From assembly GCF_033097485.1 (NCBI RefSeq), contig NZ_AP028634.1:62001-126000 (forward strand): DNA of 64,000 nt, read 5' to 3'. Both the position numbers and the translations under genes were made by a program. Positions within the stretch are counted from its first letter, which is position 1. Each line of letters begins with the position of its first letter. Under the pieces are notes generated by a model. It saw nothing but the letters and a program-made list of their open reading frames with translations. It was not told where the DNA came from and ran no database searches. This document shows, piece by piece, positions 1 to 64,000 of this stretch. The stretch is from Pyrofollis japonicus (GTDB lineage Archaea; Thermoproteota; Thermoprotei_A; Sulfolobales; Pyrodictiaceae).

Positions 1-1
1 C

Positions 2-712
2 ATAGCCTCGATGATAGCGAAGTATGGCGACTGGTACGTAGTAGAGGACGGCGGAGCCCTCAAGGGGATCAACCTTGACTATCCATGGCACTTTGAGCCC
101 GTTGAGTCGCCGAGCATCGACCTATGGCTAGAGTATCCGCCATTCGCCTGGAGATCACCGCATAACAAGAAGATGTTCGAGCACTTCAAGGAGGAAATGA
201 ACTTCGTCCCAACGGAACTACCCCTACCCGAAGGAGCCTCACCAGTAGTAGTAACAACCAATAGGCTCACCGAGCACTGGCACACCGGTATAATGACGCG
301 CTCACTGCAGAGACTGGCAATGCTGTTCCCCGAGCCCTTCGTAGAGATACCTAGGGAGCTTGCCGAAAAGCTCGGAATAAGGAACGGCGACATCGTGGAG
401 ATAGGCAATCGCCGTGCAAGAATCTATCTAAGGGCGCTCATCACTAACAGGGCACCGAAGCTAAGGATTGCTGGCAAAGAGGTATACGTGGTCAATATTC
501 CGTGGCATTGGGGGTTCAGCGGCCTCCACGCATCCACATCAATAGCTAACTTCTTGACAGGCGACTACATGGACACTACAACAACTATGCAGGAGTCCAA
601 GGTCTTCCTAGCATACATCAAGAAGGCCACTAAGGACAAGTATGTCTACATGAAGGTCTCAGAGTTCATTAAGACAGCCAAGTCGATCGACTTTATTCCC
701 TCAAATAGCTAA
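2..712 (+). CDS. Formate dehydrogenase-type molybdopterin oxidoreductase, C-terminal part (cut by window edge)
   Basis: The reading frame is open to the left edge, so the ATG at 11 is internal and only about the last 236 residues are present. The segment has the molybdopterin-dinucleotide-binding fold typical of the end of formate dehydrogenase-N-like catalytic subunits: TTNRLTEHWHTG, an AEKLGIRNGDIVEI segment, then IPWHWGFSG and a Thr-rich stretch before the end. In the family this subunit oxidises formate (or a related substrate) at a Mo/W-bis-MGD centre and passes electrons to the Fe-S subunit. It is followed after 18 bases by such a subunit and then by an NrfD-type membrane subunit. The catalytic Cys/Sec region lies outside the window, so the substrate cannot be fixed; other DMSO-reductase-family activities remain possible. 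Confidence 0.85.
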   Translation: MASMIAKYGDWYVVEDGGALKGINLDYPWHFEPVESPSIDLWLEYPPFAWRSPHNKKMFEHFKEEMNFVPTELPLPEGASPVVVTTNRLTEHWHTGIMTRSLQRLAMLFPEPFVEIPRELAEKLGIRNGDIVEIGNRRARIYLRALITNRAPKLRIAGKEVYVVNIPWHWGFSGLHASTSIANFLTGDYMDTTTTMQESKVFLAYIKKATKDKYVYMKVSEFIKTAKSIDFIPSNS

Positions 713-730
713 CCCGCGGGGTGAGCATGC

Positions 731-1540
731 GTGGCCGTGAAGGTTAAAGGAAAAGCAATGCTCTTTGACGCGGAGAAGTGCATAGCTTGCAGGGCTTGTG
801 AGATAGCGTGTCTAGAGTGGAACAACCTACCAGGCGACGACACGGAGTTCAGCCCGACCTATACGAACCCGCAATACGTTACATCAAGGACGTGGACAAC
901 CATAATATTCCACGAGCTCTTCGGCAGCAACGGCAAGCCACCGCTATGGGTGTTCACGAAGCTCCAGTGCTTCCACTGCCTCCAGCCAACATGTGTAGAG
1001 GTCTGTCCGACCAGGGCGCTACACGTTGACTCAGAGACAGGAGCAGTAGTATGGGATGGCAGCAAGTGTATTGGCTGCGGCTACTGCGAAGTAGCGTGTC
1101 CATTTGGCATAGTCAAGCTCAACAAGGAGGCGAACACGATTGACAAGTGTACGTTCTGCAATGACAGGATAAAGAATGGCATACCGCCGGCATGTGCACA
1201 GGCATGCCCGACGGGAGCGCTTGTGTTCGGCGACTATGACGAGATAAGGGCGAAGGCAGAAGCCCTTGACAAGGAGGGGCGCTACGTCTATGGTCTCCGC
1301 GAGGTCGGTGGGACAAGATACATGATAGCCCTGCCCAAGGGTGTCAGGCCGAAGGACGTCGGATTACCATCAGCGTCTACCAGGGAGCCTGCATACGCAT
1401 TGTCGAACACCGGGAAGGACAACTATAGCTCGTTTAGCGGGAAGATTCTCGCGGAGTGGGTGGCTATAGGTGCTGTTGGTGGAGCTATTTTGGCTGGCCT
1501 GGTAAAGTCCCGGAAAGGTGAAGAGGAAAAGAAAGAGTAG
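731..1540 (+). CDS. Four-cluster [4Fe-4S] electron-transfer subunit with C-terminal membrane anchor (FdhB/FdnH-like)
   Basis: GTG start, chosen because a purine-rich GGTGAG site lies just upstream and the first Cys motif follows at residue 17. Four cysteine motifs are visible: CIACRACEIAC (residues 17-27), CFHCLQPTCVEVC, CIGCGYCEVAC, and CTFCNDRI followed by PACAQACP. This is the pattern of DMSO-reductase-family beta subunits carrying four [4Fe-4S] clusters. Near the C-terminus (about residues 241-260) there is one hydrophobic helix (AIGAVGGAILAGLV) ahead of a charged tail, as in FdnH, so the subunit should be tethered to the membrane. It relays electrons from the upstream molybdopterin subunit to the NrfD-like protein that follows. 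Length 269 aa, normal for the family. Confidence 0.9.
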   Translation: MAVKVKGKAMLFDAEKCIACRACEIACLEWNNLPGDDTEFSPTYTNPQYVTSRTWTTIIFHELFGSNGKPPLWVFTKLQCFHCLQPTCVEVCPTRALHVDSETGAVVWDGSKCIGCGYCEVACPFGIVKLNKEANTIDKCTFCNDRIKNGIPPACAQACPTGALVFGDYDEIRAKAEALDKEGRYVYGLREVGGTRYMIALPKGVRPKDVGLPSASTREPAYALSNTGKDNYSSFSGKILAEWVAIGAVGGAILAGLVKSRKGEEEKKE

Positions 1541-1558
1541 CCTCGGAGGTGAGTCCGA

Positions 1559-2500
1559 ATGGAGATAGGACCTGATGTTACATGGAGCACACTCATAGCA
1601 TTGTATCTTTACCTTGGCGGAATGGCTGGCGGAATGTGGATGCTCGGCTTCGCAGCAGACTATGCTGACAAGAAGGGCGAGAAGTACTACGTGGTGGCGA
1701 AGACAGCATCGTATCTCGCACCAATAACTCTTGCAGCAGGTGTCCTATTGCTAGTACTTGACCTACACCGCGCAGCCGTCGGAACCGAGGGGCTCTTACA
1801 CATACTCAACGTGTTCAACAATACATCGTCATCAGTAATGACTATAGGCTCGATAATAATATCAGTCGCGATAATATGGGGGCTCATAGTAGCAATAATG
1901 TACTACGCCAACGCATCCAGGCCATGGAGGCTAGTATTCAGCTTCATAGCAGCAATACTTGGCTTCGCAACAGCAGCATACACTGGACTACTACTATCAA
2001 TGGCGAGGCATGCAGCCCTCTGGAACACCGGTTGGCTCTCATGGCTCTTTGTGACAAGCGGGGCAAGCAGCGGCATAGCAGCAACAATAATAATGACAAG
2101 GATCCTGGGAAGCTTCACGCCTGACTACTTGCTACCAGAGTTCCGGAAAGTCAAGGACAAGTGGCTAGACATCGCCGAGAAGCTCCACAAGTACGATGTA
2201 GTAGTGCTATGGATGGAAATAGCCATGCTCATAGGCATGCTGATAGACATCTATGCGAGGTTCGGGTCAACACCGGTAAGCTGGCTAATCAAGTCAACAT
2301 CGGCGGCAGTAGCGTTCTGGAGCTACCTAGTACTGGGCTGGGCAACCCCAATAGCAATGTACTACACGATGCCCAAGAAGAACAAGGTAAACATCTACCT
2401 AGGAGCAATACTCATAGCATGTTTCGCACTGGCACTAAGATACGCTATCCTACTAGCGCCGCAGCTAGCATGGAAGAACGCTGGCTTTCCATTCCACTAA
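1559..2500 (+). CDS. NrfD/PsrC-family integral membrane subunit
   Basis: 313 aa with about eight hydrophobic helices and an N-terminal YLYLGGMAGGMWMLG segment typical of NrfD/PsrC proteins. Members anchor molybdopterin enzymes and exchange electrons with quinone without haem. It is preceded by a GGAGGTGAG ribosome site and is the third gene of the operon. Use of an NrfD-type subunit rather than a cytochrome b gives the complex a polysulfide-reductase-like membrane part combined with a formate-dehydrogenase-like catalytic and Fe-S part. Direction of electron flow (formate oxidation or reductase) cannot be read from the sequence. Confidence 0.88.
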   Translation: MEIGPDVTWSTLIALYLYLGGMAGGMWMLGFAADYADKKGEKYYVVAKTASYLAPITLAAGVLLLVLDLHRAAVGTEGLLHILNVFNNTSSSVMTIGSIIISVAIIWGLIVAIMYYANASRPWRLVFSFIAAILGFATAAYTGLLLSMARHAALWNTGWLSWLFVTSGASSGIAATIIMTRILGSFTPDYLLPEFRKVKDKWLDIAEKLHKYDVVVLWMEIAMLIGMLIDIYARFGSTPVSWLIKSTSAAVAFWSYLVLGWATPIAMYYTMPKKNKVNIYLGAILIACFALALRYAILLAPQLAWKNAGFPFH

Positions 2501-2503
2501 TAC

Positions 2504-2538
2504 GGCACCTTTTTCCTACCTTGCCTCACGGCTTTTTA
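2504..2538 (+). terminator. T-rich stretches after the dehydrogenase operon
   Basis: Just after the stop codon at 2500 there are two T5 runs (CACCTTTTTCC and GGCTTTTTAAG) without a strong hairpin. Oligo-T tracts act as intrinsic terminators in archaea. Assigned by position and composition only. Confidence 0.4.
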
Positions 2539-2585
2539 AGTCTATATCAATTCTATTGTCTCTGCTTCTTGCCGTGCCGACAGGG

Positions 2586-2596
2586 ATTAAATAAAA
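2586..2596 (+). promoter_or_regulatory. TATA-like element for the DUF445 gene
   Basis: ATTAAATAAAA lies 32-42 bases before the ATG at 2628, the spacing expected if transcription begins at or close to the start codon (a leaderless or very short-leader message, common in Crenarchaeota). Confidence 0.45.
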
Positions 2597-2627
2597 TTCT
2601 CTTCTCTCGCCGCCTCTGCGGGTATAA

Positions 2628-3221
2628 ATGTTGGGGCTCCTAACCAGCATAGGGATAATAGTACTCTTCGGCCTAGTTGGCGGAGCAATAGGCTACCTAA
2701 CCAACGTTATTGCTGTCCGTATGTTGTTCCGGCCCGAGAAGCCCCGCTGCATTCTCCCAGGTCGCAGAGTTTGCATCCAGGGCCTTATCCCGGCCCGTAA
2801 GGATGCACTTGCTAGGCGCCTAGGCCGAGTGATGGCGAAGTACGCGTACTCTAGGAGTATTCGTGAGAAGTATAAGCAGCGCCTGGAGAAGGAGATAGCT
2901 GGCCTCATAAGGGAGGCCGTGGAGGAGAAGCTGCGCCAGTCGCCTATACAGAGCCCCCTGGCAGCGATGCTTCTCCCAGGCCTAGCCGAGATGCTCGCGA
3001 AAGCAGTAACCCCTATGGTGATAGAGCTGTTAGAGAAGGCATCTCTGAGAGTAAACGTCGCAGAGATAGTCGAGGAGGAGTTCAAGAGCCTGCCCGTGGC
3101 AGAGCTCGAGAAGGTCTTCAAGGAAATAGCCAGCAAGGAACTAAGATTCATAGAGATAATGGGCTTCATCCTGGGAGCAATAATAGGCTTAGCAGAAGGC
3201 ATAATAGCTCTAATAGTCTAG
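2628..3221 (+). CDS. DUF445-family membrane protein
   Basis: 197 aa. The N-terminus has a hydrophobic segment and the signature GGAIGYLTNVIAVRMLFRP (about residues 18-36), characteristic of DUF445 proteins. It is followed by IQGLIPARKDALARRLGRVM, a long charged helical region, and a C-terminal hydrophobic helix. DUF445 proteins are membrane proteins of unknown biochemical role. Bacterial members are usually about 400 aa, so this is the short archaeal form. A TATA-like element sits directly upstream and there is no operon partner on this strand. Confidence 0.8.
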   Translation: MLGLLTSIGIIVLFGLVGGAIGYLTNVIAVRMLFRPEKPRCILPGRRVCIQGLIPARKDALARRLGRVMAKYAYSRSIREKYKQRLEKEIAGLIREAVEEKLRQSPIQSPLAAMLLPGLAEMLAKAVTPMVIELLEKASLRVNVAEIVEEEFKSLPVAELEKVFKEIASKELRFIEIMGFILGAIIGLAEGIIALIV

Positions 3222-3306
3222 ATCCTTGACACCCCTCATGCAGAATCTCATTAAGTATAGTAGGACTTTTTCTCGTATTCCTAGTGGTCTTATAGAGGGG
3301 AGAACA

Positions 3307-3789
3307 GTGGCTGCTACAATAACGCTCCCTAAGAGAATATTGGAAAGAATTAAACGTGAGGCTGAAAAACAAGGTACTGGACTCGAAGAATATGTAGTTG
3401 AAATACTTGTACAGAATCTTGATCCAGAAACACGTGCACAAGAATACATAGATGCTGCGAAAGAGCTTCTAAGAGAAGCTTATGAGGAGCTTGAGAGGGG
3501 CAACATAAGGCAGGCGGCTGAGAAAACATGGGGTGCAGCAGCCTTAGCGATTAAGGCTTATGCGTCTTGGCAGGACAAGAAACGGTTGGCGAGCCACAGC
3601 GAACTATGGGAGTATGCAGCAAGGCTTGGCGAGGAACTGGGAGACTGGGTTGACGATGCATGGAACCAAGCGAATAGCATGCACATCTGCTTCTACGAGG
3701 GCTGGTGTAAGAAAAGACATGTAGAGGCGGCGCTGAAACATGTAGAGAGGCTAGTCAAAACAATTGAGGAGAAAATGCAACAAAAATAA
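3307..3789 (+). CDS. Ribbon-helix-helix domain fused to PaREP1 domain
   Basis: The open frame begins at 3226, but the GTG at 3307 is preferred: GAGGGGAG lies just upstream and the protein then starts with a typical RHH strand (AATITLPKRILERIKREAE). Residues about 3-38 form the ribbon-helix-helix DNA-binding unit. Residues about 45-155 match the PaREP1 family (EYIDAAKELLREAYEELERG, then a KTWGAAALAIKAYA helix). PaREP1 proteins are archaeal helical proteins that have been linked to the HEPN superfamily, a group rich in RNases and toxin-antitoxin components. The fusion suggests a self-regulating module, but no nuclease motif (Arg-x4-6-His) is obvious. No partner gene lies next to it. Confidence 0.7.
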   Translation: MAATITLPKRILERIKREAEKQGTGLEEYVVEILVQNLDPETRAQEYIDAAKELLREAYEELERGNIRQAAEKTWGAAALAIKAYASWQDKKRLASHSELWEYAARLGEELGDWVDDAWNQANSMHICFYEGWCKKRHVEAALKHVERLVKTIEEKMQQK

Positions 3790-3946
3790 CGACTGCAACA
3801 ATATTGTGCTGCAGCCCTGGCTAGCCCCTCTTGGCCGTATGCGTACAAGATTCTTGGTCTAGGCCTGCAGCCCCAAATAGGATACTTCGATGAGACCCGT
3901 CATCCTCGGCGGCTAAAAGGCGTTAAGACCGAATAGCGGCTAGCTA

Positions 3947-4453
3947 TTATTCTCTTGTTCTCGGTCCTGCTAGATAGTGTTTGGAGGGCCTTGTGCTACT
4001 GCTCCATACTTGTTTCCAGAACTCTTGTTCGTCCTCTATGGTTTCTAGTTTCTCTACCTGCGTGGCTAGTGCTACTAGGAGGGCGTGGTGGCGGTTCTCG
4101 TCCTCGAGTATAGCTTCTAGGACTAGTTTCAGCCTAGGGTCATCGGTTTGATGGAGCAGCTTGTGTGCTAGCTCTACCATGTTTCTCTCGGTCTCTATGT
4201 GTTTCCTCACCGCTTCTTTGAGCTTAGCTAATTCTTCCCGCGTCAAGAGGCCCTGCTTACCCGAAGCTATCTCGGCTGCTGCTTGGTAGAACAAGCTGTG
4301 TTTGCGCGAGTCGCCAGCTATTCCTAGGAGCAGTGCTCTGAGAATAGGGTGGGGAAGATCCCTGGCTATGTTCTCTAGCTCCTCTGCGTACTTTTTCTCG
4401 TTCTCGGAGGCCTGGGTAAAGATTCTTACAAGGTCTTCTGCCAAGACAAGCAC
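3947..4453 (-). CDS. Ferritin-like/rubrerythrin-fold protein
   Basis: 168 aa, all helical, GTG start. Carboxylate-histidine patterns typical of ferritin-like di-iron folds are visible: an N-terminal ENEKKYAEELE helix, GDSRKHSLFY near residue 50, a central ETERNMVELAH helix, and EDENRHHALL near residue 117. The family binds a di-iron centre and works in peroxide or oxygen detoxification or iron handling. No rubredoxin CxxC domain follows, so it is a short rubrerythrin/erythrin-type protein. It is convergent with the RHH-PaREP1 gene. Confidence 0.7.
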   Translation of the reverse strand: MLVLAEDLVRIFTQASENEKKYAEELENIARDLPHPILRALLLGIAGDSRKHSLFYQAAAEIASGKQGLLTREELAKLKEAVRKHIETERNMVELAHKLLHQTDDPRLKLVLEAILEDENRHHALLVALATQVEKLETIEDEQEFWKQVWSSSTRPSKHYLAGPRTRE

Positions 4454-4559
4454 ACCTGCCTAGGTCTAGGAGAGGAGTTATTGCCGTATTTTAATCATAG
4501 GCGTCCCGGAAAACAAGCAGGAGTAGTCTTCTCCTCTTCTAGCCACTGTCCATGATGCC

Positions 4560-5861
4560 GTGTCTGCCCGGATGCCTTGTTGTGCGGGGACAAGCTCTTA
4601 TCATGCCAGGCTCGGTGCTCTAGCGCAGTGGCTGAGCTGGCTCGGTGTCTCGGCAGTGCTTCCAGGCCAGTTAGTGGCGTTCATTGCTGGCTACGCTGTA
4701 CTTGTGGTGGTTGCTCTCCGCGGCAGGGGGCCGCTGGCGGCTATCGCGGCGATGATAGCTGTTTACGGCGCCTATAGTCTGTTGTTCCACGGCGCTGACA
4801 GCATTGTTGCTAGCTTCTTGGCGCTGGGAGAATGGGTTAATCTGCGAACCTTTGTCTACATATTTCTCAGCTTGTTCCTGGCCGGCGTTCTCCGCGAGGC
4901 GGGCTACCTCTCCCTGCTGGTGGAGGGCTCGTCGGCGGTTGGGTGCAGGTTCAGCTTCCTAGCAGTACCGGCTCTCATAGGCCTCCTACCCATGCCTGGC
5001 GGCGCCCTGGTCTCGGCCATGGCTATGAGGCGGAAGTACCTAGAGGAGGCCCGTATGCCCCCGGAGTGGGCTGGGTACCTAAACTATTGGTTCCGCCACG
5101 TATGGGTTCCGATGTGGCCCATATTCCAGAGCATAATAATCACCGCTGCGGTGCTCGGCACGACACCCATGGGTGTCGTCTCTAACACGTGGCCCGAGAC
5201 TCCTGCAGCAATACTTGGCGGGCTCCTAGTGGCTATTCCTGCACTCTATCGCTACAAGTGCAATAGGGGCGGGAGGCTTATGGACCTCCTCAAGGCGCTG
5301 TGGCCGTTTCTCCTCCTAGCAGCCCTGGTATTCAGCCACGTAGTTGGCCTCCTAGAGGCCCTCGTCATCACCCTCGCGGTGGTATTGTTAGTGCTTCGGC
5401 CCGGGCGGAGAGAGTTGCGCGGAGCACTGGGGCTTGCAACGAAGCCGAGAATACACGGAGTATTAGCGGAAGCCCTCTTCCTTAAGGAACTGCTCAGCCA
5501 CACTGCCGCGCCTCACGCGATGTACGAGTTCGCCACGGGCTTAGGGCTTCCCGAGACAACGGTCTTGTTCTCAGTGCCTTTCATCCTCGGCCTTGCCGCT
5601 GGCGGCGAGAACTTCTTCGCGGCCACAGCCATACCGCTGCTCAAGACATACATCGTCTCCAGCGGAGCCATAAACCAGGCAGCACTGCTAATAGCCTATA
5701 CCGGGGGCTCCATGGGCGTAATGGTCTCCCCTGTCCACCTATGCTTCGCCCTCACAGTGGACTACTATCGGGCAAATACTGCGAAGACTCTTGCTCTAGC
5801 AGCGCTCGCGGCTATAGCTACCTCGGCGATAGTTGTCTTCACCATACTCCCGCTCCTATAG
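4560..5861 (+). CDS. DUF401-family multi-pass membrane protein
   Basis: 433 aa, GTG start at 4560 (an in-frame ATG at 4572 is an alternative). About ten to twelve hydrophobic helices are present, with the conserved LLPMPGGALVSAMAM segment near residue 145 and a repeat-like second half ending LCFALTVDYYRAN. These features match DUF401, an archaeal/bacterial integral membrane family that resembles ion or organic-anion transporters but has no proven substrate. It stands alone between oppositely oriented or unrelated genes. Confidence 0.75.
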   Translation: MSARMPCCAGTSSYHARLGALAQWLSWLGVSAVLPGQLVAFIAGYAVLVVVALRGRGPLAAIAAMIAVYGAYSLLFHGADSIVASFLALGEWVNLRTFVYIFLSLFLAGVLREAGYLSLLVEGSSAVGCRFSFLAVPALIGLLPMPGGALVSAMAMRRKYLEEARMPPEWAGYLNYWFRHVWVPMWPIFQSIIITAAVLGTTPMGVVSNTWPETPAAILGGLLVAIPALYRYKCNRGGRLMDLLKALWPFLLLAALVFSHVVGLLEALVITLAVVLLVLRPGRRELRGALGLATKPRIHGVLAEALFLKELLSHTAAPHAMYEFATGLGLPETTVLFSVPFILGLAAGGENFFAATAIPLLKTYIVSSGAINQAALLIAYTGGSMGVMVSPVHLCFALTVDYYRANTAKTLALAALAAIATSAIVVFTILPLL

Positions 5862-6004
5862 ACCCCTCGTTCCGCACCGTATAGGCCCGGGTATCACATA
5901 GAGTAGTACCCAGAGGTCATCAATCCCCCAGACCTGATTACCCTTGCACTTCTATCCGGGAACACCAACTCTAACCTAGTACCTGGAGCCTCCTCCGCTG
6001 CACA

Positions 6005-6775
6005 TTGCCCCATGTTTCCGAGGAGGAGGGGGCCCTCTCCCCGTCAATCACTCGTAGCGAGGCCGTGAACGCCGTGAGCGAGAAGCTAGGCGTGAGAGAA
6101 CGTGTACTAGACTTCTTAGCTAGGCACGGGGAGAGGGCCTATGCTGTTCTACGAGCCATACTCGAGTCCTACTATGGTTCCCAGAGCGCACCGGGCGTCA
6201 AGCTAGGGGATTTCAGTTACCGCGACGTAGTGAACAAGCTACGCGCGTGGGGCATGAACTATAATCCCTCAATGCTTCTCCGCAGCCTTGAAAGAGACTA
6301 CGGTGTAATCGAGACCAGTTATCAGAGCAGGAACCAGCACTGGTGGAGAATCAATAGCCCCGAGGAGATAGCAGAGGCCCTCGAGGAGTACGAGAGAGGC
6401 GTTGTCAGCGACGACGCTCTCTTAGCGGAAGAGATCGTGGACCCGGAGACCGAGCTACTGCGTCTCCAAGTAGCGAGCCTGGACCCGGCATCGCTGCTCG
6501 AGAAGCTGGACCGTCTGCTCGCTAAGCCGCGGCTGGGCAGGGCCGAGATACTGCTACTTCGCACAATGGCTTTTAACGAGCTAGAGCTTGTCGTCAAGCT
6601 TCTCCGAAAAGCCGAGGAACTGGGCTATGAGGGCCCAGAGGTTGCAATGCTCAAAGAGATACTTGTGAAGGCGTCTAGGCTCGCCAAGAGGCTCCTAGCA
6701 GCAGCGAAGACTAGTACAGATGCGAGGAAAACCATGCTGCAATTAGCGTCTATGACGACAAGCATAGAAGGATAA
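6005..6775 (+). CDS. Unknown archaeal protein with probable winged-helix N-terminal half
   Basis: 256 aa if the TTG at 6005 is the start. I do not recognise a named family. Residues about 25-120 look like a winged-helix unit: ERVLDFLARHGERAYAVLRAI, then FSYRDVVNKLRAWGMNYNP as recognition helix, then an aromatic hairpin with NQHWWRI. The C-terminal half is a bundle of Leu/Glu/Lys-rich helices. A DNA-binding or chromosome-associated role is possible by inference only. It is convergent with the 6791 gene with only 15 bases between them. Confidence 0.55.
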   Translation: MPHVSEEEGALSPSITRSEAVNAVSEKLGVRERVLDFLARHGERAYAVLRAILESYYGSQSAPGVKLGDFSYRDVVNKLRAWGMNYNPSMLLRSLERDYGVIETSYQSRNQHWWRINSPEEIAEALEEYERGVVSDDALLAEEIVDPETELLRLQVASLDPASLLEKLDRLLAKPRLGRAEILLLRTMAFNELELVVKLLRKAEELGYEGPEVAMLKEILVKASRLAKRLLAAAKTSTDARKTMLQLASMTTSIEG

Positions 6776-6790
6776 CAGGGCGCGAAGGGT

Positions 6791-7693
6791 CTAGGCGGTT
6801 CTTCTCCGCGAAGAAGCTCTGAGAGCTATGAGCCTTGAGAGAGTCTTTGCAGCCTCCTCGTGAAACTCCTCATCCTTGACAATGTTGTCTATGAGCATAG
6901 ATACAAGCTGCCCCTCGTCGCCCCTGAACAAGGTTTTCATGAGTGGTAGGAGGAGTTGTGTGTACTTCTCTTCCCCGGTAAGCTTCTCGAGTCCAGCCAG
7001 TACTCGGAATGCCTCAGCCAGTAAGGACTCAGCGCTATCTATACTGCTTGGCTGCTTCGTCTTCTCTTCTAGCTCTTGAACATAGTCTGCAAGCCTCTTT
7101 ATCTCGGGGTCAGGGCATTTCTCGGCAGCTTCCTCGCCTTCGGGGAGAGAAGCGCCGAGCCTCGCGGCGATACCTTTAACGGCCTCCATGTGCGCCTTGC
7201 TTTCTAGTCCTATGTAGCTCGATACGCTGCTTAGTAGCGGATCTCTTCTTGCAAGGAGGTCGCCGAGCAATAGATATGCTTTCACAGCTAGGTGCTCTGC
7301 GGCGTAGATGCACAGAAGCATCTCACCTACATCTTCTTCAACGCCTCTGTAAGGCTTGGTCATCAATCCGAGTATTTCGTATACGCGGCTCCAGTCATCC
7401 CTAAGCATCGCCTCTGCTAGCTCCTCGGGCTTCTTGTCTAAGCCAAGTAGCTCTACAAGCGGTTTTGCAACGAAGATTAAGAGGGCGGTTCGAAGACCGG
7501 TTTCAGAGCTATAAATCTTCTTAAGAAGCTCTTTTGCCTCGGAGAACCTTCCCTCAACCAATAGCCTGGGAAAGGAGGTGCCGCAGCACCGCCTAGCGGC
7601 CATGTCGAGTGCCGTGAAGGCGCCGGGAGCAACGCGTTTCAGCATATCGGTGAGCTTCTGCTCGAGGCTGCTCTTCTCACTATTGCTGAGCAT
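6791..7693 (-). CDS. Unknown helical protein with ferritin-like E-x2-H motifs
   Basis: 300 aa, ATG start. Not assigned to a family. It has a CC pair near residue 33, then helices with potential di-iron ligands: AAEHLAVKAY, GLESKAHMEAV, and a late KDEEFHEEAAK. The spacing of Glu and His residues resembles ferritin-like bundles, so a metal-binding role is plausible, but the length is unusual and the N-terminal about 100 residues are unlike any ferritin known to me. It lies within 2.5 kb of another ferritin-like gene (3947-4453). Confidence 0.5.
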   Translation of the reverse strand: MLSNSEKSSLEQKLTDMLKRVAPGAFTALDMAARRCCGTSFPRLLVEGRFSEAKELLKKIYSSETGLRTALLIFVAKPLVELLGLDKKPEELAEAMLRDDWSRVYEILGLMTKPYRGVEEDVGEMLLCIYAAEHLAVKAYLLLGDLLARRDPLLSSVSSYIGLESKAHMEAVKGIAARLGASLPEGEEAAEKCPDPEIKRLADYVQELEEKTKQPSSIDSAESLLAEAFRVLAGLEKLTGEEKYTQLLLPLMKTLFRGDEGQLVSMLIDNIVKDEEFHEEAAKTLSRLIALRASSRRRTA

Positions 7694-7831
7694 TTCTTGG
7701 GCCGCCTTACAGTACTGTGGAGCAGGTTGTGATTTAAATACCTTGACTCGAACAGTTTAGATAAATATGCTATAAACAAGGAAAAATCAATAGTGGTTTA
7801 GCGAGCGATGTTTCCTCGGCATCAAGACCTA

Positions 7832-9304
7832 TTATTTCCGGAGTAGCTCTATGACTGTTCTTACGCCCCAGCCTGTTGCTCCGCCGGGGTAGTAGGGTTT
7901 CCAGGGCCCCTTTTCCTGTACCCAGGCCGTGCCGGCGATGTCTAGGTGAGCCCATGGGGTGTCTCCGACGAACTTCTCTAGGAACTTCGCGGCAGTTATT
8001 GCTCCGGCGGGTCTTCCTCCTACATTGTTTGTGTCGGCTACTTTGCTTTCGAGCTGCTTCTCGTAGACCGGCCAGAGGGGCATTGGCCAGGCTGGTTCGC
8101 CTGCGAGCCTTGAGGCCTTCTCGACGCTTCTCAGTAGCTCCTCGTTGTTACTGAAGAGTGCTGCCGCGTGGTTTCCAAGTGCTACCACTGCTGCCCCGGT
8201 GAGGGTCGCGAAGTCTACCATGAACTTGGGCTTGTACTTCTCCGCCGCGTATGCCAGGGCGTCTGCGAGTATGAGCCTGCCCTCGGCATCAGTGTTGCCG
8301 ACCTCAACTGTTAAGCCGTTGTACATCTTTATGACGTCTAGTGGCTTGTAGCTCTTCCCGCTCGGCAAGTTCTCAACAGCGGGTACCAGGGCGACTACTC
8401 GGTAGGGTAGCTTGAGCCGAGCAGCCGCGACCACGGTGCCTATTGCTGCTGCGCCGCCGCACTTATCGTACTTCATCTCGAGCATGGCCTGTGGGGGCTT
8501 GAGGTCTAGACCGCCAGCGTCGAACGTCACGGCCTTGCCCACTACGGCTACGGTGTCTCCACCGCCATTGTACTCAAGTATTATGAGCCGAGGCTCTACC
8601 TCGCTACCCTGCCCAACAGCCAGTATGCCGCCCATCCCTAGGTTCTCGAGCTCGCCACGGTGAAGCACAGTTATGCCTAGCCCTAGTTTCTCCGCGATCT
8701 CTCTAGCATAGGCCTCTAGGCGCTCCGGGTTCATCATGGCCGGTGGCGCGTTACCGATATCCCTTGCAACCCTAACGCCCTCAGCTATGCCTAGAGCGTT
8801 CTGGAGAGCAGCCTCGGTGCCGGGCTCTACGCCTATCTCGGCCAAGACGTGCGGTGCATCGCCTTTGCCCTTCAAGGCGTAGGCATAGTTAGCCATGTCC
8901 GCGGCTACCATTAGCTGCTCGATAACCCAGTCCGTGCTCTTGCCTGCCTCGGCGGCCGCCTTCTCCACGAGCTCTTCGAGAACAATTACTCCGAGCTTCT
9001 TGATGCCCTTCCTCTTGCGGGCTTCTCGGACAGCAGCCCCGACGCCGACGCGAAGCCTCTCAACGAGGTCCGGCCAGTCGCTTGCACCGCCCACGCCGCT
9101 CAGAATGACCCGGCTAGGCTTAGTGCCCGGCTCATAGAGCATGGCTGTTTCTTCGAGCCCTGCCCTGAAGTCGCCGAGGCCAATGGCTTCGGCAGACGCT
9201 CTGCCTAGAGCCTTTGCTTTCTCAAGTGTTTCCTTGCTAACCACGTAAGCTACTGCATCTACTTCGCCTTTGTCGAACCCTGCGCGTATTGAGCCGCGTA
9301 TCAA
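7832..9304 (-). CDS. pepA: Leucyl aminopeptidase, peptidase family M17
   Basis: 490 aa, TTG start. The C-terminal catalytic domain shows the M17 signatures: KAVTFDAGGLDLKP, MKYDKCGGAAAIG, and the hallmark NTDAEGRLILADAL, which together supply the Lys, Asp and Glu ligands of the two-metal site and the catalytic Arg. The N-terminal about 160 residues form the usual non-catalytic domain. It is a cytoplasmic hexameric enzyme that removes N-terminal residues in peptide turnover. Length is normal and no key residue is missing. It is a single-gene unit with AT-rich sequence at its 3' side. Confidence 0.95.
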   Translation of the reverse strand: MIRGSIRAGFDKGEVDAVAYVVSKETLEKAKALGRASAEAIGLGDFRAGLEETAMLYEPGTKPSRVILSGVGGASDWPDLVERLRVGVGAAVREARKRKGIKKLGVIVLEELVEKAAAEAGKSTDWVIEQLMVAADMANYAYALKGKGDAPHVLAEIGVEPGTEAALQNALGIAEGVRVARDIGNAPPAMMNPERLEAYAREIAEKLGLGITVLHRGELENLGMGGILAVGQGSEVEPRLIILEYNGGGDTVAVVGKAVTFDAGGLDLKPPQAMLEMKYDKCGGAAAIGTVVAAARLKLPYRVVALVPAVENLPSGKSYKPLDVIKMYNGLTVEVGNTDAEGRLILADALAYAAEKYKPKFMVDFATLTGAAVVALGNHAAALFSNNEELLRSVEKASRLAGEPAWPMPLWPVYEKQLESKVADTNNVGGRPAGAITAAKFLEKFVGDTPWAHLDIAGTAWVQEKGPWKPYYPGGATGWGVRTVIELLRK

Positions 9305-9515
9305 GGCTGAGAACCCGCCTCCGCATAGAATCAGTCTCCAGTACTAAGGGGCAAAAACGCTAATGCTGGCCGAGACAAGCACTATTCACAGGCGTTAACA
9401 TTAATAAAGGGGGTTCATAGCCTAATAACCTATTGGAGAACGAACTACTAATCCATACTCTGAGCAGGAAAACCTGGACCCGAATACCCTCGTTTTGACG
9501 CGTGGTGACTCCTTT

Positions 9516-9715
9516 ATGGCGAGGCTGTTCCGGGGCTGGGACGTATAGTCTTCCGGAAGGCAAGTAACCTAGTATATCTCGTCCTCGCAGCACTATTCAT
9601 CTACAAAGCTCTTGAAGAGGCACACTTCGACAAAGTATGGGGCATAATATATGCGCTCGTAGGTCTTGAATACCTCCTAGAAGGCGCTCCTCTCGCAAAG
9701 CCGAAGCACCACTAG
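9516..9715 (+). pseudogene. Small membrane protein gene with an apparent frameshift
   Basis: An ATG at 9516 with a GGTGA ribosome site seven bases upstream opens a frame that stops at 9546. The frame starting near 9531 then reads without stops to 9715 and encodes a convincing short membrane protein (ASNLVYLVLAALFIYKALEE, then WGIIYALVGLEYLL and a basic tail). That second frame has no start codon of its own. One extra base in the GGGG run at 9532-9535 would join the two parts into a protein of about 66 aa. Either the gene is broken or the sequence has lost a base there. No family recognised. Confidence 0.4.
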
Positions 9716-9906
9716 CTGCAATTCTGCAACGAGTACCCGATAAACTACATTTTTCCGTCACAGCATATAACGCGGCGGTGCAAGGGACGAGACAGCAATG
9801 GTTAAGGAGTTCTCGACGACCCCTACCATTTTTCGCGGCAAGGAGAGTACTTAATTGTAGCTGCAACTGCTAGGTACACGCGTGTCAGACGATTGGCGAG
9901 GAATCA

Positions 9907-10641
9907 ATGAGCGAAGAATGTAGAAGCATTATGGGCGCCTATCTCCGGGAAGCCCTTAGGAAGCCCGGCTGCCCGATATGTAGGCTCATAAGAGATGCGG
10001 AGGAAAGACTTGTTAAGAGTATCCTCTACGAGTACGTTAACGATCCTGGTGTTCGGCGCGAGATTCGCAGCAGCCTCGGCTTTTGCACTCACCACGCATG
10101 GCTGCTTCTGAGGATGGCTCTTAGCCCGGAGATAGCTGATAGCCTCGGGGCTGCAATTATCTATGAGGATGTGGTTTCAACGTATATGGAGAGCCTCGAG
10201 AAGGGTAGAATACCCGAAGAGGAGAACGAGTGCCCTGTATGTAGGACCGCGAGGGAGACTGAAGAGATCTATGTTGAGGAGTTTTCCAAGTGTTACCAAG
10301 TCTCTGAGAAGTTTCGCGAGGAATACGCTACATTACCAGCCATTCTCTGCAGAAGGCACCTAAGAATGGTGCTGAGTAGGCTGCCTCAAAAGGAGCTACG
10401 GAACCAGCTTCTTCGAGCACAGCTAGAGAAGCTCAAGGATATTCGGGAAAGACTTGAAAGACTGATAGAGAAACACGACTATCGCAGCCAAGAGCCTATT
10501 ACAAGGAGAGAGCAACAAGCACTACGGGAGGCCATTGAGGCGCTCCGAGGCAGAGAGGTGGCGACGACTCTTTGTGACCGAGCAGAGCCCCGGAGGCAGC
10601 GGAGTAGCTTCCTTGAGAAAATTCTTGGCAGGACACGGTAA
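9907..10641 (+). CDS. DUF6062-like Cys/His-rich protein
   Basis: 244 aa. Two related halves are visible, each with a CPxC motif followed by a Cys/His pair: PGCPICRLIRDAEER ... LGFCTHHAWLL and ENECPVCRTARETEE ... LPAILCRRHL. This arrangement fits the DUF6062 family known in bacteria and archaea, function unknown. The eight Cys/His positions suggest two metal sites or an Fe-S cluster. The C-terminal 70 residues are charged and helical. The sequence GYVNDPGVRR-like helix before the Cys/His pair is also typical. It stands alone and the start follows a short GC-poor leader. Confidence 0.6.
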   Translation: MSEECRSIMGAYLREALRKPGCPICRLIRDAEERLVKSILYEYVNDPGVRREIRSSLGFCTHHAWLLLRMALSPEIADSLGAAIIYEDVVSTYMESLEKGRIPEEENECPVCRTARETEEIYVEEFSKCYQVSEKFREEYATLPAILCRRHLRMVLSRLPQKELRNQLLRAQLEKLKDIRERLERLIEKHDYRSQEPITRREQQALREAIEALRGREVATTLCDRAEPRRQRSSFLEKILGRTR

Positions 10642-10808
10642 GGATGAGCCCCCCTTGCCTATCCATAGTCTCGAGAACAGGGGCGGCCTTAGCTGCCTAG
10701 ATGCTGGATCCCTCTCTTGGTATCTGGGCCTTGCGCACAGCGAGTCATCGGCCTCTTATACCTCTTTAACCCGCGTTTACCCGTCTCTCCCCTGTATGGC
10801 GTTGAGCC

Positions 10809-11189
10809 TTGACGTGCAGCTGTAAACCGAGTAGTTCAGCACTAGAACTGGCTCTTTGTCTTGCACCTCCCTGTGGCGAGTATGAAGTATCCCTCGAGGG
10901 CCACGCGGGTACACAGATAATACTCTGCGAGGATGGTGTCTTCATACGCAGTGTTGCGAGGGATGAGTGGCTACCCTTCCTCGAGACACGTGACCGTCCG
11001 GCTTCGAGGCAAGCCTTGCTCTCAGCGCTAAAGCTGAACAACCTGGACGAACAAGGCCTCCTATGCCTAGTGCTTAGGTCGCTGAGACTAGCAGCTAATA
11101 GTGGCTCACTAAAGGCTGCGAAAAAGCTCCGTGACTGCCGGGAGCTGATTCGTCGCCTGGAGGAAGCCTGTAGGGGGAAGAAGGAGTAG
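10809..11189 (+). CDS. Hypothetical protein, 126 aa
   Basis: TTG start at 10809, weakly supported. The N-terminal part is Cys-rich (TCSCK, LCLAPPC). The middle looks like a small beta domain (EYEVSLEGHAGTQIILCEDG), and the C-terminal half is helical and charged (LLCLVLRSLRLAANSG). Codon use is like the neighbouring genes, which supports a real gene, but I recognise no family. It lies between the DUF6062-like gene and a convergent small gene. Confidence 0.45.
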   Translation: MTCSCKPSSSALELALCLAPPCGEYEVSLEGHAGTQIILCEDGVFIRSVARDEWLPFLETRDRPASRQALLSALKLNNLDEQGLLCLVLRSLRLAANSGSLKAAKKLRDCRELIRRLEEACRGKKE

Positions 11190-11211
11190 CGGCAACAAAG
11201 GGATTATAGAA

Positions 11212-11571
11212 TTATTTAGTCTCATTGAGCTGGCTCTTTAGTTCTTCAAGCTCTTTTTTCAGCTCCTCGAGCTCGCCTATGAGCTTATCTATGCGTTTTT
11301 CAATACTCTCTATCCTCTCCTGTATGGTTCCCTTCTCGGGCTTTCCTCCCTTGGCTAGGAGCACTACTAGGTCTAAGTAGCTTGTACTGTGGCGTGGGAT
11401 TAGGCTCAGAACTTGACCCGTGTCGGCATTGACAACGTCCACTGATACTAGGCCCCGGTAATCCTTAGTGGTTATAGTTGTCTTCCAGTACAATGTTCCA
11501 TTAATAATTGTGGGCATCGGCTCCTCTATGCTCAACTGGCTCCAACCATAAACAGGGTGGGCTTGCTTCAC
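11212..11571 (-). CDS. Small protein with PepSY-like strand region and C-terminal coiled coil, possibly a gene fragment
   Basis: 119 aa, GTG start; an in-frame stop lies a few codons upstream, so it cannot be longer in the present sequence. Residues 1-60 read like the inside of a beta domain (IINGTLYWKTTITTKD, GLVSVDVVNADTGQVLSLIP), recalling PepSY-type repeats. Residues 75-117 are a clear heptad coiled coil (RIESIEKRIDKLIGELEELK). The lack of a signal peptide, and the start in the middle of what looks like a domain, suggest the remnant of a larger membrane protein. A genuine small protein is also possible. Confidence 0.45.
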   Translation of the reverse strand: MKQAHPVYGWSQLSIEEPMPTIINGTLYWKTTITTKDYRGLVSVDVVNADTGQVLSLIPRHSTSYLDLVVLLAKGGKPEKGTIQERIESIEKRIDKLIGELEELKKELEELKSQLNETK

Positions 11572-11607
11572 GTAGCTTGTACTTAGTCAAGCTGATCACT
11601 TTGATGA

Positions 11608-12270
11608 GTGTATATACTTATTAACACAGTTTGCCTATCAAATAAATTAGGGGTGTCTCTGCTGATTACTGCATCTATACTATTGATTACAATTGCTATG
11701 ACTATATTGAGTTATAGTCTAAGGAAATGGGCGCTAGAGAATGGGGAAATAGATGCATTTGAACTTGCAGATGGGATGTTTCTAGCATCCTCTGTTGTTC
11801 TTAGCATGCTTGTGCTTAATTATTACCTCGGCGGGGGTACTTCAATTACACGATTGCTCAAGCTCACAGGATTAGCTAACGTGAACGTACTAAACATCAC
11901 TAGAACCGAAATGTATGGTATTATATATGGTTTAGTGTTTGGAGCATCAAATTCTAACTTTGAGATAATAATAGACTATTCTTTAAGGCTAATTGTTTAC
12001 TTGGCTTATATAGCACTGATACCTCATGAAATATTCAAACAAACAAGTGTTTACAATATTGTATCAAGGAGAGCAATAAGGATATTGCTTTATGCACTTG
12101 CTTTAGTTCTTGGAGTTGCTTTTATTGTAATATTTATCTTAGTGCTATATAAACTGGTAATACTTATAGTTTATCCTGTAAATTCTATTGGATATCTGGT
12201 TCGTGGCTTCTTATCAGGGCTTCTAATTTCATCTATGACAGTTGTCATTAATAGGTTCAAAAGTAGCTAA
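11608..12270 (+). CDS. Unknown multi-pass membrane protein, AT-rich
   Basis: Up to 220 aa, GTG at 11608; a GTG near 11653 with AGGGG upstream is an alternative start. Five or six hydrophobic helices are visible (VSLLITASILLITIAMTIL, a GMFLASSVVLSMLVLNYY helix, LLYALALVLGVAFIVIFIL and others). No family recognised. The gene is clearly more AT-rich than its surroundings and uses codons such as ATA, TTA and AAT freely, which suggests a different origin. It sits next to a tRNA gene, a common place for acquired DNA in archaea, but no integrase or attachment repeat is seen. Confidence 0.5.
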   Translation: MYILINTVCLSNKLGVSLLITASILLITIAMTILSYSLRKWALENGEIDAFELADGMFLASSVVLSMLVLNYYLGGGTSITRLLKLTGLANVNVLNITRTEMYGIIYGLVFGASNSNFEIIIDYSLRLIVYLAYIALIPHEIFKQTSVYNIVSRRAIRILLYALALVLGVAFIVIFILVLYKLVILIVYPVNSIGYLVRGFLSGLLISSMTVVINRFKSS

Positions 12271-12351
12271 GATAAGTGTTTTAGTTATTGTTTATATAAT
12301 TAAGTATGCATAAGTAAGAGATATCGGAAAAGTAGTGGGCCCTTGCGGGCG

Positions 12352-12467
<116 letters not shown>

Positions 12468-12632
12468 GTCCAGTCGTCTCCAAGTAGTATTGGAGAGACA
12501 CTACTCTTGATTAGAGGTTATTAAGCATTATGTTCTAGGATGACCTAAGGGTACGCTGGGCTTCACGGGGCAGCGCTAATGCATTAATATTGTAGACTTA
12601 ATACTATCCGTGTAAGTGGGGCCTATGCTGGC

Positions 12633-13022
12633 TTGGTTGAGCTTCCTCTTGAATGGGTTGAGAAGGCAGACGTGCTAATAGATGATGCAGAGAGACATCT
12701 TAGGGAAGGCCATTACTGGCTTACCTGTTTTGAGGCACAGCAGGCAGCAGAACTATATCTCGAAGCATTGATCGTTGCCCTTACGGGCACTCATCCATTT
12801 ACGCACGACTTGGCAGAGCTTCTTGAAGCGCTCCGAGAGCTAGATATCAGTGTCCCCGACGAGCTATTCGTCTACGCAGATGCACTTACACCTCACTACA
12901 CTATGGCCCGGTATCCTGGCCGGAAACCTCTGAGATATGACAGAGAGCTCGGTGAGAGGTGTCTCCGCTATGCCAGGAGAATCATCGACTGGGTTAAGGA
13001 GGCGGCTTCTAAGATCTCTTAG
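12633..13022 (+). CDS. HEPN-domain protein (partner of the adjacent MNT nucleotidyltransferase)
   Basis: 129 aa, TTG start. It shows the HEPN pattern: an N-terminal WVEKADVLIDDAERHL helix, CFEAQQAAELYLEALIV, then THDLAELLEALREL and a late HYTMARYPGRKP segment. HEPN proteins paired with minimal nucleotidyltransferases (MNT) form widespread prokaryotic toxin-antitoxin-like modules in which HEPN can be an RNase and MNT inactivates it by adding nucleotides. Here the RYP-type C-terminal motif replaces the canonical Arg-x4-6-His, as in the PF05168-like subgroup. The MNT gene follows eight bases downstream. Confidence 0.85.
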   Translation: MVELPLEWVEKADVLIDDAERHLREGHYWLTCFEAQQAAELYLEALIVALTGTHPFTHDLAELLEALRELDISVPDELFVYADALTPHYTMARYPGRKPLRYDRELGERCLRYARRIIDWVKEAASKIS

Positions 13023-13029
13023 AGAGAAA

Positions 13030-13356
13030 GTGGCGAAAAGCGACGAGCTACTGGAAGCCTTTTTGGCCAGGCTTCGTGAAAAATATCCTCGCTCAGCAAT
13101 AGTGCTTTTCGGCTCAAGGGCTCGCGGCGATCATCTTCCATACAGTGACTATGATGTAGCACTAGTGCTTCGCGACGAAGACTGTGCCGACAAAGTAGGG
13201 GTTGCTGAGGAGGCTCGTGCACTGAAGCCGCCAGGGCTCAGCCTCGACCTAATAGTGCTCTGCGTCAGCGAGCTGGACGACCCCCTGGTTAAGCAGATGC
13301 TTGGCGCCAAAAAAGTACTCTATGATGGCCTAGGCGTGTTCGAGGAGAAACACTGA
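13030..13356 (+). CDS. Minimal nucleotidyltransferase (MNT) of a HEPN/MNT pair
   Basis: GTG at 13030 preferred; an upstream ATG at 12937 would overlap the HEPN gene by 86 bases. About 108 aa. The pol-beta-type nucleotidyltransferase motif is intact: VLFGSRARGDHLPYSDYDVAL provides the GS...D-x-D metal site and LSLDLIVL the third Asp. MNT proteins of these pairs transfer nucleotides to the HEPN partner. Same strand and close spacing indicate one operon. Confidence 0.85.
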   Translation: MAKSDELLEAFLARLREKYPRSAIVLFGSRARGDHLPYSDYDVALVLRDEDCADKVGVAEEARALKPPGLSLDLIVLCVSELDDPLVKQMLGAKKVLYDGLGVFEEKH

Positions 13357-13686
13357 CTACTTCTTTGAGGTCTCCTCTCTGACCCATTTACAGTAGTCGT
13401 GGAGGCAGGCCGCCACAGGGAGCGCTATTATCTCAGGTACCTCGTATTGATGTATCTCCTTTACACGCCTCACTAGTTCTTCTATCTTCTCGGCGCTCGT
13501 CTTGACGACAAGCAGGTCCTCGTTATCCTCCTCGATCTTCCCCTGCCACCAGTACACGCTCTCAACGCTTGTAATGTTCACGCAGGCAGCAAGCCTCTCC
13601 TCTACCAGCTTTCGTGCAATCTCTTTCCCCTTACCCCTGGGAGCGGTTATGAGCACAACGTATACTCCAGACTCTATAAGGGACAA
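13357..13686 (-). CDS. cutA: CutA1 divalent-ion tolerance protein
   Basis: 109 aa, TTG start preceded by a GGGGAGGAGAGA ribosome site. The protein has the complete CutA1 pattern: VYVVLITAPRGKGKEIARKL, LAACVNITSVESVYWWQGKI, EEDNEDLLVVKTS, and HQYEVPEIIALPV. CutA1 forms very stable ferredoxin-like trimers and has been linked to copper/divalent cation tolerance; the exact role is unsettled. Its 3' end abuts the MNT gene on the opposite strand. Confidence 0.95.
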   Translation of the reverse strand: MSLIESGVYVVLITAPRGKGKEIARKLVEERLAACVNITSVESVYWWQGKIEEDNEDLLVVKTSAEKIEELVRRVKEIHQYEVPEIIALPVAACLHDYCKWVREETSKK

Positions 13687-13718
13687 GGTCTCTCCTCCCC
13701 GCTCAAGGACTTAGGTCC

Positions 13719-14261
13719 ATGATTTTACTCCACGTCTATCGTAGTATGGCGTCGTTCTTAGATTATTTTTATCCACCTAGAGGTTCTTCAGGTATAGGAG
13801 GGCGTGGTGCTGGATTGTCTCTTGCGGCGCCGAGTGAGCGAGAGAAAAGAATAGTTGAGAAAACGTATCACGTCTTTGAGCTGATCGCGCTGATTGCTCT
13901 CGCTACTGCAACGCTGGCGGCGATAGTGGAGTTCTTTAAGGCGCTTATCGTTGAGGGGTTTAGCTATACAGAGGTGTTGGAGAAGATCCTGCTCATCTTC
14001 ATATTTATCGACTTGACGCGCACAATAGTTGTCAGCATAGTTGGCGGCCGGTTCCGGATGGACATCTTGCTAGAGGCCATCACTATAGCGCTGGCGCGTG
14101 ACCTCATATTCAGCATAGCAAGCGAGGCAGAGACATTCAGCGTTGTACGTGCAGCTACTCTTGGCGGCCTCCTCTCAGTAACAGTTGTGTTGTGGATCAT
14201 GGCGCGAAGAGTAGAGATCCAGACGATCAGGGTAGAGGAGGAAAGGCAGCCGATGAACTAG
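13719..14261 (+). CDS. PsiE-like small membrane protein
   Basis: 180 aa with three or four hydrophobic helices after a charged N-terminal region of about 45 residues. The pattern (FELIALIALATATLAAIVEFF, LEKILLIFIFIDLTRTIV, MDILLEAITIALARDLIF) agrees with the phosphate-starvation-inducible PsiE family as found in archaea. Function is unknown even in bacteria. Divergent from cutA, sharing a short intergenic region. Confidence 0.65.
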   Translation: MILLHVYRSMASFLDYFYPPRGSSGIGGRGAGLSLAAPSEREKRIVEKTYHVFELIALIALATATLAAIVEFFKALIVEGFSYTEVLEKILLIFIFIDLTRTIVVSIVGGRFRMDILLEAITIALARDLIFSIASEAETFSVVRAATLGGLLSVTVVLWIMARRVEIQTIRVEEERQPMN

Positions 14262-14295
14262 TGCAGAAGTTTAAAAATCAAGGGGGCTTCTCTGC

Positions 14296-15315
14296 TTAGG
14301 CTTTCCTCCAGCCCAGCTCACCGTTAAGGTACTTCTCTATAGCCTTGGCAGCGTCTACTCCGCTCTTCAGTGCGGGGCCTATGAGGCTTGGGCCGTGGCT
14401 CACGTCACCTGCTGCGAATACTGGCTCCCTTGTAGTCCTCTTGTACTCGTCAACGTCTATGGTGCCGCGCTTGGTCAGTTTGATCCCGCAGCACTCGTCC
14501 TCGAATGGAGGCGTGGGCACGAGGCCTATGCTCTCGATAGCCATATCGGTCTCTATTGTAACGTATTCGCCGGTTCCCTCTATGCCAGGCCTCTTCTCTC
14601 CGGGCTTTGGTACTAGCCTCATTTTCTCGAACCTTACAGCCTTTAGGTGGCCGTCGGGCCCGGCAATGTACTCAACTGGGCTCAGCAGCTCATGTATTAT
14701 GGCTCCCTCTTCTTCAGCCTCCTTGAAGCCTCTTGGACCTGCGGGTGCGTATTCACGTGTACGGCGGTAGGCCAGGTGTATCTCCTTGGCGCCAAGCCAC
14801 TTAGACACGTGTACGGCGTCGATGGCTGTCAAGCCGCCGCCTATCACGACTACGCGTGGCTTTATCATCGGCTTTTCTCTACTATATTCGTATTTCCATA
14901 GATGGTACTGGAATATCCAGTCAAAGGCGTCTACCACCTCTGGTAAGTCGCGGCCGGGTATGTTTAGGCGGCGGCCTTTCCATGTACCGGTGGCTATTAG
15001 AACTGCGTTGTAGCGCTCGATCAAGTCCTCGAGAAGGATGTCTTTGCCGACCTTGACGCACTGCTTGAACTGTACACCCATGTTTATGAGTTCCTTTATA
15101 CCCTCCTTGATCTTCGGCTTATTGACGTGTATATCCAGTACGCCGAAGATGAGTAGGCCACCAGGCTCCGGGAGCATGTCGAAGACTGTTACATTGAAGC
15201 CGCGGCAGCGTAAGTAGCCAGCGGCGCCAAGCCCTGCGGGACCAGCACCTATGATAGCAACTTTCTCTTCGCGGGGCTTTGCTTCTCCAGGCTTGCAACC
15301 AATAACGAAGCGCAC
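14296..15315 (-). CDS. FAD/NAD(P)-dependent oxidoreductase, glutamate-synthase small-subunit (GltD/NfnB) type
   Basis: 339 aa, GTG start with GGAGGAGA upstream. The FAD-binding motif IIGAGPAGLGAAGYL (near residue 20), the NAD(P)-binding motif VVIGGGLTAIDAV (near 155) and the C-terminal FAD contact AAGDVSHGPSLIGPALKSG are all present, in the order seen in GltD, dihydropyrimidine dehydrogenase and NfnB. The N-terminal Fe-S domain of about 100 residues found in those proteins is missing, so this is the short archaeal version. It probably moves electrons between NAD(P)H and ferredoxin or a partner enzyme. No large GltB-like subunit is adjacent, so the partner is unknown. Confidence 0.85.
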   Translation of the reverse strand: MRFVIGCKPGEAKPREEKVAIIGAGPAGLGAAGYLRCRGFNVTVFDMLPEPGGLLIFGVLDIHVNKPKIKEGIKELINMGVQFKQCVKVGKDILLEDLIERYNAVLIATGTWKGRRLNIPGRDLPEVVDAFDWIFQYHLWKYEYSREKPMIKPRVVVIGGGLTAIDAVHVSKWLGAKEIHLAYRRTREYAPAGPRGFKEAEEEGAIIHELLSPVEYIAGPDGHLKAVRFEKMRLVPKPGEKRPGIEGTGEYVTIETDMAIESIGLVPTPPFEDECCGIKLTKRGTIDVDEYKRTTREPVFAAGDVSHGPSLIGPALKSGVDAAKAIEKYLNGELGWRKA

Positions 15316-15417
15316 GACGAGTTCTCCTCCAAGTGTTAAAGAAGAATGGGATGAAGCGGTATAATAGCGTAGTGAAAGACGGGAGTGCTAAATGTATGCC
15401 CCGGTGAGCAATGAATA

Positions 15418-15531
15418 ATGCCTGGACTAGAAGAATTAGAAAGAATACTTCCTGTTAAGAATGCTGAGGAATGGTTTAGTAAAAACGAGTCTAGGCCAGG
15501 GCTTAGTCTATTTCGAGTCCGAGCTTTCTGA
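15418..15531 (+). CDS. Possible very small protein, 37 aa
   Basis: An ATG with GGTGAG nine bases upstream opens a frame with a plausible soluble sequence (MPGLEELERILPVKNAEEWF), ending inside the 3' end of the inositol-phosphate synthase gene on the other strand (29-base overlap). It could be a real small gene or the stub of a longer one. Support is only the ribosome site and amino-acid composition. Confidence 0.25.
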   Translation: MPGLEELERILPVKNAEEWFSKNESRPGLSLFRVRAF

Positions 15532-16669
15532 GATAGTCTAGTAGCTGGTAGTAGGCCCTTATCCTTGCCATGTTCTTTGCTCCGCGAGGTCCTGGATCCT
15601 TCATGAAGAACGCGTTCACTGGGTATGCTGTGCCCTTTACGCCAGCATCCTGTAGTACCTTTCCGAGCCTCGCTAGGTCCACCATTAGGCCCGCAAGCGC
15701 TGGGCTATCGTTGATCCTCATGTTTACTACTAGCTCGTCTTCCAGCCCGTTGAAGGTCTTCCACCAGATATGCATTGCTACGAACTTCTTGTCGCCGAGC
15801 GGCTCCAGGAACCCTGTCGGCTTGATGTAGTGTGGCGCGTCGTAGCCGAGGATGTCCTTGACTATGCTGCTCTTTGTTGCCTCCTTCATCTTGTTGCGCT
15901 CCGGTATCGTCAGTGAGAGGAAGTCCGTGTTTCCTCCAATGTTGAACTGTGCTATGCTCAGTACGTAGCGGTTCCTCTCTGCAAGGTGCTCTAGTAGGTC
16001 AGCGGTGAGCGGTGTGGCGCCAGTTGCGCCGTCGTCGCCTAGCACTATGCTGTCAACGCTCTCGAAGAGCTTTACTATTGCATCGTCTCTCGCGATGAAG
16101 CTCGGTATGACGTTTACCAGTGTTACTTTCCGGCCAGTATCCTTGGCGTAGAGGTAGGTCGCGTACGCGTAGGCGTGGCTGGCGTTCACGCCCTCACCGC
16201 TCTCTATGGCCTTCTCTAGTGCTGCTACGTCGTTGAACGGCTTATCGGGCTCAGTGTTTATCGCTATGAATACCACGTCGGGGCTGAGCTTCTTGAGCTC
16301 GTCTGCAAATGCCTCTACAGCAGCCTTTACCGAGCCCAGTTCATCCTCTAGGCCCTTCGCCCTGAATGGCAGGCCGCGTAGGGAGTCTAGGTGAATACCT
16401 CTCTTTACAACAATGTTCTTTAGAGTATCCGGTACCGGTAGGATATCGCCTACAGCCTCCTTGGCTACATCGTAGAGAGTCTTACCGACCTTCGCCTCAT
16501 CAACATCGAAGCTGCCAACGATCTCTATATCCTCTATCCTGTATGGTAGCTTGTACTTTGCCAGCGGCACACCGTAGGGCTCTACTTCACCCCTCTTTAT
16601 CCTCTCAACACCTACAGCAAAGTGGGTTGCAACAAGGCCTTGTCCGACCAAAACCACCTTTATACTCAT
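15503..16669 (-). CDS. ino1: Inositol-1-phosphate synthase
   Basis: 388 aa from the ATG at 16669, chosen because GGAGGTGAT lies six bases upstream; a GTG at 16678 falls inside that site. Visible are the N-terminal Rossmann motif VVLVGQGLVATHFAVGVERI, VNVIPSFIARDD, LGDDGATGATPLTADLL, and FNIGGNTDFLSL with the following Lys-rich KEATKSSIVKDI, all characteristic of the family. The enzyme turns glucose-6-phosphate into inositol-1-phosphate using NAD. In hyperthermophilic archaea the product feeds phospholipids and the heat-stress solute di-myo-inositol phosphate. The downstream DIP synthesis gene is not in this window. Confidence 0.93.
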   Translation of the reverse strand: MSIKVVLVGQGLVATHFAVGVERIKRGEVEPYGVPLAKYKLPYRIEDIEIVGSFDVDEAKVGKTLYDVAKEAVGDILPVPDTLKNIVVKRGIHLDSLRGLPFRAKGLEDELGSVKAAVEAFADELKKLSPDVVFIAINTEPDKPFNDVAALEKAIESGEGVNASHAYAYATYLYAKDTGRKVTLVNVIPSFIARDDAIVKLFESVDSIVLGDDGATGATPLTADLLEHLAERNRYVLSIAQFNIGGNTDFLSLTIPERNKMKEATKSSIVKDILGYDAPHYIKPTGFLEPLGDKKFVAMHIWWKTFNGLEDELVVNMRINDSPALAGLMVDLARLGKVLQDAGVKGTAYPVNAFFMKDPGPRGAKNMARIRAYYQLLDYLRKLGLEID

Positions 16670-17084
16670 GCCTATCACCTCCTACAAGATAGAGGTCTTG
16701 AGTTAAGCCTGAGCGGTTTCGGAGAGGTTATTTCATCGAAAATGCGGGCTGAGCCCGACGAAGCCTAATGCCTAGGCCTCTTAATGGCTAAGGTGTGCTT
16801 GCGCGTTGTTTGTGTTCGCAGCGTCCAGCACCGGTAAGAGGGAGCTGCTTGTATAAAAGCATTTCTCCAAACCATTATATGTATGGTGTACATGTTTTCC
16901 AAAAACCTATATATTTAGACAATGTTGCTACGATACGGCCCCCGCAAGGCGTTATCGGCTTGCCCCTCTGTGCATTGTTTTCACACTCTTTTGGAGAATC
17001 TAGGGGAAAAGTATAGTAGGATTTAATTCCCGTAATAGTACCTGTAGGGCGTGAAGGAAGGGAAAGAATTCTCGGTGCAGACCT
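16670..17084. other. Divergent intergenic region with promoter-like elements
   Basis: 415 bases between ino1 (minus) and the ABC transporter (plus). The ino1 ribosome site is at the left end, with a TTAACT-type TATA-like element about 35 bases before its start. CCTATATATTTAG at 16906-16918 and GGATTTAATTC near 17021-17031 are TATA-like elements for the plus strand. An AT-rich inverted ATTATATGTAT segment lies near 16875. No convincing gene was seen; the roughly 150 bases between the first TATA and the ABC start could be a long leader. Confidence 0.4.
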
Positions 17085-18020
17085 TTGATACCTATTCTGA
17101 GAGTTGATAGCGTTACCAAGTATCTCGGCAATCAATTGGTATTGGATAATCTGTCAATGGTTATAGAGAGGCCAATGATATATGGACTTCTAGGCCCCAA
17201 CGGTGCCGGTAAAAGCACACTTCTAAGCATAATAGTTGGGGTATTGGAGCCGGATTCCGGCACAGTGCTTGTCAAGGGAGCCGAGCCTCTCAGCCCAGAG
17301 ACGAGAAAGAGTATCGGGTATTGTCCACAAGAGAACGGGCTCATAGAGCACTTGTCAGGCTATGATAACGCGCTGTTCTATGGAAGGCTCTACGGACTGG
17401 AATCCGGCGCGATTATCGAGGAGGCGACCCGTCTCGGAGAAAGGCTTGGTCTAAGCAAGGCGGTTCTCCGCAGAAAGGTTTCAACGTATAGTGGTGGAAT
17501 GAAGAGGAAGCTTGCAATAATAATCTCGCTTCTCCACGACCCTGAGCTGCTTGTGCTAGATGAACCCACTACGGGGCTTGACCCGGAGACACGGCGAGAA
17601 GTGTGGAGCCTCCTCGAGGAGCTGAGAAGGGAGGGTAAAGCAGTGGTTCTTGCAACCCACTACATGGAGGAAGCCGATAAGCTATCGGATGTTGTAGGCA
17701 TAATGGATAGGGGTAGGCTGCTTGCAGAAGGCCCACCCGAGGAATTGAAGAAGCGCTATGGGCCGAAAACAGTTGTAGAGCTAAGACTCGAAGAGCCCCC
17801 AGCCAGGGAGATCGTCAGCGAACTATCCTCGAGGTATACTAGAGGTGTTTACGCCGAAGAAGACAAGCTTAGGCTACACATAGACGACCCGGAGAAAATT
17901 GTTCCACGCATACTGGAAGACCTCTACTCAAAAGGCTACCACGTCCTAGAGCTCCGGATAACGAGGCCTACGCTCGAAGACGTCTTCCTAAAACTAACCG
18001 GTAGGAGGCTCAGAGGATGA
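17085..18020 (+). CDS. ABC transporter ATP-binding protein
   Basis: 311 aa, TTG start. Walker A GLLGPNGAGKSTLL (near residue 33), the signature STYSGGMKRKLAI, and Walker B LLVLDEPTTGLDP followed by the ATHYMEEADKL switch region are intact. The C-terminal about 80 residues form the extra domain common in ABC-2-type drug, polysaccharide or membrane-protein exporters. It overlaps the permease gene by four bases (ATGA), so the two form one transporter. The neighbouring surface-protein genes suggest, but do not show, an export role for cell-envelope material. Confidence 0.93.
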   Translation: MIPILRVDSVTKYLGNQLVLDNLSMVIERPMIYGLLGPNGAGKSTLLSIIVGVLEPDSGTVLVKGAEPLSPETRKSIGYCPQENGLIEHLSGYDNALFYGRLYGLESGAIIEEATRLGERLGLSKAVLRRKVSTYSGGMKRKLAIIISLLHDPELLVLDEPTTGLDPETRREVWSLLEELRREGKAVVLATHYMEEADKLSDVVGIMDRGRLLAEGPPEELKKRYGPKTVVELRLEEPPAREIVSELSSRYTRGVYAEEDKLRLHIDDPEKIVPRILEDLYSKGYHVLELRITRPTLEDVFLKLTGRRLRG

Positions 18021-19294
18021 AGGGCAAACAAATCCTCGCATTCATTATCCGTGACCTGAAAATCGTATTCCGCGACAAGGTCGCAGTCTTCTGGCTCATA
18101 GCCTGGCCCCTCATCTGGATCTACTTAGTCGCCTTCGTCTTTGTGCCTCCGGGGGCGGGCTCGCCGGTCCAGCTAGACGTCGGCATTGTTAACGAGGATG
18201 CTCCGCCACCCGGTCTAAACTTTACCTCAGAGGATTTCGTGAAGATAATGTCAAACGTGACCTATAAGGGCAAGCGCATGTTCAATGTAAGGCTCTATGA
18301 GAACGAGACAGCACTACTAGATGACCTAAAGCACGGCAGAATTGATGCAGGCATAATTATACCTAGCGGGTTCTCCTTGAACCTGACCACGGGGACGGCC
18401 AGGATAAGGGTTCTAATAGGTGCTAAGGACCTCTATTCGGCCTCAATAAGCTACGGGGTTGTCAGCGGGTTTCTCAACGAGTTCTCTCGGAGAATAGGCT
18501 TGGTTAAGGCGCGGATCTCTATAACGTATATAGAGCAGTATATGGGCTCACTGGGTGCGAATAAGAGTGTCATCGAGATGGCTAAGAGGTTTATCTACGG
18601 CATAGCAGTGCCTATCAATGCTTCCTATGAGGAGGTTAAGCCGGAGACTCTTGCATCCAGGGAGAATATATTAGGCTGGTACACCGTAGGGGGCATAGGC
18701 ATGATGTTCCTCTACACTGGGTTCTCGGCGGGAGCGGCAGCTATTTACCGGGAGAAATCGAATGGTACTCTTCGCAGGATACTGGCCTCACCGATAACTC
18801 CTGGAACGCTGATAGCAGGGTTAATGCTTTCCAGCATAGTAGTGATGCTTATATCGGCAATTATATTGCTCCTGGCAGGCGTCTATGGCACGGGAGCCCA
18901 CATAGTCTTTGACCCTGCTAACCCGGTTCACTGGCTAGTACCACTGCTCCTATTCATCGCTGCATACATGAGCGTCGGCATAGGCCTACTCTTATCCGTC
19001 TTCGCGAAAACGGAGCACAGCGCCAGCAGCCTAGGCATAGCGCTAGGCCTCCTACTAGCCTTTACAGCGGGCATATGGTTCCCGAAGTCCTGGATGCCGC
19101 GCTGGGCACAGCTACTAGCAGACTACTCTCCCGTAACATGGGTCATGGACGCGCTGAGAAACATCATGGTGTACAACATGGGGTTCAACGAGATAGCGGG
19201 GGCACTAGTGAAGATAGCAATAGCGTCCCTCGTGATACTGTTGCTAGACATAGCAGTGTACCGGGCTAGGCTAAGAAAATACCTTGTGGGCTAA
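18017..19294 (+). CDS. ABC-2-type transporter permease
   Basis: 425 aa. One N-terminal transmembrane helix (FWLIAWPLIWIYLVAFVFV), a long extracytoplasmic domain (residues about 50-210), then five C-terminal helices. This is the architecture of ABC-2/YhgE-Pip-like permeases. The segment IYREKSNGTLRRILASPITP is the classic ABC-2 coupling region. Translationally coupled to the ATPase gene. Substrate unknown. Confidence 0.92.
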   Translation: MKGKQILAFIIRDLKIVFRDKVAVFWLIAWPLIWIYLVAFVFVPPGAGSPVQLDVGIVNEDAPPPGLNFTSEDFVKIMSNVTYKGKRMFNVRLYENETALLDDLKHGRIDAGIIIPSGFSLNLTTGTARIRVLIGAKDLYSASISYGVVSGFLNEFSRRIGLVKARISITYIEQYMGSLGANKSVIEMAKRFIYGIAVPINASYEEVKPETLASRENILGWYTVGGIGMMFLYTGFSAGAAAIYREKSNGTLRRILASPITPGTLIAGLMLSSIVVMLISAIILLLAGVYGTGAHIVFDPANPVHWLVPLLLFIAAYMSVGIGLLLSVFAKTEHSASSLGIALGLLLAFTAGIWFPKSWMPRWAQLLADYSPVTWVMDALRNIMVYNMGFNEIAGALVKIAIASLVILLLDIAVYRARLRKYLVG

Positions 19295-19323
19295 AAGCGC
19301 CCTTCCCTACATGAGGATATAGG

Positions 19324-21294
19324 CTAGCGGCTCGCCATCCCTCGCCTCGCTCTAAGCCTAGCCTCATAGATGACTATTGCCAGGAACACCGTCAGCGTCA
19401 AACCTATTGATACATACTTGTCGAGCTTATCTTCTCCCCCATTGTTTTCCACACTGCTCGCTGTGCTTCCACGACTCGCCTCGTTTTGCGAGCCTCGCTG
19501 CTCACCTGAGGCCATGGTTACTGATGTAGCAGAGTGCGTTGGCTGGGCCGAAGCCTTTCCCCCTCCATTACTGCTCGTCATGGTCCACGTTGGAGGCCCA
19601 GTCGTTATGGCTACTGATTGTGATCCGCTGGCAGCGGTTTGCCCCGTGCTCTCAGATCCCCCGCCGCTACTGTTTCCCGATTCCTTGTCCTTTTCTCCCT
19701 GGCTGAGCGAGTTTATCAGCTGATCAATATCTACCTGGTTATTGTTCTGCGTCCCTCCTCCCTGCTCTCCCGCTGCATTGCTGGCTTGGTTGCCTATACG
19801 TGAAGCCACGAGCTCACTTATTTCCACCATGTATGGGAACGTGTTAGGGGTCTCCGAGACAGGGGCGCCTGGCACGGGGTGGAACTGGTATCCTGGCACG
19901 CCGCCTGGCTGTATGACTGCGAGGACGCCTCCCTTACCGGTATCTATGTACGCCATTAGGGATATTAGGCTGTGCTCGTCCTGCGTGGTGTAGACGTATA
20001 CCTTTCTCTGCCCTAGCCCCTCTATCTCCGCGTTCTTCGTATCCACGAGGACGAACGAGGCTCCATAGACCTCTATCCTACTTGACCCTAGCCGGTTTTG
20101 CGGCAAATAGAGTATGCCTTGCCCCGACCCCTCAACGGTTTCAACGTGTTGGCCCGTAAGCGGGTTGACTGCCTCCAATACGTGTTCTTCTCCGCTCCTT
20201 ATGTTCGAGTCAATGATGTATGCCATTGTGACCGGTGTATCTAGGCCTATGAATAGCTGCATATAGGTGACTGCATGGCCTTTGTACACCCCCATGACGG
20301 CTACGACTATGGTCGATATTATACTGTTCAGCGAGGGAGTACCGCCCGGCGAGAGCATACCGTTTGCATCAACCATGTAGCCGGCATGGATAACTGGGTT
20401 CTCCTCTCGGAACAACCTGTAGCCTCCACTCATCTCCATGTTTATCTCGGCTAGGTAGCGTGCATAGAGAGACCTGCTCACAGCCTGTACTGGGCCTTGT
20501 TGCTCAGTGCTCCTCTCCATATAGGCTTCCTCGAGTATCAGCCCAGTCTCTTTGTCAACGACGAGCTCGTGTATGACTCGCTTCTGCTGCTTCTGCCCGT
20601 TCCGCTCAACTATAGCATCCATTACCGCTACGAGTGCTACTACGTCCCGGGTAGTGCCCTTGGGCAAGGGGATAGTCATGCCTGGAGCGATCTTCGCCAG
20701 CCCATTGCTGCCCTGGTTGAAGGGCGATAGGTCGTATCTCCCCTCGAACTTCACGGCATAGGGTATCTCCTTGTCGCCCCACTTGATGCGTATCAGTGAG
20801 CCCTGCTCAGCGTTCCTCAAGAGGCCCGGGTCTACCCAGAAGGGTCCATTAAACGGCTCCTTTGGGGGCACAACCGCGTCCTCGGCGCTAAATGCGCCCA
20901 CGTCTCTCTTGTTCGCCCAGACAGCGTAGTAGAGATGGACACCCTTCTTGTCGATGCTCTTCACCACGTAATGCTCATAGATGTTGAGCGCAGAAGATCT
21001 CCCGACCTTGAACACCGGTATCTTGTGGTGCCCAAGACCTACCCCGCCGTACACTGATACCTCGTCGCTCAGCGAGGACCTCCATCCAGCCCACGGGCTA
21101 ATGGTGAGCGAGCCAGAAACACAAACGTAGGCAACGTGAAGCCCCGGCCTTATCCATCCAAGTCCAGTACTCTTAGCCTTCACAGTCACTGGCTGAAACA
21201 CTGCTAGAGTAAGGACTACGAGCACTAAGCCACCATATAGAGCCTTGTATCTCATGCCATACACCATAGCCTGGTACTGCCTTATTGGTTGCAA
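19324..21294 (-). CDS. Large secreted surface protein with C-terminal membrane anchor
   Basis: 656 aa. It begins with a signal-like helix (ALYGGLVLVVLTLAVFQPV). About 500 residues of beta-rich extracellular sequence follow, then a low-complexity Ser/Gly/Thr/Gln linker (about residues 545-625) that looks like a glycosylated stalk, and finally one transmembrane helix (VSIGLTLTVFLAIVIYEA) with a basic tail. This is the layout of archaeal surface-layer or stalked envelope proteins. No enzyme motif or known family was recognised. It is convergent with the ABC permease and divergent from a second protein of the same layout (21364-22350). Confidence 0.7.
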   Translation of the reverse strand: MQPIRQYQAMVYGMRYKALYGGLVLVVLTLAVFQPVTVKAKSTGLGWIRPGLHVAYVCVSGSLTISPWAGWRSSLSDEVSVYGGVGLGHHKIPVFKVGRSSALNIYEHYVVKSIDKKGVHLYYAVWANKRDVGAFSAEDAVVPPKEPFNGPFWVDPGLLRNAEQGSLIRIKWGDKEIPYAVKFEGRYDLSPFNQGSNGLAKIAPGMTIPLPKGTTRDVVALVAVMDAIVERNGQKQQKRVIHELVVDKETGLILEEAYMERSTEQQGPVQAVSRSLYARYLAEINMEMSGGYRLFREENPVIHAGYMVDANGMLSPGGTPSLNSIISTIVVAVMGVYKGHAVTYMQLFIGLDTPVTMAYIIDSNIRSGEEHVLEAVNPLTGQHVETVEGSGQGILYLPQNRLGSSRIEVYGASFVLVDTKNAEIEGLGQRKVYVYTTQDEHSLISLMAYIDTGKGGVLAVIQPGGVPGYQFHPVPGAPVSETPNTFPYMVEISELVASRIGNQASNAAGEQGGGTQNNNQVDIDQLINSLSQGEKDKESGNSSGGGSESTGQTAASGSQSVAITTGPPTWTMTSSNGGGKASAQPTHSATSVTMASGEQRGSQNEASRGSTASSVENNGGEDKLDKYVSIGLTLTVFLAIVIYEARLRARRGMASR

Positions 21295-21363
21295 TAGGTT
21301 TGGGCTTGATTACACGTAATCAAAGCTCATCGTAATGCCTAGATACGGGGCTTCTCCTCAGCG

Positions 21364-22350
21364 GTGCTAGAGGGCTTGGAGCATTGTGTAGAACACGTAT
21401 TATTGATATCAGTAGTGGTAATGCTCTTGACGACAATTGTCGTCGGCCTAGCGGTAAGTGCTAGTGCAATGATACCTCCTAGCCCCCTAGTACGGGAAGG
21501 AGATGAGATACACTACACGATTACGTGCTCGAAGGACTCGAGTAGCGTAGTCATAGACCTAGCATTGGTGGCCAAGGATGTTGAGTTCGCGCCACCTGGC
21601 TCCAGCAGCACGTTTAGCTACAAGATGGTAGCTAGGGCTGAGATAGTAGACGTAGGCACTAGCAATAATATGGATGACTTGCCGTGCCAGGACTTTGTCC
21701 GCGAACTCGGCTTCCTATCAATGCAGGATCTTGAACAACTGCTCCGAGACCACAGGGTGGCAGTAACAGTAACTAATCTCGGAGAACGCGATGCATGGTT
21801 CCTAGTGGATAAGGGGTTCGAAGGCTCGCTAAACATTGGAGGCGATGCGGGGGCCCAGCCTGGTGCCAGGAGCCTCGTCGTTGTGTGTAGTCCTTTGAAA
21901 CGCTTGGCAATCGTCTATGACGCTCAGAGCAGGCTCGTTACATACATGTATTTCGAGGACCCCAAGGAAGGCTCTAGTTGTACTGTCTCGCTCCACAGTA
22001 CAACACTGCAGGTAGCCCCGGGAACAGTTCTAGACAGGGAAAGCATGGAGAGCTACAAGGCTGCCACAAAGGCCTGCAAAACAATTCCTAACGGATACAT
22101 TATTGGGTCATCAGGTACCAGCACAGTACAACAACTAGTTGTTGCTACCAAGACTGTTACCAGTACAACGACCCTCTGGAAAACAGTCACAACAACCACT
22201 ACGGTTACAGAACAACCAGTAACCGAAGAAACCGTGCCGAATGAAAGCTCGGCTCGGCTAGGCTATGCACGCGTGGCTCTGGTTGCAGCGCTGGCTCTTC
22301 TGGCAATACTTGTGATAGGCTCAAGGCATGCTCGGCGAGAAAGAGCTTAG
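21364..22350 (+). CDS. Secreted surface protein with Thr-rich stalk and C-terminal anchor
   Basis: 328 aa, GTG start. N-terminal hydrophobic signal (LLISVVVMLLTTIVVGLAVS), a beta-rich domain with several Cys residues (ITCSKDS, DDLPCQDF, VVVCSP, SSCTVSL), a Thr/Val-rich stalk near residues 255-290 (TTTLWKTVTTTTTVTE), and a C-terminal helix ALVAALALLAILVIGS with an Arg-rich tail. Same layout as the divergent 19324-21294 gene, so the pair probably shares a promoter region and acts together at the cell surface. No family recognised. Confidence 0.65.
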   Translation: MLEGLEHCVEHVLLISVVVMLLTTIVVGLAVSASAMIPPSPLVREGDEIHYTITCSKDSSSVVIDLALVAKDVEFAPPGSSSTFSYKMVARAEIVDVGTSNNMDDLPCQDFVRELGFLSMQDLEQLLRDHRVAVTVTNLGERDAWFLVDKGFEGSLNIGGDAGAQPGARSLVVVCSPLKRLAIVYDAQSRLVTYMYFEDPKEGSSCTVSLHSTTLQVAPGTVLDRESMESYKAATKACKTIPNGYIIGSSGTSTVQQLVVATKTVTSTTTLWKTVTTTTTVTEQPVTEETVPNESSARLGYARVALVAALALLAILVIGSRHARRERA

Positions 22351-22498
22351 CCCGCTAAACGCTTGGCCGCCTCTCAGTAACACGGAGTATTGCAATGAAC
22401 ATATCGGTTTCTCTCTTTTCACTAGGACGGTGCTTTTATTGCCTCCCAGCCGCATACGTGGAGCTATTCTACCATGGGGGCACAGGGTAGGGTAGCTG

Positions 22499-23452
22499 AT
22501 GCCAGTTATCAGCCTCGTTGGCGGTATAGGTATTGAGCTAAGAGTACGCAGCGCCGAGATAGCGGACAAAGTAGCTGATGCTTACCAGGGCCTCTTCGCC
22601 CGGCGCTATATCCCGGTAAAAGGCGTCGTGGAGACCGCTTCTATACCCGTCAAGGCTGTAGTGGAGTGGTGGAATGGGGACGGCTTCGAGGTAACGGGCT
22701 ACGAGTTCGGCGAGAAAGCTGATGCCTACTATGTTCGTAGCGGTGTACCCGAGCCCTATGTCAACGAGGCTCCTGTCTTCTTCATGCTGCAGGTCGCTGC
22801 CAGGACCTATGCTAGGAGCGGCTACATCTTGCTCACCGACAGCGTGGTCATACACGATCCGTCAAACGGCCACGGGGTGCTGCTCCTCGGCTACCCGCAC
22901 GGCGGCAAGAGCACTATCGCAGTGCTCTCCCTGGCCCGGGGACTCGGCGTCGCTTCGACCGAGAACACGGTTGCAAGGCTCCGAGAGGATGGGCGCCTAG
23001 AGGTCCTCGGCGGCACGACGGTGCTGCTCTACGATCCACGCGGCATAGAGCGCTACGGTGTCCGGCCACCCCTGGAGCCAGTGGGTGTGACTAAGCACGG
23101 CTACCATATTGTTGACCTTGAGGCAGCTGGGCGCAGTAATAGGGAGAAGCCAATACTAATTGACTCGATATATGTTCTCCACTGCTCATTCAGCGCCACT
23201 GGGTCGAGCTTCGAAAAAGTCTCGGGCAGGAAGAGGAGGAAAATACTCTGGCACTTCGCCTCCTCGCTGATAAGGGGAGACGACTACTATGACCCGTACC
23301 CCTTGAACCTCGCCACCAAGGACGTGGACGAGCAGGTTGCTCGCATCATTTACCGCATGGCGTCGGCCTACGTGGATAGCTTCTACGAGGCCTTCGGGGC
23401 CCACGACCAGGTCCTTGAAACGATTCTCCGGAACACCTCGTGGCTAGCATAG
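22499..23452 (+). CDS. HPr-kinase-like P-loop protein
   Basis: 317 aa, ATG start. The key motif is a Walker A loop GYPHGGKST at residues 131-139, preceded by DSVVIHDPSNGHGVLLL. The kinase loop placed directly after a short beta hairpin, followed by an ASTENTVARL segment, is the arrangement of HPr kinase/phosphorylase-like domains, which act on small proteins or free serine. The N-terminal about 100 residues are a separate unknown domain; no transmembrane segment is seen, so it is probably cytoplasmic. It lies between surface-protein genes and an exported MBL protein on the same strand. Substrate unknown; a general ATP-binding role is the safe call. Confidence 0.55.
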   Translation: MPVISLVGGIGIELRVRSAEIADKVADAYQGLFARRYIPVKGVVETASIPVKAVVEWWNGDGFEVTGYEFGEKADAYYVRSGVPEPYVNEAPVFFMLQVAARTYARSGYILLTDSVVIHDPSNGHGVLLLGYPHGGKSTIAVLSLARGLGVASTENTVARLREDGRLEVLGGTTVLLYDPRGIERYGVRPPLEPVGVTKHGYHIVDLEAAGRSNREKPILIDSIYVLHCSFSATGSSFEKVSGRKRRKILWHFASSLIRGDDYYDPYPLNLATKDVDEQVARIIYRMASAYVDSFYEAFGAHDQVLETILRNTSWLA

Positions 23453-23501
23453 ACGCGTATACGCGTGGGAATCCCTCCTCTTCCTACACGGGCAACCCGT
23501 T

Positions 23502-24404
23502 TTGCCGAGAGCGATTACATCTCCCTTGCTCATACTCGTATTGCTCGCAGTACTCCTAGCACTTCTAGGCATGTACGTGCTGGGGGTAAATAGGGTAGGA
23601 GAGTGCTTCAGACCGTCAGAGACGGGCACTCCCAGAGCCCAAGGCATCGGCAGCGTTGCCTGGGCAAGGCTCTACATCGTGGTGGATAACCGGGCTTGGA
23701 AGGGCCTAGAGCCAGCATGGGGCCTAAGCGTATTCGTCGAGACACCGGTAGCCAACATATTGTTCGATACGGGGCCGGACGACTACATCCTAGGACTCAA
23801 CGCCCATAGGCTCGGCATAGACCCGTGCAACGTCTCAGCCATAGTGGTCTCGCACGAGCACCTAGACCACATAGGCGGGTTAGCGTACATAGCCCAGCAC
23901 TGCCCGGATAAGCCAGTCTACGTCCCTCGCGGCTTCAACCCGGACACGCTAGACGCTCTCCACGGAATGGGGCTCCACAGCATCATAGTGGTCAACGAGA
24001 CAACGGAGATAGCACCGGGCATACTGATACTTGGCCCGCTCCACGGGCCTCCATGGGAGCAGAGCCTCGCCGTAAACGTGGCCAGCCAGGGCCTAGTACT
24101 ACTAGTCGGATGCAGCCACCCCGGAGTAACGAACATAGCCAGGAAGGCAGTAGAGGAAACCCACCGCCCCATAGCACTGGTTATCGGCGGCTTCCACCTC
24201 TTCGGCACACCAGAACCAGTCTGCAAACAAATAGCCGACACTCTCGTCAAGCTGGGAGCAAAGTACATAGCACCGATACACTGCAGCGGCGACACAATAA
24301 GAAACGTTTTGAGGACATACTATCCACAGCACTACATAGACGCAAAAGCAGGCACAACAATCTACATCGCAGAGAAAAGCGTACAAGTACAGAGCCAGTA
24401 TTAA
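23502..24404 (+). CDS. Membrane-anchored metallo-beta-lactamase-fold hydrolase
   Basis: 300 aa, TTG start. A single N-terminal hydrophobic helix (LLILVLLAVLLALLGMYVLG) places the enzyme outside the cell or membrane-bound. The catalytic domain has the HEHLDHIGG metal motif (near residue 115), a GCSHPGVTNI segment, GGFHLF, and PIHCSGD, which together match the subgroup around MJ0301/dihydropterin (DHPS-like) MBL proteins. Those are cytoplasmic in the cases I know, so the signal anchor is unusual. Activity could be phosphodiester or phosphate-ester hydrolysis; not provable here. Fifty bases downstream of the HPr-kinase-like gene. Confidence 0.75.
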   Translation: MPRAITSPLLILVLLAVLLALLGMYVLGVNRVGECFRPSETGTPRAQGIGSVAWARLYIVVDNRAWKGLEPAWGLSVFVETPVANILFDTGPDDYILGLNAHRLGIDPCNVSAIVVSHEHLDHIGGLAYIAQHCPDKPVYVPRGFNPDTLDALHGMGLHSIIVVNETTEIAPGILILGPLHGPPWEQSLAVNVASQGLVLLVGCSHPGVTNIARKAVEETHRPIALVIGGFHLFGTPEPVCKQIADTLVKLGAKYIAPIHCSGDTIRNVLRTYYPQHYIDAKAGTTIYIAEKSVQVQSQY

Positions 24405-24425
24405 CTATCTACTCCGCGGGAAAGA

Positions 24426-26474
24426 TTACCTATTGACAATAGTCGTGTTTGTCGGGATGTAGGGGTCACCGCCTCCCGGCGAACCAGGCTCATAACCCAC
24501 AGTCATATAGTACTCTACAAAGAGTGGTTTGAACCCTGTTGCAACATTTGGCAATACATTGAGACTACGTTTATAAACCTCGACATAGGTGCTACTAAAC
24601 CCCATTTCCCATTGTGCTATTCCATGAATTTGTAGTACTAGATTCGAGCCGTGCGCTTGGAGAACTGTAATCTGTAAAGAGTTTTGAACAAGTTCAACAA
24701 CTGTTAGAGCAGCAGACGCATAGGGCGATAATTGTACCGCTCTGGTGAATTCTGAGAAGAGGTCGATTGCACCCTTTATGAATCCGAGGGCTTGTAGCAT
24801 CTTTCCGAGCGATGGGAAATAGTAGCTTATTGTGTCACCACAGAACCCGCTTAGACTTGTATCCCAAGCCCATGTCATATCATAGTAGAATCCGTTCTCG
24901 TACTTATCGTAGCTAACATAGTCGCTAAAGGTCTCGTATAAGGCCGCGTCTCCCCAAAGAACCTTATCATCGCCGGGTATTGTATCGGTTATGTCTTTCC
25001 TTTCTGGATTTAAGTAATCTATGTCCAGGTATATGCTTGGTACAAAGATTACTGCCGGCTTGACCACCCAGTAGTCGCCATAAGTGCTTATATCAACTAC
25101 GGTTATCGCTAAGTCGCCGAGCATACCCGGACCAATAGCAGAGTTAAGGACTATACATTTCCTAGGCTTTTGTATATTGATGTACGCAGGTGTACCGTTT
25201 TTGTTTCGTATTTGTGCCTTCTCTTGATGAGCTATAGTTATGAACCCGAATAGTGACAAGCCATTGACAGTCTTGTCGGCACTACTATATGCATATGATA
25301 TCGATGCTTCAATGTACTTTGAATAAGGGTTGTTTTTGTTGTAGTCTGCGGTTAGGCATATTGCGGGTATTGTTTCCTCGGTTACGGGTATGTCTGTGTC
25401 CTGCCACATGTAGTACTTGTATAGACCTGCTCGGTAATGGGCTAGGTCTGTTAGGAACTCACTCATAGGCCTTATGAGCCATGCTTTGCCTCCCTTTTCT
25501 TCCCCGTCTGCGGCGGTTATGTATGCGAAGCGGAGTGCTTGCTCAAGGCTATACATGTTCTTGTCTATGTAGTAGACTTTGCTGAAGTGCTGGGTATAGA
25601 TCTTCCACAGCCTGTCTATGTCGCTGCTTGGCGCTGGGCCTCCATTGTCGAGTCTTATCCTGCTATACCACTCGCTCGGAGCAGGCTTGCTGCTTAGGTC
25701 GTAGAGGTCTTTGTTGTAGACCTCGTAGTATATCCCTGGGTAGCCTGGCTCAGGGCTCCAATACTCTACACCGAGCCTCGGCCCCGGCAATGCTCTGCCG
25801 TGGAGTATCTCTTGCACAGACACCACTGCGTTGTCTATCGCCTTGCCGAAGTCTATGGGGTAGAGTCTCAGCTGCTTGACAACGATCACTCCGCCGCCAT
25901 AGACGCTCTCAAGCAGCTTGGAGGGGTTCTTGTCTGCGAGTTCGTACGCCTTATCACGGCTCATCCCGGGGTTCTTGGAGAGTAGGAGTCTTATAGGGCT
26001 AAGCGTCACGCCGCCAATATACTCCTTGCCGTCCGGGGTATAGAGGACGGCGACTAGGCTCATTACTGGCAGGGAGTGGCTCCACAGCTTCTCAGCCGGG
26101 GAAAGGCTAGCAGGGCTCCTCGACGCAGCGTTGTAGAGTTTGCTCCACGCTGAAAGCGCTTTCCCCCTGTCTATCTCCAAGCTTATAGTCTTCTTAGAGC
26201 CCCCGATCGTAGCTACTCTGAAAGCCTCCACGCCTCCATGGGGATAGGGGAGATGTGTTTCCAGAAGCAGCACCGAGCCATTCATGGATCCAAGGCTTTC
26301 CCAGCCCTCACCGGTATAGACAAGCGCCTTATCAAGGTCGACGACCAGGCTTACCACGTGGCCCCGCTGAAACCAAGGCAGAGAAACACTAAGGATGAAT
26401 ACACTGATGAAAACAATGATAACTATTGCTACGATTACTGCAAGCTTGAAGGCCCTAAAACGTTGACTCAGCAT
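24426..26474 (-). CDS. Very large secreted protein of unknown function
   Basis: 682 aa, ATG start. An N-terminal hydrophobic helix (LAVIVAIVIIVFISVFILSV) serves as signal or anchor. The rest is aromatic-rich, beta-type extracellular sequence with no recognised domain (for example VEYWSPEPGYPGIYYEVYNK, and a late GFYYDMTWAWDTSLSGFC). Only a few cysteines occur. The N-terminal half has the GC-rich codon use of the genome, whereas the C-terminal half (about 24426-25370) is noticeably AT-richer, as if the gene were assembled from two sources. Convergent with the MBL gene, 22 bases between them. Confidence 0.6.
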   Translation of the reverse strand: MLSQRFRAFKLAVIVAIVIIVFISVFILSVSLPWFQRGHVVSLVVDLDKALVYTGEGWESLGSMNGSVLLLETHLPYPHGGVEAFRVATIGGSKKTISLEIDRGKALSAWSKLYNAASRSPASLSPAEKLWSHSLPVMSLVAVLYTPDGKEYIGGVTLSPIRLLLSKNPGMSRDKAYELADKNPSKLLESVYGGGVIVVKQLRLYPIDFGKAIDNAVVSVQEILHGRALPGPRLGVEYWSPEPGYPGIYYEVYNKDLYDLSSKPAPSEWYSRIRLDNGGPAPSSDIDRLWKIYTQHFSKVYYIDKNMYSLEQALRFAYITAADGEEKGGKAWLIRPMSEFLTDLAHYRAGLYKYYMWQDTDIPVTEETIPAICLTADYNKNNPYSKYIEASISYAYSSADKTVNGLSLFGFITIAHQEKAQIRNKNGTPAYINIQKPRKCIVLNSAIGPGMLGDLAITVVDISTYGDYWVVKPAVIFVPSIYLDIDYLNPERKDITDTIPGDDKVLWGDAALYETFSDYVSYDKYENGFYYDMTWAWDTSLSGFCGDTISYYFPSLGKMLQALGFIKGAIDLFSEFTRAVQLSPYASAALTVVELVQNSLQITVLQAHGSNLVLQIHGIAQWEMGFSSTYVEVYKRSLNVLPNVATGFKPLFVEYYMTVGYEPGSPGGGDPYIPTNTTIVNR

Positions 26475-26709
26475 TTAAGAGCCTAACCCCATGTAGCCAA
26501 GACAGTAATGTATATGAGGATAATAAATAAGCATTTATTTTCAGCTACGCTATTTAAATCCATTATATAAGTACAGAGCACTAATACGGCAGACTAATGG
26601 AACACTCACTAACTCATTCAAAAAGTTTTTGTCTAGTTAGTATATAGTGATATATATATCTGAGTATATAATAAAATGTATTATCGTGGATAGAAAAGGG
26701 TGTTCACTA

Positions 26710-28059
26710 GTGGAGAATAAGGTAAAGAATATCCTTGTTTTATCAATAGTAGTTGTTGCGGCCTTTGCCATAATGCATTCCGTCCTTGCCAGCGACGAAG
26801 CACAAGTTATCATAAATAACTGGTTAAAAGGAAAGCCAAAGATGCTGGTAAAGCTTGAGATAGATCTTCCAAGTATAAATGCAGATAAATGCATAGTGCA
26901 TGTGAGAAGATTTCCATCTATTTATAATCCTACAAAAGACGGTTATACAGAGCCGATATACACGGGTACTCATAAACCCGGGAGCAGGGTCATAGTTAGT
27001 AAGATCCTCAACGCGTATGTGACAAAATACACTCTTGATAAGAAGACTAATGAGCTTCGTGTAGGCTACTATGAGCCCCAAGAATTCCTTGTCCTTGTAA
27101 ATTGCCTAAAGAATGGGAAGCAAGTATATAAGTGGGGTAAAATAGTAGAAGTCTACCCCAAGAGTATAATCTATACAAAGAAAATAGCTGTTCAAGCTAA
27201 CCAGTTATTAATGAACCAACGTCAATCACACAAGTTCAATAAAACAACCCATATCCGGGCCATAAGTAGAGGAGGATTAAACCCTAGTATAACGGATTCT
27301 GCTTCTACAGATCCCTTTAAATGCAGCATAGTCATCCAAGAAGAAGGAACAGACTACAAGAAGGGATATTGTCTTACGTGGGTAAAGGGGCCTTATTTAT
27401 ATTCTATTGAAGGACTAACTACAAAGTTTTGCTTAGATAGTAGACCACCAAAATCAGCTGTCTATCTTGAAGCTTTCGAGGATCTTGATGCAGGAATATT
27501 TTTAAGGCCAGAAAGCGATGTTGAATGGAGCTCTGCTGGGAAGAAATTAGTGCCTTCGCAGATTGAGATTAGCCAGCACTGTCCTTCGCTGACTGGTAAC
27601 CACAAGGAAGAGATATACTTCTGGACAGAATACATATATGAATGGAGTGTATACTATTGTGATAGCTTTAGCGGTATATGTTACGAATACTGGCTTTTAT
27701 ACCCCTACATGATAAGAGGAATTGCAAAAGCCTCAGACTTAGGCATTACTCCATATCCTGAAGACTATGTACCTCCAAGCAATTTACCACCATATGCTAA
27801 TCCAGGCTATTATGTTGATAAGATCTATTTTGGCCAGTATGGAGCCTACCAAAGCGACGTAAGCCTATCCGGTATTACTGTGACTGTTACCTATTCTAAT
27901 GTATGGTCTGCATCACTTACGATACACTTTTATAAGGCTGGTAGAGACGATAACCAGTATACAACGCCATACGTCTATGTAGAGTATACAAGGTTCTTCT
28001 ATTGGTGGTTTAAAGACAATGATCCAATGACTTATGAAGTACTGTTTTCGCCAGGATAG
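26710..28059 (+). CDS. AT-rich secreted protein, paralogue A
   Basis: 449 aa from the GTG at 26710, which puts a clean signal peptide (NILVLSIVVVAAFAIMHSVL) at the N-terminus; the frame itself is open from 26647. The C-terminal 250 residues are clearly related to the protein at 29485-30495: both have GPYLYSxEG, LTGNHK, CDSFSGICYxYW, HFYKA and a final FYWWFKD...LSPG/FSPG ending. Paired cysteines suggest disulfides in an extracellular protein. The gene is far more AT-rich than average and is followed by an oligo-T terminator. No known family recognised. Confidence 0.6.
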   Translation: MENKVKNILVLSIVVVAAFAIMHSVLASDEAQVIINNWLKGKPKMLVKLEIDLPSINADKCIVHVRRFPSIYNPTKDGYTEPIYTGTHKPGSRVIVSKILNAYVTKYTLDKKTNELRVGYYEPQEFLVLVNCLKNGKQVYKWGKIVEVYPKSIIYTKKIAVQANQLLMNQRQSHKFNKTTHIRAISRGGLNPSITDSASTDPFKCSIVIQEEGTDYKKGYCLTWVKGPYLYSIEGLTTKFCLDSRPPKSAVYLEAFEDLDAGIFLRPESDVEWSSAGKKLVPSQIEISQHCPSLTGNHKEEIYFWTEYIYEWSVYYCDSFSGICYEYWLLYPYMIRGIAKASDLGITPYPEDYVPPSNLPPYANPGYYVDKIYFGQYGAYQSDVSLSGITVTVTYSNVWSASLTIHFYKAGRDDNQYTTPYVYVEYTRFFYWWFKDNDPMTYEVLFSPG

Positions 28060-28068
28060 TAAGAAACA

Positions 28069-28101
28069 TTTTGTATTATTTTTAATTATTTTTTTTAATT
28101 T
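28069..28101 (+). terminator. Oligo-T terminator after paralogue A
   Basis: Repeated T runs (ATTTTTAATTATTTTTTTTAA) begin 10 bases after the stop codon at 28059, the form of an archaeal intrinsic terminator. Confidence 0.6.
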
Positions 28102-28153
28102 AAATAATGAGATTATATCAATTATTGTTTGCTATTCCTTTGCTGAGTAGGAG

Positions 28154-28354
28154 TCAAATGGCCTCACGGGGCGACGTGGGTGTGTATCCTAGTTGAGAGG
28201 CGAGCCTCATAGCCATGTCTAGTATTGCTTGTACTTGTAGCATGTGGATCACTGCTAGCTCTTCGACCCAGCTCTGTAGCCCCTTCTCTGCGAGCTCGTC
28301 TAGCTTAGCAGTCATCTCGGCTACTGTCGTAGCCAGCCTGGCCAGTACACCCAT
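28154..28354 (-). pseudogene. Truncated HEPN (DUF86-like) gene
   Basis: 66 aa. The sequence matches the first half of DUF86-type HEPN proteins (helix TTVAEMTAKLDELAEKGL, then HMLQVQAILDMAMRLASQLG and TSPREAI) and then stops. Full family members are about 110-140 aa and carry the Arg-x4-6-His motif in the missing half. Directly after the stop the DNA becomes the AT-rich tract next to paralogue A, so the gene was probably cut by an insertion or rearrangement. It starts six bases after the end of its MNT partner, the usual operon order for this subgroup. Confidence 0.6.
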
Positions 28355-28360
28355 ATCGCT

Positions 28361-28807
28361 CTAGCCCCGCCACCTCCGCCTAGCCGCCTCAACGGCGGTC
28401 TCAACTAGTCTTAGCTTCTTGGCTGCGATCTCGTAGTCCCAGCAAATCATTACACGTCTGAGTAACCACTCCTTGGCGGCCCCTTTCTCTTCTTCGTAGA
28501 CTATTACGCCGCGTCTCCAAGCGCTACGAATAATAGGGCAAGGCGTATCTGGTTCTGCTTCAACAACGTCTACGAGGGAATAATCAATGCCTAGTGCATC
28601 GGCTACGGCTGTCACGACTCTTATCCTCCACTCGCTGCCTCCCTTCCCGCCCCTGTGCTTTACAAGGAGGTCTACATCCCTGCCCTCTCCGCGCTCAGCT
28701 AGACTACCGAAAACAACAACCCATTCAGCCTCTAAGCTTCTCCAATCAAGCCTCCGAAGACTCTCCGCAACTTCTCGGAGCCTTAGCATCGCGTCCCCTG
28801 CTCCCAC
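28361..28807 (-). CDS. Minimal nucleotidyltransferase, partner of a truncated HEPN
   Basis: 148 aa. N-terminal helix, then WVVVFGSLAERGEGRDVDLLV (GS motif and D-x-D metal site, near residues 31-48) and IDYSLVDVVEAE with the third acidic residue. The C-terminal part EWLLRRVMICWDYEIAAKKL resembles the extension seen in MNT proteins paired with DUF86. The active-site residues are intact although the HEPN partner is shortened. In complete systems MNT neutralises HEPN. Confidence 0.75.
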   Translation of the reverse strand: MGAGDAMLRLREVAESLRRLDWRSLEAEWVVVFGSLAERGEGRDVDLLVKHRGGKGGSEWRIRVVTAVADALGIDYSLVDVVEAEPDTPCPIIRSAWRRGVIVYEEEKGAAKEWLLRRVMICWDYEIAAKKLRLVETAVEAARRRWRG

Positions 28808-28898
28808 GATTGCTTGTGAGGGGGTCTGGGAATCAAAATATGCCTCCCGAGCCGCTAAGGAGGCAAGCCTAACCTGGTTTAGGCATGCCAGGCTAGCG

Positions 28899-29375
28899 TT
28901 AGCATGTTTCGTTTTTCGTAGTCAGCTGGGGGGCCCCGGGGACGGACGAGGCTATTCCGATTAAGGCGTGGACGCAGCGCTCTATAGATCCTGGTTTGCA
29001 GAGGAAGAGGTGCGTAGGAGCAATCTTGTCGTCGGTGGAGCCGGCGCCTCTTCCAACGGGCTCTAGTAGCCTAGAGGAGGCAGCGGCGAGTGCTAGCCAC
29101 GGCTCTGCTCTGGGGGAGCAAAGCTGCTCCCCTGGGACATGGACTGCGAGGAGGGGCTCCGCGCCGGGCAGGGATAGGAGGCGGTCAATGTGCCAGTGCA
29201 TTTTCTTGCGCTTGCCGCAGAGATGGCGGCGCAGCCTAGCCCCTAGCCCACCGGGGCCACAGGCGCTCCCGATGTAGACGTAGAGCCCGGGTCCTAAGCA
29301 AAGACTCTCCTTGCCAAGCCTCGTGCAAGCCTCGTCGCGGAGGCTGAAGAGGAGCAGGTAGACGCCAACGCTCAC
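28899..29375 (-). CDS. DUF123 (GIY-YIG-like) domain protein
   Basis: About 158 aa from the GTG at 29375; the frame is open to 29483 but the first 36 residues there look non-coding (Cys/Arg-rich). The DUF123 pattern is clear: GVYLLLFSL, GPGLYVYIGSACGPGGLGAR, LRRHLCGKRKKMHWHIDRLL. This small archaeal domain is also found fused to endonuclease III in some species and resembles GIY-YIG nucleases (the YVYIGSA segment). A nucleic-acid role is inferred from that. The end contains a Cys residue (NETC). Confidence 0.8.
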   Translation of the reverse strand: MSVGVYLLLFSLRDEACTRLGKESLCLGPGLYVYIGSACGPGGLGARLRRHLCGKRKKMHWHIDRLLSLPGAEPLLAVHVPGEQLCSPRAEPWLALAAASSRLLEPVGRGAGSTDDKIAPTHLFLCKPGSIERCVHALIGIASSVPGAPQLTTKNETC

Positions 29376-29484
29376 GCCAAGGTCATCTCCGCGAGCCGCT
29401 ATTCTCGGAGATGGAATATGCCGGGGACAAGCCCTTCTTTTACACCTTCTTTTACAGTTACTTGAATCGAGAAAAGGATGCAAC

Positions 29485-30495
29485 TTATCCCGGCGAGAGT
29501 ATCATCTCATAATTCGTCATGTCCCCGTCTTTGAACCACCAGTAAAAACTCCTGGTGCTAATCCTTCTCACGCGTGGCGATGTATGTATTATGTCGCAGA
29601 TAACCGCCTTGTAGAAGTGCACTGCTAGCCCTATGGACCATTTGTCGGGGTACGTGACTATGATCGGAGTAATTGCCAGGGGGATATCGCTTTCAAAATG
29701 TTGTCCAGGTATGCAGAAGGAGTACTCGCCTGAGCCACCACTATACATGGCGTATGGTGGTAGCTTGCCCAACGCTGTACTACTTGGGGGAGTATAGTTC
29801 TCTGGGTGCTGCCTAGCGCCTAGCTGGGTGGCAGTCGCTACGCCTGCTATCTCGACGGGGTATAGTCTCCAGTACTGGTAGCAGATTCCCGAGAAGCTGT
29901 CGCACCACGCGGTGCCCTCCTCGTAGGCGAATCTTACGTGGAAGTAGACTCTGTCCTTGTGATTACCGGTCAAAGGGAGTGTGCAGCCGGACTCGCTTGC
30001 GGTCACCGGTCTCTTTCCTGCATGGCTTAGCACAGCGGAACCGTTCTCCGGGAGCAGTAGTACCGGCGCTAGGCCGGCGAACTCCTCGAAGTAGAGGGTC
30101 GTGTAAAAGCTCTGACCATATATGCAGAACTGTATGCTCACCCCCTCAAGGGAGTAGAGGTAGGGGCCGCCAATCCATGCATCACAATATCCTCTTTCAT
30201 GGTCATACTCCTTCTCGGTGATAACGATGCGGCACTCGAATATCTTGCCAGAATAGTTCTGGCTATCGCCGACTCCTTGAGCAAGCCTAGTGGTAATAGT
30301 GTTGAGAGATGTCCCTGGCTCCCCGTTTAGAGACGAATTTAGAGACGAATATAGGTCTCTGTGCCATTCTGTGGCTCCTTTCCCGGCTAAGCTATTTGCC
30401 CACAGTGATGCATTGCTTGCGGCGATTAGGGCGTAGACAGAGGCGAAGACTGCGAGAACGATGAATAATGCTCTGATGGCTTTGGGAACGCTCAT
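29485..30495 (-). CDS. Secreted protein, paralogue B
   Basis: 336 aa. Signal peptide ALFIVLAVFASVYALIAASN at the N-terminus, then an extracellular domain that aligns end to end with the C-terminal part of the 26710-28059 protein: GPYLYSLEG, LTGNHKDRVYF, CDSFSGICYQYW, VHFYKA, and a final SFYWWFKDGD...LSPG. It lacks paralogue A's N-terminal 170-residue domain. Unlike paralogue A its codon use is GC-rich, like the host genome. The function is unknown; conserved cysteines and aromatic residues suggest a stable extracellular fold. Confidence 0.65.
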   Translation of the reverse strand: MSVPKAIRALFIVLAVFASVYALIAASNASLWANSLAGKGATEWHRDLYSSLNSSLNGEPGTSLNTITTRLAQGVGDSQNYSGKIFECRIVITEKEYDHERGYCDAWIGGPYLYSLEGVSIQFCIYGQSFYTTLYFEEFAGLAPVLLLPENGSAVLSHAGKRPVTASESGCTLPLTGNHKDRVYFHVRFAYEEGTAWCDSFSGICYQYWRLYPVEIAGVATATQLGARQHPENYTPPSSTALGKLPPYAMYSGGSGEYSFCIPGQHFESDIPLAITPIIVTYPDKWSIGLAVHFYKAVICDIIHTSPRVRRISTRSFYWWFKDGDMTNYEMILSPG

Positions 30496-30647
30496 ATGCT
30501 ATCTAGCCACCACATATATAGTCTTAAAGCGCTCCATATATACCTATTGATGCCGTCCTTGGCAAGGTGAATGTGCGATGCATAGTAATGGCCGCGGGAC
30601 CGGCAAGAAGAAGAGCCAAGGCCTTGGCGCGAAGGCTGCGAGTAGAC

Positions 30648-31229
30648 TTATGGTTGTCTCGCTAGCCTCTCCTCCAGCTTCTTGAGGATCTCTTCATGCG
30701 TGTCGGTCCAAGCGTCTTTTCCTCTAAGTGCTGGCCTAAGCTTTTCTCGAACGATCTTCGCTAGGCGGTTGAGGAGGTAAATGATATCGTATACTGCTTC
30801 TTCGCGCCTAGTGTACTTGCTTAGCTCGGCTTCGGGATCCGGGCCGTGGTATTGATAGTCGTGCAGGTCTAGGGCTGTATTAGTATAGGGCGCGTAGTTC
30901 TCGTAACCAATCCCTTCTATGAGCTGGCCTAGATACTTCAGCCGAGTACTCGGTATTCTAGTCAGACCTTTCTCTGCGAGCCAAGAGCGCTCCTCCGCCC
31001 TCTTCAGCATGTCTAGTATCTTGTTTTTCTCCAGTGCCAGTATTGATGCTGTTAGAGCCCTCCATGCCTGGAATGCTTTGCCTGCAGCGTTCCGCGTATA
31101 GCCTTTTTCAAGAAACTCTACGGCTAGTAATGCCTCAGCAAGCGCTTCCAGTACGCGGGCAGAGGCATAGCCTACAAGGTCCTTCTTAGGCTTAGGCAGC
31201 GGCTTCTCCAATACCTCTGCGGTGACCAT
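30648..31229 (-). CDS. PaREP1-family protein
   Basis: 193 aa, all helical. It carries the PaREP1 pattern: ARVLEALAEALLAVEFLEKG, AAGKAFQAWRALTASILA, then a central Tyr-rich segment (YAPYTNTALDLHDYQYHG) and a C-terminal basic helix. PaREP1 proteins are abundant in Thermoproteota genomes, often in many copies, and are thought to belong to the HEPN fold group. No nucleotidyltransferase lies next to it. This is the second PaREP1 gene in the window and, unlike 3307-3789, has no DNA-binding domain. Confidence 0.7.
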   Translation of the reverse strand: MVTAEVLEKPLPKPKKDLVGYASARVLEALAEALLAVEFLEKGYTRNAAGKAFQAWRALTASILALEKNKILDMLKRAEERSWLAEKGLTRIPSTRLKYLGQLIEGIGYENYAPYTNTALDLHDYQYHGPDPEAELSKYTRREEAVYDIIYLLNRLAKIVREKLRPALRGKDAWTDTHEEILKKLEERLARQP

Positions 31230-31365
31230 GCTCCCTCTCTACCATCCTTTTAGGAAAAGAGATGTTCCTATAATAGGGTTGCCGAGCTACGCCTTAGGGA
31301 AAAATGGTGTACAAAATGGAAAGGGTAGACGAGTATAGTGTCCCGGGGGTTCTGGGGAAAAAGGC

Positions 31366-32547
31366 TTACTTGGGGTGGTATAGTCTGTTGAGGTAGCTCT
31401 GCTCCCATCTGTCCTTCTGCTTGGTGTAGTCCTTCTTCGGCACTGGGTCCTTGCTCGGCTTTGGCGGCTTCGTTGTGAAGTTGAGGCCGAACTGTACGCT
31501 CTCGGTCTCCAGCTTGCCCTCGAGGTTGCCGAGGTATGCCCAGCCTACGAAGGTGTATTGTACGCTGTAGGGCTCGGCGCCTGCGCCTAGGTCTTCTAGG
31601 AGCTTGTTGGCTGTGAATAGGGCGCTCTCGTAGGCTATCTCCTGGTTCTTGGGGAATGGTAGCTTGGCTGCGTCGCCGGCACCGTATACGTCGTCGTACT
31701 TAGGGCTCCTCGTGTCCTGTGGGCTCCTCACCTCGAACCACTTCTCGCCCAGGCCTGCCTCCTCTATGAACTTTGGCGCCCTGTTGGGCTCCAGCATTGC
31801 GAGTATCGTGTATTCTAGTTTCTCGCCATCGTTGAGCACTACGTAGTCTGGGCCGACCTCTACAATCTGCCTGCTGGTTATGAGCTCAATGCCTGCCTTC
31901 TCGTACCTCTCCTTTATCACGTCAGCGATTACTGGCGGCTGCGGCTTGTCGTTCGCATCAACGTGGATGATCCTGAAGTTCTCCCTTACGCCGCGGTGCT
32001 TGAGCACAGTATAGATAGCCATCGCTGTCTCTGCTGGTGCTGGTGCACAGCGATATGGCTGCGGAGGAGCATAGACTATTACGGTGCCCTTGGTCGCAGT
32101 CCATATTCTCTGCTTGAGAACGTCTACGCGTCCCGGCTCGTAGACCGTTGCGTTCCTATACCAGTTCTCCCTGTATCCCTCGATGCTGCTGCCGTCAAAC
32201 ACTACGCCTGGAGCAACTACCAGGTAGTCGTAGGTGACCTTCCTCGTTACCGGTGTCCTTGTTGGAGCCTCTGCTACCTCTACTACTCTCTCCGCCGGAT
32301 CGATCCTCACAACGTTTCCGAAGACGAAGTTAATGCCCTTGGCTGCTGCCTCCTCGTAGCCACGTATCATTCTGTCATAGCTCTGCTCGTTGGTTAGTAG
32401 TAGGGGCCTGCTGGGACCAGTCATGTAGAACGGATCCTTTGTTATCACAGTTACGTCTACAAGGTCCTTTGCCTTGTCGAATACTGCGTGGGCTACACCC
32501 ATACCTGCTATGCCGCCACCTATTATCACGAGCCTCTTCTTCGCCAT
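31366..32547 (-). CDS. SQR/FCSD-like FAD flavoprotein with a single cysteine
   Basis: 393 aa, ATG start. FAD motif [16 protein letters not shown] (residues 8-23), the YDYLVVAPG segment, the conserved [14 protein letters not shown] (Cys167), and the [19 protein letters not shown] contact place it with sulfide:quinone reductases and flavocytochrome c sulfide dehydrogenases. Those enzymes use a pair of redox cysteines; here Cys167 is the only cysteine in the whole protein. It may therefore oxidise sulfide by a different route or act on another substrate. No membrane helix except possible C-terminal amphipathic segments. Confidence 0.8.
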
Positions 32548-32825
32548 ACGCTACACCCCTACGACTTGAACGCGTGTTTCTGTATCAGCCGTGTAAGGAG
32601 TGTAACCGAAGATTTACGGGAGGCCTAAAAGCGTTACGGCTACTAAGTAGTAACGAAAACAATTTTTACTAGGCACGGCATTAAACTAAAAGTATCTGCA
32701 GGGAAAGAAACAATTATATACAATTCTATGTGGCCCTGCTTCCTCAAACTATGAGTGGATAAGCAGAAAGGGGTCTGCAAAAACACCTAGGCGATACATC
32801 TAGGGGCACTAGGAGGGACGAGAAC

Positions 32826-33302
32826 ATGGTGGAGGAAGGGGTCGCGCGAATAGGCGGTGATATCGAGGACGAGATAACCCCTGAGGAGGAGCAAGGCATA
32901 CCGGGCCATGCAGGGAAGAAGGAGTGGGCCAAGAGGCTTCAGAGCTTCCTCCGGGAATCAGGTATAAGCTTTGAGGCAGAGGGCGAGGCAACCAGGATAC
33001 ACCTAGGCATGCTCAGCGTAGAGGTCACGGAGGCCGGTGAAACGGGCTATGCAGTAGTAATAACTATTCCTCTTCCCGGTTCAAGCAGTGATGCAGAGGA
33101 CGAGGAGGCGGCAAAAGCATACATGGATGCGCTCAAGGTGCTGGCACGCCTAGGTGCCGATGAGATACGGTACGAGCTAGACACCGACATGCCGGGGTAT
33201 CCGGTGCTTCGCGCAGTAATCGAGTATAGCAATCCTGACGATCTCGCCTCAAAGCTTATTGAAGCCCTCAAGCCCTTTGCTAAGGGAGAGCAAGCCGACT
33301 GA
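32826..33302 (+). CDS. Hypothetical acidic protein, 158 aa
   Basis: ATG start with GGAGGGACGAG upstream. A disordered acidic N-terminus (residues 1-35) precedes a mixed alpha/beta domain: KRLQSFLRESGISFEAEGEA, MLSVEVTEAGETGYAVVITIPLP, then a helix and IRYELDTDMPGYPVLRAVIEY. The alternating strands and helix recall small crenarchaeal domains of unknown function. No family recognised. Divergent from the SQR-like gene across 278 bases that contain AT-rich promoter sequence. Confidence 0.6.
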   Translation: MVEEGVARIGGDIEDEITPEEEQGIPGHAGKKEWAKRLQSFLRESGISFEAEGEATRIHLGMLSVEVTEAGETGYAVVITIPLPGSSSDAEDEEAAKAYMDALKVLARLGADEIRYELDTDMPGYPVLRAVIEYSNPDDLASKLIEALKPFAKGEQAD

Positions 33303-33343
33303 GCTGCCTCCCTGAAGGCTTCGCGGAGAGTAGATAATAGACA

Positions 33344-34111
33344 CTATTTTTCTACTCGTTGCCTAGCATGCTTGCAAATATCTCTCAGCGGGCACTCCTC
33401 GCAGCGCGGCCTCCTTGGCCGGCACACTTCTCTCCCAAGTCGTAGGAGTGCTACGTGGAGCCATTCCCGGTGCTCCGGTGGTATGAGTGGTTCGAGCCTC
33501 CTCCTAGCCTCATAGATGTTGCTAATGCTTTCATCAAGGAGGCCTAGCCTCTTAGCTATCCTTAGGATATGTGTATCGACGACGAATAATCGTTGCCCGA
33601 ACAGCGCCGCAAGCACAAGGTCGGCCGCCTTCTCGCCCACACCCGGCACGCTGAGGAGGAGTCTTCTCGCTTCCTCGGGGCTGAGGCGCAGAAACTCCTC
33701 AAGACCACCCACTTGCTTCATCACTTCTCCGAGGCCGCGGAGGAGCTTCGCTCGCTGCTCTACAAGGCCGAGGCTCTTCACAAGCCTGCGTAGTTCTTCT
33801 AGGGAGGCATCAGCGAGCATTTCTGGCCTAGGATAGCGCTCCATGATCTCCGCAATAACTCTGCTTACTTGGCGATACGTGACGCGTGCACCTAGGAGGA
33901 TACGGAGCAATACCTCGTAGGGACTTTTTCCCCGCCACCACGGTTCTTCGCGGAACCACTCCCTAAGCCTCTTTACGAGTTCCTCTACGAGGCTCCTAGG
34001 ATCACTCACTGCTTGCAGCCCAGGAGCAACGGGAGCAGAGAATTCGCCACGGCGAAATATACGGCTCTCCCAAAAGGCTATTGGAGAAGCGATGCCCGGG
34101 CGAGGCCTCAT
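33344..34111 (-). CDS. nth: Endonuclease III (DNA glycosylase/AP lyase)
   Basis: 255 aa. The helix-hairpin-helix LLSVPGVGEKAADLVLAAL contains the catalytic Lys, followed by LFVVDTHILRIAKRLG with the catalytic Asp. The C-terminal Fe-S loop is complete, C-x6-C-x2-C-x5-C (CRPRRPRCEECPLRDIC). The enzyme removes oxidised pyrimidines in base excision repair. The N-terminus is about 30 residues longer than usual. It begins three bases after the ribose-1,5-bisphosphate isomerase gene, so it is co-transcribed with it. Confidence 0.93.
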   Translation of the reverse strand: MRPRPGIASPIAFWESRIFRRGEFSAPVAPGLQAVSDPRSLVEELVKRLREWFREEPWWRGKSPYEVLLRILLGARVTYRQVSRVIAEIMERYPRPEMLADASLEELRRLVKSLGLVEQRAKLLRGLGEVMKQVGGLEEFLRLSPEEARRLLLSVPGVGEKAADLVLAALFGQRLFVVDTHILRIAKRLGLLDESISNIYEARRRLEPLIPPEHREWLHVALLRLGREVCRPRRPRCEECPLRDICKHARQRVEK

Positions 34112-34114
34112 TCC

Positions 34115-35107
34115 CTAGGCTATTGTGTCCTCCTCTACCTGTGGCTTCTCCTTGTCGACGGGGTGGCGGCGGAACATGCCCCATAGTAGTAGGGCGGCTG
34201 ACTTCGGCGGTATTATGCCGCGCTCAGTCACTATCATGTCTATGTACTCTGGCGGTGTCGCGTCAAAGGCGGGGTTCCTTATCGCTAGCCCTGGGATAGG
34301 CTTCTCGAGTACCTCTGTCGGGCTTCTCTCCTCGATCTCGACGAGCTGTCCTACCACGGTGTATGGGCTGAACTTGTAGGTCTCTGTCGCGACTATGAAG
34401 GTTACGCCGTGGAGCTTCGCGGCCAGCGCTATCTGGCTAGTCCCTATCTTGTTTATTACCGCGCCGTTCGCCGTAACGGTGTCAGCGCCTACAATGACCT
34501 TTGTGACGCGATACTTCTCTATAACGGTGAGGACTGCTGAGTCGGGTATGAGGGTGACAGGTATACCCTCTGCTGCGAGATCCCTAGCAGTTATGTAGCC
34601 TTGGAACCTGGGCCGTGTCTCAGTAGCGAATACCTTGAATCTCTTCCCCTGCCTCCAGGCGGTCCTCAGCACTGATTCGACGGCGCTACTATTGCAGTGC
34701 GTCAGTATGACGTCACCTGTCTTGATTAGCCTAGCCCCTATCTCGCCTAGTCGCTGGAGGGCACTCCTAGAGTACTCTATGAACTCTCTCGCCTTCTCTA
34801 TGACCGCCTTCCTCGCTTCCTCCAGGCTCCCGTACTCCTTCTCCCTTAGAACCGACATGACGTAGTTGACGGCGTTGGGGAGGCTCACGGCAGTAGGCCT
34901 CGTCGATACCAGGAGCCTTGCAACACCCTCCATATAGTTGAGGAAGTCTCCTAGGCTCTCGCCGCTATACTTCTCGGCAGCAATCATTAGCGCCTCGGCA
35001 GCTGCCCTGGCTATGCGCCCAGCCCCCCTTATTCTCATAGTCTTAATGTCCTCGGCTATGCGTAGAACCTCGTCCGGTACCCTCTCAGCTATCCGGGCCT
35101 CGCTCAT
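34115..35107 (-). CDS. e2b2: Ribose-1,5-bisphosphate isomerase (eIF2B fold)
   Basis: 330 aa. The eIF2B-like fold is evident (RIRGAGRIARAAAEALMIAA; NYVMSVLREKEYGSLEEARK). The residues proven important in the Thermococcus enzyme are present: Cys138 in THCNSSAVESVL and Asp209 in VIVGADTVTANGAVINKIGT. The enzyme converts ribose-1,5-bisphosphate to ribulose-1,5-bisphosphate in the archaeal AMP/nucleoside degradation route before type III RuBisCO. It lies between a paralogue and nth on one operon. RuBisCO and AMP phosphorylase are outside the window. Confidence 0.9.
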   Translation of the reverse strand: MSEARIAERVPDEVLRIAEDIKTMRIRGAGRIARAAAEALMIAAEKYSGESLGDFLNYMEGVARLLVSTRPTAVSLPNAVNYVMSVLREKEYGSLEEARKAVIEKAREFIEYSRSALQRLGEIGARLIKTGDVILTHCNSSAVESVLRTAWRQGKRFKVFATETRPRFQGYITARDLAAEGIPVTLIPDSAVLTVIEKYRVTKVIVGADTVTANGAVINKIGTSQIALAAKLHGVTFIVATETYKFSPYTVVGQLVEIEERSPTEVLEKPIPGLAIRNPAFDATPPEYIDMIVTERGIIPPKSAALLLWGMFRRHPVDKEKPQVEEDTIA

Positions 35108-35128
35108 AGATACCAGCCCCTCTACTGG

Positions 35129-36130
35129 CTACACCTCGCCTAGATCCATGACTCTCTTCGAAGCCCTGGCGACTAGGTTGTCAAGGGGCTCTAGCTCAGG
35201 CGGCCACTCACCATAAATCTCCTTAATTATTAGCGGCACAGCCTCCGGCGCCACCAGGCCTCTCTCAGTGGCAAGAGCGTCTATCAAGTGGCTCGGGATT
35301 ATCTCGAAGAGAGGCGCATATCCCTGGACACCAAGGCTCCTCAGATCCTCTGGTACTATCTCGTCGCCTAGCGCAGGGGTCTCGACTGTGAGCCCGTACA
35401 CCGTCTCCGGGTAGAGCTTGTAGCTACCAGCAACAACTATGAGCCGTACCCTCGCCTCGTTAGCTACGAGCGCTAACAACCCGCTACCCGTCCTCGAAAC
35501 AACAGAGCCATCAGCCATCACGGCGTCTGCGCCTATCAATGCCTTCGTGGCCTCCCGGGCAAAGAACCTCATAGCGGAGTCGACGATGAGAGTCGTGTCA
35601 AACCCCTTCTCGACAAGAACTTTAGCAGCTTCAAGGCCGTCGAGAAGGGGCCTCGACTCGGCAACTATGACCCTTATCTTCTTCCCCATGGCGGCGGCCT
35701 TCTCAAGCGCCCTTATAACGCTGCGACTATACCCATAGGTCAGCACAATGTCTCCGTCGCTAAGCCTCCTAGCAGCTATCTCAGCGGCCCCCTCGGTCTC
35801 CTCTAGCACTGCGCGCATAGTGTCATCAAGCTCGTGGATAATGATATTCTTAGCCTCCTCTAGGCTCTTGTACTTCCTTTCAGCGAGCGCGCCAAAGACC
35901 TCACGTGCAACGTTGACAAGGAGAGCGGAGAACGGGTACTCCTCAATCCTCGCCTTCAGATAGTCAAGTGCCTCCAACACATCGCTAACAGAAGCAGCGT
36001 TCTCAATCATCCTCCTAAACTCCTTTATAACGAGCTCCGAGGCCTCCGTAGCCCCTAGGCCTCGGACCCTACCAATGAAGCCGGACACGGCTTGCGACAC
36101 CAAGGCAGATACACGCACCACTCTCGTCAC
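35129..36130 (-). CDS. eIF2B-fold paralogue lacking the isomerase cysteine
   Basis: 333 aa. Same fold as the next gene (YKSLEEAKNIIIHELDD, SDGDIVLTYGYSRSVIRALE, ALIGADAVMADGSVVSRTGS), but the catalytic Cys is replaced by Gly (Gly133 in TYGYSRS) while the Asp of the GAD motif is kept. It is therefore probably not a ribose-1,5-bisphosphate isomerase. Archaeal aIF2B-like proteins of this kind have been linked to translation initiation and to sugar-phosphate binding. First gene of the operon 36130-33344; the 20-base spacer to the isomerase gene supports a functional pair or an old duplication. Confidence 0.8.
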   Translation of the reverse strand: MTRVVRVSALVSQAVSGFIGRVRGLGATEASELVIKEFRRMIENAASVSDVLEALDYLKARIEEYPFSALLVNVAREVFGALAERKYKSLEEAKNIIIHELDDTMRAVLEETEGAAEIAARRLSDGDIVLTYGYSRSVIRALEKAAAMGKKIRVIVAESRPLLDGLEAAKVLVEKGFDTTLIVDSAMRFFAREATKALIGADAVMADGSVVSRTGSGLLALVANEARVRLIVVAGSYKLYPETVYGLTVETPALGDEIVPEDLRSLGVQGYAPLFEIIPSHLIDALATERGLVAPEAVPLIIKEIYGEWPPELEPLDNLVARASKRVMDLGEV

Positions 36131-36274
36131 AGCTTCTGTAGAGACGCCTGCATGTACTAGTTGTAGGAGAGACCTAGGTTAATAAGTAGCGGCATCCCAG
36201 AGCTAAGCGTAATAAATCCCCGCCTCACTACCTAGAGGCAACCAAAGTAAGATAGAGGAGGCTCACCGAAAACC

Positions 36275-37618
36275 TTGGTCGATGACCCCGTGTTTTTGAA
36301 GAATTGCCTCGTCTTGCCGTGTGCTGGCTGCGAGCCATCAGCGAGAACCAATATCCTCGTCGATGATAGAGAAATACGCTACATCGGGGACAGCGAGCCT
36401 CCGGGAGCCCGTAGTGGCTACGTAGTGGAGTGCGGGAGAAGACACGTAGTCATCCCTTGCTTTTACAATGCTCACACCCATGCGGCAATGACTCTTCTCC
36501 GAGGATACTATGGCGACGCGGAGCTACACGAGTGGCTCCGCCACATGTGGTGGGTCGAGAAGCACATGGGGCCGGGGGAGGCGTATCTCGGCTCCAAGCT
36601 GGCAGTCATAGAGATGCTGTTCAGCGCCACGTGCGGCTTCATGGACATGTACTTTTTCCCCGACGAGGCTGCAAGGGCGGCGAGGGAGCTAGGAGTAAGG
36701 GCCCGGCTGGGCCCCGTCATCATGGGCCGCGTTGATCCCTGGAGGGCTGTTGAAGCAGCCGCTGCATATGCTAAGAGAATTAGCGGGGACGACTTGGTCG
36801 GCGGCGTGATAAACGTTCACAGCATCTACGCGGCACCGCTTGAAGCCGTTAGGGAGGGTCACCGCGTAGCCCAGGAACTCGGCATACCGTTCCATATACA
36901 CGTCTCCGAGACGCGAAGAGAGGTCTACGAGGCCAAGAAGCGCTACGGCTTGTTCCCCGTGCAGCTCCTGGACAAGCTGGGCGCGCTCAGCAAAGTCTCC
37001 GTGCTCGTGCACGCGGGGTGGATAGCCTCGTGGGAACTCGGCCTTGTCAAAGAGAAGGGGGCAAGCCTAGTACACTGCCCGGCCAGCAACATGAAGCTGG
37101 CTACCGCTGGCCACTTCCCCCTCTATGAGGCAATGGAGTCCGGGATAAACGTGGCCTTGGGAACGGATGGAGCTGCCTCAAACGATTCCCTAAACATGTT
37201 CTCCGAGATGAAGACCGCTGTGCTCATGCAGAGGCACAGCTACTGGGATACAAGGGTTAGAGCCAAGCACGTCCTCCGCGCAGCCACAACGGGCTCAGCG
37301 AAGGCAATGATGCTCCCCAGCGGCGCCGGAACGATAAGGATCGGGGCCCCGGGCGACCTAGTAGTACTAGACGTTTCCAACCCATCCTCCCAGCCCCTGC
37401 GGAGAGACAACCTCGAGCAAATACTCGTCTACAGCTGCGAAAAGTGCACCCCAAGCCACGTCCTAGTAGGTGGCAGGATAGTGCTCAGCCCGGAGAACCG
37501 TGAAAAACTCCTCGAAGAGGCAGCGAGGGCGGCGGACGAGCTAAGCAAGTTCATAGAGAAGATAGGGCCCGGCGAGACCAGCGAGCCCCCATGCAGCCCT
37601 AGGGAAGCGTGCTCTTAG
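36275..37618 (+). CDS. Amidohydrolase of the MTA/SAH (adenosine) deaminase type
   Basis: 447 aa, TTG start with GGAGGCTCACC upstream. Metal motif FYNAHTHAAMTLLRGYYGD (HxH near residues 67-69), then HIHVSETRREV (His), LVHAGWI (His), and ALGTDGAASNDSLNMF (Asp), the complete set of the TrzN/MtaD subfamily. Members deaminate 5'-methylthioadenosine, S-adenosylhomocysteine or other adenosine derivatives. It is divergent from the eIF2B-fold operon, which acts in nucleoside-derived sugar-phosphate breakdown, so a nucleoside-salvage job is plausible. Two Cys-rich residues near the C-terminus are unusual. Confidence 0.85.
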   Translation: MVDDPVFLKNCLVLPCAGCEPSARTNILVDDREIRYIGDSEPPGARSGYVVECGRRHVVIPCFYNAHTHAAMTLLRGYYGDAELHEWLRHMWWVEKHMGPGEAYLGSKLAVIEMLFSATCGFMDMYFFPDEAARAARELGVRARLGPVIMGRVDPWRAVEAAAAYAKRISGDDLVGGVINVHSIYAAPLEAVREGHRVAQELGIPFHIHVSETRREVYEAKKRYGLFPVQLLDKLGALSKVSVLVHAGWIASWELGLVKEKGASLVHCPASNMKLATAGHFPLYEAMESGINVALGTDGAASNDSLNMFSEMKTAVLMQRHSYWDTRVRAKHVLRAATTGSAKAMMLPSGAGTIRIGAPGDLVVLDVSNPSSQPLRRDNLEQILVYSCEKCTPSHVLVGGRIVLSPENREKLLEEAARAADELSKFIEKIGPGETSEPPCSPREACS

Positions 37619-37724
37619 TCACTTGTAGCCTCGTTCGTGCTGTACCGCTGACAACCCTGTCGATGCCCAAGGGGTACAGCATATTACCTGTTATCATCCT
37701 CTCATACACTACGGGTATGCCCCA

Positions 37725-38222
37725 ATGGGTCTCCGCTGGGCCCTCGTCATAACCAGTGACCGGGTTAAAGCCGATCCCTCACTCGACCAAATAACCCCAA
37801 TTGTCGAGAAGCTCTTATCCGAGAAGGGACACGTTCTCGCCAAGCGCCTCCTCGTGGGCAATGATGCAGCCGAGATACTCTGGGCGCTAGCCGAGGCTCT
37901 GCGATCAGCAGACATAGTCTTGGCCACTGGCGGGACAGGGCCAAATCCCCGCGACATAACAGTCGACATTGCTAAGCGGATCTGTGACCGCGAGCTACCA
38001 GGCATAGGGGAAGAGTTTAGGCGGCGAAGCATTGAGCGAGGCGTAGTAAATGCTATGCTGAGCAGGGCCACGGGTTGCGGCTTCGCCGGGAGACTGATCG
38101 CTGTGAGCCCGGGCAACCCTGACGCAGCCGAGACTATGACTAGGCTCCTCCTGGAGATCGGTGAGCACGCGGTAGAGCAGCTTCGTGGAAAGAAGCACCA
38201 GCACCACGGTCACCGCCATTAA
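37725..38222 (+). CDS. moaB: Molybdenum cofactor biosynthesis protein MoaB/MogA type
   Basis: 165 aa, ATG start. Motifs ALVITSDRV, DIVLATGGTGPNPRDITVD, LPGIGEEFRRRS and LIAVSPGNPDAAE identify the molybdopterin adenylyltransferase/MoaB fold that binds molybdopterin and ATP. It supplies the cofactor for enzymes such as the molybdopterin dehydrogenase at the left edge. The C-terminal HQHHGHRH tail could bind metal; it is an add-on to the usual fold. Single gene on this strand. Confidence 0.92.
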   Translation: MGLRWALVITSDRVKADPSLDQITPIVEKLLSEKGHVLAKRLLVGNDAAEILWALAEALRSADIVLATGGTGPNPRDITVDIAKRICDRELPGIGEEFRRRSIERGVVNAMLSRATGCGFAGRLIAVSPGNPDAAETMTRLLLEIGEHAVEQLRGKKHQHHGHRH

Positions 38223-38332
38223 GGGTCTGGAAGTAGCTACTGCGTCAGCGATTACTACATAAACTCCTGTATCCCCACCTTAGTGGTACACGGGTACCCG
38301 TTTCAACAAGGAGTCTTGATGCGGCGATAGCC

Positions 38333-38803
38333 TTGCCAGCCTACACGTCCCCTAGCCAGGGCGGAGCAACTGGTCCACAATTGGCCTCGGAGCCCCCGCT
38401 CCTCGTGGTACAGAGGGTTATCAATGCTCTTCAGAAGGAGCTTGAGAACGAGTATCCACGTATACTTGAAATGAATAGTTGTAGCCACGAGTTCATGGAG
38501 ATACTTGACAGGCTCGAGGAGAAGGCGTCAAAGGAGCTTCTACGCGCTGGCTTTAAGAAAATAGAGGTTCCTGCATCTCGTGAGCGCGTTGACCTCCCTA
38601 TAGGTTTCTACGCGTTCCAGGGCCAGATGCTGGTAGAGATAGGGATTAAGGGGCTGAACAAGTGCGGACGAGTAAGAGAGCTAACGAATGGCGAAGTGCC
38701 AAGAGTGTACGCTAGGATATACATGGGCGGCCAAGCGGCCTACATAATAGAGGCCGAGACTAAGAAAGAGAAACAAAAAGAGCCAGCAACCTACCTAATG
38801 TAG
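38333..38803 (+). CDS. Hypothetical protein, 156 aa
   Basis: TTG start at 38333. A Ser/Pro-rich N-terminus of about 20 residues precedes a helical region (VVQRVINALQKELENEYP) and a central beta part (PIGFYAFQGQMLVEIGIKGL; PRVYARIYMGGQAAYIIEAE). Two Cys residues (NSCSHE, LNKCGR) are conserved-looking but unproven. Codon use matches the genome, so I think it is real. No family recognised. Convergent with the winged-helix gene. Confidence 0.55.
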   Translation: MPAYTSPSQGGATGPQLASEPPLLVVQRVINALQKELENEYPRILEMNSCSHEFMEILDRLEEKASKELLRAGFKKIEVPASRERVDLPIGFYAFQGQMLVEIGIKGLNKCGRVRELTNGEVPRVYARIYMGGQAAYIIEAETKKEKQKEPATYLM

Positions 38804-38848
38804 CCATCCTTGGTCCTATCCTTTTCCGGGTTCAAGGGGTTACTGTTT

Positions 38849-39385
38849 TCAGGAAACGTCTATACCGTCATCAATCCCTATATCCATGTCGATATCTCCG
38901 CTCTCCCAGTCATCTATGTCGTCCTCGGCAAGGTCTTCCTCTTCGTCATCACTATACTCGTCTACTTCATGCATAGAGGCATCTACGGCTTCCAGTGCTA
39001 GGAAGCCTAGAGGAAGTAGTCCTAGCATGTCGAGGACCGGCAGTACGAGGAACAGCTCAGCAGGGCTCCAAGGCCAAGCGGGAGGAACCTCCTTTCTCTC
39101 CGCGTATTCCTTGGCTACTGTGGCTGCCTGGCTGAGTATTTTCTGCGCCTCGGGTAGTGCGTCAAGCCCCTTTTCGGTTAATACTAGTCTTCTTCGCTTA
39201 ATGATCCTGCCCTCAACGACCTCTTTTACCAGGCCCTTCGCGATGAGTGTCTCGATGATGTTCTTAGCAGTGTTTTTGTCCGTGTTTAGAAGGCTTGCAA
39301 TAGCCTCTGCTGTGTCTATTCCGCGCGATATAGCGACTAATACAGCTGCTTCGGAGGGCCGGAGGCCGTAGCTATCGGTTGGCAA
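38849..39385 (-). CDS. MarR-like winged-helix protein with acidic tail
   Basis: 178 aa, TTG start with GGTGAGG upstream. Residues 5-75 form a winged helix: SEAAVLVAISRGIDTAEAIA, LLNTDKNTAKNIIETLIAKG and the wing GRIIKRRRLVLTEKG. A hydrophobic stretch follows (AELFLVLPVLDMLGLLPLGF), possibly membrane-associated, then an extremely acidic Asp/Glu tail (EVDEYSDDEEEDLAEDDIDD). The combination of HTH, a possible membrane segment and a polyacidic tail is odd; the tail may mimic nucleic acid or bind metal. Likely a transcription regulator of unknown target. Confidence 0.6.
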   Translation of the reverse strand: MPTDSYGLRPSEAAVLVAISRGIDTAEAIASLLNTDKNTAKNIIETLIAKGLVKEVVEGRIIKRRRLVLTEKGLDALPEAQKILSQAATVAKEYAERKEVPPAWPWSPAELFLVLPVLDMLGLLPLGFLALEAVDASMHEVDEYSDDEEEDLAEDDIDDWESGDIDMDIGIDDGIDVS

Positions 39386-39409
39386 GCCTCACCGGAACCC
39401 ATCTGTGAA

Positions 39410-40000
39410 TTAGTGTTCACGGTTCGACTGTCTTTTCAGTAGCGCCTCTCTTATTCGGTCGAAGAATATGCACCTCCACGGCTCTCCCCTCCCGGACTCA
39501 TAGACCTTGATGAGTTCTTTCCTCAGACACTCTTCGTCAACTAGTCCTCTTAGTTCATGGGTGGCTTTTTCTAGTATAGTAAGTGCTGGGTCGAGGAGGC
39601 CTTCCTGGGCCTTTGCGTATGCTCCGGCGAGTGCTGCTAAGTGCTTACCTAGGGGGCTTATGGTTCTCCATATGGTTTCTCCGGCTACATGTGCTTCCCA
39701 GAACCTGTTACGGATCAATAGCTCGTGATATGCGTCAAGCATGTGGGAAGGGTCTCTCTTCCATATTTTCGGCCTTGTTATTTCCTCTATTTTTGCACAT
39801 GATTCGTCAATAGCTCTTGCAATGCGCTCGGCGACTCCTCGGTCTATTTCCTTAAATATCGTAAGTTCTACGATGTCGCCGCTTATTCTCACGTTTAGTG
39901 GCGACACTATTCGTACTAGTTTTCTCCTAAGCTCCTGGGCCTTTCGCGGGCTTAGCTTTCGCCCCGCTCTTATTCTTAGCAGTACTGTTTGCTCCTCCAC
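39410..40000 (-). CDS. DUF309-like protein
   Basis: 196 aa from the GTG at 40000, preferred because GGGAGGA lies just upstream; a TTG at 40018 is the alternative. N-terminal half is a basic alpha/beta region (LLRIRAGRKLSPRKAQELRR). The central DAYHELLIRNRFWEAHVAGE segment recalls the DUF309 signature (a pair of His/Glu helices that may bind metal), followed by EKATHELRGLVDEECL. Function unknown. Divergent from the HMG-CoA synthase gene across an inverted-repeat-rich promoter region. Confidence 0.55.
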   Translation of the reverse strand: MEEQTVLLRIRAGRKLSPRKAQELRRKLVRIVSPLNVRISGDIVELTIFKEIDRGVAERIARAIDESCAKIEEITRPKIWKRDPSHMLDAYHELLIRNRFWEAHVAGETIWRTISPLGKHLAALAGAYAKAQEGLLDPALTILEKATHELRGLVDEECLRKELIKVYESGRGEPWRCIFFDRIREALLKRQSNREH

Positions 40001-40009
40001 AGCTCCTCC

Positions 40010-40027
40010 CTTTAACAAGTGTTAAAG
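40010..40027. promoter_or_regulatory. Palindrome CTTTAACA-AG-TGTTAAAG at the DUF309-like gene start
   Basis: Eight-base arms match exactly with a two-base spacer. The site overlaps the region just before the GTG at 40000 (minus strand), so it could be an operator or a TATA-like element (TTTAACA) used by the minus-strand gene. The same CTTTAACACTT sequence occurs on the minus strand near 15330, before the GltD-like gene. Confidence 0.45.
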
Positions 40028-40079
40028 CATTATTGCGGCCCTTTATTCTTTGGGTTATGCTGAGCAATAAGAACTTATA

Positions 40080-40108
40080 GACTATAGTCGAATGGTATTA
40101 TCGACTAT
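40080..40108. promoter_or_regulatory. Inverted repeats upstream of the HMG-CoA synthase operon
   Basis: GACTATAGTC (40080-40089) is a perfect 10-bp palindrome. Overlapping it, ATAGTCGA (40084-40091) and TCGACTAT (40101-40108) form an exact 8-bp inverted repeat with a 9-bp spacer. The elements lie 64-92 bases before the start at 40172, next to a TTATAGAC TATA-like sequence, so they may be operator sites for mevalonate-pathway control. Confidence 0.45.
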
Positions 40109-40171
40109 TGCTTTGGGGGAAGGATACTTGTACCTCCACCCCGGAGGCCAAGAACCCCCTGGAAGAACAAG

Positions 40172-41227
40172 ATGCCGCGCAATAGTGGTGTGGTCGGCTG
40201 GGGGGCTTACGTCCCCCGTTACAGGATAAAGATGGAAGAGATAGCCAGGGTCTGGGGCTGGGAACCAAGCGTCCCGAAGGGCCTCGGCGTAGTAGAAAAG
40301 GCCATAGCCGGGCCCGACGAAGACTCCCTCACAATGGGCTATGAGGCAGCACTTAACGCTATACGGCGGGCAGGAGTTGATCCAGCCGAGATAAAGGCCG
40401 TCTTCTTCGGCTCAGAGTCGAAGCCTTACGCCGTCAAGCCTGCTGCAACCATCATCGCTGACGCACTGGGCATCTCGCCGGAGACAATGGCGTCTGACCT
40501 CGAGTTCGCGTGCCGCGCTGGGAGCGAGGGCTTGAGAGCAGCCCTTGCCCTAGTAGAGGCCGGCTACATGAGGTATGCGCTCGCGATAGGCTCTGACACT
40601 GCCCAAGCGAATCCCGGGAACGTGTTGGAGTTCACGGCTGCAAGCGGTGCAGCAGCCTTCGTGGTTGGGCCGGCATCTGAGAGCGTTGCTGTACTAGAAG
40701 GTGTTTACACATATGTGACCGATACCCCCGACTTCTGGAGAGGAGCGCACAGCAAGTACCCGCTCCACGGTGAAGGCTTCACAGGTGAGCCAGCGTACTT
40801 CGCCCACATAATAGGCGCCGTAAAGGGCCTCATGGAGAACCTTGGTCTACGCCCCGAGGACTTTGACTACGCTATCTTCCACCAGCCAAACGGCAAGTTC
40901 CCTCTCCGCGTAGGAGCCCGGCTAGGCATACCTAAGGAGAAGATCCTCCCCGGCCTAGTGACACCAGTAATAGGCAACACCTACAACGGTAGCGCACTCA
41001 TAGGGTTCGCGAGAGTCCTCGACCAGGCCAAGCCCGGCCAGCGAATACTCGTTGCGCCGTTCGGGAGCGGTGCTGGAAGCGACGCCTACAGCTTCGTTGT
41101 TACTGACAAGGTTGAGGAGAGGAGGGACAAGGCGCCGAAGGTCGACGACTACATTAATAGGAAGAAGTACGTAGACTATGGTTTATACGCTAAGATGAGG
41201 GGTATAATAGAGCGCATACTCGAGTAA
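40172..41227 (+). CDS. hmgS: Hydroxymethylglutaryl-CoA synthase
   Basis: 351 aa, ATG start. The archaeal HMG-CoA synthase pattern is clear: [19 protein letters not shown] at the N-terminus, the active-site Cys in [17 protein letters not shown] (near residue 114), [13 protein letters not shown], and [14 protein letters not shown]. It condenses acetyl-CoA with acetoacetyl-CoA to HMG-CoA. In archaea it forms a complex with thiolase and a DUF35 protein that channels acetoacetyl-CoA; those two genes follow directly (12 and 45 bases). Pathway: mevalonate to isoprenoid lipids. Confidence 0.95.
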
Positions 41228-41239
41228 AACAGGAGGTAG

Positions 41240-42403
41240 ATGGTCGTGACGCGTGTTTATGTCGCAGGAGTAGGAATGACCAAGATAGGTAGGCACTTCG
41301 ACAAGGGCTTCCTAGACCTAACCGCCGAGTCAGCGTTCAAGGCGATAGACGACGCTGGCGGCATTGAGCCCGAAGCAATAGTCGTCACGAACATGATGTC
41401 GAGTAGGCTCAACGAGCAAGACAGCCTGGGAGCATACATTGCTGCCGGCCTAGGGTTCCGAGGAAAACCGGCATTCAAGGTTGAGGCGGCCTGTGGCAGC
41501 GGCGGAGCAGGAGTATACAACGCCTACCTCATGGTGCGCAGCGGACTCTTCAACGCCGTGCTGGTGGTCGGTGTAGAGAAGATGACCGACTACCCCACGT
41601 CGACAGTCACGGCTGCTCTCGCGCAGGCAGCAGACGCCGAGTACGAGCTATTCTACGGCGCGAGCTTCACGGGTCTCAACGCGCTAATGATGAGATACTA
41701 TATGGAGAAGCATGGCGTCACTAGGGACGAGATGAGCGAGTGGCCAGTAATGATGCACAGCAATGCAGTGAGTAACCCGTATGCACAGTTCCGCCGAAAA
41801 ATAACCAAGGAGGACGTAGCTAAGAGCCAAGTAGTAGCAGATCCGATAAGGCTCCTCGACAGCAGCCCCATAGGCGATGGCTCGGCAGCGGTACTCCTGG
41901 TCTCAGAGGAGCTGGCCAAGAAGATGCCCAACAAGCCAGACGTCTACATAGCGGGTGCCTGGATGGCCGTTGACACAGTGGAGCTAACGAATAGGGAGAG
42001 CCTCGACCGCATACCGGCCGCCAGGATCGCGGCAGAGAAGGCCTACAAGATGGCAGGCCTCGAGCCGAAAGACATAGACGTGATCGAGATACACGACGCG
42101 TTCACCGTAAACGGGATAATGCTTCTCGAGGAACTAGGGTTTGCACCCTACGGTAAGGCCGCGAAGCTACTCAACGAGGGCCGCTTCCACCCAGGAGACA
42201 GGCCGACAGCAAATCCAAGCGGGGGCCTCAAGGCACGAGGCCACCCAGTGGGAACCACTGGCGTCTACCAGGTAGCAGAGGTGGCTATGCAGCTACGAGG
42301 AGACTTCCCTGGACTACGGGTAGACGGCGCAGAAGCGGGACTAACCACGAATATGGGTGGCGACGGCTCAAGTCTCTCAGTCCACATTTTGAGGAAAACC
42401 TAG
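41240..42403 (+). CDS. Acetyl-CoA C-acetyltransferase (archaeal thiolase)
   Basis: 387 aa, ATG with AGGAGGTAG upstream. Nucleophilic Cys in VEAACGSGGAGVYNAY (near residue 86), IEIHDAFTVNGIMLLEELGF, and the GHPVGTTGVYQ His motif. The C-terminal Cys of classical thiolases is replaced by the Met-Gly-Gly-Asp-Gly region, as in the archaeal SCP-x-like group. It makes acetoacetyl-CoA for the preceding HMG-CoA synthase; equilibrium problems are overcome by the shared complex with the DUF35 protein. Confidence 0.95.
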   Translation: MVVTRVYVAGVGMTKIGRHFDKGFLDLTAESAFKAIDDAGGIEPEAIVVTNMMSSRLNEQDSLGAYIAAGLGFRGKPAFKVEAACGSGGAGVYNAYLMVRSGLFNAVLVVGVEKMTDYPTSTVTAALAQAADAEYELFYGASFTGLNALMMRYYMEKHGVTRDEMSEWPVMMHSNAVSNPYAQFRRKITKEDVAKSQVVADPIRLLDSSPIGDGSAAVLLVSEELAKKMPNKPDVYIAGAWMAVDTVELTNRESLDRIPAARIAAEKAYKMAGLEPKDIDVIEIHDAFTVNGIMLLEELGFAPYGKAAKLLNEGRFHPGDRPTANPSGGLKARGHPVGTTGVYQVAEVAMQLRGDFPGLRVDGAEAGLTTNMGGDGSSLSVHILRKT

Positions 42404-42448
42404 CCCTCCACGGGGCATGTGGATCGGAGGAGCTCTGGGTGAATAATC

Positions 42449-42880
42449 ATGCCTCTAAGCATATCCCCCGCAAGGGTTTGGCGTGAACGTGAGCCAAGAT
42501 ACCGCCTAGTAGGAAAACGCTGCAAGAAGTGCGGAGCAATAATCTACCCGCCACGGCCAGCGTGTCCGCATTGTGGCTCAAGAGATCTAGAGGATGTAGA
42601 GCTGCCAAGAACAGGCACGGTCGAGACGTACACCATAATTTACACGGTCATGGATGGGTTCCGCCACAAAGCCCCACTCCCAATAGCAATAGTCCGCCTA
42701 GACAACGGCCTAGACAACGGTGCAAGAGTACTGGCGCCGCTAACAGACATCGACCCCGAGGAGATAAAGACAGGTATGCGCGTAGAGGCAGTACTCCGCA
42801 GAATCAAGCAGGACGGTGAACACGGCCTAATAGCTTACGGAGTGGCATTCCGCCCAGTACTTAGCGAGCCAAGGAAATAG
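42449..42880 (+). CDS. DUF35 protein, zinc-ribbon plus OB fold
   Basis: 143 aa. The zinc ribbon CKKCGAIIYPPRPACPHCGS (near residues 27-46) is complete. It is followed by an OB-fold domain (GTVETYTIIYTVMDGFRHKA, PIAIVRLDNG, VEAVLRRI). In archaea this protein bridges HMG-CoA synthase and thiolase in a channelling complex. The operon order (synthase, thiolase, DUF35) is as expected. No missing residues. Confidence 0.92.
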   Translation: MPLSISPARVWREREPRYRLVGKRCKKCGAIIYPPRPACPHCGSRDLEDVELPRTGTVETYTIIYTVMDGFRHKAPLPIAIVRLDNGLDNGARVLAPLTDIDPEEIKTGMRVEAVLRRIKQDGEHGLIAYGVAFRPVLSEPRK

Positions 42881-43112
42881 GGTAATGCGATTACTGAAGG
42901 ATTGTTTCTAGCTACTTCTCGGCCGAGGTGTTTTCTTAATCACCTTAGCTCTGGGGCGCAAGGGCTTCCGTTGCCTATTCAACAACCTTTTCGAGTTTTT
43001 ATGAAAGCAATGAATAAGCCCCTATTATAATCCCCCGAGGATATGTGTAATAGGTTGGGCAACGAGACGCGTGTACACATAATGGCTCTTCCACGTAACG
43101 GGGTGTACCTCT

Positions 43113-44399
43113 TTGCCGAATACGTCTGAGCAGGATCGCGTAGAGCACTATAGTCAAGACAGGCTCGAGGAAGTAGTTAAGGGGATAATCGAGGGTAAGA
43201 TTAAGCTCCATGAGGCCGACAAGGTTCTTGGAAATGCTAATGCTGGTGCGCTTGCTCGCCGACTTGCCCTGGAGAAGATGCTTGGGATTAGTCTCTCGTC
43301 TATTGGTAGCACTATTCTCGACTTCGAGGAACTCGTGGGGAGGAACATCGAGAACCCTATTGGGGCTGTTCAGATACCTGTAGGCATTGTCGGGCCTCTC
43401 CGAGTTGAGGGCGAGTATGCTAAGGGCGTGTTCTACGTGCCTATGGCTACTACTGAGGGCGCATTAGTCGCGAGCGTGAATCGTGGCGCGAAGGCGATAA
43501 CGCTGAGTGGTGGAGCTAGGACGAGAATAGTCTACGATGGTATGACGCGTGCGCCGCTGTTCTGGACTCCTAGCGTCGAGGAGGCTGTTAGGCTGGTTCA
43601 GTGGGTGAGGGAGCACTTTGACGAGGTTCGCCGAGAAGCCGAGAGCACTACTAGGCACGGCAAGCTCAGGGACATCCAGGTCTTCTTTACCGGGAACCTC
43701 GTGTGGCTCCGCTTCGTCTACGATACGGGGGACGCTATGGGGATGAACATGGCCACTATTGCTACGGATAAGGCGGCGGAGTACATTGTCTCTAACTTCC
43801 CGGGCAGGGCCCGTCTCGTAGCTGTGAGCGGGAACATGTGTACCGACAAGAAGCCAGCGCTTATCAACCAGCTACTGGGGCGAGGGAAGACAGTAATAGC
43901 TGAGGCGCTGATAAAGAGGGATGTAGCGCTCAAGGTTCTCAAGGCGCCGCCGGAGGAAATCGACTATGTTAACAAGGCTAAGAACCTCCTAGGCACGGCG
44001 AGGGCCGGGTCTCCCAGCCTCAACGCACACTTCGCTAACATAGTGGCAGCGATATTTCTCGCTACCGGGCAGGATGCGGCACAAATAGTTGAGAGCAGTA
44101 TGGGCTACACGTGGACCGAGGTACGCGATGGAGACCTCTACATCTCGGTAACCCTTCCAAGCCTCGAAGTGGGCACCGTGGGCGGCGGCACAAGGCTCCC
44201 CACGCAGAGAGAAGCCTTAAGCATCATGGGTGTAGCTGGCGGCGGAGACCCGCCTGGCACCAATGCGAAAAAGTTCGCCGAGATAGTTGCGGCAACAGTG
44301 TTAGCTGGCGAGCTCAACCTCCTAGCAGCACTTGCTGCAAACGAGCTTGCAAGGGCACATAGGCTCCTCGGTAGAGGCGAGGCGAAGAAGCAACAGTAG
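43113..44399 (+). CDS. hmgA: Hydroxymethylglutaryl-CoA reductase (NADPH), class I
   Basis: 428 aa, TTG start. Recognisable segments: [20 protein letters not shown], the catalytic Glu in [35 protein letters not shown] with the catalytic Lys, the conserved [12 protein letters not shown], the NADPH-binding DAMGMNMAT, and the C-terminal His in [10 protein letters not shown]. It reduces HMG-CoA to mevalonate. It is separated from the synthase operon by 232 bases and may have its own promoter (TTATAATCC near 43024). Confidence 0.95.
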
Positions 44400-44403
44400 C
44401 CCA

Positions 44404-44455
44404 TAGTTTTTGCTCCTCTACCCGGCTTCTCCTATACCCTAGCGTTTTTGTTGAA
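44404..44455 (+). terminator. T-rich region after hmgA
   Basis: Two T5 runs (TAGTTTTTGC near 44405 and GCGTTTTTGTT near 44444) follow the hmgA stop at 44399, in keeping with archaeal oligo-T termination. Confidence 0.35.
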
Positions 44456-44582
44456 GCATCCTCGCCATTTTGGAATAGAATACGTGGATGGTGGAGGCTC
44501 TTCTAAGGGTAGTATGTGGGTAAAAACGGTGCTACCTAGGCTATAAAAAGCTCTCAGTGGTTCTCCTGACAGGGGGTTGCCG

Positions 44583-44756
44583 TTAGCTTAGTAGTCTCAC
44601 TACCTTAGGCTGGGGCTGGACCTTGTAGTCTTCAAGCCTAAGGTATAGCTCTATTGCTTTCCTTATTATCTCACTCCTTGTTACTCCCTTTAGTCTTGCA
44701 AAACTATCTAGCTTCTCGAGGAGGTCCTCCTCTACTTTGAATGTGACTACTCTCAT
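44583..44756 (-). CDS. Small ribbon-helix-helix protein, 57 aa
   Basis: A short gene with an ATG at 44756. Translation gives MRVVTFKVEEDLLEKLDSF, then ARLKGVTRSEIIRKAIELYL and a basic tail. The strand MRVVTFKVEEDLL and the helices LLEKLDSFARLKGVTRSEIIRKAIELYL are the classic RHH (CopG/MetJ/Arc) DNA-binding fold, about 45 residues. Such proteins are repressors or antitoxins. Only two bases separate the ATG from the exact 20-bp repeat at 44758-44777. It is convergent with hmgA and divergent from a second RHH protein. Confidence 0.75.
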   Translation of the reverse strand: MRVVTFKVEEDLLEKLDSFARLKGVTRSEIIRKAIELYLRLEDYKVQPQPKVVRLLS

Positions 44757-44757
44757 A

Positions 44758-44777
44758 CCGGGACCGCCCCCAACCCC
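44758..44777. repeat. 20-bp repeat, copy 1
   Basis: CCGGGACCGCCCCCAACCCC occurs here and again, exactly, at 45370-45389, same orientation, 612 bases apart. Copy 1 ends two bases before the small RHH gene on the minus strand. Confidence 0.8.
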
Positions 44778-44917
44778 GTGTCTCTTTCTAGTAGTAGGGC
44801 GCTTAGTGTAGAAGCTTACCCCTACGAGTATTACTAGAGGATTCTTGTAAGAGGGCTACAGGGTGCGTTTCGCTTATATAGAGGCCTCTTTGAGAGAGAG
44901 TACATGGGACGTGTACA

Positions 44918-45283
44918 GTGCCGACTATTCATCTCTCGCTGCCAGAGCAGGTGTACAATGAGCTACGGGAGTACGCTGACGAGATGGGGATGCAGGTGAC
45001 GAGCCTAGTGAAGATGCTAATCCGTGACGGGCTCGAGAAGCTGCGCAAGGAGCGCGAGGAGAGGAGGCGCAAGCAGAGCGAAGAAGCGACAAAGGTGCTG
45101 CTACAAGTACTGCACGAGATAGAGCAGATGCGCCGAGAGTTCCAAGAGTACAAGGTGTACGTGGAGGGAGAGCTTTACAGGATTAATACTAGCCTACAGA
45201 GCTTAAAGAAGAGAGTATCACGCCTAGAAGACACTGTAGAAGAGCAGCTCTACCCCGTTGAGACAGAAGTCGTCTCGCCCTAG
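44918..45283 (+). CDS. RHH DNA-binding domain plus coiled coil
   Basis: 121 aa, GTG start at 44918. Residues 1-45 are an RHH unit (PTIHLSLPEQVYNELREYAD, then MQVTSLVKMLIRDGLEKL). Residues about 48-115 form a long charged helix with coiled-coil character (EIEQMRREFQEYKVYVEG, LKKRVSRLEDTVEE). Such RHH-coiled-coil proteins act as dimeric repressors or structural DNA binders. It is divergent from the 57-aa RHH gene, so the two may co-regulate their shared 160-base region. Confidence 0.75.
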   Translation: MPTIHLSLPEQVYNELREYADEMGMQVTSLVKMLIRDGLEKLRKEREERRRKQSEEATKVLLQVLHEIEQMRREFQEYKVYVEGELYRINTSLQSLKKRVSRLEDTVEEQLYPVETEVVSP

Positions 45284-45369
45284 CAGTACAGAGTTCACGA
45301 TTACTCTCCGCGCTGTACACGCGCCCCGGCCCCAAGCCGCAGAGGGATCCCTCCCGGGCGGGCTCCGCC

Positions 45370-45389
45370 CCGGGACCGCCCCCAACCCC
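45370..45389. repeat. 20-bp repeat, copy 2
   Basis: Exact copy of 44758-44777 (CCGGGACCGCCCCCAACCCC), inside a GC-rich tract within the convergent gap 45284-45726, so it is not attached to a gene start as copy 1 is. Confidence 0.8.
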
Positions 45390-45640
45390 AACCCTTCACA
45401 CAGCTTCTCGTACAATCCCCGTTCTCCATAGCTAGCTGGCTGCTTTCTCTGAATAGATTATTCTTGGTTGACTCGAGGCCCTTAATGCCGTATCCTTCTG
45501 CATGCTAGTCGTCTATTCTCTTCCTCGTACCTTGTGGTTCTTGCAGGGTTTGCAGAGGGGCTTAATCATTGTGTTACTTTTATGTAAACTAATATGTAGA
45601 GAGACTACATGGAGACGGCCTGGGGGCAGAGAGCTAATAA

Positions 45641-45656
45641 TTTACAATATTGTAAA
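45641..45656. other. Perfect 16-bp palindrome TTTACAATATTGTAAA
   Basis: Fully symmetrical with no spacer. Fourteen of its bases recur at about 12048-12061 inside the AT-rich membrane gene, and a shorter ACAATATTGT core occurs at 3797-3806 in another convergent gap. A palindrome of this length is expected about once by chance in a window this size, so a binding site is only a possibility. Confidence 0.35.
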
Positions 45657-45726
45657 CTTGTTGAGTATTTCAGGTTAAACTCGGGCAATATTATCTAGCA
45701 CGATACTACCCCGGGGCCAGCACATC

Positions 45727-47127
45727 TTATTTGCAAGCCTTTCGGGAGAGCTCCTCATAGTCCTTCATGGTTACTGTGTGCTCGTTTCCGAGTAGCTGCG
45801 GCTCCTCTTCAAGCTCTCTGGCTGCGAGGACATAGTGTATCGTAGAGGCTTTCACGGGGAGGTGGGCAGCCTTCGCGCGCAGATTGTCAAGGATTCTCCG
45901 CGCCTCTCTAGCGCTAAGGCTTGACCACTTTGCCTCAGCAACTAGTATTCGCAGTGGCTTCTCAGAGTCGTCTACCACTACAATGTCTATTTCTGTTCCC
46001 CTATGCCACCACTTGCCAATCCTTGTCGGCGTAATGCCTAGCCAGCCATGTTTCAGCTTCTCGGCAATGATCCTTGCGGCTACCTCCTCCCATACAATCG
46101 GCATGAGGTTTTCCTCGAAATCCCTCCTAACGGTTTCAACGACTCTCTCCGTAAGCCCAAGCTCTATTGCCGCGCGGTGGGCTGGGACGTAGCGGAACCA
46201 GAAGCGTAGGAACGGGTCTGATATAATGTATCTTGATCTCCCCTTTCCTACTACTGGTTGCTCTCTGCGAATAAGCTCCATCTCCTCGAGGACGCGTAGG
46301 TACTTGGAGAGGCTCTCTGCGGGGATACCGCTCTTCGAGGCTATCTCGCCATAAGTGGTTGCTCCCCGGGCTATTGCCTCGAGTACCGCGAAATACCTAG
46401 TGACTTCACGCAGCTCTTCTCTAAGCAAGTACTTTGCCTCGTCGAGAAATCTCGCATTGGGGCTGAGAACCAGTCTTGCGATATTATCCCAGAGCGTTGA
46501 GCCTGGATCAATCTCTACCAGGTAGCCGGGGATGCCGCCAAAGACCCCATAGAGTCGGAGCGCGTCACCCGGGTCCCAGCTCGGCACAAAGCATCTAGTC
46601 TCGAAGGGGCCTAGGGGCCTAAGCTTCATGACCCCGGTAAAGCGGCCGTAGAGGGGGCTCCTATAGGACAGCACGCCTTCTGTGAATGATACGAGGCTTC
46701 CCGCAAGTACTAGGAAGAGTCCCGTGTCACTGAGCCTCGTATCCCAGGCGTTTTGGAGTAGTGAGAGCAGAGCGGGGCTAGATGAGACAGCATATTGGAA
46801 CTCGTCGATGACGACCCCGGTTCTCTTGCTTGCAATTCTTTCCAGGTAGAGGAGAAACTGCCTCCAAGAAGTAAAGGGATGCTCAGCGAGCAGCTCGTCG
46901 CCGATGAACTCCGCCAGCTCCTTGCTGAGCCTTTCTAGGAGCAGTTTCTCCGGGACCTCCTCGGCGACAAAGTAGAATACTCTATGGCTCTTGGAGAACT
47001 CCCTTAGGAGCCTGGTTTTGCCTACGCGCCTACGCCCATAAACGAGGAGTAGCTCAGCCCTACCGCTTCTCCAGTGCTCCTCAAGCCACCTCAGCTCATC
47101 TTTTCTGTCAACGAATCGACTCTGCAA
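45727..47127 (-). CDS. Archaeal AAA ATPase with C-terminal DUF234 nuclease-like domain
   Basis: 466 aa, TTG start. Walker A VYGRRRVGKTRLLREF (near residue 33) and Walker B-like VVIDEFQYAVSS, followed by the winged-helix region (TTYGEIASKSGIPAESLSKYLR). The C-terminal DUF234-type domain has an IDIVVVDD...ILVAEAKWSS pattern (D...E-x-K), a restriction-endonuclease-like metal site. These archaeal ATPases are widespread, often on mobile DNA, function not established. The 5' side carries strong inverted repeats. Confidence 0.88.
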   Translation of the reverse strand: MQSRFVDRKDELRWLEEHWRSGRAELLLVYGRRRVGKTRLLREFSKSHRVFYFVAEEVPEKLLLERLSKELAEFIGDELLAEHPFTSWRQFLLYLERIASKRTGVVIDEFQYAVSSSPALLSLLQNAWDTRLSDTGLFLVLAGSLVSFTEGVLSYRSPLYGRFTGVMKLRPLGPFETRCFVPSWDPGDALRLYGVFGGIPGYLVEIDPGSTLWDNIARLVLSPNARFLDEAKYLLREELREVTRYFAVLEAIARGATTYGEIASKSGIPAESLSKYLRVLEEMELIRREQPVVGKGRSRYIISDPFLRFWFRYVPAHRAAIELGLTERVVETVRRDFEENLMPIVWEEVAARIIAEKLKHGWLGITPTRIGKWWHRGTEIDIVVVDDSEKPLRILVAEAKWSSLSAREARRILDNLRAKAAHLPVKASTIHYVLAARELEEEPQLLGNEHTVTMKDYEELSRKACK

Positions 47128-47132
47128 CTCCT

Positions 47133-47168
47133 AGACTCCAGAGTACAGACTCCAGAGTCTGAGACTCT
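47133..47168. promoter_or_regulatory. Nested direct and inverted repeats before the ATPase gene
   Basis: AGACTCCAGAGT occurs at 47133-47144 and 47147-47158 (14-base period). The 15-base AGAGTCT-G-AGACTCT at 47154-47168 is a perfect palindrome. The block lies between the RNase Z stop (47191) and the ATPase start (47127), on the transcribed strand of both, so it may be an operator, a terminator hairpin or an RNA-processing signal. Confidence 0.45.
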
Positions 47169-47190
47169 AAATTCTGTATCTGTGGCGACG

Positions 47191-48102
47191 CTATGGTCTC
47201 AGAACGAGCTTAGCAAGATCCTCGGCAACAACCACTCGCGGATGAATCCTCCGAGCCTCGGCGAGCAAGGGTTCTGGGTCGTCATATCTCGCACTAATAT
47301 GGTAGAGAACCAGCATCTCCACGCCAGCCTCGCCAGCAGCCCGCGCCGCGTCCAATGCTGTACTGTGGCCCTGCTCGTGGGCCTCCTCGGCCATGTCGCT
47401 GGTAAATGTCGAGTCGTGTATCAGCACCGTAGCGCCCTTCGCTGCCTCCACAACTGTTCTTGTAGGCCTCGTGTCCCCGGTATAGACTATTGTTACACGG
47501 GGCTGCTCCTCGACAACATCCTCGGGCCGAATAAGCCTCCCATCAATAACTACTGGCTCCCCGCGCTGCAGCTTGGAGAACAACGGGCCGGGCCGGAGCC
47601 CAAGCCTCGCAGCCTTCTCTAGGTTTATCTTTGGCTTCCTCGGGGGCTCCACGAGGCGATAACCATAGGCGACGCGGGCCCCATGGTCAACAGGGAAGGC
47701 TGTTGCCTCGAAGCCGTTCGGCAGGACAAGCTTCTCCCAGGGCTCAAGCTCAACGACATAGAGAGGATATGGCGGCAACCACCCCGTGTACCTAGCGGCT
47801 TCTCGGAGAAACCCGTAGAGCCCAGGAGGCCCAGCAACCAGCAAGACGTGGCGACGACCAAGCATAGACATTGACTGGAGAAGACCCGGCAAGCCGAAAA
47901 CATGGTCGCCGTGGAGATGAGTAATCAGCACCGCCGCAAGCCGCAGCGGGCTAATACCGGCCTCCGTAAGCCTAGCCTGAGTACCCTCGCCGCAGTCAAG
48001 CAATACGACAGAGCCCCGATAAACCACAGCGATTCCTGGAAGTCCACGACTACGCGTAGGAACAGCCGCCGACGAGCCGAGGAACACTACACCGAGCTCC
48101 AA
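47191..48102 (-). CDS. rnz: Ribonuclease Z (tRNA 3'-processing endonuclease)
   Basis: 303 aa. MBL-type motif LITHLHGDHVFGLPGLLQS (near residue 59), YTGDTRPTRTV, and IHDSTF...AHEQGHSTALDAA with the late His residues, as in tRNase Z of the short form. The enzyme cuts tRNA precursors after the discriminator to make the 3' end. Even with CCA-encoding genes such as the one at 12356 it is required for those lacking CCA. Length is normal; 63 bases downstream lies the DUF234 ATPase. Confidence 0.93.
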   Translation of the reverse strand: MELGVVFLGSSAAVPTRSRGLPGIAVVYRGSVVLLDCGEGTQARLTEAGISPLRLAAVLITHLHGDHVFGLPGLLQSMSMLGRRHVLLVAGPPGLYGFLREAARYTGWLPPYPLYVVELEPWEKLVLPNGFEATAFPVDHGARVAYGYRLVEPPRKPKINLEKAARLGLRPGPLFSKLQRGEPVVIDGRLIRPEDVVEEQPRVTIVYTGDTRPTRTVVEAAKGATVLIHDSTFTSDMAEEAHEQGHSTALDAARAAGEAGVEMLVLYHISARYDDPEPLLAEARRIHPRVVVAEDLAKLVLRP

Positions 48103-48220
48103 GACAGGCTTCTCCGTAGACCTATTGCAGCATACGCGTAAGGCTTTATCAAGAATTTGGGCGAGCTGCGGAGAAACTAGGAGCAGATACTCGTTTTACA
48201 GCTCTACTAATCTCCGATTA

Positions 48221-48631
48221 CTACCACTCCTTATTGTATTCCAGTTCCAGCCCGGTAGCATAGTCTACGAAGACGACGCTAGTTATCCCTGCCTCCTCAA
48301 GCTCCCTACGGGCCTTGGAGAGTATAGTATTCCAGAGCGCCTGGTTAATGAACCTACAGAAGTAGCACGAGGGGTCTGTGCCATAATAGTCTAGGAAGAC
48401 TATGAGCTTATTATCCCTGCTCAGCCGGAGCCTCTTAACAATACCCGACGAAACGAGGTCAACGTCGTAGCCAGGGACCTCTACCCTGCTGAGTGCCTCC
48501 TCGGCTCTCCTAAACAGCTCTAGGACGCGGGGGTCATACTGTGCAGTGTTGGGCTTCTTCCGGCCGGTCTCCCGCCTAATCCACTTGAAGATCACCCTGC
48601 TCTCCCCACTCCGGGACCACTGGTTGAACAC
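48221..48631 (-). CDS. DUF59/MIP18-like Fe-S assembly-type protein
   Basis: 136 aa with the GTG at 48631, or 124 aa from a GTG at 48595 that has a GGGGAG site just upstream. The core AEEALSRVEVPGYDVDLVSS, GIVKRLRLSRDNKLIVFLDY and a CYFC motif (near residue 90) resemble DUF59 proteins, which act in metal-sulfur cluster assembly and carry a key Cys. The CxxC here is unusual for that group. Function inferred only. Precedes the RNase Z operon on the same strand with 118 bases between. Confidence 0.6.
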   Translation of the reverse strand: MFNQWSRSGESRVIFKWIRRETGRKKPNTAQYDPRVLELFRRAEEALSRVEVPGYDVDLVSSGIVKRLRLSRDNKLIVFLDYYGTDPSCYFCRFINQALWNTILSKARRELEEAGITSVVFVDYATGLELEYNKEW

Positions 48632-48770
48632 AGGTTAAAGAAGGGCTCGGCCCACCCCTAGCCAGCTTCACGGCCCAGGAGGGCTCAGCGGGACTGCGCG
48701 CGCGGGGCTCACTCCTCACAGCCGCTTCAGCTAATCCCCTGTAGGTAAGGGTCAGGAATCCCCCCTATGT

Positions 48771-49718
48771 TTATCCCGCACCTATGTCTTGAAGGCTTAG
48801 CTTCTGTAGCCACTCGGCGAGCTCGTCTGCGTATCGAAACACGTGGTAACTGTGCTGGTCGAATACTATGTATTTCTCCGGCCTTGCCGGCAGCCTGTTA
48901 AGCCATGCGGCTATGGCCTCGTAGGCGTCATAGTAGGTCTGAACCGTCACTGTGCCGTGCTCGTAGCCCGATGAGTCAATGTACACTGTTTTGGATACTC
49001 GTAGCAGGTCCTTTGCATCGCCACACAGATCCATTGGGTTGACTAGGGTTTCTCCGAGCCGGGCCCGCATCACGACGCCCTCGAAATACAGCGCTGCAGG
49101 GTCGAAGACGTGGTAGCTCTTACCGCCCCGGGGCTCGAAGAACACGCCAAGGACTATCGCGTGTACCTCGTCCCCTCGCAGCGCCGCCACGTAGAAGAAG
49201 TGCTCATACTGTCTCTTCGTCGCCTCAAGCACGCCGTACGCCAACAAGGCTAGGTCGTCGGAGCCTCCTCCGCCGCTGGTTATCGTCTCGTTTGGCAGCT
49301 CTAGTACTCCGTGGGTCACAGAGCCCCTTACCCGCACATAGGGGTCGTCAAGGTGGCAGAGGCGCCGCGACATCCACTCCGCGAGGCGAGCAATGCGCAG
49401 CTCAACCGGATACTTGGGCGCAACAGCCACGCTCTTGGCCTCCTGGGCCGCGAGGCTCAATAGGTGCTCGACGAAGACGTAGCACGACTTATTTGTGAAG
49501 GCGATGCCAGAGTACCAGCACGAGGGAGTAACACCCTCCGGCACCTTGGCTATTGTATGCGTAACCGTAGTCGTCGAGGTCACCGTAACAAGAGTTGTAG
49601 TACTACCCTTGCAGCCCGTCTTACCGCCGAGCGACGCTATAACCCATATACTGGCCACGAGCACGGCTACTACGAGTCCGAGAAGAGTTGCGAGCCATAT
49701 CTTTTCAACAGTCTCCAT
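48771..49718 (-). CDS. Membrane-anchored transglutaminase-like protein with Ser in place of the catalytic Cys
   Basis: 315 aa, ATG with GGAGGGA upstream. An N-terminal transmembrane helix (LATLLGLVVAVLVASIWVIA) and a short Thr-rich stalk expose the rest outside the cell. The domain resembles transglutaminase-like folds: GGGGSDDLALLAYG (residue 153 where Cys normally sits), EVHAIVLGVFFEP (His186) and YHVFDPAAL (Asp206). Ser153 in place of the nucleophile suggests a non-enzymatic or different activity. Several other cysteines near residues 66-80 could form a disulfide. Confidence 0.6.
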   Translation of the reverse strand: METVEKIWLATLLGLVVAVLVASIWVIASLGGKTGCKGSTTTLVTVTSTTTVTHTIAKVPEGVTPSCWYSGIAFTNKSCYVFVEHLLSLAAQEAKSVAVAPKYPVELRIARLAEWMSRRLCHLDDPYVRVRGSVTHGVLELPNETITSGGGGSDDLALLAYGVLEATKRQYEHFFYVAALRGDEVHAIVLGVFFEPRGGKSYHVFDPAALYFEGVVMRARLGETLVNPMDLCGDAKDLLRVSKTVYIDSSGYEHGTVTVQTYYDAYEAIAAWLNRLPARPEKYIVFDQHSYHVFRYADELAEWLQKLSLQDIGAG

Positions 49719-49881
49719 TCCCTCCGGCCACCCCGGTAGCCCAGCTTACTATCCATTTGTCCAGCGTCCTCTATCTGTACTAATGGTTCGTTGGACAAGA
49801 TCCACGGTGCCGGTGTAGGAGTGTTTTTATTCCTGGCAGCAACTACACCTATCTGTAGGAAATTGATTGGTGCATTAAGCC

Positions 49882-50526
49882 TTGGCAGAGACTAATAGGT
49901 TTAGTAGCAGGCTAGGAATGGTTGCATGCATACAAGCCGTCAGCGCAATGGTTGCCCTCACCGGGAAGCTCATCGAGGCGAGCTCGCCAGCAATCTTCGG
50001 GCGCTTCGCCCTCAGCTTCGCCTACTTCCTCCTACTCGTAGCCGGCCTCGGCTACGTCTTCTCCGGGGCAGTACTGGCAGGCATGAGGCGCCACGACCCA
50101 CGAGCAGGGACCGCTGGCACAGCCTTCACCATTGGGGCAGGGCTTGCCTCTTTCGGCTTCCTCCTAGAACTACTAGCAGTCATAGCAAACAGTACTCTCA
50201 CCTTTAAGGCAGGACTCCTCTTCCTATACATCGCCGCCCCGCTCCTCGTAGCAGCCACGGCCCTTGCGGGACTCGTGTTCCTCGACGAGGCCGACCGCGC
50301 CAGGGACAGGGCAGCATGGGGTGCCTCAATACTTTACACCGTGTCCCCTGTCCTCGCAGTATTCATGAACGGCGTTGGCTGGGTCCTCGCAGCAATAGTG
50401 GCAACAGTAATCATCTGTATAGAGGCCCGCGGCGTACCCGAGACAGAGAGAATAACCAGGACGATAACAAGGCAAGTAGAAAGGATAAGAGAGCCGGAGA
50501 GCCAGGGAGAAGAAAAAGAAGCCTAA
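49882..50526 (+). CDS. Unknown membrane protein, six helices
   Basis: 214 aa, TTG start. Six hydrophobic helices in three pairs (for example ALSFAYFLLLVAGLGYVF, TLTFKAGLLFLYIAAPLLVA, and a WVLAAIVATVIICIEA end), with a charged cytoplasmic tail (RITRTITRQVERIREPESQG). I recognise no named family; the layout resembles archaeal DUF-type integral membrane proteins. It precedes the gamma-glutamyltransferase gene by 69 bases on the same strand, a possible operon. Confidence 0.55.
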   Translation: MAETNRFSSRLGMVACIQAVSAMVALTGKLIEASSPAIFGRFALSFAYFLLLVAGLGYVFSGAVLAGMRRHDPRAGTAGTAFTIGAGLASFGFLLELLAVIANSTLTFKAGLLFLYIAAPLLVAATALAGLVFLDEADRARDRAAWGASILYTVSPVLAVFMNGVGWVLAAIVATVIICIEARGVPETERITRTITRQVERIREPESQGEEKEA

Positions 50527-50595
50527 GTACCCCTCCATGCCTATTTTCATTGATTCGTAGAACTCGCTCCTCTTTTCTTTTCCAGAACCCCTTCT

Positions 50596-52209
50596 TTGAG
50601 CCTCCAGGGCGCAAGCAGTGCTGCTTATAGGGCCGTCGTTGACCCCCTTGTACATTGGTGCGGGCTTAGCGTGGGACAAGTACCTTTAGCCAGATGTGCC
50701 TCCGGGGAGGCAGTAGTCGCGGCAGAACACCCATTGGCTGCCTTGGCCGGTGTACGCGTCCTCGAGGAGGGCGGAAACGCTGCCGACGCGGCAGTCGCCG
50801 TCGGCTTTGTTCTTAGCGTTGCTCTTCCCCATCTTGGCGGGCTTGGAGGCGACTTCTTCGCACTCATTAGGCTCGGCAGCGGCGAAACATTGTTCATTGA
50901 CGGCTCTGGCCCTGCGCCGAGAGGGCTCAGCCGCGACCTCCTGGCTTCCCGCGGCTACGACTCGATGCCGCTCCGCGGTCCTCTCGCCGTAAACGTCCCT
51001 GGAATGGTTGACGGGCTACGCTTGCTATGGGAGAGGCTCGGAAGCCTAGAGTGGAGCAGGCTCATAGAGCCAGCGGCAAGGATCGCGGAGAACGGGTTCG
51101 GGGCCCCGCCGAGCCTAGGCAGGAGCCTAGAAGCATTGTGCAGCGAAGCCGAGGACCCCGGGCTCCGGGAAACATTCTGCAAGCAGTACCGCGGATGGGG
51201 GTCCTGGCTCAGGTTCCCAGGCCTAGCCAGGGCACTGAAAGAGGTAGCGAGGGATCCGAGGAGCTTCTACGAGGGAGACATAGCTGAGAAAATATCGAAC
51301 TACATCGAGGAGAGAGGCGGAGTACTAAGCCCCGAAGACTTGGCAAGCTACCGCGCAGAGGAGGGAAGACCCCTAGAGACCAGCTACCGCGGGGCAAGGC
51401 TCTACGAGATGCCCCCGCCGACGCAGGGGATAACGACGCTGCACATAATGAAGCTCTTAGAAGCCATAGAGCTGTCCAGAGTTGACCCCCTCGGCCCCGA
51501 GAGGATTAGAGCCCACCTCGAAGCCTATGTCCCAGCCTACTGGGCCAGGGACACCTACGTCACAGATCCGCGCTACATGAGGATCCCAGTGGAGGAGCTC
51601 CTATCAAGCAAGTTCATAGAGGATCTCAGAAGGAGGCGAGGCCTCAGCGTAGAAGAGCCGAGGAAGCCCAGCGGAGACACAACATTCTACGTGGTAGCAG
51701 ACAGCGAGGGCAACATAGTAGCGGGAATCCAGAGCCTCTTCCACCCCTTCGGCTCCCTAGTAGTAGAGCCAACCTACCAGATACCGCTAAACAATAGGGC
51801 GAGCAGCTTCAGCCTAGACCCAAGCCACGCAAACACACTAGAGCCCGGGAAGAAGACAATGCACACACTCTCAGCACTCATCATAGACCGCGGCGAAGAA
51901 ACCTACGCATTAGGGCTCTCCGGGGGACACCCACGCCCACAGCTCCACAGCCTCCTCGCAACAAACCTGCTAGACTACGAGATGAACCCCCAACAAGCAC
52001 TCGACGCCCCGAGATTCGCATGGCCGCCCGGCACAAAGAAGCTAAGAGTCGAGAAAGGCTACAGAACAACAACCCTTTCAGGCTACACAGTCGAGGAGAC
52101 ACCCTACCCAAGCAGGCTAGGAGTAGCATCAATACTGCTAGAGAAAAACGGCAAACACGCAGCGTGCAGCGACGCGAGGGGAGACGGAACAGCACTAGCA
52201 AAAATCTGA
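50596..52209 (+). CDS. ggt: Gamma-glutamyltransferase
   Basis: 537 aa from the TTG at 50596; a GTG at 50671 would start nearer the conserved core. Recognisable are AAEHPLAALAGVRVLEEGGN and AADAAVAVGFVLSVALPHLG of the large subunit, VPGMVDGLRLLWERLG, and the maturation site with the nucleophilic Thr in SGDTTFYVVADSEGN (near residue 361), followed by GIQSLFHPFGS. The family transfers the gamma-glutamyl group of glutathione or its analogues, or hydrolyses it, after self-cleavage before that Thr. Hyperthermophilic archaea lack glutathione, so the natural substrate is open. Confidence 0.9.
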   Translation: MSLQGASSAAYRAVVDPLVHWCGLSVGQVPLARCASGEAVVAAEHPLAALAGVRVLEEGGNAADAAVAVGFVLSVALPHLGGLGGDFFALIRLGSGETLFIDGSGPAPRGLSRDLLASRGYDSMPLRGPLAVNVPGMVDGLRLLWERLGSLEWSRLIEPAARIAENGFGAPPSLGRSLEALCSEAEDPGLRETFCKQYRGWGSWLRFPGLARALKEVARDPRSFYEGDIAEKISNYIEERGGVLSPEDLASYRAEEGRPLETSYRGARLYEMPPPTQGITTLHIMKLLEAIELSRVDPLGPERIRAHLEAYVPAYWARDTYVTDPRYMRIPVEELLSSKFIEDLRRRRGLSVEEPRKPSGDTTFYVVADSEGNIVAGIQSLFHPFGSLVVEPTYQIPLNNRASSFSLDPSHANTLEPGKKTMHTLSALIIDRGEETYALGLSGGHPRPQLHSLLATNLLDYEMNPQQALDAPRFAWPPGTKKLRVEKGYRTTTLSGYTVEETPYPSRLGVASILLEKNGKHAACSDARGDGTALAKI

Positions 52210-52294
52210 AATCCTTGACACCCTTCCAAAGCCAAAAGCAATACCCTCTAGGCTCCTCCTAAGAATACGTGGAACCCGGCTACGCGGTGCTACC

Positions 52295-53371
52295 ATGCCT
52301 CGAAAGAGCAGCGTAACAATAAGGGACCTACTGCTCGTCTCGTGCCACGATTTCCGGCTAGAAAGGAGTGTTTTCGAGCGCTGGAAGGGATGGGTTTACA
52401 AGGTCCTCGTGCCTACTCTCAAGAAGTACCAGATGATCCACCTCACATACCTTCACCCAATCGGCATAGACTACTTGTACGCTAAGATAACCGACCCCGA
52501 GAAATGGAGAATGATACGAGACAAGTACTTCTCCGCTGACACAAGATACATTAAAGACCTTCACAGTATACCCGTCCACCGCTACCTAGGCAAACTATAC
52601 TTGTTCGGAGATAAGACAGCCGGAGCCCTCTACTACGCGCCCAGAGAGCTTAAAGACGAAATAGCAGCACGCCTAGACACGTTCTACGACGAAGTCCACG
52701 AAGCCAGAGTCTACCCGGTCATGAACTGCCTCGGCAAACTATACCCAGAAGCAACCATAGAGGACGCCGAAGACCTTGGAGCCCGCATGCTAACAACGCT
52801 GAAAAACATACCCCCATATCGTAGCAGAAACAGATTCCTCGACTACATGCTCATAGCATCACTTGAAGTAAACCCAACCATAACGCTCAAAGAGCTACGC
52901 AAACTCATATACCCCGTCAGAGCACGAATAGAAAAACAGCTCAAAGACAGTGCAGAGCTAAGCATCAAATACGTCCTCAGACACTACCACGCACTAAGCA
53001 AGAAACACGTACTCGGAAGAATCTTCATAGTCAGCCAAAACGTAAGCCTCTATCCAGTACTTGAAGTCTCCAAAGAAGCGTTAAAGACACTCTACGGATT
53101 AGCAACAATAACGTTAGGATCAACATCAATAATAGTCTACGACGACTACGCTCTCGGGTCAATTGCACCCAAAACACTCAATGAATTCGGAGAATTAATT
53201 ATGCCTATTAACAACTATATAGAAAGCGTTAAAATTGTGGTAGCCTGGATAAGAGCACCAATACCTTTTGAGATGTACAACCCAATTACAGACGAATGGA
53301 ACCTAGAAAGACCAGCAATAGAGAACCTAATAAAGTTAGTCAAAAAATACAGATTAGCTAGAACAAGCTGA
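52295..53371 (+). CDS. Conserved-looking archaeal protein, unknown function
   Basis: 358 aa, ATG start. Mixed alpha/beta throughout with many charged and aromatic residues; internal similarity between the regions ending GKLYLFGDKTAGALYY and GRIFIVSQNVSLYPVL suggests two related domains, each followed by a helix with a Leu-Lys-rich pattern. No named domain recognised. Codon use is more A-rich than its neighbours towards the 3' end. Starts 85 bases after the gamma-glutamyltransferase gene. Confidence 0.55.
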   Translation: MPRKSSVTIRDLLLVSCHDFRLERSVFERWKGWVYKVLVPTLKKYQMIHLTYLHPIGIDYLYAKITDPEKWRMIRDKYFSADTRYIKDLHSIPVHRYLGKLYLFGDKTAGALYYAPRELKDEIAARLDTFYDEVHEARVYPVMNCLGKLYPEATIEDAEDLGARMLTTLKNIPPYRSRNRFLDYMLIASLEVNPTITLKELRKLIYPVRARIEKQLKDSAELSIKYVLRHYHALSKKHVLGRIFIVSQNVSLYPVLEVSKEALKTLYGLATITLGSTSIIVYDDYALGSIAPKTLNEFGELIMPINNYIESVKIVVAWIRAPIPFEMYNPITDEWNLERPAIENLIKLVKKYRLARTS

Positions 53372-53709
53372 CCTTAAATATTAGATCGGCCCACCGTATC
53401 CTTTCTTCACTTCAAGTATTTGTACCAGACCGGTTGCTAAGGATAGGTAGGGTGCTATCTTTATCAAGATCTTCTTCTTGTTCACCTTCTTTGCCACGTG
53501 TCTCCACCTCCGAGCACTTTGTTCCTCGTGCTGCTTGTACGTCGCAGTGGTTTCTTATCTGGGCTTGTTCCGATTCGGAACATAGTAAAGCGACTAGACT
53601 CTGGTACCCCTGCTTGTCTCTGCACATTGAACTGTTCCGATTCATTCACCGGAAAAGCCGCTAACTGACTTACCTGGTTTGTCGGCTTGTGTATTACCTG
53701 GGACTTTCG
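53372..53709. other. Intergenic region with a palindrome
   Basis: About 340 bases with no convincing gene. The perfect 15-base palindrome GTTCCGA-T-TCGGAAC lies at 53567-53581 and a ten-base copy of its left part (GTTCCGATTC) recurs at 53634-53643. The small gene at 53710 starts about 65 bases later, so a control role is possible. Confidence 0.35.
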
Positions 53710-53961
53710 ATGGTTTACGTGGATCGTCTTAGAAGGATTGCTCCAGGTCTTTTTGCTGCTCTTAACTCTTTGGCTAAGCAGAGGATAGGAGTTGGTCTCG
53801 AATCCCTCTCTAGGGATGAGTTCGTAAGGCTTGTTGAGGAGTTTTTGCCTGGTCGTTCACGTATCCTGGCGAATATCGTGTATGGGGACCAGGTAAACGT
53901 GTTGCCGGGGTCGTTGGGTGCTCAGTCGCTTATCGGGGATGGAGGGTTAATGCTTCTCTAG
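53710..53961 (+). CDS. Hypothetical small protein, about 83 aa
   Basis: ATG at 53710 (the open frame begins at 53689). Sequence has a basic start (VYVDRLRRIAPGLFAALNSL), a central acidic helix (LSRDEFVRLVEEFLPG) and a Gly/Leu-rich end. Amino-acid composition looks protein-like, but there is no family match and the ribosome site is weak. Placed between the palindrome region and a convergent gene. Confidence 0.4.
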   Translation: MVYVDRLRRIAPGLFAALNSLAKQRIGVGLESLSRDEFVRLVEEFLPGRSRILANIVYGDQVNVLPGSLGAQSLIGDGGLMLL

Positions 53962-53996
53962 AGGCGCGGAGATGCGGAGAAATAGGTGGCTGCTGG

Positions 53997-54377
53997 CTAT
54001 CTGCTTAGCAGCTTCCGGATCAAGAGCGCTAATAGTATCCATAGCATGCCGGTAAACAATAGGCTATAGACTAGGCTTACTAGAAGCCGTTTCCACGCAG
54101 ATTCTCCCTCAGAGCCCATGTCCACCCGGACCACGAGGCTGACTTCACGCATAGCTCCTGTCTCTTGGTCTCTCAGCACGCCGTTGCATTCATAGACATC
54201 GATGCCCCATAGCCCCTTCTCGGCAGCCCTGCAGACAAGGCCAGCGTTGGCTAACTCTTCTACGCGCTTGCGCTGAGCCTTGACGGCGTCTTCGAGCTTC
54301 TTATACTTGCATACCTTCTCGTAGACCTCGCCGCTATCGCTGTGTACGATGTAGCAGTATCGGAGGCTGTGGGCCAA
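53997..54377 (-). CDS. Hypothetical membrane-anchored protein, 126 aa
   Basis: TTG start. A soluble N-terminal domain (YCYIVHSDSGEVYEKVCKYK, then AQRKRVEELANAGLVCRA) with three cysteines, followed by a C-terminal hydrophobic helix (LLVSLVYSLLFTGMLWILLA) and a short basic tail. No family recognised. It lies just beyond the PRPP synthetase gene on the same strand, with about 110 bases between. Confidence 0.5.
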   Translation of the reverse strand: MAHSLRYCYIVHSDSGEVYEKVCKYKKLEDAVKAQRKRVEELANAGLVCRAAEKGLWGIDVYECNGVLRDQETGAMREVSLVVRVDMGSEGESAWKRLLVSLVYSLLFTGMLWILLALLIRKLLSR

Positions 54378-54487
54378 GCCCAGGGCACCTTTTCTGCATA
54401 AGAAGCCTTTTTGTCCCCGCCTTGCGCGGGTTGTTGAGAAAAACCATGCTTATTCTTAGCTCTGTATACGTGGATACTCTATGAGTG

Positions 54488-55426
54488 CTACTGCTGCTCT
54501 GCTTCGTAGCCGTGTAGCCTCTCTATGAGCCCCTCGACACTCCTGGCTAGCAGCGGGCCTACGTCTAGCTCCTCTGCCTTGCTCCAGCGCGGCTTGACCG
54601 TGTTGGTGCAGTATAGTTTCTCTAGGCCGCTCTCCTCTAGCTTCTCTACAGCGTTGCCTACTAGGAGGCAGTGGGTTATTGCCGCATAGACCCTGGTTGC
54701 GCCCTGGTCTAGGAGCAGCTTGGCGGCCTTGGCTAGTGTTCCCCCGGTGCTCACAATATCGTCCACGATGATTATTGTGGCGCCTTTGGCGTCCAGCTTC
54801 TTCGGCTTCATCGTTATTTCTCCAGTGACTCTGTCACGGTGCTTCTCCAGGTGGTCGAAGGGCAGTCCCAGCTTCTCTCCAAGGGACTTGGCGCGGGGGA
54901 GCGCGCCCTTGTCGGGGGCGATTACGTAGGCTAGCTCGGCTTCCTCGACGACTGGTCGGAGAGCCTCCGCGAACACGGGGGATGGGTCAATATTTGCCGC
55001 GGGGCCGGGGAACCACTCGAGGCTATACTGCTTATGGATATCGATTGTCGCTAGGGCCTCTGCGCCGGCTGAGGCGAGTGCGCGGAGCACTGCGCGTATG
55101 CTTATCGGCTCGCCTCGCAGGAAGCGACGATCCTGCCTACTATAGGCGAGATACAGCGGCGCAGCGACGACGCTGGCGGCGCCTAGGCCCCGGAGCGCCT
55201 CTATGAGTAGCATTCCCTCAACTATCCTCGTGCTAGGCTCGGGGAACCCGGTGAAGACCGCGACCCCTACACCCTCGGGGGCCCCCGCTACGCGGACATA
55301 GGCCTCGCCGTCGGGGAACTGCTTCCACGAAGCCTCGACGAGGTCTGCGCCAATGGTTTTCGCAGCGCTTCTCGCCGCTTCGCACGCGTAGCCCAGGCAG
55401 GCGAAGAAGAGACTTGGCCTAGTCAT
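54488..55426 (-). CDS. prs: Ribose-phosphate pyrophosphokinase (PRPP synthetase)
   Basis: 312 aa, ATG start. Family motifs: SWKQFPDGEAYVRV, YSRQDRRFLRGEPISIRAVL, the ATIDIHKQYSLEWFPG metal/ATP region, and the PRPP-binding loop TIIIVDDIVSTGGTLAKAA near residue 220. It makes PRPP from ribose-5-phosphate and ATP for nucleotide and histidine synthesis. Length and order are normal. Confidence 0.95.
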   Translation of the reverse strand: MTRPSLFFACLGYACEAARSAAKTIGADLVEASWKQFPDGEAYVRVAGAPEGVGVAVFTGFPEPSTRIVEGMLLIEALRGLGAASVVAAPLYLAYSRQDRRFLRGEPISIRAVLRALASAGAEALATIDIHKQYSLEWFPGPAANIDPSPVFAEALRPVVEEAELAYVIAPDKGALPRAKSLGEKLGLPFDHLEKHRDRVTGEITMKPKKLDAKGATIIIVDDIVSTGGTLAKAAKLLLDQGATRVYAAITHCLLVGNAVEKLEESGLEKLYCTNTVKPRWSKAEELDVGPLLARSVEGLIERLHGYEAEQQ

Positions 55427-55473
55427 GTCTGCTTAGCCCCAGTTATCCCGGGGCAGAGGCTCGGGAGGAGAAA

Positions 55474-56166
55474 TTAGTACGTGTCCCATATCGTGCCAAA
55501 CTCTTCCCGGAACCCCTCTTCAAGGAAGGGTGCTGGCACCAAGTAGTAGCCAAGGCTCTTGGCAGGAATGAGTACACCCGCAGCCATCATCGCGTTGAAC
55601 GAGTCGCTTATCATGCCGTCAACCTCTAGCCTCCTCCAAGGCGATAGCACCGGGTAGGCGAAGCCACCGTAGCTCCCACGGTAGAGCTTATCGTAGACAG
55701 CCTTGTGGAGAGCCTCCTCCCCCACCGCTATGCTTCCCCGAGGCGTAAGCCTCTTAGCCGAACCATTCTCAGCCATCTCCGCCACAACGCCCAGTATGTC
55801 GCCCACACTCTTTCTCCTAGAGCCCCTCATGTGGCTAAGCTCCCTCACCGCCAATCGGTGAAGAGCCTCCCTGACGACACCGTAGTAGCGCTCCTCAAGG
55901 CCAGCTATCCTCTCCCGGCACGCCTCCCCGCCAACGCCGCCGAGCTCGGCGAAGACGAGCCCAGCAGCCCTCACAGCCCTCTCCCTATCATCCTCCTCGA
56001 CCCGGAACACCCTCCCGAGGTAATCAAGCAGCTCCCCTGGAGCATCCTCTCCAACACCCTTGCCGAGAACACAGAGAGCAGCACCATACACGAGGCCAGC
56101 ATAGAACCCATAGACAGCGCCAACACTACCACTATTAGCCTCAAGAAACTCGGCCAAACAACTCAA
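55474..56166 (-). CDS. Hypothetical helical protein, 230 aa
   Basis: TTG start. N-terminal hydrophobic segment with a Cys (GAVYGFYAGLVYGAALCVLG), then a long region of charged helices (LEERYYGVVREALHRLAVRE) with conserved-looking Arg-Lys-Ser stretch, and a C-terminal part that reads like a small beta domain (GGFAYPVLSPWRRLEVDG). No family recognised. It lies upstream of prs on the same strand (47 bases), so the two may be co-transcribed. Confidence 0.5.
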   Translation of the reverse strand: MSCLAEFLEANSGSVGAVYGFYAGLVYGAALCVLGKGVGEDAPGELLDYLGRVFRVEEDDRERAVRAAGLVFAELGGVGGEACRERIAGLEERYYGVVREALHRLAVRELSHMRGSRRKSVGDILGVVAEMAENGSAKRLTPRGSIAVGEEALHKAVYDKLYRGSYGGFAYPVLSPWRRLEVDGMISDSFNAMMAAGVLIPAKSLGYYLVPAPFLEEGFREEFGTIWDTY

Positions 56167-56682
56167 GACTCAGACCCACCACTCATGCCAAGTACTAGTT
56201 GCAGGAGACGGGTTTATCACTACACCGGAAACAATGAAAAGACAGCCATAAAGCCCTGGCTCCGCCACCAAGGAGCTAAAAAGGCTCCAAAGAAACAATA
56301 ACAGTGAACGGAGCCTCGCCGAGCGCAAGCCCTCAGCGTGATGAGGGGAGGCCCCTGGCCCCCCTATCCGAGCCCCTCCGAGCGCTGTGACGAGCAGGCT
56401 AGGCCCTGACACCCTTCGACTCACTCGTAGATTAGCTCTTATCTCTAAGATTAAGTGGGTCTGTATTAGGCTATTTTAGTCGTACATTGGTGCTGGTATG
56501 TTATCATTGCTCGGCAACAATATTGGTACCTCGAGGAACGCTTAATCTCTCAGAAGTTACTTTCATATGTGTCAAATACGTTGAATCATATGATGGATAT
56601 AAATGACGATAATCCATTTATGTTTTCGGTAACAATGAGTCCAACTGTTATCTATAAATGATTGTCTACAAAGTAATAAGAG
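56167..56682. other. Intergenic region, GC-rich then AT-rich
   Basis: 516 bases with no convincing gene. The first part is GC-rich and holds a weak C/D-box-like arrangement (GTGATGA at 56338, CTGA at 56406). From about 56440 the composition turns strongly AT-rich towards the secreted-protein gene at 56683, and the TATA-like element at 56651 serves that gene. Confidence 0.4.
56651..56660 (+). promoter_or_regulatory. TATA-like element for the AT-rich secreted protein
   Basis: TCTATAAATG lies about 28 bases before the GTG at 56683, the expected distance for a leaderless or short-leader transcript. Confidence 0.45.
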
Positions 56683-57945
56683 GTGAATTCATTGATAAAT
56701 AAAACAAGGAATATTTCTTTAGTATTAGTTTTTGTTTTAATAGTGTTTAGTATAGTTATTTATAAATTATATAATAAAAATCATGAGTTCGTAGAAATTA
56801 AGACCATTGTTTCTATTAGATCGCCAAGCCCTCGGGGACTTTTAGCCTATCCTCCGCCTGGTTGTGGCAATTTAGTCGCTTTAAGAGTTGTAGGGGTTGA
56901 TGAAAGGCTCCACATAGTTGTAGTAAATGTCTCTTCAAAAAGCATTGTTGGCAATGGTATTTCGGCTTATAGGGTTGGAGACTGGTATAGGGGGTTTATG
57001 ATCTGTAATGGTACGGTTTTTGAACTCATCAATCGGAAGCATACGACTATTATTTACCAGTCATATAGTATCAGAGACGGGTCAGCACAGAGGATAATTG
57101 CTAGGGTTAGTGATTTCGATGTACCTTCTATGCTTATCGACAAACAGAGGATTATCCTTTTAGGTATCAATGGGGAGACTGAGCCTCCTCAGCCCGTGTT
57201 ACTAGTACTTGATGTTAACGGAACAGTTCTGGCTAAGTATATGCTGCCTTGGGATCTAAGAGAACTCGCAGATTTAGGAATTGATACGAGACTCTTCATG
57301 CTAAAGCCGAATCTCTATCTTGCGGCATTTGCACCCCGAGAGATCTGGAAGAGCAAGGGCCGTGGAAACCTCTATGTAGGCATTATTACCATTAATGACT
57401 CTCGTATCTCTGCTAGTAAATTGATGGTTCTTCCAGGCAAGCTCAGTGTTGCCAGTATAGACCACGCTCTCATCAATGGTGAGCTTCTTTACATTCTCTA
57501 TAGCGCCCCAGGAAAGCTCGAACCGGTGCCAGCAATCTATGTCTATAATGTTTCACGCGGTGGTAAGCCTATCGCGGTCTACTCTAATACATCCATAGAG
57601 ATACGCGGGGGCTTCCTAGTGCACATAGCTGGAGAAGTTTATGCAGTACTCTTATCTCCTCTCCTTGTATCAGTGGGGCTTGTCCCGGTACCAGTAGCAG
57701 CGGCAACGGCTATAATCGTTAAAGCTGGGCAAGGACTCCCAATAATTGACAAGACCCCTGTTAAGGCTGACAAGGGCTTTGTGGACTGGGAATATAATAG
57801 TTTAAATGTACCTCTTCGCGACCTTGATGGTAATGGAAAAGTAGATGTTCTTGCTATTGCATTCAGCGTTTTTAATGTAGGTGTGCCTGGTGAGCAGGGG
57901 CGTATATATCTCATCGACATAGAGCCCGTGACGCCTGTTGGCTAG
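56683..57945 (+). CDS. Secreted beta-repeat protein with EF-hand-like DxDGNGKxD loop
   Basis: 420 aa. GTG at 56683; a TTG at 56692 has GAGGTG six bases upstream and is the alternative start. N-terminal hydrophobic helix (LVLVFVLIVFSIVIYKLY) acts as signal or anchor. The rest is beta-type extracellular sequence, with DLDGNGKVDVLAIAF near the end, the calcium-binding loop typical of FG-GAP/integrin-like or dockerin-like repeats. AT-rich at the start and closer to genome-like codon use at the end. No complete named family recognised. Confidence 0.6.
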   Translation: MNSLINKTRNISLVLVFVLIVFSIVIYKLYNKNHEFVEIKTIVSIRSPSPRGLLAYPPPGCGNLVALRVVGVDERLHIVVVNVSSKSIVGNGISAYRVGDWYRGFMICNGTVFELINRKHTTIIYQSYSIRDGSAQRIIARVSDFDVPSMLIDKQRIILLGINGETEPPQPVLLVLDVNGTVLAKYMLPWDLRELADLGIDTRLFMLKPNLYLAAFAPREIWKSKGRGNLYVGIITINDSRISASKLMVLPGKLSVASIDHALINGELLYILYSAPGKLEPVPAIYVYNVSRGGKPIAVYSNTSIEIRGGFLVHIAGEVYAVLLSPLLVSVGLVPVPVAAATAIIVKAGQGLPIIDKTPVKADKGFVDWEYNSLNVPLRDLDGNGKVDVLAIAFSVFNVGVPGEQGRIYLIDIEPVTPVG

Positions 57946-57989
57946 GCTCTGCCCCTCATATGTCGATTAATGTGAGGCTTTTGGATACA

Positions 57990-58925
57990 TTACTCGTAGA
58001 TTAGCCTTGTTAGTGGTTCTAGGCCTGGGTGTTGTCTGTAGGCTGGTTTCTCTGCTTGGTCTTTTGTGGCTCGTTCTGCTAAGCATTTGATGATTGTCGC
58101 TGTTTGTGTCACAGCGTTGTCCCAGGGGTTTTTCTCGCCCTGTATCTTGTAGACCTTTATTCCTGCCTCGGTGATTGTTTTCGCGGCGTAGTCTATTCTC
58201 TTTCTTGGTAGGAGCGGCGAGTAGAATATCGCTACGGCTTTCGACGGGTATATGGCTGCGTGGACTAGCTGTTCGAGTCTCTCGTGGCGCTTGGGCTTGG
58301 CGTAGACCTCGTAGAACTTGTTCGCGGCGAAGAGTGCTGAGCCGTAGCTGTCCGCTATGCCTGCGAACACGTCTGCGTTCATCCATGCACATTTTCCTCC
58401 AATGCTTCCTAGTCTCGGCTCGTAGCCGAGTGCCTTGGCTATGAGTCCTAGTAGTACTACTTGCCTTGCTGCACCGACGCCCATTGGTGCATGGGGGTAC
58501 GTGGTCTCGATGACGTGGCTGCAGGCGCGCTGGGCGAGTGGTGAGCCGGGGGTGGTGAAGCATACTACTGGTACTTTTCTCGACAGGGCCTTCTCTGCGA
58601 GCTCTATGACTGTTCTCGTTCTCCCGCCGATGCTTATCGCTACCAGCGTGCAGCCTTTCTCGGCCAGGAACCTGGGCTTGTCAACCGCTACTGCGTCCAA
58701 TGGGTCTACTGCCTCTGCCCGTGGGCCGGCGAGGGCTGCGAGCGTTATTGCGGCAGCGTAGCTGTCCCCGGAGCCCGTTGCAGCGATGCAGTCAGCATCA
58801 CTTAGTACTGGTTCTACGCTCTTCTCGGAGACGTGTTCACGGAATATGTCGTGGATTGATTCTGCTTCTCTGCGGAGAAGCGTGTAGAGGGGCTGACTAG
58901 TATCGGTGCTCATGAGCGTTTGCAC
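57990..58925 (-). CDS. SIS-domain sugar-phosphate protein
   Basis: 311 aa; start at 58925, with an in-frame ATG at 58913 possible. It has the SIS fold that binds phosphosugars: ATGSGDSYAAAITLAAL (near residue 50) and LVAISIGGRTRTVIELAEKA (near 95), then MGVGAARQVVLLGLIAKALG. Single SIS proteins of this length in Crenarchaeota act as isomerases or regulators; phosphoglucose/phosphomannose isomerase is one option, but the key residues cannot be judged by eye. Divergent from the por operon. Confidence 0.75.
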   Translation of the reverse strand: MQTLMSTDTSQPLYTLLRREAESIHDIFREHVSEKSVEPVLSDADCIAATGSGDSYAAAITLAALAGPRAEAVDPLDAVAVDKPRFLAEKGCTLVAISIGGRTRTVIELAEKALSRKVPVVCFTTPGSPLAQRACSHVIETTYPHAPMGVGAARQVVLLGLIAKALGYEPRLGSIGGKCAWMNADVFAGIADSYGSALFAANKFYEVYAKPKRHERLEQLVHAAIYPSKAVAIFYSPLLPRKRIDYAAKTITEAGIKVYKIQGEKNPWDNAVTQTATIIKCLAERATKDQAEKPAYRQHPGLEPLTRLIYE

Positions 58926-59060
58926 CGTGTTAGGCTACTCGTCTTCGGAACAATTTTTATCTAGTCTCAAAGCCTCCATCTACTTGGTGCAAGCGTTTTT
59001 CAGAAACACAATGTATACACCCGATAACATTGGCTTAACCATCTGCCTGGGTGTTAGAAG

Positions 59061-59639
59061 GTGCCCCGTGTAGAGATCCGATTCCACGGTCGTGGTGGTC
59101 AGGGCGCAGTAACCGCCGCCAAAGTTCTCGCCGCCGCAGCCGTCGAGGAGGGTAAGTACGCTCTCGCATTCCCCGAGTACGGTGCAGAACGCAGAGGCGC
59201 ACCAGTCCTCGCCTTCACCCGTATCGATGAGAAGCCGATCCTCGAGAGAGAGCCTGTCCTTGAGCCGGACATAGTTGTTGTCTTCGACCCATCGCTCGAG
59301 CCAGAGATATATCTGAAGGGTCTAAAGGACAATGGGATGCTCGTCATAAATACTAAGAAGACCATAGACGAGCTCCTCAAAGCTATTGAGGAGAGCGGGC
59401 TCAAGAAGCCCCGCTGCATTGCACGCGTAAACGCCACGGACATTGCGATAAAACACCTACGCTCACCCATAGTCAATACATCTATGCTCGCAGCCCTCGT
59501 GAGGGCTAGCCGCGTCGTAGGCCTAGACTCCGTGAAGGACCAGATCCGCAAGGTTTTTGCAGAAAGGCCTCACATAGCTGAGGCAAACCTTAAGGCCATG
59601 GACGAGGCATATAATGCTACAGAGGTGGTTTGCCTGTGA
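59061..59639 (+). CDS. porG: Pyruvate:ferredoxin oxidoreductase, gamma subunit
   Basis: 192 aa, GTG start. The HGRGGQGAVTAAKVLAAAAV N-terminal segment and FPEYGAERRGAPVLAFTRI are typical of the gamma subunit, and ILEREPVLEPDIVVVFDP follows. With delta, alpha and beta it forms the enzyme that oxidatively decarboxylates pyruvate to acetyl-CoA and reduces ferredoxin. First gene of porGDAB; the stop overlaps the start of porD. Confidence 0.92.
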   Translation: MPRVEIRFHGRGGQGAVTAAKVLAAAAVEEGKYALAFPEYGAERRGAPVLAFTRIDEKPILEREPVLEPDIVVVFDPSLEPEIYLKGLKDNGMLVINTKKTIDELLKAIEESGLKKPRCIARVNATDIAIKHLRSPIVNTSMLAALVRASRVVGLDSVKDQIRKVFAERPHIAEANLKAMDEAYNATEVVCL

Positions 59640-59980
59640 GTTCTAAGGAGAAGCTCCTCGGCAAAAAGTACCCTGAGGCTCTCGAAGACCTCCCCGTAGC
59701 CGCTATAGTGCCTTGGCCGGGCAGCACCCTCGACGTAACAACTCATGCGTGGAGGACGTTCCGCCCAGTAATAAACCAGGACAAGTGTGTTCGCTGCCGC
59801 CTCTGCTGGGTATACTGCCCCGACGGCGCCATCCTAGAGGTCGACGAGGAGTACACGACGAGCACCGGCAAGAAGTACAAGGTCACCTTCAAGGTTGACT
59901 ACGACCACTGCAAGGGCTGCGGCATCTGCGCCAACGAGTGCCCCGTCAAGGCCATAGAAATGGTTCCTGAGATGAAGTAA
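59630..59980 (+). CDS. porD: Pyruvate:ferredoxin oxidoreductase, delta subunit (2x[4Fe-4S])
   Basis: 116 aa; TTG at 59630, GTG at 59636 as alternative. A short leader is followed by two ferredoxin motifs, CVRCRLCWVYCPDGAI and CKGCGICANECPVKAI. The subunit passes electrons from the thiamine-pyrophosphate centre to ferredoxin. Ten-base overlap with porG and a clear GGAGGTGAG before porA show translation coupling within the operon. Confidence 0.94.
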   Translation: MPVSSKEKLLGKKYPEALEDLPVAAIVPWPGSTLDVTTHAWRTFRPVINQDKCVRCRLCWVYCPDGAILEVDEEYTTSTGKKYKVTFKVDYDHCKGCGICANECPVKAIEMVPEMK

Positions 59981-60003
59981 GCCCCTCCTGGAGGTGAGCA
60001 TGC

Positions 60004-61257
60004 ATGGCTCTCGCACAAGAGACCAAGCCCAAAGAGGTGCCCGAGAAGAAGGAGAAGAAGCGCATAGCGGCCACTGGCGCGGACGCAGCCGCCTATGCTG
60101 TCCGAGACGTTGACGTAGACGTGGTAGCGGTCTACCCGATCACCCCGCAGGCGCCTATAGCCGAGAACATTGCACAGATGATAGCCGACGGCGAGATAGA
60201 CGCCGAGCTGATACACGTTGAGAGCGAGCACAGCGCAATGAGCGCCGTGGTTGCGGCAGCGGCGACTGGTGCAAGAGCATTCACTGCAACCAGCAGCCAG
60301 GGCCTCGAGCTGATGCACGAAGTACTCTACATCGCCAGCGGTCTCCGCCAGCCAGTAGTGATGGCCCTCGCTACTAGGGCGCTGAGCGCCCCGATAAACA
60401 TTTGGAACGACTACGCCGACGCAATGGGTATGAGGGACACTGGGTGGATAATGATATTCAGCGAGAACGTGCAAGAAGTATACGATAACCTGATCCAGGC
60501 GTTCAGGATAGCAGAGCACCCAGACGTACTCCTACCAGTAGTAGTGACGCTTGACGGCTACATATTGAGCCACACAACCGAGCCCCTAGAGCCCATGAGC
60601 CGCGAGGAAGCCCTAAGCTTCGCCCCTAAGAGGCCGCGCGGCTACCGCCCAGTACTAGACCCAGACGAGCCCGTAACCATAGGCGTCCTAGGCGCGCCCA
60701 ACTGGTACCAGGAGGTCAAGGTGCAGCAAGCCCTCGCCATGAGGGAGTCCCGCAGAGTGATAGAGGAGACGGGCAAGGAGTTCGGCAGGATATTCGGCAG
60801 AGAGTACGGCTTCATAGAGCCCTACATGATGGACGACGCCGAGGTAGCAATAGTGACTCTCGGAGCGACGAGCAGCCTCGTCAAGGCGGCCGTGAACAGG
60901 CTGCGCGAACAAGGAGTAAAGGCCGGCATGGTGAAGATAAGGGTGTTCCGCCCATTCCCGGCAGAAGAGCTTGCAAAGGCGCTGGAGAATGTGAACGCGG
61001 TAGGTGTCCTCGACAGAGCAGTTAGCTTCGGCGGCGCAGTGGAAGGCCCACTGTTCATGGAGGTCGCTACCAGCCTAGCGCTACGCGGCATCGTGAAGCC
61101 CATGGTGAGCTTCATACACGGTCTCGGAGGCAGAGACATCTTCGTAAAAGACGTTATGGAGATGTACCAGAAGCTCCTAGAGGCAGCGAAGACCGGAAAG
61201 AGTGTGACAAGGACACTCTTCTACGGAGTAAAGAGCCGCAGAGGCCACGTAGTCTAA
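60004..61257 (+). CDS. porA: Pyruvate:ferredoxin oxidoreductase, alpha subunit
   Basis: 417 aa, ATG with GGAGGTGAG upstream. It starts with a basic/charged stretch of about 20 residues and then shows the alpha-subunit core: DVVAVYPITPQAPIAENI, TATSSQGLELMHEVLYIASG (active-site region), PINIWNDYADAMGMRDTGW, and GVLDRAVSFGGAVEGPLFME. The enzyme produces acetyl-CoA and reduced ferredoxin for peptide fermentation or biosynthesis. The subunit has the normal length, so the protein is intact; substrate 2-oxoisovalerate cannot be excluded. Confidence 0.93.
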   Translation: MALAQETKPKEVPEKKEKKRIAATGADAAAYAVRDVDVDVVAVYPITPQAPIAENIAQMIADGEIDAELIHVESEHSAMSAVVAAAATGARAFTATSSQGLELMHEVLYIASGLRQPVVMALATRALSAPINIWNDYADAMGMRDTGWIMIFSENVQEVYDNLIQAFRIAEHPDVLLPVVVTLDGYILSHTTEPLEPMSREEALSFAPKRPRGYRPVLDPDEPVTIGVLGAPNWYQEVKVQQALAMRESRRVIEETGKEFGRIFGREYGFIEPYMMDDAEVAIVTLGATSSLVKAAVNRLREQGVKAGMVKIRVFRPFPAEELAKALENVNAVGVLDRAVSFGGAVEGPLFMEVATSLALRGIVKPMVSFIHGLGGRDIFVKDVMEMYQKLLEAAKTGKSVTRTLFYGVKSRRGHVV

Positions 61258-61311
61258 CCCCCGTGTTTTAGAAATGAATGAGTGCTTGGCCCGTATGGAG
61301 GTGTAAGCTGG

Positions 61312-62265
61312 ATGGCGCTCACAAAGCCGATTAAATCCCTATGGGAGATCCCGCGCGAAGAGAGATTCGTAGGAGGCCACGCCGCCTGCCAGGGCTGTGC
61401 CGCCGCGCTCATACTAAGGCACCTCATGAAGGTAGTGGGCAAGGACGCCATAGTGGTAAACGCTACTGGCTGTATGGAGGTAATCTCCACACTATTCCCG
61501 AGAACGGCTTGGAGGAATCCATGGCTGCACCTGGCATTCGAGAACGCAGGCGCAGCGGCCAGCGGCGTAGAAGCCGCGATCAAGGCGCTTCAGAGGAAGG
61601 GAGTACTAGACCCCAATCGCTACATCAAGGTAGTAGCGATCGCAGGCGACGGAGGCACGTTCGACATTGGCTTGCAGAGCCTCAGCGGCATGCTGGAGAG
61701 AGGACACGACGTAATGTACGTTGTCTACGATAACGAGGCCTACATGAACACCGGTATACAGAGGAGCAGCGCAACACCCTACGGCGCCTGGACAACCACA
61801 ACGCCCGTAGGCAAGAAGATGAGGGGCGAGTATAGGCCGAAGAAGGACATAATCGGGATAGCTTATGCGCACAGGATACCGTACATAGCTACAGCGAATC
61901 CTGCGTACCCGATAGACATGATAAACAAGTTCATCAAGGCCTACAACACCCGCGGCCCCAGCCTGGTACACGTCCTATCGCCGTGTACACCCGGATGGAG
62001 GATACCGGAGTCTAAGAGCATCGAAGTCGCGAAACTAGCAGTGCAGACAGGTATGTGGGTGCTCCTAGAAATAGAGAACGGTAAGCCCAAGGTAACAGTC
62101 AAGATAAGGAAGAGGAAGCCCGTAAGAGAGTACCTGAAGATGCAGGGCAGATTCCGCCACCTAACAGAAGAAGACATCAAGAAGATACAGGAGATGGTAG
62201 ACCAGTACGTAGCAGAGATAAACAAGTGGGTAGGCGAGGAAGCAATAGGCCCAGTAGAGGGATAA
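61312..62265 (+). CDS. porB: Pyruvate:ferredoxin oxidoreductase, beta subunit (TPP-binding)
   Basis: 317 aa from the ATG at 61312, preceded by GGAGGTG; an upstream TTG at 61282 lies before the ribosome site. The TPP signature GDGGTFDIGLQSLSGMLERG and the DNEAYMNTGIQRSSATPYG that follows are typical, and the cluster-binding HAACQGCAAAL near residue 24 and ATGCMEVIST near 51 supply Cys ligands of the beta-subunit [4Fe-4S] site. Last gene of the operon; convergent with a ferredoxin-like gene. Confidence 0.93.
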   Translation: MALTKPIKSLWEIPREERFVGGHAACQGCAAALILRHLMKVVGKDAIVVNATGCMEVISTLFPRTAWRNPWLHLAFENAGAAASGVEAAIKALQRKGVLDPNRYIKVVAIAGDGGTFDIGLQSLSGMLERGHDVMYVVYDNEAYMNTGIQRSSATPYGAWTTTTPVGKKMRGEYRPKKDIIGIAYAHRIPYIATANPAYPIDMINKFIKAYNTRGPSLVHVLSPCTPGWRIPESKSIEVAKLAVQTGMWVLLEIENGKPKVTVKIRKRKPVREYLKMQGRFRHLTEEDIKKIQEMVDQYVAEINKWVGEEAIGPVEG

Positions 62266-62278
62266 TCCTCCGGCCCTC

Positions 62279-62713
62279 TTACTTCTCCTTTTTCTCCCCA
62301 GATGAATTGTTGCTTCTCTGTGCCTCGAGGATCTTCTTCAGCTCGAGCATCTTCCGCCTAGCCTTAGCAATAGCGTTTGCCTGGTCTCTCCACTTCCTGA
62401 GCCTGCCGAGATGCGGGAATATGATTGCGTCTCTCGGGCACATCTTGGCACAGGTGTCGCATCCCACCATGCAGTTATAGGGCCTTGCGACCACGGGCCT
62501 CATGCGCTCAAAGTCCCAGTCGTAGACGTTTCTCCCGCTGCATGTGAGGAGGCAGAGGCCGCAGCCAATGCAGCGCTCATAGTCTATCTCGGGGTACCAT
62601 GGTATGTTTTCGCGCGGTATTCCCCACCAAGAGGTCTTTGAGTAATCGCGTATGGGTCTGCCGAGGATGTCTTTCCCTATTAGGGGAGGTTGCTGCGCCA
62701 TCCTTCTCGCCAT
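62279..62713 (-). CDS. Ferredoxin-like protein with unusual second cluster motif
   Basis: 144 aa. N-terminal extension with Trp/Pro-rich IPWYPEIDYE, then CIGCGLCLLTCSG and NCMVGCDTCAKMCPRDAI. The first motif has normal spacing but is followed by Ser, not Pro; the second is C-x3-C-x2-C-x3-C instead of C-x2-C-x2-C-x3-C. A basic C-terminal helix (KWRDQANAIAKARRKMLELK) follows. It may carry two [4Fe-4S] clusters with altered redox properties and be a partner of an adjacent oxidoreductase such as PorGDAB, 13 bases away on the opposite strand. Confidence 0.8.
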   Translation of the reverse strand: MARRMAQQPPLIGKDILGRPIRDYSKTSWWGIPRENIPWYPEIDYERCIGCGLCLLTCSGRNVYDWDFERMRPVVARPYNCMVGCDTCAKMCPRDAIIFPHLGRLRKWRDQANAIAKARRKMLELKKILEAQRSNNSSGEKKEK

Positions 62714-62868
62714 GTATGGATGTTAGCAGTATTTATGGTGTAAAATACTTTACTAGGGAAAAATACGATGTAAGAGATAAAACAGCATAGTTACTACGGT
62801 AAGCGCGTATTTTTCGCAAGAGGAATCTGCTCCCAGCCGGGCACCAGGGAAGTGTTAAGGACGCCCAC

Positions 62869-64000
62869 TTACTCCCCGCCATCCTCTCCACGTCTTCGCC
62901 TAAGCTTCTTAGCAACATGCACATCTAGAGGGTGATGAGGTGGAAGCCCGATCCGCTTCGCAGCCTCATCTATAATCCTTCTCGCTTCTTTCTCGCTCAG
63001 CTTCTCGGCGACAACCAGTATGTCGACGTCGCCAGCCTTCTCCACCTCCCTACGAGCAATACTTCCCACAATCCTAATCTCGAGTTCAACACCCTTAGCG
63101 ATCTTCTTGGCTTCTTCAACTAGTTTCGGCAACCACTTCTCCCATTCACGTATCAGCTTCTCCCGCTCCCGGAGCCTCGGATCAATATATCGTGCAAGCT
63201 TTCTCCCAGTGATCCCTCTATAGGCGGCTTCCACGATAAACGAGCCCACGACGATGCCGATGAATACGAGTAATTGTCTCGGGTCAAGGCTCGCCATCCG
63301 GTACACAAGCGTGGCCAGGGCTACTATGGAGAGAGCCATGCCTGTAAGCGTTAGTGCGGGGTTTGCGCCCGTTTTATGCCGGAGCTTGTACGCAGCATAG
63401 TTTATCGCGGTAAATATCAGGAGGAACCCACCGCTACCTGCAGTCGATATAGCTTCCAGCCTTGCACCAAGGGCGAGCAGTAGGCTTAGGAAAGCTATGA
63501 TTAGTAGTCCCTCATACGCGTTCCCCCATACTCGTTTTCCGAGAACCCTTGGCGCTTCACCATACTTTGCAACTATGTATGACATCCTGGCTGTACCGTA
63601 GAGCGTCGCGTTTATCGCCGAACTCGTACTCGCCAAGGCGGCCGTGACGACCAAGTAGTATCCCGCCTTGCCGAGTACGGGCTCGGCGAGTACTGCTAAT
63701 ACATAGTCCCTTGCTTCTTCAACGATCTCCGGGCTAAGCGAGCCAGCCGCCACAAGGGCTATGAGGATGTAGACGCTGATGACTGTGACTACGCTTGCAT
63801 ATAGGGCTCTTCTCAGTACTGTGAGGCTAGAGGCGTCCATAGCAGCGTTTGAGACGAGCTCGAAGCCTTCATAGGCGAGGAATATTATCATTCCTCCTGC
63901 AACAATGTTTACAACTGATGGCCAATGGGCTGGGGAGAGGCGGCTCCAATCAACAAATAAGAAGCCTATAGCGCCGATGGATAGAAGGACTATTAGCTTA
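62869..64000 (-). CDS. Amino-acid permease (APC family) fused to a nucleotidyltransferase domain (cut by window edge)
   Basis: The frame continues to the right edge (a further 36 residues before the Met codon at 63891), so the start is missing. Numbering from that Met, residues about 1-225 are transmembrane helices of an APC-type amino-acid permease (AYEGFELVSNAAMD, a TAALASTSSAINATLYGTAR helix, FLLIFTAINYAAYKL). Residues about 230-265 form a charged linker, and residues 270-330 are a nucleotidyltransferase: RIVGSIARREVEKAGDVDIL gives GS276-277 and Asp288/Asp290, with a third Asp at 323 in HPLDVHV. The pol-beta triad looks complete. This combination is unusual; the enzymatic domain would be cytoplasmic. 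Confidence 0.85.
   Translation of the reverse strand, partial: KLIVLLSIGAIGFLFVDWSRLSPAHWPSVVNIVAGGMIIFLAYEGFELVSNAAMDASSLTVLRRALYASVVTVISVYILIALVAAGSLSPEIVEEARDYVLAVLAEPVLGKAGYYLVVTAALASTSSAINATLYGTARMSYIVAKYGEAPRVLGKRVWGNAYEGLLIIAFLSLLLALGARLEAISTAGSGGFLLIFTAINYAAYKLRHKTGANPALTLTGMALSIVALATLVYRMASLDPRQLLVFIGIVVGSFIVEAAYRGITGRKLARYIDPRLREREKLIREWEKWLPKLVEEAKKIAKGVELEIRIVGSIARREVEKAGDVDILVVAEKLSEKEARRIIDEAAKRIGLPPHHPLDVHVAKKLRRRRGEDGGE

What the first reader, a model, noticed from the sequence alone, without database searches (positions are those of the whole stretch)
26710..30495. Two paralogous secreted proteins on either side of an MNT/HEPN module
Paralogues A (26710-28059) and B (29485-30495) share Cys- and aromatic-rich motifs (GPYLYSxEG, LTGNHK, CDSFSGICYxYW, FYWWFKD) but differ sharply in base composition. 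They flank a nucleotidyltransferase, a broken HEPN gene and a DUF123 protein. They resemble no family I know. A duplicated extracellular family next to a nucleic-acid-targeting module could be a conflict or cell-surface interaction system.
Basis: partly seen in the sequence, partly recalled or inferred. Interest (0 to 1): 0.58.

Follow-up and report, generated by a model that had tools for sequence, protein, structure and literature searches.

The report
Secreted archaeal beta-proteins, possibly pore-formers
Two related secreted proteins in a heat-loving archaeon belong to an undescribed, patchily spread archaeal family whose main domain is predicted to resemble pore-forming (aerolysin-like) proteins; the toxin-antitoxin-like genes between them look like a chance neighbour, not a partner.

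Summary
A (26710-28056 +) and B (29488-30495 -) are 42% identical over 261 columns (E 2e-65); GC is 39% and 53%. They flank an MNT, a truncated HEPN and a DUF123 gene. The proposed module does not hold. In a same-genus genome HPrK-like, DUF123 and PaREP1 genes lie side by side without A or B, and the MNT/HEPN pair is intact on another contig. Of 39 family loci, two (the window; L042, with a different pair 3.4 kb away) have an MNT/HEPN pair within 4 kb, about the chance rate. The family is a solitary, accessory, secreted one: 23 of 214 genomes of the order, 6 of 59 Archaeoglobi, with no convincing database match. A is a signal peptide, an Ig-like domain and a beta domain (pLDDT 93.9). The beta domain's PDB fold matches are mostly aerolysin-like pore-formers: 32 of 50 Foldseek rows, 38 of 43 VIA rows; but they are weak (best Z 4.3) and lack sequence support. 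Best reading: a new archaeal secreted family that may work like aerolysin-type pore-formers; a structural surface protein is about as likely.

The parts
26710..28056 (+). Paralogue A, 449 aa: N-terminal hydrophobic helix (signal/anchor, residues 2-25), Ig-like domain (about 43-160), disordered linker (165-199), C-terminal beta domain (203-449)
   Evidence: AlphaFold2 model pLDDT 84.4, pTM 0.82
26836..27210 (+). A, N-terminal Ig-like beta-sandwich (residues 43-167)
   Evidence: VIA-align matches mostly to generic Ig-like/transthyretin-like sandwiches; best row Z 8.8 over 102 residues at 4.0 A is a secretin pilot protein
27316..28056 (+). A, C-terminal beta domain (residues 203-449) with long strands
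   Evidence: AlphaFold2 model of the domain alone pLDDT 93.9, pTM 0.89; fold matches mostly aerolysin-like
27847..27942 (+). A, residues 380-411: Ser/Thr-rich, charge-poor strand pair with alternating pattern; candidate membrane hairpin (inferred)
29488..30495 (-). Paralogue B, 336 aa: hydrophobic N-terminus followed by the C-terminal beta domain (Ig-like domain absent)
29488..30240 (-). B, C-terminal beta domain homologous to A 203-449
26501..28155 (.). AT-rich block (25-48% GC per 100 bases) holding A and ending inside the HEPN gene; reads as a recent insertion or recombination (inferred)
28154..28354 (-). HEPN (HepT-like) remnant, 66 aa; catalytic half lost. Not part of the A/B family
28361..28807 (-). 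MNT-type nucleotidyltransferase. Not part of the A/B family
28899..29483 (-). DUF123 protein; conserved in related genomes at this place without A/B
30648..31229 (-). PaREP1 family protein (a HEPN-T family according to PMC3710099); neighbour of DUF123 in a same-genus genome too

Best explanation
A and B belong to an undescribed family of secreted archaeal proteins that spreads as single accessory genes. The full-length form is signal peptide + Ig-like domain + C-terminal beta domain. The C-terminal domain most likely has an aerolysin-like architecture. Proposed mechanism: the protein is exported by Sec, the Ig-like domain (or, in short forms, the C-domain itself) binds a target surface, the C-domain oligomerises, and a Ser/Thr-rich amphipathic beta hairpin inserts in a membrane, so the protein punches holes in competing cells. 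Shown: family, domain limits, predicted fold, N-terminal hydrophobic segment, patchy multi-copy distribution, independence from MNT/HEPN. Inferred: aerolysin-type fold kinship, oligomerisation, membrane insertion, antagonism.
For: C-domain model pLDDT 93.9, pTM 0.89. By row titles plus recalled classification, 32 of the 50 Foldseek PDB rows shown are aerolysin-like proteins of several subfamilies; the best is C. perfringens epsilon toxin, E 6.6e-4, prob 0.84. In the VIA re-alignment 38 of 43 rows, ranks 1-26 without exception, are aerolysin-like. Strand order (long, long, Ser/Thr-rich insert, long, long, Pro-rich loop, long) fits the five-strand core described in PMC3110756 (passages). The hairpin at A 380-411 has alternation up to 0.63 and, around residues 390-403, under 10% charged residues. 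32 of 34 members have a strongly hydrophobic N-terminal segment; 19 of 25 have an even number of cysteines, as disulphide-bonded exported proteins often do. The N-domain is missing in B and two other copies, as expected of a dispensable or exchangeable binding module. Patchy multi-copy presence with broken copies and a clade joining Archaeoglobi to a copy of another phylum (99/95) fit a gene under antagonistic selection and transfer.
Against: Fold similarity is weak: TM-scores 0.03-0.24, best VIA Z 4.3 at 5.0 A over 112 residues, below the tool's own caution level. Only one C-domain model was made. No sequence-level link: none of 17 C-domains hits Pfam ETX_MTX2 or Aerolysin at E up to 10, no PDB sequence at E up to 10. 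At the place where the aerolysin fold has its amphipathic insertion hairpin (C-domain 61-95 by strand order) our family is Ser/Thr-rich but does not alternate (0.19-0.36 around A 277-296); the alternating hairpin lies at a different place. The short copy G129c lacks that hairpin. No immunity, activating protease or receptor gene was seen to travel with it.
Confidence: 0.33

Rival explanations
1. A and B are structural or adhesive surface proteins (pseudo-periplasmic, S-layer-associated, pilus- or tube-like) with two beta domains; the Tyr/Trp-rich long strands and amphipathic hairpin make subunit contacts, not pores.
For: All-beta two-domain exported protein with mostly even cysteine counts and Tyr-rich composition; Ig-like N-domain resembles generic adhesion and assembly modules; copies in an A. 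fulgidus-size genome and in Archaeoglobus UBA230 sit among other exported or membrane proteins of unknown role.
Against: Patchy, 23 of 214 genomes of the order, and often decayed: odd for a structural element. Listed fold matches of the C-domain are mostly not fibre or lattice proteins, though a missing match excludes nothing.
Confidence: 0.35
2. One reading: A/B and the MNT/HEPN/DUF123 genes between them form one conflict or defence locus.
For: Physical adjacency in the window; one other family locus, L042, has an MNT with a short HEPN ORF 3.4-3.6 kb away inside a run of PIN-type genes (PIN by reading), and two more have such pairs at 6.4-6.9 kb (L139, L142).
Against: In the same-genus genome G004 HPrK, DUF123 and PaREP1 are contiguous without A, B, MNT or HEPN, and the MNT/HEPN pair lies intact on another contig. 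37 of 39 family loci have no MNT/HEPN pair within 4 kb; the locus orthologous to L042 in G086 (L045) has none. The window genome has 11 PF01909 and 9 PF18765 places, so one lies within 4 kb of any gene about 4-8% of the time (my estimate), that is 2-3 expected among 39 against 2 seen. The window HEPN is truncated.
Confidence: 0.03
3. A/B are carbohydrate- or protein-binding secreted proteins used in feeding (for example capturing polymers), with no membrane activity.
For: Carbohydrate-binding-module rows among generic matches of the full model; aromatic-rich conserved motifs.
Against: No neighbouring hydrolase or transporter recurs across lineages apart from common ABC-type ATPases; the two such rows have TM-scores 0.08-0.14.
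Confidence: 0.15
4. B and the other short copies are decaying duplicates rather than functional short forms (a question about B, not exclusive of the explanations above).
For: Each short copy has the longer branch of its pair: B 1.14 against A 0.46, G129c 1.43 against 0.69, G169c 0.53 against 0.22; many broken copies exist; G129c lacks the hairpin.
Against: B keeps an intact frame, hydrophobic start, the invariant cysteines and the C-terminal WW motif.
Confidence: 0.4

Closest known systems
Aerolysin-like beta-pore-forming proteins (aerolysin, epsilon toxin/MTX2, parasporin-2, Bombina aerolysin-like protein, SaroL-1)
   Same: Best PDB fold matches of the C-domain; order of long strands with a Ser/Thr-rich insert; exported; modular N-terminal domain plus C-terminal module, sometimes the module alone.
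   Different: Weak scores, no sequence match, no alternating hairpin at the canonical place, Tyr/Trp-rich long strands, hyperthermophilic archaeal hosts. PMC3110756 counts only 3 archaeal members, all Euryarchaeota, none with an assigned function (section 6 read).
MNT/HEPN (MntA/HepT) toxin-antitoxin modules
   Same: An MNT and a HEPN remnant lie between A and B.
   Different: No conserved linkage to the family elsewhere; HEPN truncated; different cell compartment (inferred).
VARTIG modules of Thermococcales (PMC8416519, abstract and outline seen)
   Same: Archaeal Ig-domain proteins proposed for conflicts.
   Different: VARTIG is a multi-gene hypervariable module with several Ig domains; here a solitary gene with one Ig-like domain and another C-domain. 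No sequence test was made.
Pyrodictium cannula proteins (CanA; PMC12326000, search listing and start of abstract only)
   Same: Extracellular proteins of a hyperthermophilic archaeon (that they are beta-rich is recalled).
   Different: CanA is shorter (recalled, about 180 aa); it is not among the rows listed, which excludes nothing.

Membership tests
Aerolysin-like beta-PFT superfamily | Core of five long strands b1,b2,(insertion),b3,b4,(variable loop),b5 (PMC3110756) | tested here: inconclusive
   Strand order from DSSP fits and most listed fold matches are of this family, but Z is at most 4.3 and no coordinates could be inspected.
Aerolysin-like beta-PFT superfamily | Insertion loop between b2 and b3 with alternating polar/non-polar residues | tested here: not met
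   By strand order this is C-domain 61-95; Ser/Thr-rich but no clear alternation. An alternating, charge-poor hairpin exists later, at A 380-411. The strand mapping is itself uncertain.
Aerolysin-like beta-PFT superfamily | Sequence match to Pfam ETX_MTX2 or Aerolysin, or to PDB members | tested here: not met
   17 C-domains against Pfam at E up to 10: none; profile against PDB sequences at E up to 10: none.
Aerolysin-like beta-PFT superfamily | Oligomeric pore in a membrane | not testable with these tools
   Needs purified protein.
MNT/HEPN toxin-antitoxin system with A/B as partners | Conserved linkage of the genes | tested here: not met
   2 of 39 loci with a pair within 4 kb, of different subtypes.
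MNT/HEPN toxin-antitoxin system (the pair alone) | Intact HEPN with R-x4-6-H | tested here: not met
   Window copy ends before the motif; intact in G004. Motif as in PMC3710099 (passages), which also says that some HEPN toxins lack it.
Ig-like fold (N-domain of A) | Ig-like/transthyretin-like beta sandwich | tested here: inconclusive
   VIA Z 6.5-8.8 to many such domains, spanning model 43-167.

The most novel reading that the evidence does not exclude
A first family of aerolysin-like pore-forming proteins in Thermoproteota and Archaeoglobi: secreted, thermostable membrane-perforating weapons of hyperthermophilic archaea that act on tetraether-lipid or bacterial membranes, with a separable Ig-like targeting domain that has been lost at least twice, perhaps three times.
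Probability: 0.25. Interest if true: 0.78.

Novelty: new variant of a known kind. Interest (0 to 1): 0.47.

Why it matters
Weapons and secreted effectors of hyperthermophilic archaea are poorly known. If the C-domain is a pore-forming module, these genes would give a directly testable archaeal antagonism system and heat-stable nanopores.

Tried and rejected
MNT/HEPN/DUF123 partnership: rejected. My first neighbour scan used only the window's own proteins and a narrow motif and found no other pair; a wider scan found one at L042 within 4 kb and two at 6.4-6.9 kb (L139, L142), and replaces it. Both scans are less sensitive than Pfam profiles; the Pfam whole-genome lists were truncated by the tool, and the distance check used rows that I picked by eye from them (it showed a PF01909 place 3.7 kb from a G024 member, the L042 pair, and one 2.2 kb from a G129 member in a 472-aa frame, the size of a CCA-adding enzyme by recall).

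Link with the HPrK-like kinase (22499-23452), adjacent to a family member in G040: the kinase is in 43 of 214 genomes, the family in 23 of 214, both in 4 by my reading of the two lists (G000, G040, G129, G164), adjacent only in G040. Rejected.

Relation of the 682-aa secreted protein (24426-26474) to A: no meaningful BLASTP similarity.

Viral origin: no relative in viral contigs, no PHROG match for 17 members, only generic hits among viral fold models.

Remnant of an N-domain upstream of B: none by tblastn; other hits of A's N-domain were short, best E 0.025. Mobile-element repeats flanking A/B: only short imperfect repeats.

Archaeal ETX_MTX2 proteins as a harmless bridge to aerolysin-like families: 0 of 392 genomes over the cut-off; C-domain profile in the 392 genomes of the same kind of draw: 6 strong and 2 weak, E 0.05-0.08.

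Not among listed fold matches (tells nothing): cannula, TasA-like or S-layer structures.

Caveat: counts of aerolysin-like rows use row titles and recalled family knowledge (for example that Sip, Mpp75Aa, Cry51Aa, Cry23Aa and SaroL-1 belong); the BoNT HA70 row was not counted. The alternation score is my own measure (mean Wimley-White-type difference between odd and even positions in 12-residue windows; scale values typed from recall).
Full report
What is in the window. The window is bases 62001-126000 of a single-contig 2,005,174-base archaeal genome. A (26710-28056, 449 aa) and B (29488-30495, 336 aa) are real paralogues: 42% identity over 261 columns, E 2e-65. A third, full-length paralogue of 465 aa lies at C1:748493-749845. 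None of the three has a Pfam match; A and B have none in NCBIfam either. The family has no PHROG match (17 members), no PDB sequence match (best E 0.099 to a designed protein, none) and no recurring Pfam match beyond a weak, probably spurious ribosomal L18A hit in 2 of 25 members and single weak hits to two other families.

The genes between A and B. The nucleotidyltransferase is MNT-like and the 66-aa ORF is the first half of a HepT-like HEPN (both below curated cut-offs). In the same-genus genome G004 the intact pair (148 and 130 aa, 61% and 64% identical to the window copies) sits on another contig, and its HEPN has an R-x4-H motif that the window copy lacks. Homology of the window HEPN ends where an AT-rich block begins (28001-28100 is 25% GC) that contains A. 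The simplest reading, an inference, is that the block carrying A arrived by recombination inside the HEPN gene.

Synteny. In G004 the order is HPrK-like, DUF123, PaREP1, then (after a 63-aa ORF) an oxidoreductase (SQR-like by recall), with the first three directly adjacent; the window has an MBL-fold gene, a 682-aa secreted protein, A, the HEPN remnant and the MNT between the first two, and B between DUF123 and PaREP1. G004 is 99% complete and holds no family member. PaREP1 is itself placed in the HEPN superfamily (PMC3710099, passages read), but it is multi-copy in these genomes and no homologue of the window PaREP1 was found in the other family loci.

Family and distribution. A profile found matches in 23 of 214 genomes of the order and 9 of 398 sampled in the phylum. 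A pattern scan of named genomes gave 17 loci: Desulfurococcales, Desulfurococcaceae, Sulfolobales, Acidilobaceae and Aeropyrum MAGs, and five from Archaeoglobi. Archaeoglobi: 6 of 59 genomes. Two single-contig genomes with members have the exact sizes that I recall for Archaeoglobus fulgidus DSM 4304 (2,178,400) and Pyrobaculum aerophilum IM2 (2,222,430); the names are recalled, not from a call. Archaeoglobus UBA230 has three copies in tandem. Viral contigs: none. By my own count there are about 39 places in the 23 genomes, of which roughly nine look like relics (fragments or in-frame stops away from contig ends).

Neighbourhoods. Clustering of ORFs in 33 fetched loci and the window found no gene that accompanies the family across lineages; the largest shared cluster besides the family itself (13 loci) looks like ABC ATPases (by reading, no profile run), and the other shared neighbours are in at most 3 loci, the longest shared runs between close relatives. 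For MNT/HEPN I scanned 39 family loci (38 plus the window; 13 have less than 4 kb of flank on one side) with ten seed proteins and a motif: a pair lies within 4 kb in the window and in L042, where a different MNT and a short HEPN ORF sit 3.4-3.6 kb away in a run of PIN-type genes (PIN by reading); L043 has a nucleotidyltransferase-like ORF 2.7 kb away without HEPN; L139 and L142 have pairs at 6.4-6.9 kb. The orthologous locus of L042 in G086 (L045) shows none. The window genome has 11 PF01909 and 9 PF18765 places, so two coincidences among 39 loci are about what chance gives (my estimate, 4-8% per locus).

Tree. On the C-domain (34 members, 256 columns, IQ-TREE) A and B are sisters (99/97), and their nearest group is the pair G129a/G129c (91/78); the Archaeoglobi clade joins the Pyrobaculum-size-genome copy (99/95), which suggests transfer between phyla, though the root is not known. 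Three short members lack the Ig-like domain: B, G129c and G169c. B and G129c are each sister to a full-length copy of the same genome; G169c is sister to G170b, a copy from a related genome whose annotated start is itself late. In each pair the short copy has the longer branch. The three sit in different parts of the tree, so at least two and probably three losses are independent.

Structure. A is predicted as a hydrophobic N-terminal helix, an Ig-like sandwich, a disordered linker and a large beta domain (pLDDT 84.4, pTM 0.82). The N-domain matches generic Ig-like and transthyretin-like domains (Z mostly 6.5-7.1, top row 8.8 to a secretin pilot protein). The C-domain alone gives pLDDT 93.9 and pTM 0.89. 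Its Foldseek PDB matches begin with epsilon toxin (E 6.6e-4, prob 0.84), and 32 of the 50 rows shown are aerolysin-like; the others include arrestins, cupins and dioxygenases. Of the 1000 chains re-aligned by VIA, 56 reach Z 2; 43 rows were listed, and 38 are aerolysin-like, including ranks 1 to 26. The absolute scores are poor: Z at most 4.3 (parasporin-2, 112 residues, 5.0 A), TM-scores 0.03-0.24. The tool states that Z under 8 may mean only a common arrangement. I take this as a specific but weak signal.

Does it behave like an aerolysin-type module? PMC3110756 (passages; section 6) defines the core as b1, b2, an amphipathic insertion hairpin, b3, b4, a variable loop and b5. Our strand order fits if strand 14-30 is b1, 34-60 b2, 61-95 the insert, 96-115 b3, 122-138 b4, 139-177 the variable loop and 178-193 b5 (C-domain numbering). 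The insert is Ser/Thr-rich but does not alternate clearly; the clear alternating, charge-poor, Ser/Thr-rich hairpin is 178-209 (A 380-411). So one defining feature fails at the expected place, and membership is not claimed. Among hyperthermophile strands, whose polar face is usually charged (recalled), this hairpin is unusual and could line a pore or form a subunit interface.

Secretion. 32 of 34 members have a 15-residue segment with mean Kyte-Doolittle above 1.8 near the N-terminus; the other two have late annotated starts. Several Archaeoglobi copies show A-x-A-like sites after it (seen in sequence). 19 of 25 members have an even cysteine count, and C205 and C221 of A are in the nearly invariant set.

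Literature. Searches combining aerolysin with archaea and pore-forming, with Methanosarcina and with Archaeoglobus fulgidus, and archaeal pore-forming toxins with hyperthermophilic, listed no paper that by title describes such a family in Thermoproteota or Archaeoglobi. PMC3110756 lists 3 archaeal members, all Euryarchaeota. A review says in passing that archaea also make pore-forming toxins (PMC9558359, passages). PMC9468336 (SaroL-1) was seen in passages. Papers that I saw only as listings are not evidence either way.

Verdict. The sequence observation is right; the MNT/HEPN partnership is not supported. What remains is a genuine, undescribed, exported archaeal family with a well-predicted two-domain structure whose larger domain looks most, though weakly, like aerolysin-type pore-formers. 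A pore-forming antagonist and a structural surface protein are about equally likely on present evidence.

Noticed in passing
12359-12467 (-): tRNA found by Rfam (60.5 bits) but not by ARAGORN; 109 bases, so probably intron-bearing.
   Followed up: no
12633-13356: A second HEPN/MNT-type pair in the window: HEPN-like ORF 12633-13022 overlapping an MNT-like ORF 12937-13356.
   Followed up: partly
22499-23452 (+): 317-aa P-loop protein (HPr-kinase-like by recall), no Pfam or NCBIfam match, present in 43 of 214 genomes of the order: an unannotated conserved archaeal family.
   Followed up: partly
24426-26474 (-): 682-aa secreted Tyr-rich protein without family matches; 58% identical homologue in G004 about 7.5 kb from its DUF123 gene, near the initiation-factor-like pair.
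   Followed up: partly
30648-31229 (-): PaREP1 copies are numerous in related genomes (many hits of this stretch), consistent with a dispersed HEPN-type repeat family.
   Followed up: partly
L083:8727-12483: Three tandem family members in Archaeoglobus UBA230 with exported or membrane proteins upstream; the A. fulgidus-size genome copy (L139) has a similar exported neighbourhood including a zinc-dependent phospholipase C-like protein.
   Followed up: partly
L042:12271-14920: Run of PIN-type toxin-antitoxin-like ORFs with an MNT and a short HEPN ORF near a family member in G024 (by reading).
   Followed up: partly
34115-36130 (-): Two adjacent paralogous ORFs that look like translation-initiation-factor-2B-type or ribose-1,5-bisphosphate isomerase-like proteins (recalled; not searched), conserved in order in relatives.
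   Followed up: no

What the first reader, a model, noticed from the sequence alone, without database searches (positions are those of the whole stretch)
62869..64000. APC-family permease with a C-terminal minimal nucleotidyltransferase domain
One uninterrupted frame joins amino-acid-permease transmembrane helices to a domain with GS-276/277, Asp288/Asp290 and Asp323, the full pol-beta-type catalytic set. Known MNT domains usually stand alone with HEPN partners. A nucleotidyltransferase on a transporter could modify the transporter itself, a substrate taken up, or a partner RNA/protein, so this may be an uncharacterised regulatory or toxin-control architecture.
Basis: partly seen in the sequence, partly recalled or inferred. 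Interest (0 to 1): 0.72.

Follow-up and report, generated by a model that had tools for sequence, protein, structure and literature searches.

The report
Amino-acid permease with nucleotidyltransferase-fold tail
Heat-loving archaea and some bacteria, mostly known from deep-sea vent genomes, carry an amino-acid importer permanently joined to a small nucleotide-handling domain that in the bacterial relatives has lost its active site, so it is more likely a built-in sensor that regulates uptake than a working enzyme.

Summary
The fusion is real: one uninterrupted 536-codon gene (window 62869-64000, running 479 nt past the window). Residues 1-425 are an ApcT-type amino-acid permease; the last ~105 are a pol-beta-type minimal nucleotidyltransferase (MNT) domain with G472/S473, D484, D486 and D519. 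It is no assembly join: 104 full-length homologues were collected from Thermoproteota, Archaeoglobi, other archaea and several bacterial phyla, and the fused domains form one clade. The enzyme or toxin-control reading is weakened. A bacterial clade has lost the whole active site, though the fold is predicted intact and selection continues. In 69 distinct live archaeal copies the third acid is D in 36 and H in 33, and the serine before DxD (61 of 61 stand-alone MNTs) is never kept. There is no HEPN partner or conserved neighbour. Best explanation (0.55): a cytosolic nucleotide- or metal-binding regulatory domain gating an H+-coupled amino-acid symporter, analogous to KimA's adenylyltransferase-like c-di-AMP sensor. 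An active protein-modifying enzyme remains possible in D-D-D members, including the window's. No published description was found in the open literature searched. New variant of a known kind.

The parts
62869..64000 (-). CDS of the permease-NTase fusion, C-terminal 376 codons (residues 161-536) plus stop. The gene continues 479 nt beyond the window (genome C1:124869-126479).
63205..63999 (-). ApcT-like permease part inside the window (residues 161-425, from TM5 to TM12)
   Evidence: Pfam AA_permease_2 6e-31; MJ0609/ApcT E 5e-57; Foldseek ApcT TMt 0.90
63997..63999 (-). K161 codon, equivalent of the ApcT proton-coupling lysine K158; Lys in 104/104 homologues
   Evidence: alignment; count; role of K158 from PMC12764776
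62872..63189 (-). C-terminal linker helices and pol-beta-type minimal nucleotidyltransferase domain (residues 431-536)
   Evidence: Pfam NTP_transf_2 25.7 bits; profile match to 1ylq, 2rff, 1wot and MntA; AlphaFold2 model, mostly above 90 pLDDT in this region
63061..63066 (-). G472-S473, phosphate-binding GS motif
63022..63030 (-). D484-x-D486 metal-binding pair (GDVD; the usual Ser of SDxD is Gly here)
62923..62925 (-). D519, third catalytic acid position; His in 33 of 69 distinct live fusions

Best explanation
It is an H+-coupled amino-acid symporter of the ApcT type whose cytosolic C-terminal domain was captured once from a stand-alone MNT nucleotidyltransferase and now serves mainly as an allosteric regulatory domain. 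In archaeal members the retained glycine and DxD site binds a nucleotide with metal (or a metal alone), and this changes the inward-open/occluded equilibrium of the permease, coupling uptake to cell state. In the bacterial lineage the site has degenerated and a structural or protein-contact role remains. Shown: the fusion, its single origin, the invariant proton-coupling Lys, the (predicted) preserved fold and the graded loss of active-site residues. Inferred: ligand binding, direction of regulation, substrate.
For: Fused CTDs form one clade against 60 stand-alone MNTs (SH-aLRT 97). K161 = ApcT K158 in 104/104. The glycine, DxD and the His two residues after the third acid are invariant in 41 divergent archaeal CTDs, so a site is under selection. 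Features tied to transfer are relaxed: third acid D 36 / H 33 in live fusions against E/D in 54 of 61 stand-alone MNTs (Fisher p 8e-6, not corrected for relatedness), with at least 9 switches on a permease-only tree; Ser before DxD in 61 of 61 stand-alone MNTs and in 0 of 69 live fusions. In MntA that Ser bonds the gamma-phosphate and the third Asp binds only the second Mg (PMC7641770). Bacterial CTDs lack the site but are homologous (hhalign 99.9%), are predicted with the same topology and show purifying selection (dN/dS about 0.1-0.34). Precedents: KimA, an APC-superfamily H+ symporter, has an adenylyltransferase-like cytosolic domain that senses c-di-AMP and traps the inward-occluded state (PMC10284832); archaeal permeases also occur fused to USP domains (PMC12159084).
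Against: No ligand, contact or transport datum is available. Loss of one acid does not prove loss of catalysis: the RelA/SpoT synthetase NT fold lacks one of the three acids (PMC11646218). The window protein keeps D-D-D. Invariant DxD could equally reflect catalysis in archaea. The alignment behind the bacterial model includes archaeal rows, so the predicted fold preservation is partly borrowed.
Confidence: 0.55

Rival explanations
1. The domain is an active nucleotidyltransferase in archaea that AMPylates (or NMPylates) the permease itself or a cytosolic partner, switching transport on or off. Bacterial copies are dead derivatives.
For: The window protein has GS, DxD and D519. 36 of 69 distinct live fusions keep D-D-D, and G and DxD are invariant. 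MntA relatives AMPylate proteins (PMC7641770).
Against: The third acid switches between D and H at least nine times; the gamma-phosphate Ser is never present; there is no conserved partner gene; 21 dead copies persist.
Confidence: 0.22
2. The domain is a structural module (dimerisation, stability or docking of another protein) and its relic active site has no ligand.
For: Bacterial copies lose the whole site yet keep the predicted fold and purifying selection.
Against: In archaea the glycine, both Asp and one His are among the only invariant positions of an otherwise variable domain, which a mere scaffold would not require.
Confidence: 0.17
3. The domain modifies the transported substrate on entry (group translocation by adenylylation).
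For: Only the proximity of a DxD site to the cytosolic exit of a transporter.
Against: Dead copies sit on the same conserved permease, which therefore presumably works without it.
Confidence: 0.03
4. Toxin-antitoxin or HEPN-controlling device, one of the first reader's suggestions.
For: Close domain relatives in the same genome are mostly MNT partners of HEPN genes.
Against: No HEPN within about 49 kb; no conserved neighbour in 80 loci.
Confidence: 0.03

Closest known systems
ApcT (MJ0609, PDB 3gi9), APC superfamily H+-coupled amino-acid transporter
   Same: Same permease family over residues 10-430, E 5e-57; TMt 0.90; the K158 proton-coupling lysine is kept.
   Different: ApcT ends after TM12; it has no NTase domain.
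Stand-alone MNT nucleotidyltransferases (AF0614 1ylq; MntA of HEPN/MNT)
   Same: Same PF01909 family and GS-x10-DxD motif; closest relatives are stand-alone crenarchaeal MNTs.
   Different: Fused to a permease, no HEPN partner, Ser before DxD replaced, third acid often His, bacterial copies dead.
KimA (KUP family, APC superfamily), c-di-AMP regulated
   Same: Proton-coupled APC-fold transporter with a C-terminal adenylyltransferase-like fold repurposed as a nucleotide sensor (PMC10284832).
   Different: KimA's domain is described as PPAT-like, not pol-beta/MNT; it transports K+; its ligand is known.
Amino-acid permease-USP fusions of archaea
   Same: An amino-acid permease with a fused soluble domain thought to be regulatory (PMC12159084).
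   Different: USP fold, unrelated to the NTase fold.

Membership tests
APC / ApcT-like amino-acid permease | Sequence match above the family cut-off | tested here: met
   AA_permease_2 108 bits vs cut-off 27
APC / ApcT-like amino-acid permease | LeuT-like fold | tested here: met
   AlphaFold2 pLDDT 91.5, Foldseek ApcT TMt 0.90
APC / ApcT-like amino-acid permease | Proton-coupling lysine on TM5 (K158) | tested here: met
   K161 aligned to K158; 104/104
APC / ApcT-like amino-acid permease | Amino-acid transport | not testable with these tools
   needs an uptake assay
Minimal nucleotidyltransferase (PF01909) | Profile match over cut-off | tested here: met
   25.7 bits vs 21 in the window protein; archaeal relatives up to 48.7 bits; bacterial members below cut-off or no hit
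Minimal nucleotidyltransferase (PF01909) | GS-x10-DxD | tested here: met
   Window protein yes; DxD in 83/104 family members
Minimal nucleotidyltransferase (PF01909) | Third acid on the last strand | tested here: inconclusive
   D519 in the window protein; His in 33 of 69 live fusions; lost in dead ones
Minimal nucleotidyltransferase (PF01909) | Ser immediately before DxD (all 61 sampled stand-alone MNTs) | tested here: not met
   Gly in the window protein; never Ser in 69 live fusions
Minimal nucleotidyltransferase (PF01909) | Nucleotidyl transfer | not testable with these tools
   needs an enzyme assay
HEPN/MNT toxin-antitoxin module | Adjacent HEPN gene | tested here: not met
   Nearest HEPN at about 75.0 kb, gene at 124.9 kb; none recurrent in relatives
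KimA-like nucleotide-gated APC transporter | Cytosolic domain binding a nucleotide that gates transport | not testable with these tools
   analogy only

The most novel reading that the evidence does not exclude
A membrane amino-acid symporter carrying its own active protein-modifying nucleotidyltransferase, captured from a toxin-neutralising MNT, which in D-D-D members nucleotidylates the permease or a partner in response to nutrient state, and which became a pseudoenzyme after transfer to bacteria.
Probability: 0.2. Interest if true: 0.75.

Novelty: new variant of a known kind. Interest (0 to 1): 0.5.

Why it matters
Close relatives of this domain mostly pair with HEPN genes; here one is built into a nutrient transporter. 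The family holds intact (D-D-D), altered (D-D-H) and fully degenerate active sites on nearly the same permease, so it is a natural series for asking whether a nucleotidyltransferase fold on a transporter works by catalysis, by ligand sensing or as a scaffold. It would add a second fold, after KimA's PPAT-like domain, in which an adenylyltransferase-like domain regulates an APC transporter.

Tried and rejected
Assembly or frameshift artefact: rejected. HEPN partner: rejected. Conserved operon: rejected; the 120-aa ORF and Metallophos_2 phosphoesterase directly upstream occur only in this genome among the fetched loci, apart from one weak 24%-identity hit to the phosphoesterase. Phage origin of the domain: no hit in phages. 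Single-sequence phmmer of the C-terminal domain against PDB gave nothing significant; the profile did. Foldseek of full models is dominated by the permease and does not test the small domain. Literature for this architecture: none found in the open-access library; the Kuchta 2009 NTase survey is not held. 'of' in the genome search takes only G handles, so bacterial phyla were not sampled systematically. A first alignment with unoriented minus-strand loci was wrong and was redone.

Full report
Observation. The finding sits at the very end of the window. The reading frame at 62869..64000 (minus strand) is open to the window edge, and the whole genome shows that it continues 479 nt further: G000:C1:124869-126479, 536 codons, no stop. 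The TTG of the listed ORF is followed directly by a second Met codon, so the true start may be codon 2. Pfam places AA_permease_2 at residues 13-392 (6e-31) and NTP_transf_2 at 451-527 (25.7 bits, cut-off 21). All are there.

Not an artefact. In 117 genomes of the same order, 23 further genomes carry a full-length homologue (49-67% identity), while permease-only relatives occur at about 32-41%. A scan of 85,000 species genomes returned 80 loci, nearly all aligned over both domains at 44-70% identity. The record titles name Acidilobaceae, Pyrodictiaceae, other Desulfurococcales, Archaeoglobi, Hydrothermarchaeota, Thermodesulfobacteriota, Aquificota, WOR-3, Deltaproteobacteria and Deferribacteres. 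Most are MAGs, and by my count of the titles about half carry the 'scaf2bin' names used in the deep-sea vent survey PMC9793634. Some labels (WOR-3 L100, Micrarchaeota L104/L106, Thaumarchaeota L101) could be binning errors. One named isolate, Thermodesulfatator autotrophicus S606 (L117), is secure. The window genome is placed in Pyrodictiaceae because same-genus locus L020 is identical to a locus on a contig of the same length in a Pyrodictiaceae MAG (L074). Its own copy groups with an Acidilobaceae copy rather than with that of its genus, so transfer between lineages is likely.

The permease. The closest solved structure by sequence and by fold is ApcT (MJ0609; E 5e-57, TMt 0.90). ApcT K158, implicated in proton translocation (PMC12764776), aligns with K161, which is Lys in all 104 full-length homologues. 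An H+-coupled amino-acid symporter is therefore the expected activity (inference); the substrate is unknown.

The C-terminal domain. A profile of 41 archaeal copies matches stand-alone nucleotidyltransferases in the PDB (1ylq 4e-7, 2rff, 1wot, and MntA-family antitoxin 5yep at 0.002). AlphaFold2 gives helix-helix-strand-strand-helix-strand-helix for residues 434-531, mostly above 90 pLDDT up to about residue 520; the whole model has mean pLDDT 91.5 and pTM 0.92. On a tree with 60 stand-alone crenarchaeal MNTs, the 69 fused domains with DxD form one side of a single branch (SH-aLRT 97; only 94 columns), so one fusion event is the simplest reading.

Active-site erosion. Across 104 fusions, DxD is present in 83 and lost in 21. 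On a tree built from the permease part only, the loss needs two changes: L106 and the 20 sequences of the bacterial clade. That clade is nested in archaeal sequences (SH-aLRT 99). In it the motif has become, for example, LLDELA / ANKMHL / HPIKFS. The domain is still recognisably the same (hhalign 99.9%, 1e-33), the Thermodesulfatator model has the same topology (the alignment includes some archaeal rows), and close pairs give dN/dS about 0.10-0.34 for the domain against 0.01-0.08 for the permease. So it is maintained as protein, under looser constraint. Among the 69 distinct live copies the third acid is D in 36 and H in 33, with at least nine switches. In 61 stand-alone MNTs that site is E/D in 54 and H in one. 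The residue before DxD is Ser in 61 of 61 stand-alone MNTs and in none of 69 live fusions (H 39, N 14, G 12, others 4). In Shewanella MntA that Ser bonds the ATP gamma-phosphate, and the third Asp contacts only the second Mg ion (PMC7641770). The stand-alone set was collected by similarity to the fusions within one order, so it is a close but not a random control. The Fisher p of 8e-6 ignores relatedness.

Surroundings. No gene family recurs beside the fusion in more than 7 of 80 loci, and the recurrent ones are mostly shared among closely related genomes. In the own genome, seven of the ten other NTase hits sit beside a HEPN match (one of these HEPN matches is broken by stop codons), whereas the nearest HEPN to the fusion is about 49 kb away. 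In this genome the gene lies about 10 bp downstream of a 120-aa ORF that is itself preceded by a Metallophos_2 phosphoesterase, but this pair is not found in the relatives.

How it most likely works. The invariant glycine, DxD and C-terminal His of archaeal copies indicate a binding site under selection, while the features that contact the gamma-phosphate and the second metal are relaxed or replaced. I therefore favour a sensor: nucleotide and/or metal binding by the cytosolic domain alters gating of the symporter. KimA offers a close functional precedent: an APC-superfamily H+ symporter with a phosphopantetheine-adenylyltransferase-like cytosolic domain that binds c-di-AMP and traps the inward-occluded state (PMC10284832). 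Archaeal permease-USP fusions are a second (PMC12159084). Catalysis is not excluded, because the window copy has D-D-D and RelA-type NT folds work without one acid (PMC11646218).

Novelty. No paper describing an APC permease-MNT fusion was found in the open-access library; absence there is weak evidence, and domain databases will list the architecture automatically. I rate it a new variant of a known kind: an APC transporter with a nucleotide-binding-fold regulatory tail.

Noticed in passing
G000:C1:38439-75182 (window 1-13182 and upstream of the window): A cluster of HEPN-MNT pairs: HEPN matches at 38.9, 50.0, 51.6 and 74.7 kb, each next to a stand-alone MNT.
   Followed up: partly
L009:7540-8802 (+), genome C1:127540-128802, beyond the window: 420-aa protein with a long Thr-rich linker, a hydrophobic segment and a C-terminal winged helix (HTH_24 2e-11): it looks like a membrane-anchored transcription regulator.
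   Followed up: no
L009:6489-6851 and 6889-7401 (-): 120-aa ORF without Pfam match and a Metallophos_2 phosphoesterase immediately upstream of the fusion; not conserved in relatives.
   Followed up: yes
G000:C1:666549-666725 (-): HEPN match broken by two stop codons beside an intact MNT (666941): possibly a decayed toxin with a surviving antitoxin.
   Followed up: no
L058-L137: The fusion occurs in many unrelated lineages represented mostly by vent MAGs, and was not seen in the sampled members of family f11 of the order: possibly a habitat-linked gene spread between archaea and bacteria.
   Followed up: partly
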